A stretch of DNA of 18,212 nt from Candidatus Anstonellales archaeon. GTDB lineage: Archaea; Micrarchaeota; Micrarchaeia; Anstonellales; CG1-02-47-40. Positions 1 to 18,212 of the stretch are shown here, one piece after another. Made by a program: the position numbers and the translations under genes. The DNA lies in the NCBI GenBank assembly GCA_038869735.1, contig JAWCQO010000011.1, positions 1 through 18,212 of the forward strand, given 5' to 3'. Numbering within the stretch: the stretch's first letter is position 1; each line of letters opens with the position of its first letter. The notes beneath the pieces were generated by a model. That model saw nothing but the letters and a program-made list of their open reading frames with translations. It ran no database searches and had not been told where the DNA came from.

Positions 1-1266
1 TGTGGCTTGGACTATCTCCTTGTAGTTTCTTATAACTTGCTCTGGATCTTTGGAAAACATCTCTGCGATAATGGGATTGGAAAGGGCTTTGAAGGCCCAA
101 CTTGCGTCTTCACCTGTGGCTTGGGCTATTTTGACAACTGCATCTGGGTGTTGTGCAAAAAGGGAAGCGACGGTGTTATTTGAAAGGGCTTCGAAGGCCC
201 AATCTGCTCTTTCACCTGCGGCTTGGGCTATTTTGACAAATGGATCTGGGTGTTGTGCAAAAAGGGAAGCGACGGTGTTATTTGAAAGGGCTTCGAAGGC
301 CAACCATGCGCCTTTACCTGTGGCTTGGACTATCTCCTTGAAGTTTCTTATAACTTGCTCTGGATCTTTGGAAAACATCTCTGCGATAATGGGATTGGAA
401 AGGGCTTTGAAGGCCCAGCTTGCGTAGATACCTGCGGCTTGGGCTATTTGGACAAATTCACCTGTGTATTTTTCAAAAAGGGAAGCGACTTTGTCATCTG
501 AAAGGGCTTTGAAGGCCGCCCATGCGTTTTCACCTGCGGCTTGGGCTATTTGGACAAATTCACCTGTGTATTTTTCAAAAAGGGAAGCGACGGTGTTATT
601 TGAAAGGGCTTCGAAGGCCAACCATGCGTCTTTACCTGTAGCTTGGGCTATTTGGACAACTGCATCTGGGTGTTGTGCAAAAAGGGAAGCGACTTTGTAA
701 TTTGAAAGGGCTTTGAAGGCCAACCATGCGCCTTTACCTGTGGCTTGGGCTATTTGGACAAATTCACCTGTGTATTTTTCAAAAAGGGAAGCGACGGTGT
801 TATTTGAAAGGGCTTTGAAGGCCGCCCATGCGCTTTTACCTGTAGCTTGGGCTATTTGGACAAATTCACCTGTGTATTTTTCAAAAAGGGAAGCGACTTT
901 GTAATTTGAAAGGGCTTTGAAGGCCCAACTTGCGTCTTCACCTGTGGCTTGGGCTATTTTGACAACTGCATCTGGGTGTTGTGCAAAAAGGGAAGCGACT
1001 TTGTAATTTGAAAGGGCTTTGAAGGCCAAACCTGCGTCTTTACCTGTGGCTTGGGCTATTTGGACAAATGCATCTGGGTGTTGTGCAAAAAGGGGAGCGA
1101 CTTTGTAATTTGAAAGGGCTTTGAAGGCCGAACCTGCGTCTTTACCTGTGGCTTGGGCTATTTGGACAAATGCATCTGGGTGTTGTGCAAAAATGGGAGC
1201 GACTTTGTAATTTGAAAGGGCTTTGAAGGCCAACCATGCGTTTTCACCTGCGGCTTGGGCTATCGC
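1..1266. repeat. Tandem 102-bp coding repeat array (about 12 units)
   Basis: The word AAAGGGCT recurs at 81, 183, 285, 399, 501, 603, 705, 807, 909, 1011, 1113 and 1215. Spacing is exactly 102 bases except for one 114-base step (285 to 399). Nucleotide identity is very high, including synonymous sites. Half-unit variants occur in different combinations: FAQHPDA, FEKYTGE and FSKDPEQ for the first helix, and tails NYKVA, NNTVA, DDKVA and NPIIA. The 114-base unit carries four extra residues in the FSKDPEQ type. The pattern indicates recent expansion with recombination between units. It is coding sequence, not CRISPR. Confidence 0.95.
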
Positions 1267-1463
1267 ATCTAAACTTTTTTTCATTGTCTTCCAAGTTGTG
1301 CCGCGAGATTCATTTATATTTGGAAGTAATGCTTCTGCCACTGCTTTGGCCTCATCTTTTTTCAGGCTGTGGCGTCTAAAATAGTTGTAGCGTCTAGAAT
1401 AGTTCGAACTATTAATAAACTTTGTTTTGACTCTCTTGATGAACCGGTTGGGGGGTATTGACA
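1..1463 (-). CDS. Long alpha-helical tandem-repeat protein (partial, C-terminus beyond window)
   Basis: An uninterrupted minus-strand reading frame starts at ATG 1463-1461 (MSIPPNRFIKRV...) and stays open to base 1, so at least 487 residues are present. Residues 1 to about 66 are a basic, non-repetitive N-terminus without a signal peptide. It includes an 18-base tandem duplication (about 1372-1407) giving SRRYNYFRRH. The rest is a tandem array of 34-residue units with a pattern such as LFAQHPDAFVQIAQATG followed by KDAWLAFKALSNYKVAS. Each unit looks like two amphipathic helices, which suggests an alpha-solenoid scaffold. The unit is TPR-sized but does not match the TPR consensus, and I do not recognise the family. 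Frame integrity across twelve 102-base periods (one of 114) shows it is translated. The role is unknown; binding or scaffolding is inference only. Confidence 0.85.
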
Positions 1464-1495
1464 TAGCATCAGCTTTTAGTAATTATTTGTAAAAT

Positions 1496-1570
1496 ACTCA
1501 TGTATTTTATTTATACTCATGTATTTTATTTATGGTAGGAAATGTTTATTATTATGGTAGGAAATGTTTA
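1496..1570 (-). promoter_or_regulatory. Promoter region with two pairs of tandem direct repeats
   Basis: A 19-base repeat (ACTCATGTATTTTATTTAT) occurs twice back to back at 1496-1514 and 1515-1533. A second repeat (TTATGGTAGGAAATGTTTA) occurs at 1530-1548 and 1552-1570. On the minus strand 1508-1515 reads TATAAATA, a good archaeal TATA box about 45 bases before the repeat-protein ATG. The direct repeats lie on and upstream of it, so they could be regulator-binding sites. Function is inferred from position. Confidence 0.5.
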
Positions 1571-1655
1571 AAATACTAACGGAATCGTGCTCTGAACTGC
1601 GCCTGAAGGCGCCGAGAAGAAAGCTCTGCAGGGAACACTTTATTATAACCGTAAG
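1567..1655 (+). promoter_or_regulatory. TATA box and structured leader of the 1656 gene
   Basis: TTTAAAATA at 1567-1575 is TATA-like on the plus strand. The predicted leader contains a perfect hairpin, GCGCC (1599-1603) / TGAA loop / GGCGC (1608-1612), in otherwise AT-rich DNA. No known riboswitch consensus could be fitted. Low confidence that the leader has a specific function. Confidence 0.3.
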
Positions 1656-1985
1656 ATGGATAGCGATGAGATTATTGGACATATAAATTTTGTATGTGGT
1701 GTGTCGACTGCCCAGAATATGGCTAACATGGAAAAAATAGTGCAGGATAATCTAGATGTTGGAAGAAGTAAGGAAAGGATTACAGTCGAACTTGAAAGGA
1801 TTGCATTTGAGCTTGAAATAATAATCAGGATATATGACCCGTACATGAGTTGCGCTACTCGTTTTTTGAAAGGAAGGCGGATAGAAGGAGGCTCAAAAAA
1901 AGGAAAAGGAGGAGATTTACTACTTGCTGGGTCTTTTTTCTTGTTGGAGTTTTCAGTGGCAGGCCGATTATGTTACTTTTTCTAA
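1656..1985 (+). CDS. Small hypothetical protein
   Basis: 109 residues from ATG 1656. The first ~70 residues (MDSDEIIGHINF... to ...RFLKGRRI) are mixed-charge and look helical, with ELERIAFELEIIIRIYD as a likely helix. The tail turns Gly/Lys-rich and then hydrophobic (LLLAGSFFLLEFSVAG), a weak possible membrane anchor. No family is recognised and no clear Shine-Dalgarno precedes the ATG, although a TATA-like box lies about 80 bases upstream. It sits between the repeat-protein gene (divergent) and the ArsR-type gene (convergent). The odd C-terminus could mean a frameshifted end. The gene is plausible but uncertain. Confidence 0.4.
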   Translation: MDSDEIIGHINFVCGVSTAQNMANMEKIVQDNLDVGRSKERITVELERIAFELEIIIRIYDPYMSCATRFLKGRRIEGGSKKGKGGDLLLAGSFFLLEFSVAGRLCYFF

Positions 1986-2000
1986 TTTTTAAGTTTTTTT

Positions 2001-2098
2001 AATGAGGGGGACCTATATTCTTTCGTTGTTTGATTGGAGCTGAGACTAGAGCAGATGGATACTCATTTCTATAACAGCTTATCCTCCCCCATTTTTTT
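2001..2098. terminator. Inverted-repeat structure with T-tract between convergent genes (terminator or small structured RNA)
   Basis: GGGGGA at 2006-2011 is complementary to TCCCCC at 2085-2090, and nested inside AGCTG (2038-2042) pairs with CAGCT (2075-2079). A T7 tract (2092-2098) follows. Between these, 1986-2221 holds no credible gene. The position between convergent genes fits a transcription end, but the two nested, GC-rich stems in AT-rich surroundings could also be an ~85-nt RNA. No T-arm is present, so it is not a tRNA. Confidence 0.35.
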
Positions 2099-2221
2099 AA
2101 TTAGTTCAAGAATAATTAAAATTACTTGTGTGCCGGCGTCATTTTGGTTTTTGATTCTTACGAGAGTGTTCCATTTATTTTTTTTACAGTTTCGGTTTTG
2201 AAATTTGGAAAAACCTAAAAA

Positions 2222-2578
2222 TTAAGACTCTTTAATCTGAGTAGAAGAAGCACTGTTTTTCTTATTTTTAGATTTTTGTCTTTGACAAGATGCGCAATGC
2301 TTGCGAACGTGCATGTCTACAAGACTAAGTAGGGGTTTTATAAATGAGCTGTTGAGTTTATAAGGTCGCCTTCTTCCGACTTTTGTCAGTGAAACGATGC
2401 GACAGTCGCGCAAGGCTTCCATCGCATGGGATATTTTGCTTTGTTCTTCCTTAAGGGTCTCTGCAATTTCTCCAACAGTCATTGGCTTTTGTTGAAGGCA
2501 GAGGATTATGTTGATCCTTAGCTTATTGGCTAATGATTCAAAAAAAAGAGCATAGTTCGCTTCGCCACGAAGATTCAT
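2222..2578 (-). CDS. ArsR-type winged-helix transcriptional regulator
   Basis: 118 residues. Residues ~11-79 form a winged helix-turn-helix: LFFESLANKLRINIILCL is the first helix, MTVGEIAETLKEEQSKISHAM the recognition HTH, and VSLTKVGRRRPYKLNSS the wing. This layout is typical of small archaeal ArsR/SmtB-like repressors. The C-terminus has a CASC pair (C95, C98) in a Lys-rich tail that could bind metal or sense redox; that is inference. A strong Shine-Dalgarno (AAGGAG) lies about 10 bases before the ATG. It is divergent from the permease at 2629 with only 50 bases between, so it may regulate that gene and itself. Confidence 0.8.
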   Translation of the reverse strand: MNLRGEANYALFFESLANKLRINIILCLQQKPMTVGEIAETLKEEQSKISHAMEALRDCRIVSLTKVGRRRPYKLNSSFIKPLLSLVDMHVRKHCASCQRQKSKNKKNSASSTQIKES

Positions 2579-2628
2579 ACTTTAGTTTCTCCTTAAAAAC
2601 TTAAAAGCCATTCTATAGTGAAACATAT
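2579..2628. promoter_or_regulatory. Divergent promoter of ArsR-type gene and permease
   Basis: Fifty bases separate the two start codons. CTTAAAAACTTAAAAG (about 2591-2606) is a TATA-like run 25-35 bases before the permease ATG, which would make that mRNA almost leaderless. ATATATG (about 2623-2629) could serve the minus strand. AAGGAG on the minus strand precedes the regulator start. Confidence 0.45.
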
Positions 2629-3843
2629 ATGACATATTACTCCGACTTGATTTTATATGCTATAAAGGGCCTCAGGAGGCAGGCATTAAGAAGCTGGCTT
2701 ACTATTCTTGGAATTGTTATTGGAGTGGCAGCTATTGTGGTACTTGTCTCTTTGGGAGAAGGAGTTTCTTCGATTATAAAAAAAGAGATGGAACAGTTTG
2801 GTCCACAAAATATAATCATCATGCCCGGAAATGTCTTTGCATCTTTTATGGTTGGACCATCAGGGCCTCCAACTCAAGGAAAACTTTACAAAAGTGATAT
2901 TGAGCGGCTTTCTGGTATTGATGGAATAAGGATAATTAGCCCCTTTCTCTACGGCGCCTTTTCAGTTTCTTATAGGGGTGAAGTTGGAACCTTTACCGTT
3001 ACAGGAATTGAACCAGAAAACTATGCTGACGCTTTCCCTTCTCTCAAGATTGCTGAAGGAAGAATGCTAAAAGATGGGGATAGATACGTATTAGTTATTG
3101 GCGATAAAATTGCTCATGGGCTTTTTAAAGAGGACTTGAGAGTAAACAGCGTTTTAAGGATAAGTGGAAAAAATTTTCAGGTTGTTGGGATATTGGAAAG
3201 AACGGGAGGCACATTTGATGATACAGATACAAGTGTCATCGCGCCTTTTAAGGATATAGAAGAACTTTTGTCCAAGAATATTCAGGATAATGAGATCAGT
3301 GGTATTTTGGTAGTTATGAAAGATAATTGGAATATGAAAGAAGCTGAAGAGGAAATAAAAAAGACATTGAGAGAAGCGCATAGGGTAAGGGAAGGTGAAG
3401 AAGATTTTACGGTCCTATCAGCAGAAACCGTATCTAGTCAGGTAAAAAACATTAGCGATATTCTCAGTGTGTTTTTGGGGGCAATTTCAGCTATATCTCT
3501 TATGGTAGGGGGGATTACCATCGCTAACACAATGTTTATGTCGGTTCTTGAAAGAAGACAAGAGATTGGGATACTCAGGGCGATGGGAGCAACTAAAAAA
3601 TGGATACGCTTTGTATTTCTTGTTGAGAGTGCCATTATTGGAATAATTGGGGGGAGCATCGGCATTATTGTTGGTCTTCTAATAATTAGCATATTCTGGT
3701 TGATTGGAATCCCTGCAACACCCACTTTGAGTCTAATTTTATTTTGCGGTATATTTTCTTTGCTTATAGGGATAATAAGTGGTATAATCCCTGCAAGTAG
3801 AAGTGCAGAAATGGATGCTGTTGAGGCATTAAGGTATGAATGA
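2629..3843 (+). CDS. MacB/FtsX-type ABC transporter permease
   Basis: 404 residues, full length for the family. One N-terminal membrane helix (RSWLTILGIVIGVAAIVVLV, ~22-41) is followed by a MacB-type extracytoplasmic periplasmic-core-like domain (~60-270). Three C-terminal helices then carry the FtsX hallmark ERRQEIGILRAMGA and the terminal EALRYE, which is exactly where such proteins end. The product would work in the cell membrane with an ATPase subunit in mechanotransmission-type export or lipoprotein handling; the substrate is unknown. No ATPase gene is adjacent in this window, which is unusual because MacB-type permeases normally sit beside theirs. Divergent ArsR-type gene upstream. Ends with TGA. 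Confidence 0.92.
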   Translation: MTYYSDLILYAIKGLRRQALRSWLTILGIVIGVAAIVVLVSLGEGVSSIIKKEMEQFGPQNIIIMPGNVFASFMVGPSGPPTQGKLYKSDIERLSGIDGIRIISPFLYGAFSVSYRGEVGTFTVTGIEPENYADAFPSLKIAEGRMLKDGDRYVLVIGDKIAHGLFKEDLRVNSVLRISGKNFQVVGILERTGGTFDDTDTSVIAPFKDIEELLSKNIQDNEISGILVVMKDNWNMKEAEEEIKKTLREAHRVREGEEDFTVLSAETVSSQVKNISDILSVFLGAISAISLMVGGITIANTMFMSVLERRQEIGILRAMGATKKWIRFVFLVESAIIGIIGGSIGIIVGLLIISIFWLIGIPATPTLSLILFCGIFSLLIGIISGIIPASRSAEMDAVEALRYE

Positions 3844-3910
3844 CTATTTCTAATTTTGAAGGTCTCCAAAAGTGAGAGGTAACTAAAACGATTATGATAT
3901 ATTGTGATAT

Positions 3911-4210
3911 TTAATGGTAAACTATCTCAAAGGAGGAGAACGTCGGCTTGCTTATAGTCTTCTTTTCAATAATTTCTAGCTTATCTATCCTTATACCTAA
4001 ATACTCCTCTGAGGGCTTACTGTGCTTGATTTCATGAATAAATTCTGAGAGATGATAGTCGCTTTTACATTCGCATTGTATCCTTACAGTTCCATCCTTT
4101 TCGTTCCATATCCTTCCGTTTACAAAGAGTTTCCTTGAAATTTCGCAGACATACTTGCGAAAGAATACTCCTTGCACCCGTCCCGCAGCAACCAGATAGG
4201 CGTAAATCAT
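3911..4210 (-). CDS. acyP: Acylphosphatase
   Basis: 99 residues, the usual acylphosphatase length. The signature GRVQGVFFR (10-18) gives the phosphate-binding loop and catalytic Arg18, and Asn36 in the IWNEKDGTV segment is the second catalytic residue. It hydrolyses carboxyl-phosphate bonds such as acetyl phosphate or 1,3-bisphosphoglycerate in the cytoplasm. The start ATG 4210 is preceded by an AGGTG Shine-Dalgarno, 17 bases after the stop of the VirB2-like gene, so the two probably share a transcript. Middle and C-terminal parts are more divergent than in typical members but keep the ferredoxin-like fold pattern. Confidence 0.9.
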   Translation of the reverse strand: MIYAYLVAAGRVQGVFFRKYVCEISRKLFVNGRIWNEKDGTVRIQCECKSDYHLSEFIHEIKHSKPSEEYLGIRIDKLEIIEKKTISKPTFSSFEIVYH

Positions 4211-4227
4211 TTCTATACACCTTATCT

Positions 4228-4569
4228 CTAGCTAAAGCTGCATCTATCCCAAGAGAAATAGCCCTGAGCGCCATACAATTCAGAAAGGAAATAGGGAGTT
4301 AGAGTTATGATGATGAGGCTTATTATTGAGCCCGTTAGCATTGCTGTGGCCCAGACATTTGCTCTTGCACGAGTTTCAGCTCCAAAGATCTGTCCTGCGG
4401 CGTACACGAGGCCGGCTGAAACAAGCATAAGAAGGGCAACTATTGGAAGAAGACGGTAGACAAAGACGCATAAGTCCCTAAGAGCTATTTCAACGTTTGA
4501 TAATTGAGAGTACGAAATAGCAGTAATGAGAACTAAAAAGAGTGTGATGTTGAGTATTCGTTTAGACAT
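4228..4569 (-). CDS. VirB2/TrbC-like small membrane protein
   Basis: 113 residues. It has an N-terminal hydrophobic signal (ILNITLFLVLITAISYS, ~5-21), then two membrane segments (about 40-58 and 72-96) joined by a short loop GAETRARANVW. This two-helix architecture after a signal peptide is that of VirB2/TrbC pilin-like proteins, often found in DPANN archaea without a conjugation cluster. The identification is by architecture and resemblance, not a strict motif. The first gene of a likely two-gene unit with acylphosphatase. Its ATG lies downstream of a TATA-like box and a perfect palindrome (4588-4608). Confidence 0.65.
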   Translation of the reverse strand: MSKRILNITLFLVLITAISYSQLSNVEIALRDLCVFVYRLLPIVALLMLVSAGLVYAAGQIFGAETRARANVWATAMLTGSIISLIIITLTPYFLSELYGAQGYFSWDRCSFS

Positions 4570-4698
4570 GAAACCACATAATTAATTACATATTAACTTT
4601 TAATATGTTTTTATACAGTCCCATCTCCTTTTGTAAAGAGTTTTTTATATTTTTTGTTATATTTATTTATTGTTAATTAGTTTATTGGCCAAAGTAAT
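4570..4698. promoter_or_regulatory. Divergent promoter region with a perfect 9-bp palindrome
   Basis: ACATATTAA (4588-4596), CTT, TTAATATGT (4600-4608) is a perfect inverted repeat. On the minus strand it lies directly downstream of a TATA-like GTATAAAAA (around 4609-4617), in the expected transcription-start zone of the VirB2-like gene, so it is a good operator candidate. For the plus strand, TTATATTTAT (about 4657-4668) is a TATA candidate about 35 bases before the reductase TTG. Confidence 0.45.
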
Positions 4699-5991
4699 TT
4701 GATTGAATCAGTAAAATCAATTGTTGATTTATTGACACAGACTAGGTATGGTGAGGTAGTGAGTAGTAGTGCATATGATGCAATTGTAGTCGGGGGAGGG
4801 CCTGCAGGATCTACGTGTGCTGCCCTATTAGGAAGAAGAGGGCACAATGTTCTTCTGATTGAAAAAAATAAATTTCCAAGAGATAAAATTTGCGGAGATG
4901 CGGTTAGTGGAAAATCAATGAAGGTCCTCAATGAACTTGGGCTTCTTCAGGAAGCTGAAAGTCTACCGCATGGGGAGATTAGAGGGGTTATCTTCTCGTC
5001 GCCATCCGGTGAGGAGGTTAGGATAGAATTTCCAAAAAATGACCCAATAAGAAAAGGTACGGGCTATTGCTGCAGGAGGATTTATCATGATAACCTACTT
5101 TTTCAAAACGCAAAAAAATATGCTAAGACTTTAGAAAACTTTCAGGTTTATGACCTTATTTTGAACGGAAAACAAGTAGTGGGAGTAAAAGGAAGGAACA
5201 CAGAAACTGGGGAGGAACAAGAGTTTGGAGCAAAAGTTGTTGTTGGTTGTGATGGGGTAGGTTCGATTGTAGCAAGAAAAACAGGTAACGCGCAAACTGA
5301 TCCAAAACATTTGTGTCAGGCATTTAGGGCTTATTATAAAAACGTAGCAGGACTTAGCGACAACATTGAGATACATTTCGTTGACTCACTAATACCTGGG
5401 TATTTTTGGATTTTTCCGGTTGGGGAGGATAGTGCAAATGTAGGAGTTGGGATGGTAATGGATGACGTTACAAGAAAAAAGATAAACTTAAGACAAGCCC
5501 TCTTGGATATAGTCCTAACGCATCCTAGATTTAAAGATAGGTTCAAAGATGCAATCCAAGAGGAAGGAAGCGTTAAGGCTTGGTCTTTACCGTTTGGGTC
5601 TAGACTTCCAAAATGCTATGGAGACGGTTTCGTTCTTTGCGGTGATGCGGCTTCATTAGTAGACCCGTTCTCTGGAGAGGGTGTTGGAAATGCTATGACG
5701 AGTGCATCTATAGCGGCAAAGGTGATAAGCCAAGCTTTAAGTGAAGGGGATACTTCTGCAAAGTCGCTGTCAAGGTATGAGAACGCACTTATAAGCGAAC
5801 TAAAGGTTGAGTTAGATACGTCTTATCTTCTCCAGAGGTTGGGAAGAGTTACACCGATACTAAACTTTATAATAGGAAAGGCAAGAAAGAGCCAGGAGGT
5901 GCGAGAAACTATTTCTGGCATGCTTGCAAATCAAGAAGCAAAAAAGGAATTTATATCGCCCCTATTTTACTTACGACTTCTTTTAGCTTAG
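4699..5991 (+). CDS. Geranylgeranyl reductase family flavoprotein (copy 1)
   Basis: 430 residues if the TTG at 4699 is used; an in-frame GTG at 4759 would give 410 residues and a more usual short N-terminus before AYDAIVVGGGPAG. FAD-binding motifs are all present: GGGPAG (32-37) with LLIEK, GCDGVGS, and GDAASLVDPFSGEGVG near the C-terminus. The substrate-side motif PGYFWIFP matches the YxWxFP signature of archaeal geranylgeranyl reductases, and KICGDAVS holds the usual Cys after the FAD fold. The enzyme reduces double bonds of geranylgeranyl chains in archaeal membrane lipids or related isoprenoids. A paralogue lies at 12414. Its end overlaps the remnant on the other strand by 9 bases. Confidence 0.92.
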   Translation: MIESVKSIVDLLTQTRYGEVVSSSAYDAIVVGGGPAGSTCAALLGRRGHNVLLIEKNKFPRDKICGDAVSGKSMKVLNELGLLQEAESLPHGEIRGVIFSSPSGEEVRIEFPKNDPIRKGTGYCCRRIYHDNLLFQNAKKYAKTLENFQVYDLILNGKQVVGVKGRNTETGEEQEFGAKVVVGCDGVGSIVARKTGNAQTDPKHLCQAFRAYYKNVAGLSDNIEIHFVDSLIPGYFWIFPVGEDSANVGVGMVMDDVTRKKINLRQALLDIVLTHPRFKDRFKDAIQEEGSVKAWSLPFGSRLPKCYGDGFVLCGDAASLVDPFSGEGVGNAMTSASIAAKVISQALSEGDTSAKSLSRYENALISELKVELDTSYLLQRLGRVTPILNFIIGKARKSQEVRETISGMLANQEAKKEFISPLFYLRLLLA

Positions 5992-6883
5992 CGGAAAGTG
6001 GATTATGAAAAGCTTATTGTAGGTGAGAGATTTAGTGGCTTTGACAGAGGATGGTCGAGCTGGAAAAAGAGATATTGTTAAATTATAAATACCAGGCTCA
6101 TTTGGAGTTGTTAATGCATTTAATCTTGATAGCTCTATTGAATAGAGATTGTTCCAACCGATACAGGAATTTTCCAGTTCTAAATAAGTACAGTTTCTTA
6201 TCTCCTCCGGTTTTTCATTAGTTGTTCCACAATTATTTACGTCAACACAAGTTCTTGTTTGGGTTCTATTTCGAGGGCAGATTTCTGGACCCCACGAACT
6301 ACAGGTCCAATTCTCTATGCAATTTGCCATAACCCCCCGCTTTCATTATTTCTAATTTCTTGAACACGTTGATTAGATATGGCATCGCATGTATAATTTT
6401 TGAGGCAACCATACTGATTACATAGCGGTATAAGGTTCCCCTTATTATTGCAATAGAGTGGTTTAGAGATGGAACAAGAATTATAAAGGGTTCCGTCACT
6501 ACAATAGTTCTGTAGAAGAGGTTCTTCATTACATTTTCCTCAATTACAACCGTATGGACAAGGATAGGGTTGTGAGAGGCATAACATTCCATCAGAACTA
6601 CAATAATACTCATTTAAACTTAGGTCGTTTAGACAAGAATCTTTATAAAAAATTTGTGTGGTATCATTACAGTTTCACGGAATATAAATATTTTGGCCAT
6701 CATCACTATCCGTACATAGGGGGGAGTATATCTTCCAGTAATTATTCTGCTAATTATTCCCCCACTAATTCCACCCTTCCTTCTACTTTCTTCAGAACAA
6801 GCAGCATAACCGGCTCCTTCACCTGAAATGATATTATTCCTAATTCTAAAACTTCTCAGACTTAGTTGGTTTAATTCTTGCAA
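5983..6883 (-). pseudogene. Broken Cys-rich extracellular protein gene (CPYGC-type repeats)
   Basis: Joining three minus-strand frames gives a coherent protein end. The first frame holds ...AACSEESRRKGG...RYTPP. The second (6719-6315) holds LCTDSDDGQNIYIP, DSCLNDLSLNEYYC, CPYGCN and many spaced cysteines. The third (6330-5983) holds NCIENWTCSSWGPE and TQTRTCVDVNNCGT. Such modules are common in secreted cell-surface proteins of DPANN archaea. Both frame changes lie at six-base homopolymers (C on the coding strand at 6719-6724, G at 6333-6338), and one extra base in each would restore the frame. Two in-frame TGA codons (6675-6677 and 6540-6542) also interrupt it. The 5' end is missing at the border with the 6883 gene. 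No signal peptide remains. Confidence 0.75.
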
Positions 6884-7206
6884 TGGGTGAAGTTAAATAC
6901 AATGATGATAAAAGGACATTCCAAAAATGGCATGAAGATCTCAAGGGTGGAAAATCGGCTTACGAGCTTGAAAGAATTAAAAGAGGGGCTTGGTCAAGAC
7001 TAAGAAAAGTGGAATTTAATTTAAAACAAATTTCTTTCATAAAAATTGACGATTCTGTTCTTATTAAATGTGGTTCGTTCCAAAGAGATTTTCGGAATGC
7101 CGATGGTACACGAAGGAGAGAAAAAGTTTTGTTAGATCTAGAGAAATTAGATGAGGAGATAATTTTCTTTCTTAATTTTAATTCAAAACAAAAGAAATTA
7201 AAATAA
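6883..7206 (+). CDS. Small hypothetical protein at the edge of the cassette-like region
   Basis: 107 residues, basic and soluble, starting MGEVKYNDDKRTFQKW. The pattern of charged helix (LKGGKSAYELERIKRGAWSRLRK) followed by short strands (QISFIKIDDSVLIKCGSF) and a final helix/strand resembles a small single-domain protein, but I recognise no family. Starting at ATG 6883, it abuts the broken 5' end of the Cys-rich gene. Its TAA is followed directly by the first structured noncoding element. That position fits a gene carried into the locus with the accessory island; this is inference. No clear Shine-Dalgarno is seen. Confidence 0.55.
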   Translation: MGEVKYNDDKRTFQKWHEDLKGGKSAYELERIKRGAWSRLRKVEFNLKQISFIKIDDSVLIKCGSFQRDFRNADGTRRREKVLLDLEKLDEEIIFFLNFNSKQKKLK

Positions 7207-7238
7207 AGCCTCCGCCCGGAAAAATAAGAAAAAATTTT

Positions 7239-7306
7239 GTTTAACTTTCGTTAGATGAAAGTTGCGTAGCAATTTCATTCTCTCTTTTCCTCCTATGAAG
7301 TTAAAC
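7239..7306. repeat. Structured hairpin element, copy A
   Basis: An outer stem GTTTAACTT (7239-7247) / AAGTTAAAC (7298-7306) encloses GTTAGAT (7250-7256) and a nested hairpin ATGAAAGTTGC-GTA-GCAATTTCAT (7255-7278). It is followed by GAAGGCAACAAC (7307-7318). A second copy at 10335-10401 has the same layout and nearly the same length (68 versus 67 bases). Both stems carry compensatory changes between the copies, which indicates conserved secondary structure. Confidence 0.8.
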
Positions 7307-7367
7307 GAAGGCAACAACATCATTATAATTTACGGCCTCCTTTCCGTGAAATGCAGGTTTTCGAATT

Positions 7368-7467
7368 GCACATAACGTATGCGATTAAGAGAAGTTTTTG
7401 CGAAGGAAAAATTGGGTGGAGCCGAGCGGCAAGCTAAGGGGGAACCGTATAAGCGCTGTTAAGTCCC
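7368..7467. other. attC-like recombination site candidate, copy A (weak)
   Basis: GCACATAAC (7368-7376) and GTTAAGTCC (7458-7466) frame about 90 bases rich in small hairpins, including GCC-GAGC-GGC (about 7421-7430). GTTAAGT fits the integron R' box consensus GTTRRRY, and ATAAC / GTTA can pair. The words ATAACGTATGCGATTAAG and GTTAAGTCC recur, in similar or reverse-complement form, in the element at 8184-8275. The inner L boxes do not pair well here, so this copy is degenerate or misassigned. Confidence 0.35.
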
Positions 7468-7508
7468 TTTTTCTGAAAGAAAAAATCTAGAATTGCGAAG
7501 CAAAATTC
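7468..7508. repeat. Two GAA-loop mini-hairpins
   Basis: TTTTTCT-GAA-AGAAAAA (7468-7484) is a perfect hairpin. GAATTGCGAAGCAAAATTC (7490-7508) contains GCGAAGC, the exceptionally stable DNA mini-hairpin, inside an imperfect stem. The first may also end transcription from the plus strand. They lie between the attC-like site and the 3' end of the CDGSH gene. Confidence 0.5.
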
Positions 7509-7540
7509 AGAGAAGTCGCTGACGAAGTGCGCCACAAGAA

Positions 7541-7738
7541 TTAATATTTTTTAATCTCAATTCTTTTCCCATTCTCATATTTATACAATTTCCCTTCTTC
7601 TTCGCCACTACATTGCTTGTGTGAGCCATCGCAGAAAGGTTTATTTTTGCTCAATCCACACATACAAATCCATTTGCTTTCTCCACCAACTTTTACTTCC
7701 ATCGGCATTTTTTCTTCATGTTTTACAATTCTTGCCAT
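7541..7738 (-). CDS. CDGSH-type iron-sulfur protein
   Basis: 65 residues with one CDGSH (mitoNEET-like) motif. C25 and C27 in WICMCGLS, then C36 and H40 in PFCDGSHK, are the 3Cys-1His ligands of a redox-active [2Fe-2S] cluster. No membrane anchor is present, so it should be a small cytoplasmic electron-transfer or iron-sulfur-transfer protein. A strong Shine-Dalgarno (GGAGGT) is six bases before the ATG. It is divergent from an HxlR-type regulator. An inverted repeat in the shared promoter overlaps its TATA box, so it is probably repressed by that regulator. Both genes lie between structured noncoding elements, suggesting they move as one unit. Confidence 0.93.
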   Translation of the reverse strand: MARIVKHEEKMPMEVKVGGESKWICMCGLSKNKPFCDGSHKQCSGEEEGKLYKYENGKRIEIKKY

Positions 7739-7848
7739 CTTTATACCTCCATTAGTAATCTTTTTATAGTATCTTGACTATACTATGTATAACAATGAGA
7801 ACTATATAAATGTTGTAGTAACCAAAAGTAAAGTTTTAGGTGAATTGA
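7739..7848. promoter_or_regulatory. Divergent promoter/operator of CDGSH and HxlR genes
   Basis: ATAGTAT (7766-7772), CTTGACT, ATACTAT (7780-7786) is a perfect 7-bp inverted repeat. On the minus strand it overlaps the probable TATA box ACTATAAAAAG of the CDGSH gene. On the plus strand TATATAAA (about 7803-7810) lies about 40 bases before the HxlR ATG, whose Shine-Dalgarno is AGGTGA (7838-7843). The layout suggests HxlR binding that blocks CDGSH transcription. Confidence 0.6.
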
Positions 7849-8157
7849 ATGGAAAAAATTTGTCCAATAACAAAAACATTGATTTATCTTAGTAAAAAAT
7901 GGGCTTTATTGATTTTGAGAGAATTACACCAGAGTGGAACAAAAAGATTTAACGATTTAATCAAAGAAATGGAGAATATTAGCCCAAGAACTTTATCAAA
8001 GCGATTGAAAGAATTGGAAAAGTTAGGATTAGTCTCAAGGAAAAAATTTAATGAAATTCCACCAAGAGTTGATTATTCATTGACTAAGAAAGGAAAAGAG
8101 TTGGTTAAGTGCTTCAAACATCTTGATATTTGGGTTAAAAAATTTGATGTAAAATAA
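7849..8157 (+). CDS. HxlR-family winged-helix transcriptional regulator
   Basis: 102 residues, typical length. The family pattern is clear: MEKICPITKTLIYLSKKWALLIL at the N-terminus with the conserved Cys5, KRFNDLIKEMENISPRTLSKRL as the HTH, LEKLGLVSRK, then the wing with PPRVDYSLTKKGKEL. The N-terminal Cys is used by several HxlR/HypR-type regulators to sense electrophiles or oxidants, so a redox-responsive role is plausible; this is inference. Good Shine-Dalgarno upstream. Divergent from the CDGSH gene. Its stop codon is followed at once by GTTAGGC, which matches the GTTRRRY recombination-box consensus. Confidence 0.92.
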   Translation: MEKICPITKTLIYLSKKWALLILRELHQSGTKRFNDLIKEMENISPRTLSKRLKELEKLGLVSRKKFNEIPPRVDYSLTKKGKELVKCFKHLDIWVKKFDVK

Positions 8158-8183
8158 GTTAGGCACCCGTAGTCAGCGATTGG

Positions 8184-8275
8184 ACTTAACGTATGCGATT
8201 TAACGAAGTCAGCCGAAGGCTTGATTTAGGTGAAGTGAACCGCAGGTGAGCGGAGCCGTTAAATCAATGTTATGC
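8184..8275. other. attC-like recombination site candidate, copy C (best)
   Basis: ACTTAAC (8184-8190, fits RYYYAAC) and GTTATGC (8269-8275) frame a perfect 9-bp stem GATTTAACG (8197-8205) / CGTTAAATC (8257-8265). Inside are AGCC-GAA-GGCT (8211-8221) and CCGC (8240-8243) / GCGG (8250-8253) hairpins. Read on the minus strand the ends are GCATAAC and GTTAAGT, the latter an exact GTTRRRY. Two end boxes, inner paired boxes separated by short spacers, and an imperfect palindrome of 92 bases are the architecture of integron attC sites. A recombination function is not proven. Confidence 0.5.
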
Positions 8276-8398
8276 TCTCTGACCAAAGGAAAGACGAAAT
8301 TTTAGTGCAACGATGCCAAAGGCAAAAATTTCGAGTTGCGAGTCCGCCGAAAATTTTTTGCCACTGTAGTTTTTTCTTTAGGGAGTGCTGCCGTCTTT
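8269..8398. repeat. Left inverted flank of the restriction-modification module
   Basis: Three words recur in the same order and inverted at the other end of the module: GTTATGCTC (8269-8277), CGAGTCCGCC (8339-8348) and GAGTGCTGCCG (8383-8393). Their partners are GAGCATAAC (10456-10464), GGCGGACTCG (10441-10450) and CGGCGGCACTC (10298-10308). A strong hairpin GGCAAAAATTTCG (8321-8333) / CGAAAATTTTTTGCC (8348-8362) lies inside. The 8158-8459 stretch has no gene, apart from a probable nuclease TATA box TTATAAAAA (about 8412-8420). Confidence 0.6.
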
Positions 8399-8459
8399 AG
8401 ACATTCTTCATCTTATAAAAAAAGATGTATTTTTAAAGAGAAATGTATGACTATGATTT

Positions 8460-9242
8460 ATGGAAAGCAAAAAACGAAACTCAATAAACATACTCTTCAA
8501 TAAGCTGTATGAAAAGAGCCAGAAAGCAAAAGTTATAGAATTCACAAATACGGAATTAAAAAAGATTACTCAAGACACTAAATTTATGAATCAGTTTGAT
8601 GCCACAAAGTTTGATTCTTCTGATTTATTGCCAGAAAGCTTAAAACAAAATGGGTATTTTATAGTTCATCTTGGTAAAGGAAAACACGCGTTTGTAAAGG
8701 GAAATGGCTATCATAAATTTGAGAAGATAATCAAAATAAAGAATATAGATGTTACAAAAAGTGTAATAGATGATGTAGGAAATAGCGAAGCTGGAGCAGT
8801 TTCATTCATTTACAATGAAGGTATCATACAAGATTTTCTTGGCGTAAAACACCTCAAAATTCACACTGCAAGAAGATCAAAAGTTTCTTTTTCATTCAGA
8901 GTAAATGGTTCAAAACTGCATGCTGATAAACAGCAAATAGAGATAGATGGAATATTTGAAACAAAAGACGGAATGATAGTAACCGTTGAAGCCAAAAATG
9001 TAGAATACGCCGATTTTGAGATAAGGCAACTTTTCAGCATAAAGAAGTATTTTGATATGCTTATGGAAAAAGGTGACATACCAAAAGGCACAAATCTGCG
9101 TTTACTTTTCTTAATGAGATTGAGAAATGAAAAGCAAAATTTATGCAGATTATACGAATACAAATTCACAGATGACGAAGACATTAATTCAATAAAATTT
9201 ATTCGGGCAGTTCAATATAATATTAGCATAAAAACTAAGTGA
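8460..9242 (+). CDS. PD-(D/E)xK type II restriction endonuclease (probable)
   Basis: 260 residues. The nuclease core is seen as IEIDGIF (D163, preceded by E161), then 12 residues on VEAKN (E177, K179), followed by FEIRQLF (Q190): strand-turn-strand plus helix as in PD-(D/E)xK enzymes. Residues 1-155 would form the recognition and dimerisation part and I cannot name a subtype. The gene is convergent with a DNA methyltransferase and overlaps it by 8 bases, which strongly supports a type II restriction-modification pair. Start ATG 8460 has a TATA box about 40 bases upstream and no clear Shine-Dalgarno. It ends with TGA. Target sequence cannot be read from this. Confidence 0.75.
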   Translation: MESKKRNSINILFNKLYEKSQKAKVIEFTNTELKKITQDTKFMNQFDATKFDSSDLLPESLKQNGYFIVHLGKGKHAFVKGNGYHKFEKIIKIKNIDVTKSVIDDVGNSEAGAVSFIYNEGIIQDFLGVKHLKIHTARRSKVSFSFRVNGSKLHADKQQIEIDGIFETKDGMIVTVEAKNVEYADFEIRQLFSIKKYFDMLMEKGDIPKGTNLRLLFLMRLRNEKQNLCRLYEYKFTDDEDINSIKFIRAVQYNISIKTK

Positions 9243-9993
9243 ATTTGTCTAAAGGATTAATATTTTCCAATCTTTTTTTACCGATTTCAACATATTTAGG
9301 GTTAATATCTATGCCTATTGAATTTCTGCCAAGTTCTTTTGCGGCGGCACAAGTTGAGAAACTGCCAGCAAAAGGATCCATAACCCAATCACCTACATTA
9401 CTGCTGGCTTTTATGAATATTTTTAACAAAGGAACAGGTATCTGACATGGATGAGGAGTTTTATCTTTGCTTACATTTTTTACAAGATTAAATTGAAATA
9501 CATCATATGGGGCTCTTCCGTTGCTTCCATTTTTCAATCTTTCTTGTATTCTTTTATCCGTTGGATTTTTGTAAGGTTCTGCAATATCTTGTCTATTGAA
9601 TTTATGTTTTTTTGTTTTTGTGCAAAATATTATAGAATGTTGTGTTCTGGTGAAATTAGTTTTTGAATGACCCGTGTTCGTAGGATAATGCCACGTCATC
9701 CATCGTTTGAAAATCATTTTTTCCTTCAAGAACGGCAATAAATAGGCGTTATTCTCTGGATAATTAAACAGATATAGACTTCCATCTTTTTTTAATAAGC
9801 GAATACATTCGGAAAGCCAAAGTTTACACCATTCTATATATTCTTCAAATTTTTTATTATCTTTATAAACTCCACCATAATCTTTACCTATATTGAATGG
9901 CGGATCTGTGATTATCAAATCTACTGATTCGGAGGGCATTTTTTTCATTATTTCTAAACAATCGCCTACTAATAGTTTATGTTCTGTTGCCAT
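9235..9993 (-). CDS. DNA methyltransferase, beta-class (N6-adenine or N4-cytosine)
   Basis: 252 residues from ATG 9993 (MATEHKLLVGDCLEIM); a TTG three codons earlier is also open, but the ATG fits the family better. Catalytic motif IV DPPFNIG is at 30-36 and the S-adenosylmethionine motif I DPFAGSFST is near the C-terminus (206-214), followed by GIDINPKY. That order (IV, then target recognition, then I) defines the beta class. The central region (~95-180) would read the target. It should methylate the site cut by the convergent nuclease. Its start lies inside the end of the ribbon-helix-helix gene (17-base overlap), indicating translational coupling. Complete, with no motif missing. Confidence 0.93.
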   Translation of the reverse strand: MATEHKLLVGDCLEIMKKMPSESVDLIITDPPFNIGKDYGGVYKDNKKFEEYIEWCKLWLSECIRLLKKDGSLYLFNYPENNAYLLPFLKEKMIFKRWMTWHYPTNTGHSKTNFTRTQHSIIFCTKTKKHKFNRQDIAEPYKNPTDKRIQERLKNGSNGRAPYDVFQFNLVKNVSKDKTPHPCQIPVPLLKIFIKASSNVGDWVMDPFAGSFSTCAAAKELGRNSIGIDINPKYVEIGKKRLENINPLDKFT

Positions 9994-10141
9994 TTTTACC
10001 AACTTTCAATTTATTTAATTTTTCATAAACAGCATTATTAACAAAGGCTGAAACTGTTGGGTGTTTATACTTATTTCCGTTCTTATTTAGCCATGCTTGA
10101 ACTTCTTTTATCAATTTATCGTCTATTCTTACTACACCCAT
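9977..10141 (-). CDS. Ribbon-helix-helix (CopG/Arc-like) small regulator
   Basis: 54 residues from ATG 10141. MGVVRIDDKLIKEVQAWL gives the N-terminal strand and first helix. After a loop, HPTVSAFVNNAVYEKL gives the second helix, beginning with the Thr-Val-Ser turn common in ribbon-helix-helix DNA-binding proteins. The short Lys-rich tail ends within the methyltransferase start. As first gene of the methyltransferase transcript, with an inverted repeat at the expected transcription start, it probably autoregulates the pair, playing the part controller proteins play in other restriction-modification systems. That role is inference. Family assignment rests on pattern and size. Confidence 0.7.
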   Translation of the reverse strand: MGVVRIDDKLIKEVQAWLNKNGNKYKHPTVSAFVNNAVYEKLNKLKVGKNGNRT

Positions 10142-10151
10142 TCTTTACACC

Positions 10152-10200
10152 GTTACTTTTTGTAACATTATGTTAATAATGTGTTACACTTATATTTAAA
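10152..10200 (-). promoter_or_regulatory. Promoter and operator of the RHH-methyltransferase transcript
   Basis: On the minus strand TTTAAATATA (10191-10200) is a TATA box. Immediately downstream lies TGTAAC (10161-10166) with its inverted partner GTTACA (10183-10188), near-palindromic across 28 bases. A further GTTAC (10152-10156) forms a second inverted repeat with GTAAC (10162-10166). The repeats cover the predicted start of transcription, the position expected for a repressor site. Confidence 0.65.
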
Positions 10201-10295
10201 CCTTTCGTTTTTGAGACGCTCCTTCGTTTTATAATTAAGGTATGAAGAACAGTTTATTAATATTTTCATGCAAAGCAGACGATATTTCCGAAAGA

Positions 10296-10310
10296 CTCGG
10301 CGGCACTCTC
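10296..10310. repeat. Right inverted flank word of the restriction-modification module
   Basis: CGGCGGCACTC (10298-10308) is the inverted counterpart, with one mismatch, of GAGTGCTGCCG at 8383-8393. The following AGATTTAAGAAAAAATTTCG (about 10316-10335) also resembles the run before hairpin copy A. The stretch 10201-10551 contains no credible gene. Confidence 0.45.
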
Positions 10311-10334
10311 TTGTAAGATTTAAGAAAAAATTTC

Positions 10335-10401
10335 GTTAAAATTTTGTTAGACGATTTGCGAAGCAATTTCGTTTTTTTGTTTCCGTTTTGTGAATTTTAA
10401 C
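10335..10401. repeat. Structured hairpin element, copy B
   Basis: The outer stem is GTTAAAATT (10335-10343) / AATTTTAAC (10393-10401), then GTTAGAC (10346-10352), and the nested hairpin is ACGATTTGC-GAA-GCAATTTCGT (10351-10372). GAAGGCAACAAC follows at 10402-10413, as after copy A. Compared with copy A, stem bases change on both arms while pairing is kept. Confidence 0.8.
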
Positions 10402-10455
10402 GAAGGCAACAACGAATTTTCGGCGGCAACCTCGTTAAGAGGCGGACTCGTAATT

Positions 10456-10478
10456 GAGCATAACCACTATTAAGCGAG
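10456..10478. other. attC-like half site, copy B (truncated)
   Basis: GAGCATAACCACTATTAAGCG (from 10456) parallels the GCATAAC end and the GATTAAG inner box of the other two sites. No matching GTTRRRY end with a paired inner box follows, so only half a site remains at the border with the recombinase pseudogene. This could mark the broken right end of the island. Confidence 0.35.
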
Positions 10479-10488
10479 ATAATTATTC

Positions 10489-10505
10489 GTTTTATAATAT
10501 AAAAC
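10489..10505. promoter_or_regulatory. 17-bp perfect palindrome upstream of the recombinase remnant
   Basis: GTTTTATA-A-TATAAAAC is perfectly symmetrical. It includes a TATA-like sequence on both strands and could be a promoter/operator of the former recombinase gene or simply a chance AT palindrome. Confidence 0.3.
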
Positions 10506-10551
10506 AGTATAAAAAATGAGTTTTATATAATTCATCTCAATAATAAACCAT

Positions 10552-11364
10552 ATAGTAAATGATGTCTGTTTTCAGGAAGAAAAATATGAAGTGATTGGCA
10601 AGCTTATTGAGGAAATAAAACTCAGAAGGTATTCATATCAAACAGGCAAGTCATATATTTTCATAATGAAAGAATTTCTATCTTCGAGTAAAACACCTAA
10701 ATAGTTTTACTATCTTACACATCAAAAAGCAAATCAACAAAAAGACCGGCTTATTTTACTTTGGAGTTTTTTCATTAAAATGCACTAAATACTATATTTA
10801 AGAAAAATTTCCACTTGCAAAAAGGCCGTTGAAACTGTCCTTAATTTTTGAATAAAGAAGAAATAAACAAAATGATAGAATCTACAAACAATTTGAAGCA
10901 TAAGATTGCTATCATGTTTCTCTATTATGCTGGCTTGCGTCTGGATGAAATAAGAAATCTTAAATGGGAAGACATAGACTTCGACAGAGAAATAATTCAT
11001 CTTAAAACAACAAAGAGTGACAAAGAAAGAATTGTATTTCTTCATAAAAAACTGATTGATGTGTTGAAAATATATGAAACTAAGGAAGAAGGCCCAATTT
11101 TTATTTCCAAACGGAAAGGGAAATACAACAAGTGGACAATCCAACAAATTGTCAAATCAGCTTCCAAGAAAGCAGGGATAAAGAAGAATATCACACCACA
11201 TACGCTAAGGCACAGCTTTTTGCGACCCCTCTATTAGAATCTGGCGTTGATATTCTATATATTCAGCAGTTATTGGGACATAGGGACATAAAGATTTAAA
11301 AACAACTCAAATCTATACACATGTAACAAACAAAGACATTAAAAAATTAGCAAATCTACTTTGA
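10552..11364 (+). pseudogene. XerA-type tyrosine recombinase, decayed
   Basis: The whole protein can be followed across frames. 10576-10701 encodes the N-terminal SAM-like core-binding domain (GKLIEEIKLRRYSYQTGKSY...MKEFLSS), then TAG at 10702. 10779-10845 holds the linker (SLKCTKYYI, stop, EKFPLAKRPLKL). 10848-11237 holds the catalytic domain from NKEEINKMIES. After a two-base excess in a T5 run (about 11216-11220) the frame moves to ATPLLESGVDILYIQQLLGH. An 8-base near-duplication CATAGGGA/CATAAAGA then shifts it to LKTTQIYTHVTNKDI, ending with TGA at 11362-11364. All catalytic residues remain (GLR Arg, Lys, HTLRH, GHRD His, Tyr in IYTHV). No IntI-specific insert is seen. It is inactive unless these changes are assembly errors. 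Confidence 0.85.
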
Positions 11365-11431
11365 AATTTTAAAAGTATTTATCAAAGGAATAATTACCTA
11401 CAATAAGTTAACAGAACCGAAAAAGAAAAAG

Positions 11432-11471
11432 TTTTAAAATATAACCTTCTTTTTTTTAGTGGTGATGGCAG
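11432..11471 (+). promoter_or_regulatory. TATA box and ribosome site for the 11472 gene
   Basis: TTTTAAAATATAA (about 11432-11444) lies 28-40 bases before ATG 11472, and GGTGATG (11461-11467) can serve as a short Shine-Dalgarno. Nothing else is seen between the recombinase remnant and this gene. Confidence 0.5.
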
Positions 11472-11690
11472 ATGGCAAAAAAAAGGGGAGGAGCAAAGGA
11501 AGTAGTGAGTTCTAAAAGCGTTGGAGTTAGCGAATCCAGATTCGATTTTATAGTAGGTATTATTCTTGCAACGCTTGGAGGTTTAATGACATTGCAAAAC
11601 ATGGGTCTTATGCCTGCTCCACTTACTCCCTGGCCAATCGTTCTGGTTATAGTTGGATTTGGATTTATATTTAAAGGAGCGTTTGAATAG
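11472..11690 (+). CDS. Small two-helix membrane protein
   Basis: 72 residues. A basic, soluble N-terminus (MAKKRGGAKEVVSSKS) is followed by two membrane segments, about 24-42 (FDFIVGIILATLGGLMTLQ) and 53-71 (PWPIVLVIVGFGFIFKGAF), joined by a Pro-rich turn. The N-terminal positive charge predicts both ends inside the cell. I do not recognise a specific family. It has its own promoter and is convergent with the nicotinamidase gene; 11691-11787 between them shows nothing clear. Confidence 0.7.
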   Translation: MAKKRGGAKEVVSSKSVGVSESRFDFIVGIILATLGGLMTLQNMGLMPAPLTPWPIVLVIVGFGFIFKGAFE

Positions 11691-11787
11691 GTAAAGAAAG
11701 ATTTTTCCCACTTCAAAAAGTTCTCGTCCAAAACTCTAAATGGGAGATTTCAGAGTTGGGGATACGCTGATCTTGGAAGCATATTAT

Positions 11788-12342
11788 TTATTTTTTCTTT
11801 TCTTTGAGTTTTGATATTTCTCTTTCTGCGCTGCTTATTTCAGCCTTATATGCCATTTTCAGGTAGGCAAGACCGCTTTCGTGATCTTCTTGACTAAAAG
11901 ACTCTACACAATCTTGAGGTACGGTTATCTTGTAACCTCTAAAGAACGCATCTGCAGCAGTATGCCTAACGCAAATATGAGTATGTAAACCGCAGAGTAC
12001 AACCTCGTCTACTTTTAGTTCACGTAAGAGCTCATCAAGTTCCGTCCCAAAAAATCCGCTATATCTCCTTTTTGGGATTACATAATCTCCCTTTTTAGGA
12101 GCAATTTGAGGTATAACTTGTGCACCAACACTTCCTGCAATTGCATGCGGACCCCATACAGAGAACTCGTGATCTATTTGAGGATAATGAGCATCATTAG
12201 TATAAATTATTGGGATACCCGCACTCCTTGCATATTGAACAAGCTTTTGTATATTAGGGACTATTCTTTGTGCCCTGTCGCATTTCAGGCTCCCTGTCAC
12301 AAAATCGTTGAGCATATCTATGATTATTATTGCTTTCGTCAT
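11788..12342 (-). CDS. pncA: Nicotinamidase / isochorismatase-family cysteine hydrolase
   Basis: 184 residues. The catalytic triad is Asp9 (IIIIDMLNDF), Lys91 (IPKRRYSGFFGT) and Cys124 (THICVRHTAADA). Metal-binding Asp50, His52 and His58 in NDAHYPQIDHEF fit nicotinamidases rather than isochorismatases, and WGPHAIAGSVGAQV is typical of the archaeal nicotinamidase branch. It would hydrolyse nicotinamide to nicotinate and ammonia in the cytoplasm. The window also encodes nicotinate phosphoribosyltransferase (14241-15557), the next step of NAD salvage, though not in the same transcript. The start ATG 12342 is divergent from the second geranylgeranyl reductase. The C-terminus is Lys-rich and slightly extended. 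Confidence 0.88.
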   Translation of the reverse strand: MTKAIIIIDMLNDFVTGSLKCDRAQRIVPNIQKLVQYARSAGIPIIYTNDAHYPQIDHEFSVWGPHAIAGSVGAQVIPQIAPKKGDYVIPKRRYSGFFGTELDELLRELKVDEVVLCGLHTHICVRHTAADAFFRGYKITVPQDCVESFSQEDHESGLAYLKMAYKAEISSAEREISKLKEKKK

Positions 12343-12413
12343 GACAGATTCCCTTTCTCTTTTTTGGGTATGTAAAAATAAAAAAGTTATTGGACAAAGT
12401 CAAAAGGATTCTG

Positions 12414-13589
12414 ATGCAAGAAATATACGATGTAGCAATTGTTGGTGGGGGACCCGCTGGAACCTATTGTGCAAAGTGCGCTGCGGAAATGGGACTTAGT
12501 GTGATTCTTCTCGAGGAGAATGAAACTATTGGAGAACCCGTCCATTGTGGGGAATGCCTCTCAAAGCTTTGCACCCTGAATTACGGCATTGACTTACCTC
12601 TGGAGGCAATCTCAAAAAAAGTTAAGGGTATACGCGTAGTTTTTCCTTCTGGAAAAGACACTTATCTTGATGAGGAAGGGTATGTTTTAGAAAAGGCCAA
12701 ATTTGAGCAGTATATTGCAGAGACTGCAGAAAGAAAGGGAGCTACAATGGTACTGGGAGCTAAAGTTGAGGGCATTAAGAAAGGAGAGGATTTATGGTCA
12801 TTAAGCACAAAAAAGGGTAATTACACATCACGCATACTTGTTGATGCATCGGGTTCATATTCTGTTGTGTCAAATTTCTTGAAGCTTAATGAATCAAGAT
12901 TTGAAACTGTGGTTGGACTTCAGTATGAGATGGAAGATGTAACTACCTCCGGCTATATTGATTTTTATTTGGATATTGAAGCATTTCCGCATGGATATTT
13001 TTGGATTATACCAAAAAGTGGTGAGAGAGCAAATGTAGGGCTTGTCACAAACGAAAAAACAAAAGCAAAGGCTTATTTGGATAGTTACATAGAAAAAATC
13101 GGGTTGGATAAAAAAAGAAAAAGAAAGACTTTTGGAGGGCTTATACCTTCATCTGGACCGCTTCCAAAAACTTATGGTGAGAGAGTTATGCTGATAGGTG
13201 ACGCAGCAGGATTCACAAGTCCTCTTTTTGAGGGAGGAACACACCTTGCAATAGCGTCAGCAAAATATGCAGCTGAAGTTGCTGCCGAAGCAATAAAAAA
13301 CGGCGAAAGAAGTGCTGAGTTCTTTTCAAAATATGAGAAGATATGGAGGTCGCGCTTTCCTGAATATTCCGCTCTTTTAAAAGGCAAAAACGCTCTTTAC
13401 AGATTAACAAACAATGAATTAAATCAGGTCGGAGACCTCTTTCCTCAAAAAGTTGCAAATATCAATCTTGCGGAAAAATTAGCTATTGGCATTAAGCTTA
13501 CTTGGAAGTATCCTCACTTGTATAATAAGGGTATCATTTCGATACTTCGTTCGTTCGGTTATTCCCGCGCCGAGTTTTTTGGTTGGTAG
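12414..13589 (+). CDS. Geranylgeranyl reductase family flavoprotein (copy 2)
   Basis: 391 residues from ATG 12414; a TTG eight codons upstream (12390) is possible but less likely because MQEIYDVAIVGGGPAG is the usual N-terminus. FAD motifs: GGGPAG (11-16), LLEEN, VDASGS and LIGDAAGFTSPLFEGG. HCGECLS carries the conserved Cys. GYFWIIP corresponds to the YxWxFP substrate signature with Ile for Phe. It is expected to saturate isoprenoid chains of membrane lipid precursors. It is clearly divergent in sequence from the copy at 4699, so the two probably act on different substrates or bonds; that is inference. It converges with, and overlaps by 56 bases, the end of the endonuclease III gene. Confidence 0.92.
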   Translation: MQEIYDVAIVGGGPAGTYCAKCAAEMGLSVILLEENETIGEPVHCGECLSKLCTLNYGIDLPLEAISKKVKGIRVVFPSGKDTYLDEEGYVLEKAKFEQYIAETAERKGATMVLGAKVEGIKKGEDLWSLSTKKGNYTSRILVDASGSYSVVSNFLKLNESRFETVVGLQYEMEDVTTSGYIDFYLDIEAFPHGYFWIIPKSGERANVGLVTNEKTKAKAYLDSYIEKIGLDKKRKRKTFGGLIPSSGPLPKTYGERVMLIGDAAGFTSPLFEGGTHLAIASAKYAAEVAAEAIKNGERSAEFFSKYEKIWRSRFPEYSALLKGKNALYRLTNNELNQVGDLFPQKVANINLAEKLAIGIKLTWKYPHLYNKGIISILRSFGYSRAEFFGW

Positions 13590-14229
13590 AAAAGTTCGGT
13601 AAAATTTTTGAGCTTGGGCAGAACTTAGAGATTGGACAAATACCACATTTTGGATTCCTTGCCACACAGACTTTTCTTCCATGTGCTATTAGCAGAGGGT
13701 TCAGATTAGGCCACTCTTTTTTGGGAAAAAGAGACATAAGGTCTGATTCAATGATTTTTGGATTTCTGCTTTTTGTCCAACCAATAAGATTACTTATTCT
13801 CTTCACGTGCGTATCGACTGCAACGCCTTCAACGATGCCATAATTTCCCAAAACAATATTTGCCGTCTTTCTCCCAACGCCTGGCAGTGTGAGGAGAGAG
13901 GACATTCTAAGTGGGACGTTACCGTCGTGTTCCAGAACAAGTTTTTTACAAGCTCCGATGATATTATGTGCTTTTGTTTTGTAAAAACCGGTTGAGCGTA
14001 TTAAGCTTCTTAGCTCAAATTCATTTGCGCTTGCAAATGCAAACGCTGAAGGATATTTCGCAAAGAGAGCAGGGGTTATTTTGTTTACCTGTTTATCCGT
14101 ACATTGAGCGGATAGAACGGTAGCAATAAGAAGTTGGAATGGATTTTTGTATATAAGAGATGTGCGTGCATTCGGGTAGCGCCTTTTTAGGATTTTTAAG
14201 ATTTTTATTGCAGTCTTTTTTTTGTCCAA
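13534..14229 (-). CDS. nth: Endonuclease III (DNA glycosylase/AP lyase)
   Basis: 231 residues. The helix-hairpin-helix LPGVGRKTA (115-123) contains catalytic Lys121, and Asp139 in VDTHVKR is the second catalytic residue. The C-terminal [4Fe-4S] loop has Cys188, 195, 198 and 204 in the exact C-x6-C-x2-C-x5-C spacing. It removes oxidised pyrimidines and nicks the strand in base-excision repair. The start is TTG at 14229, with GAGG eight bases before it, 11 bases after the stop of the phosphoribosyltransferase gene, so it is the last gene of that operon. A basic C-terminal extension of ~25 residues overlaps the convergent reductase gene. An endonuclease IV-like gene lies at the other end of the operon. 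Confidence 0.95.
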   Translation of the reverse strand: MDKKKTAIKILKILKRRYPNARTSLIYKNPFQLLIATVLSAQCTDKQVNKITPALFAKYPSAFAFASANEFELRSLIRSTGFYKTKAHNIIGACKKLVLEHDGNVPLRMSSLLTLPGVGRKTANIVLGNYGIVEGVAVDTHVKRISNLIGWTKSRNPKIIESDLMSLFPKKEWPNLNPLLIAHGRKVCVARNPKCGICPISKFCPSSKILPNFSTNQKTRRGNNRTNEVSK

Positions 14230-14240
14230 AAGATCAGCCT

Positions 14241-15557
14241 CTACGAAAGAAGCGTCGTGCTTATCTTTACTGGGTATTTTTTTGGGTGTCGTACGGATAA
14301 AACGGCTGAAGGGAGCTTAGTTAGTTGTTTTTTTGCATTCGCACGAATTTGCACAAGTTGGGGGACCTTAAAAATTATCTTTCCCCGTCGTATCATTTGC
14401 ACAAGAAGGGGAGAGCCATCTTTTTTTGTCTCTTTGTCACCAACTATTAGATCGTAAATAAATTTTCCATCTTTTTCAAATCTCAAAACGTTCTTTTTTC
14501 CTGCCAGTGTTGCTTTTCCTTCACTTGTTTTTTGCACTGGCTTTCCGTCATATTCGCACAATTTGTAGTTTATATCAAGAGAAGGAGCGTCATCAGAAAC
14601 ATCCATAGATGTGCCAACGCCAAACGCATCTATTGGTGACCGTGAATTGAGGAGGCGGTCGATTTTATATTCATCTAGACCGCCGCTTGCAATGATTTTT
14701 ATGTAAGAAAGACCAGCAGAATCTAATAATTTTCTCACTCTTTTGCTTAGAAGGGAGAGATCTCCGCTATCTATGCGAACTGCCCCGGCTCTTTTTCCTT
14801 CCTTTTCCATCTCTTTTGCAACTTTTACTGCGTTTTTTGCTCCAAGAATGGGATTGTAGGTATCAATAAGAAAAACGCAACCGTCTCCATACCTTCGTGC
14901 GATTGACTTAAATGCCTCAAACTCATCCTTGTATGAGAGTATAAAAGAATGAGCTACTGTTCCGCTAATAGGGATATTGTATTCCTTCCCTGCAAGTACG
15001 TTAGATGTTGCACTGCAACCACCAATGAAAGCTGCCCGAGCGGCTTTAAGACCGGCGTCTATTCCTTGCGACCGGCGAAGCCCAAAGTCAATTACTGGTT
15101 TATTTAACGCGGCAGTGCATATTCGCGAGGCTTTTGTGGCAATTAGAGTCTGGAATCCAACGCAGTTTAGAAGAAAAGTTTCTAGTAATTGAGCTTCAAT
15201 GAGGGGAGCAGTAACTCTTAGAATTGGCTCCATTTCGAATACTGGTGTTCCTTCGGGTATGCCGTAAACGTCTCCAGAGAATTTGAAGTTTGAGAGATAT
15301 TTGAGAAATCCATCACTGAATCTCCCAGTTGACCGCAGATAAGAAAGTTCATTTTTTTCAAATCTGAGATTTTGTATGTATTTCAAAGCATCATAAACGC
15401 CGCAGGCGATAAGATAGCTCCTATTTTTTGGAAGTTTTCTTACAAAAAGGTCAAATGTAGCCTCTTTTTCTTTTTTTTCTTGATAGTAGGAATCGGCCAT
15501 CGTGAATTCATAGAAATCGATTAGAAGGTTGAGACTCCTTCTGGTCACCAATTTCAC
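14241..15557 (-). CDS. pncB: Nicotinate phosphoribosyltransferase
   Basis: 438 residues. Family motifs are in order: DFYEFTMADSY (14-24), DFGLRR (157-162), GTVAHS (199-204, with the His that is phosphorylated in studied enzymes), RIDSGDL (261-267), ASGGLDE (290-296) and GVGTSM. It converts nicotinate and phosphoribosyl pyrophosphate to nicotinate mononucleotide, feeding NAD synthesis, and would use the product of the nicotinamidase gene at 11788. The start is GTG 15557 with AGGTGG about ten bases upstream, placed six bases after the stop of the FNR-type gene. The length and C-terminal basic tail are normal for archaeal and bacterial members. Confidence 0.95.
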   Translation of the reverse strand: MKLVTRRSLNLLIDFYEFTMADSYYQEKKEKEATFDLFVRKLPKNRSYLIACGVYDALKYIQNLRFEKNELSYLRSTGRFSDGFLKYLSNFKFSGDVYGIPEGTPVFEMEPILRVTAPLIEAQLLETFLLNCVGFQTLIATKASRICTAALNKPVIDFGLRRSQGIDAGLKAARAAFIGGCSATSNVLAGKEYNIPISGTVAHSFILSYKDEFEAFKSIARRYGDGCVFLIDTYNPILGAKNAVKVAKEMEKEGKRAGAVRIDSGDLSLLSKRVRKLLDSAGLSYIKIIASGGLDEYKIDRLLNSRSPIDAFGVGTSMDVSDDAPSLDINYKLCEYDGKPVQKTSEGKATLAGKKNVLRFEKDGKFIYDLIVGDKETKKDGSPLLVQMIRRGKIIFKVPQLVQIRANAKKQLTKLPSAVLSVRHPKKYPVKISTTLLS

Positions 15558-15563
15558 GTTTTA

Positions 15564-16295
15564 TTACCACCTCTCATTTTTTATGTTTTCATATGCCACT
15601 CCCATTTGCTCTAGTAAGTTTACTATTCCCTCAACCATTGGGGGAGGTCCACAAATGTAATACTGTTTTTGCTGCACCTGACCAAGCTCAAGAGAAAGCA
15701 TCTCTGCATCTATGCGCCTGCGGTAGCATTTTATATTTTCTGGAGCTTCACCTTTGCCGGTTATGCAATATATAGTTTTGAAATTTTGATTTTGTTGTGC
15801 CATACTGCTTAGTTCAGAAAGAAAAATTAGGTGTGAGGGACTGTGAGAACTGTAGAAAAGGAATATTCTGCGTTGGCTTTTTGTTTCGTGAAGGTATTTG
15901 ATCATTGAAATTAATGGAGTTATGCCAACCCCCCCAGCGATAAAGACTGCATCAAGTGGGGAGGATTCATCGAGAACAAATTTGCCCCAAGGACCATCTA
16001 TTTTTAGCTTGTCGCCAGGTTTTTTTTGAAATAAAGCTTGTGTGAATTCTCCATGTAGACTTAATGTTATGCGGATAGTAGAAGTTTGTAGGGGAGAAGA
16101 AGAGATAGAATACGCGTTTCGCTGGTTCCTGCCGTTTGGAAGTTCAAGTGAAATCATTACGAATTGGCCCGGAAGAAAATGAATAGGTTTGCCATCTAAC
16201 GGAGAAAGATAAAAGCTTTTTACTTCTGAAGATTCACTAACGATTTTGTCGATTAAAAATTCTCTAATTGGAAGTGGCATAAAAGGCTCCCCCAT
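15564..16295 (-). CDS. Ferredoxin-NAD(P)H reductase-type FAD oxidoreductase
   Basis: 243 residues with the two-domain FNR layout. The FAD barrel has RNAYSISS (59-66) and GPWGKFVLD (101-109). The nucleotide domain has AGGVGITP (120-127) and YYICGPPPM (212-220). There is no C-terminal [2Fe-2S] cysteine cluster, so it is not a dihydroorotate-dehydrogenase electron-transfer subunit. It probably moves electrons between NAD(P)H and the ferredoxin encoded two genes upstream. Start ATG 16295 overlaps the stop of the DUF1858 gene in a TAATG junction, a sign of coupled translation. MPLPIREFL five codons later is an alternative start. Confidence 0.9.
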   Translation of the reverse strand: MGEPFMPLPIREFLIDKIVSESSEVKSFYLSPLDGKPIHFLPGQFVMISLELPNGRNQRNAYSISSSPLQTSTIRITLSLHGEFTQALFQKKPGDKLKIDGPWGKFVLDESSPLDAVFIAGGVGITPLISMIKYLHETKSQRRIFLFYSSHSPSHLIFLSELSSMAQQNQNFKTIYCITGKGEAPENIKCYRRRIDAEMLSLELGQVQQKQYYICGPPPMVEGIVNLLEQMGVAYENIKNERW

Positions 16296-16528
16296 TATTT
16301 ACTTTCTATTGCTTTGTTTAGCTTGGCTATTAGCGTCTGTATCTGCTTCTTGTCAAGACCATGGGCTGCTGCCCCAGCTTCTATAGTTTCGTAAGCAGAA
16401 AGTTGGCATCCGATGCAATGAAATCCGTAATCAAAAAGGACAGGTAGTGCTTTTGGATATTTCATTGCAATTTCAAAAATGGGCGTATTTGCAGTAATCT
16501 TATTTGAGGCCTTATTTTTTTGAGGCAT
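16295..16528 (-). CDS. DUF1858 domain protein
   Basis: 77 residues. NTPIFEIAMKYPKALPVLFDYGFHCIGC is the usual DUF1858 start, with C38 and C41 forming a CxxC, followed by LSAYETIEAGAAAHGL. These small helical proteins are often fused to, or next to, redox enzymes such as hybrid-cluster proteins and ferredoxin-linked oxidoreductases. The exact function is unknown; the CxxC pair may be a thiol or metal site. Nine bases after the ferredoxin stop and overlapping the FNR gene by one base, it sits in the middle of a three-gene redox cassette. Confidence 0.9.
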   Translation of the reverse strand: MPQKNKASNKITANTPIFEIAMKYPKALPVLFDYGFHCIGCQLSAYETIEAGAAAHGLDKKQIQTLIAKLNKAIESK

Positions 16529-16537
16529 AATCTCACA

Positions 16538-16768
16538 TTATATTATCTTTTTGCCGGTTTCTTTGTCTATTATGTGGATGACGTTTACAGGGCAAGAGTC
16601 AGCTGCTTCTTTATTTTCCTTATATTCAGTTTCATCTATTTCGGGGTTTCCTTTAAAGTTGGATTTTCCGTCCTCACCCATCTCCCATCTTGAAGGGCAG
16701 ACGGCACAGCATGCACCGCAACCTATGCAATTTGGTCTGTCATGCTCCACTAAATATTTCTTTGCCAT
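16538..16768 (-). CDS. [4Fe-4S] ferredoxin
   Basis: 76 residues. C14, C17 and C20 in CIGCGACCAVCP plus C59 in DSCPVNVI supply one cluster; C21 and C24 are additional cysteines that in some single-cluster ferredoxins form a disulfide. The order matches archaeal monocluster ferredoxins, with an acidic middle (PEIDETEYKENKEAADS). It is a soluble electron carrier. First gene of a five-gene minus-strand operon (ferredoxin, DUF1858, FNR, pncB, nth), and its GGTGAG Shine-Dalgarno is about ten bases before the ATG. Probable partner of the FNR-type reductase downstream. Confidence 0.93.
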   Translation of the reverse strand: MAKKYLVEHDRPNCIGCGACCAVCPSRWEMGEDGKSNFKGNPEIDETEYKENKEAADSCPVNVIHIIDKETGKKII

Positions 16769-16832
16769 TTTCTACTCACCAGAGTTTAGATTAGTTGCAA
16801 ATCTTTAAATGCATAATTACTTATTTAGGTAC
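16769..16832. promoter_or_regulatory. Divergent promoter of the ferredoxin operon and the endonuclease IV-like gene
   Basis: TTTAAAT (about 16804-16810) lies 25-30 bases before ATG 16833 on the plus strand. Its minus-strand reading (ATTTAAAG) is 35-45 bases before the ferredoxin ATG. One AT-rich box may therefore serve both directions. The plus-strand message would be nearly leaderless. Confidence 0.45.
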
Positions 16833-17684
16833 ATGGATAAACTGCTATTTGGCACGGCAGGCATTCCGCTCTCTACTATACCACCGGATACGATCAATGG
16901 AATAAAGCAGGTTAGAGCCTTGGGCTTGTCTGCAATGGAGCTTGAGTTTGTGCAATCTGTTAATATTTCAGCAGAGAAGGCGCCTCAAGTAAGAGAAGAA
17001 GCGGCGAAGCACAAGGTTTTACTTACAGCTCATGGTTCATATTACATAAACCTGAATGCTGCTGAGGAGGATAAGTACAAAGCAAGCATTTTGCGTATTT
17101 TACAGGCTGGACGCATTCTTAGTATGTGCGGTGGCTGGAGTCTTGTCTTCCATGCAGGATTTTATTTGAAGAGCACTCGTCAGAATACTTATGAGAAAAT
17201 TAAAGGTGCGCTAAAGGAAATCAGAAAGACTCTTCTTAATGAAGGAGTTGAGGTTTGGATAAGGCCAGAGACCACAGGGAAGCCCTCTCAGTTTGGGGAC
17301 CTATTCGAACTTATTTCAGTATCAGAAGAGGTTGAAGGTGTCTTGCCTTGCATTGATTTTTCTCACCTTTACGCAAGAAGCGCTGGAAGAATAAATAAAA
17401 AAGAGGATTTTTTAGAGATGATTGGAGCAATTGAAAGCAGGCTTGGCCAAGAGGCTCTAAAAAACATGCATATTCATCTCTCCGGTATAAATTACACTGA
17501 GAAAGGCGAGAGGAATCACCTAAATTTTGATGAGTGCAATATGAATTACAAAGGAGTTTTGGAAGCGTTGAATGAATATAAGTGTGCAGGCGTTATAATC
17601 TCAGAAAGCCCCAATATTGAGAACGATGCGATTGCTGCAAAAAAATATTTTGAGACTTTATTAAAAAAAGGCCCTGATGGTTGA
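16833..17684 (+). CDS. Endonuclease IV-like TIM-barrel AP endonuclease
   Basis: 283 residues from ATG 16833; an upstream in-frame ATG at 16809 overlaps the TATA box, so the later start is preferred. Endonuclease IV / xylose-isomerase-like barrel ligands are visible: His67 (TAHGSYYINL), His107 (FHAGFY), Glu146 (RPETTGK), Asp175 and His178 (IDFSHLYAR), His213 (MHIHLSG), His229, and Glu258 (ISESP). These form the trinuclear zinc site of AP endonucleases that cut 5' of abasic sites. Together with the endonuclease III gene it suggests local clustering of base-excision repair. A sugar isomerase relative is possible but less likely given the ligand set and AHGSYYINL motif. Ends in TGA. Confidence 0.87.
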   Translation: MDKLLFGTAGIPLSTIPPDTINGIKQVRALGLSAMELEFVQSVNISAEKAPQVREEAAKHKVLLTAHGSYYINLNAAEEDKYKASILRILQAGRILSMCGGWSLVFHAGFYLKSTRQNTYEKIKGALKEIRKTLLNEGVEVWIRPETTGKPSQFGDLFELISVSEEVEGVLPCIDFSHLYARSAGRINKKEDFLEMIGAIESRLGQEALKNMHIHLSGINYTEKGERNHLNFDECNMNYKGVLEALNEYKCAGVIISESPNIENDAIAAKKYFETLLKKGPDG

Positions 17685-17721
17685 TAATAGGCTAAATCAG
17701 TGAAATAAAGAATAGTCAGGA

Positions 17722-17750
17722 TTAAAAATATAAAATCTATAGAAAAAACC
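17722..17750 (+). promoter_or_regulatory. TATA box of the lipoprotein gene
   Basis: TTAAAAATATAA (17722-17733) lies about 20-28 bases before ATG 17751 with no Shine-Dalgarno between, the arrangement of a leaderless archaeal transcript. Confidence 0.45.
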
Positions 17751-18212
17751 ATGAAGATTGCTTGGTGGACTGCTATATTATTGCTTTTTATTAGTGGGTG
17801 CGTAAGCAATAGTGGAAAAAATAACCTGTATTTTGAAGATTGCAAAGGATACTTCTCATATTTCTATGTTGAAGGCATTAAATTCGAAGATGTCTATCAA
17901 GAAGCAAAGAATACAGGCGTTGCGTTAATATCTCAAAATACAAAAGTGGAGGAGTTTAGAGCAAGTGGTGATTATTGCCCTGGTGCGAAAGGAGGCAAGA
18001 GTAATCTCGTTGAGAAAGGCACGTACTGTGAGTACTCGGAAGACGGAAGGACTTATGTAAAAAATTACAGGTTTTTTGAATTTGAAGAGAAAAGCGAAGT
18101 TGAAAGTTACACGTTTTTTGTTTATGAAACGTGTAGCGGAAGATTGAAAGTTTCAGTGGCTTACGTTGGCTCTTGTAGAAATGAGACAGCGTTGCGAGCG
18201 CAGATAAGAAAA
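17751..18212 (+). CDS. Putative lipoprotein, Cys-containing (partial, runs off the right edge)
   Basis: 154 codons are visible and still open at the window end. MKIAWWTAILLLFISGC is a signal peptide ending in a lipobox-like FISGC (Cys17), so the product is probably anchored outside the membrane by lipid. The mature part has spaced cysteines (EDCKGYF, GDYCPGA, GTYCEYS, YETCSG, GSCRNE) that could form disulfides, and alternating strand-like segments such as YVKNYRFFEFEEKSEVESYTFFVYE. No family is recognised. The gene is preceded by a TATA-like box. Confidence 0.75.
   Translation, partial: MKIAWWTAILLLFISGCVSNSGKNNLYFEDCKGYFSYFYVEGIKFEDVYQEAKNTGVALISQNTKVEEFRASGDYCPGAKGGKSNLVEKGTYCEYSEDGRTYVKNYRFFEFEEKSEVESYTFFVYETCSGRLKVSVAYVGSCRNETALRAQIRK

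What the first reader, a model, noticed from the sequence alone, without database searches (positions are those of the whole stretch)
7207..10480. Possible archaeal gene-cassette cluster with attC-like sites (CALIN-like)
Two compact modules, CDGSH/HxlR and nuclease/methyltransferase/RHH, are separated and bounded by three related, structured noncoding elements (7207-7540, 8158-8400, 10290-10480). They share end boxes (GCATAAC or CATAAC, GTTAAGTCC, GTTATGC, GTTAGGC), inner words GATTAAG/GATTTAACG, and CGAGTCCGCC. The middle element (8184-8275) has end boxes plus a perfect 9-bp inner stem, the layout of an integron attC. Integrons and cassettes have been reported in archaea, but the extra hairpin modules here are not part of a standard attC. 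No integron integrase is present. The sharing of words and stems is directly visible; recombination activity is inference.
Basis: partly seen in the sequence, partly recalled or inferred. Interest (0 to 1): 0.75.

Follow-up and report, generated by a model that had tools for sequence, protein, structure and literature searches.

The report
Archaeal gene-cassette array with Xer-type integrase
A tiny archaeon carries the remains of a gene-collecting platform that is built like a bacterial integron but lies beside a different, Xer-type recombinase; relatives of it sit in about a quarter of the genomes of a related archaeal phylum, where it appears to swap small gene packages.

Summary
(1) The third element is not an attC; its right end (10456-10497) is an attI-like attachment site. 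(2) An integrase does lie next door: a decayed Xer-type tyrosine recombinase (10576-11364), the only Phage_integrase match in the genome. (3) The sites are not canonical attCs. The key test is the cassette rule: the 9-nt start box of each cassette must be complementary to the box at its own end. In the window this holds 9/9 twice (GTTAAGTCC/GGACTTAAC; GTTATGCTC/GAGCATAAC). A covariance model of the site found arrays in 93 of 371 genomes of another archaeal phylum. Over 32 loci, 50 of 76 neighbouring sites obey the rule (6.9 expected; 0 of 20,000 permutations). On all 23 contigs checked that hold both, an integrase gene lies downstream of the sites on the same strand. These integrases lack the IntI-specific insertion (55-66 versus 104-106 residues), and no genome of the 371 has an IntI above the family cut-off. 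It works like an integron but fails the defining integrase test, so I file it as an integron-like platform with a Xer-type integrase. Recombination itself has not been shown.

The parts
7368..7466 (+). attC-like site 1: R'' GCACATAAC 7368-7376, body 7377-7457, R' GTTAAGTCC 7458-7466
   Evidence: CM R1 76.1 bits, E=5e-17 in own genome (the model was built from it among others); R' complementary 9/9 to R'' of site 2
7458..8190 (.). Cassette 2 (second from attI): CDGSH protein (7541-7738, -) and HxlR regulator (7849-8157, +), bounded by GTTAAGTCC and GGACTTAAC
   Evidence: 9/9 inverted boundary boxes; Pfam zf-CDGSH and HxlR
8182..8277 (+). attC-like site 2: R'' GGACTTAAC 8182-8190, body 8191-8268 with 9-bp inner stem, R' GTTATGCTC 8269-8277
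   Evidence: CM R1 80.8 bits; second copy at C8 88%; covarying stem
8269..10464 (.). Cassette 1 (next to attI): DUF6996/DUF6997 nuclease-like protein (8460-9242, +), N6/N4 DNA methyltransferase (9235-10002, -), small RHH-like ORF (about 9980-10141, -), bounded by GTTATGCTC and GAGCATAAC
   Evidence: 9/9 inverted boundary boxes; Pfam DUF6996, DUF6997, N6_N4_Mtase; the small ORF has no Pfam match, RHH by eye
10456..10497 (+). attI-like junction: cassette-end box GAGCATAAC 10456-10464, then CACTATTAAGCG and imperfect inverted arm CGTTTTATAA 10488-10497
   Evidence: same motif upstream of most of about 28 other integrase genes
10576..11364 (+). Decayed Xer-type tyrosine recombinase (integrase pseudogene): three in-frame stops in the best matching stretch, one more upstream, at least two frameshifts; only Phage_integrase match in the genome
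   Evidence: PF00589; tblastn of the L112 integrase, 70% over the best 185 residues
6883..7206 (+). ORF of unknown family in the truncated third cassette (no partner box GTTATGTGC found in the window)
7225..7318 (+). Recurrent hairpin module before the box of site 1
   Evidence: 79% to 10321-10413; same module in about ten other loci
8278..8378 (+). Conserved extension after site 2
   Evidence: part of the 88% match to C8; 84% over 144 bp to L096:9243-9386
10321..10413 (+). Recurrent hairpin module before the attI-side cassette end

Best explanation
The region is the relic of an integron-like gene-cassette platform run by a Xer-type tyrosine recombinase. Read on the minus strand the layout is integrase (now a pseudogene) - attI-like site - cassette 1 (nuclease-like protein, methyltransferase, small RHH-like ORF) - attC-like site - cassette 2 (CDGSH, HxlR) - attC-like site - truncated cassette 3. 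Each cassette carries its own 9-nt box at the start and its complement at the end, so an excised circular cassette would hold a fully paired palindromic site, while sites in the array pair only at TAAC/GTTA. Because nearly every box begins with GTTA and the next five bases travel with the cassette, the crossover must fall in or at the edge of GTTA. Inferred: the integrase joins cassette circles to attI and excises them, probably acting on a folded single-stranded site as in integrons, with polarity from the unequal spacers (3-4 nt against 1 nt). In this genome the integrase is dead, so the array is frozen unless another enzyme acts in trans.
For: Boundary rule: 9/9 twice in the window, 4 of 4 in the five-site array L058; 50/76 neighbours match at 4 or more of 5 variable bases against 6.9 expected, 35 perfect against 2.1, 0/20,000 permutations, and 33/38 when under 1 kb apart. 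Six of seven site-attI pairs scored are perfect; the seventh (L103) looks like a mislocated attI, and L059 gives 4/5. Inner stem covariation. Integrase gene downstream of the sites on the same strand on 23 of 23 contigs compiled; integrase and sites co-occur by genome, Fisher P=5e-9. attI motif in 29 loci by automatic call, a few of them doubtful. A 95% identical cassette interior shared by two genomes, with homology ending near the sites. No IntI-type insertion; no IntI over cut-off in 371 genomes.
Against: No recombination event was observed directly; no empty/occupied attI pair was found. In 26 of 76 neighbour pairs the boxes do not match, mostly over longer gaps or weak sites, and in the shared cassette of L057/L105 the end boxes differ between the two genomes. 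Stand-alone DNA folding of the two window sites is not clearly better than shuffles. Cassette ORFs are not mainly in one orientation (29 against 22). 29 of 65 integrase-positive genomes had no site at the threshold. The named records are MAGs, and the others probably are too.
Confidence: 0.82

Rival explanations
1. A canonical IntI-type integron CALIN, acquired from bacteria or from the archaeal integrons of Ghaly et al. 2022; the nearby Xer-type gene is incidental.
For: Same cassette grammar and layout as bacterial integrons; archaeal integrons and CALINs are reported, also in Nanoarchaeota and Aenigmatarchaeota (PMC9668308).
Against: Integrase beside the array in the same arrangement on 23 contigs; attI-like motif directly upstream of the integrase in most of 29 loci, with boundary boxes matching into the array; no IntI over cut-off in 371 genomes; only 36 of 106 sites fit GTTRRRY or RYYYAAC; R1 finds nothing in 83 kb of canonical integron regions.
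Confidence: 0.1
2. Modules mobilised by host XerA at dif-like sites, as in pdif modules or Xer-exploiting elements.
For: The recombinase is closest to archaeal XerA (NF040815, 172-222 bits, cut-off 220); the attI-like site is an inverted repeat resembling a dif site.
Against: A fixed dif sequence does not predict variable 9-nt boxes that are complementary across each cassette, nor palindromic sites with covarying stems.
Confidence: 0.05
3. Transposons or MITEs with terminal inverted repeats.
For: Each cassette has 9-bp inverted ends; repeated ends extend inward in cassette 1.
Against: Cassettes tile head to tail with a conserved site between them, no transposase was seen in the window, and the inverted ends differ in sequence from cassette to cassette.
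Confidence: 0.02
4. Structured RNA elements (for example untranslated-region elements) next to unrelated genes.
For: Strong covariation of an 11-bp stem.
Against: No Rfam match; gene orientation relative to the sites is mixed; complementarity between boxes hundreds to thousands of bases apart is unexplained.
Confidence: 0.01

Closest known systems
Bacterial and archaeal integrons (IntI, attI, attC), including the archaeal integrons of Ghaly et al. 2022 (PMC9668308)
   Same: Integrase gene pointing away from the array, attI-like site upstream of it, tandem cassettes each ending in a palindromic site, start and end boxes of one cassette complementary, inferred crossover at GTT(A), varied small-gene cargo.
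   Different: The integrase lacks the IntI-specific insertion and is closest to archaeal XerA; boxes are GTTANNNNN followed by CAAT or AAAT rather than GTTRRRY; the site body differs (ATC or RTAT against T spacer, 11-bp covarying stem); the site model does not find canonical attCs; cassette genes lie in both orientations.
Archaeal XerA and bacterial XerC/XerD chromosome dimer resolvases
   Same: The integrase has the Xer-type length and domain content (Phage_integrase, no IntI insertion) and scores best against NF040815.
   Different: Sits beside cassette arrays with an attI-like site, mostly scores just below the NF040815 cut-off, and occurs in a minority of genomes (65 of 371).
CTXphi and other elements exploiting Xer recombination; pdif modules
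   Same: Xer-type enzyme; CTXphi integrates through a folded single-stranded site (discussed in PMC4792948).
   Different: Those borrow the host Xer at fixed dif sites; here the platform carries its own integrase and variable cassette boxes.

Membership tests
Integron (IntI type) | Integrase with PF00589 and the IntI-specific additional domain | tested here: not met
   33 related integrases have 55-66 residues between KGxKxR and HTLRH against 104-106 in four IntIs; IntI4 aligns in two stretches around the gap; 132-196 bits against the TIGR02249 cut-off of 265; 0 of 371 genomes over the cut-off
Integron (IntI type) | attI site next to the integrase gene where the first cassette joins | tested here: met
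   attI-like motif upstream of the integrase in most of 29 loci; 6 of 7 scored site-attI box pairs perfect; sequence only, function not tested
Integron (IntI type) | Tandem cassettes with complementary start and end boxes | tested here: met
Integron (IntI type) | attC with R'' RYYYAAC and R' GTTRRRY | tested here: not met
   only 36 of 106 sites fit each consensus
Integron (IntI type) | Palindromic, foldable attC body | tested here: met
   11-bp stem with compensatory changes; stand-alone DNA folding clearly better than shuffles for only some sites
Integron (IntI type) | Hit by an attC covariance model (IntegronFinder, HattCI) | not testable with these tools
   Model not available; a home-made canonical model had no base pairs and was not used; reverse test: R1 finds no canonical attC
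Integron (IntI type) | Recombination on a folded single strand | not testable with these tools
   needs an experiment
CALIN | At least two attCs less than 4 kb apart without an integron integrase | tested here: inconclusive
   Two attC-like sites 0.8 kb apart and a dead non-IntI integrase; the sites are not canonical attCs
Archaeal XerA | Score over the NF040815 cut-off (220 bits) | tested here: inconclusive
   172-222 bits in eight array-linked integrases, one over the cut-off

The most novel reading that the evidence does not exclude
A separate lineage of integron-like platforms in DPANN archaea in which a Xer-type recombinase without the IntI-specific domain captures and exchanges gene cassettes through its own attI and attC sites; either the kind of ancestor from which IntI integrons arose or an independent invention.
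Probability: 0.65. Interest if true: 0.9.

Novelty: new variant of a known kind. Interest (0 to 1): 0.82.

Why it matters
The IntI-specific domain is held to be the adaptation that lets a Xer-like enzyme recombine folded attC sites, and the origin of integrons from Xer enzymes is an open question (PMC4792948). A widespread cassette platform beside a Xer-type enzyme without that domain makes the question testable. It would also add a gene-exchange route for small archaea (93 of 371 genomes of one phylum have the sites), carrying methyltransferases, restriction-modification-like genes, toxin-antitoxin-like pairs and transporters; IntegronFinder, which requires the IntI-specific domain, would not name its integrase.

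Tried and rejected
Rfam: no match in the window. Plasmid DNA search with site 2: none. Viral contigs with exact site and attI patterns: none (the attI pattern was narrow). Two Spiroplasma records and one Moritella record from the pattern scan look like chance matches, without a matching L'/R' half. A first version of the boundary test mislocated boxes in AACTAAC and GTTAGTT and was redone. A home-made canonical attC model had no base pairs and was dropped. The integrase tree is only a rough guide: the three least similar array-linked integrases group with other Xer-type genes. L061 and L058 share an identical 127 bp end, most simply an assembly overlap, and this is not counted as cassette transfer. 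Reading element 3 as a third attC was rejected in favour of attI after comparison with L029.
Full report
SETTING. The window is a whole 18,212-base contig (C11) of an 884 kb genome in 15 contigs, 97% complete. A named Micrarchaeota MAG record (L034) carries a locus identical to one in G075, a genome of the same order as the window, so the host is probably a DPANN archaeon of that phylum.

THE OBSERVATION. The middle element has a second copy on another contig of the same genome, C8, 88% identical over 192 bases, beside a DNA methyltransferase gene. Two contigs of one bin carrying related elements argue against a single stray contaminant contig.

THE TEST THAT DECIDES WHETHER THESE ARE CASSETTES. 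In an integron each cassette brings its own start box, and the box at its end is the complement of that start box, because both were one paired stem in the excised circle. In the window GTTAAGTCC (7458) is complementary to GGACTTAAC (8182), and GTTATGCTC (8269) to GAGCATAAC (10456), 9/9 each. Such 9-mer pairs also occur by chance elsewhere in the window (nine pairs starting with GTT within 4 kb), but these two tile head to tail exactly at the elements. A pattern scan of genome contigs found the site in a Nanoarchaeota, an Aenigmatarchaeota and a Micrarchaeota MAG and in a MAG labelled bacterium whose contig has an archaeal-type TFB gene (TFB by my reading). A covariance model R1 built from seven sites then found multi-site arrays. 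In L058, five sites give four cassettes and all four obey the rule over 9 bases, including one whose boxes read GTTC instead of GTTA. Over 106 sites in 32 loci, 50 of 76 neighbour pairs match at 4 or more of the 5 variable positions against 6.9 expected, 35 perfectly against 2.1, and no permutation of 20,000 came above 19; under 1 kb the rate is 33 of 38.

THE SITE. Consensus on the window's plus strand: AATTGNNNNTAAC, spacer (ATC or RTAT), 11-bp stem arm, variable hairpin, complementary arm, T, GTTANNNNN. The stem covaries in 10 of 11 pairs (cells paired 95.4% against at most 45% when slid; the alignment was fitted to this structure, which favours it). The spacers are unequal, 3-4 nt against 1 nt, which could give strand polarity; this is inference. 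Only 36 of 106 fit RYYYAAC or GTTRRRY. R1 finds nothing at E up to 10 in 83 kb of class 1 and phage integron regions. I could not run the IntegronFinder or HattCI models.

THE INTEGRASE. The only Phage_integrase match in the genome lies just downstream of the attI-like arms (10576-11364) and is a pseudogene: against the intact L112 integrase it has three in-frame stops in the best 185-residue match, one more upstream, and frameshifts. An L029-type integrase search over 371 genomes of the phylum of G302 (the genome of L029) found matches at E up to 1e-25 in 65 genomes; sites occur in 93; 36 have both, Fisher P=5e-9. On the 23 contigs I compiled that hold both, including the window, the integrase always lies downstream of the sites on the same strand (compiled by hand from the listings, so the list may not be complete). 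The open frames are 237-318 residues long, lack the IntI-specific insertion (55-66 residues against 104-106), and score 172-222 bits against archaeal XerA (cut-off 220) and 132-196 against IntI (cut-off 265) in eight tested. No genome of the 371 has an IntI over the cut-off.

THE attI-LIKE SITE. Directly upstream of the integrase, before what looks like a TATA-type promoter, 29 loci carry by automatic call a cassette-end box followed by a motif near ANCTATTAARCG and, in most, an inverted arm near CGYTTAATAG (a few of the 29 calls, such as L119, L138 and L103, are probably misplaced). Where a site lies upstream in the same locus, the box at attI is complementary to that site's R' in 6 of 7 scored cases at all five variable bases, and at 4 of 5 in L059. 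So the third element of the finding is the end of the first cassette plus attI.

MOBILITY. One cassette interior with a transporter-like gene (L057:4566-5842) is 95% identical to L105:6696-5420 in another genome, and homology stops close to the sites, whose bodies and boxes differ. This shows transfer of a cassette-sized unit but also that ends can be replaced, which I cannot explain. I found no direct empty/occupied pair.

CARGO. Cassettes with clear boundaries have a median length of 774 bases (44 cassettes; ORFs 29 against 22 in the two orientations). Pfam and PADLOC matches include DNA methyltransferases, other methyltransferases, a Vsr endonuclease, GmrSD, an E1-E2 ATPase and an HD domain. 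L028 and L029 carry what look like AbrB/RelE-type and AbrB/MazF-type pairs beside sites (by eye). The window's cassette 1 pairs a DUF6996/6997 protein with a DNA methyltransferase, plausibly a restriction-modification system (inference).

DISTRIBUTION. In the window's own phylum only 4 of 301 genomes have sites, all in one order, against 93 of 371 in the phylum of G302. That fits horizontal arrival in the window's lineage; it is inference.

MECHANISM. Shown: cassette grammar, covarying palindromic sites, attI-like junction, linked integrase without the IntI insertion. Inferred: the integrase catalyses capture and excision; the substrate is a folded strand; the crossover lies in GTTA. In this genome the enzyme is dead.

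KNOWN OR NEW. Archaeal integrons were reported in 75 MAGs with six IntIs, and the search required the IntI-specific domain (PMC9668308); most were CALINs, so some of these arrays may already be in that list. A review of archaeal tyrosine recombinases names integrons only in passing and has no occurrence of the word cassette in its main text (PMC8371274). Searches of the open-access library found no cassette platform with a Xer-type integrase; subscription papers and preprints were not covered.

Noticed in passing
window 7225-7318 and 10321-10413; L091, L096, L099, L101, L110, L123, L125, L130, L131, L136: A recurrent hairpin module (half-site like CGTTAAAT..GTTAG, a GCGAAGC hairpin in many copies, complementary arm ending TTTAACGAAGGCANC) mostly 50-70 nt before a cassette-end box, often the one at attI; function unknown.
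   Followed up: partly
L057:4566-5842 and L105:6696-5420: Transporter cassette interior 95% identical in two genomes with different sites and boxes at both ends.
   Followed up: partly
G000:C8:6394-7750: A second site copy beside a methyltransferase gene on another contig of the same genome, with no integrase on that contig; the outer site is degenerate.
   Followed up: partly
L092, L093, L094 (G434 contigs C7, C17, C19): Contig ends fall in identical 139-141 bp site copies, so assemblies break at these repeats.
   Followed up: no
window 76-1263: Tandem array of 102-bp units, 11.5 copies, 83% matches, mostly open in frame.
   Followed up: no
window 5983-6883, minus strand: A Cys-rich ORF series split over several frames, probably a second pseudogene or sequencing errors at homopolymers.
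   Followed up: no
L028:127-225 and L029:2020-2118: Nearly identical site bodies in MAGs labelled Aenigmatarchaeota and Nanoarchaeota but with different boxes on both sides.
   Followed up: no
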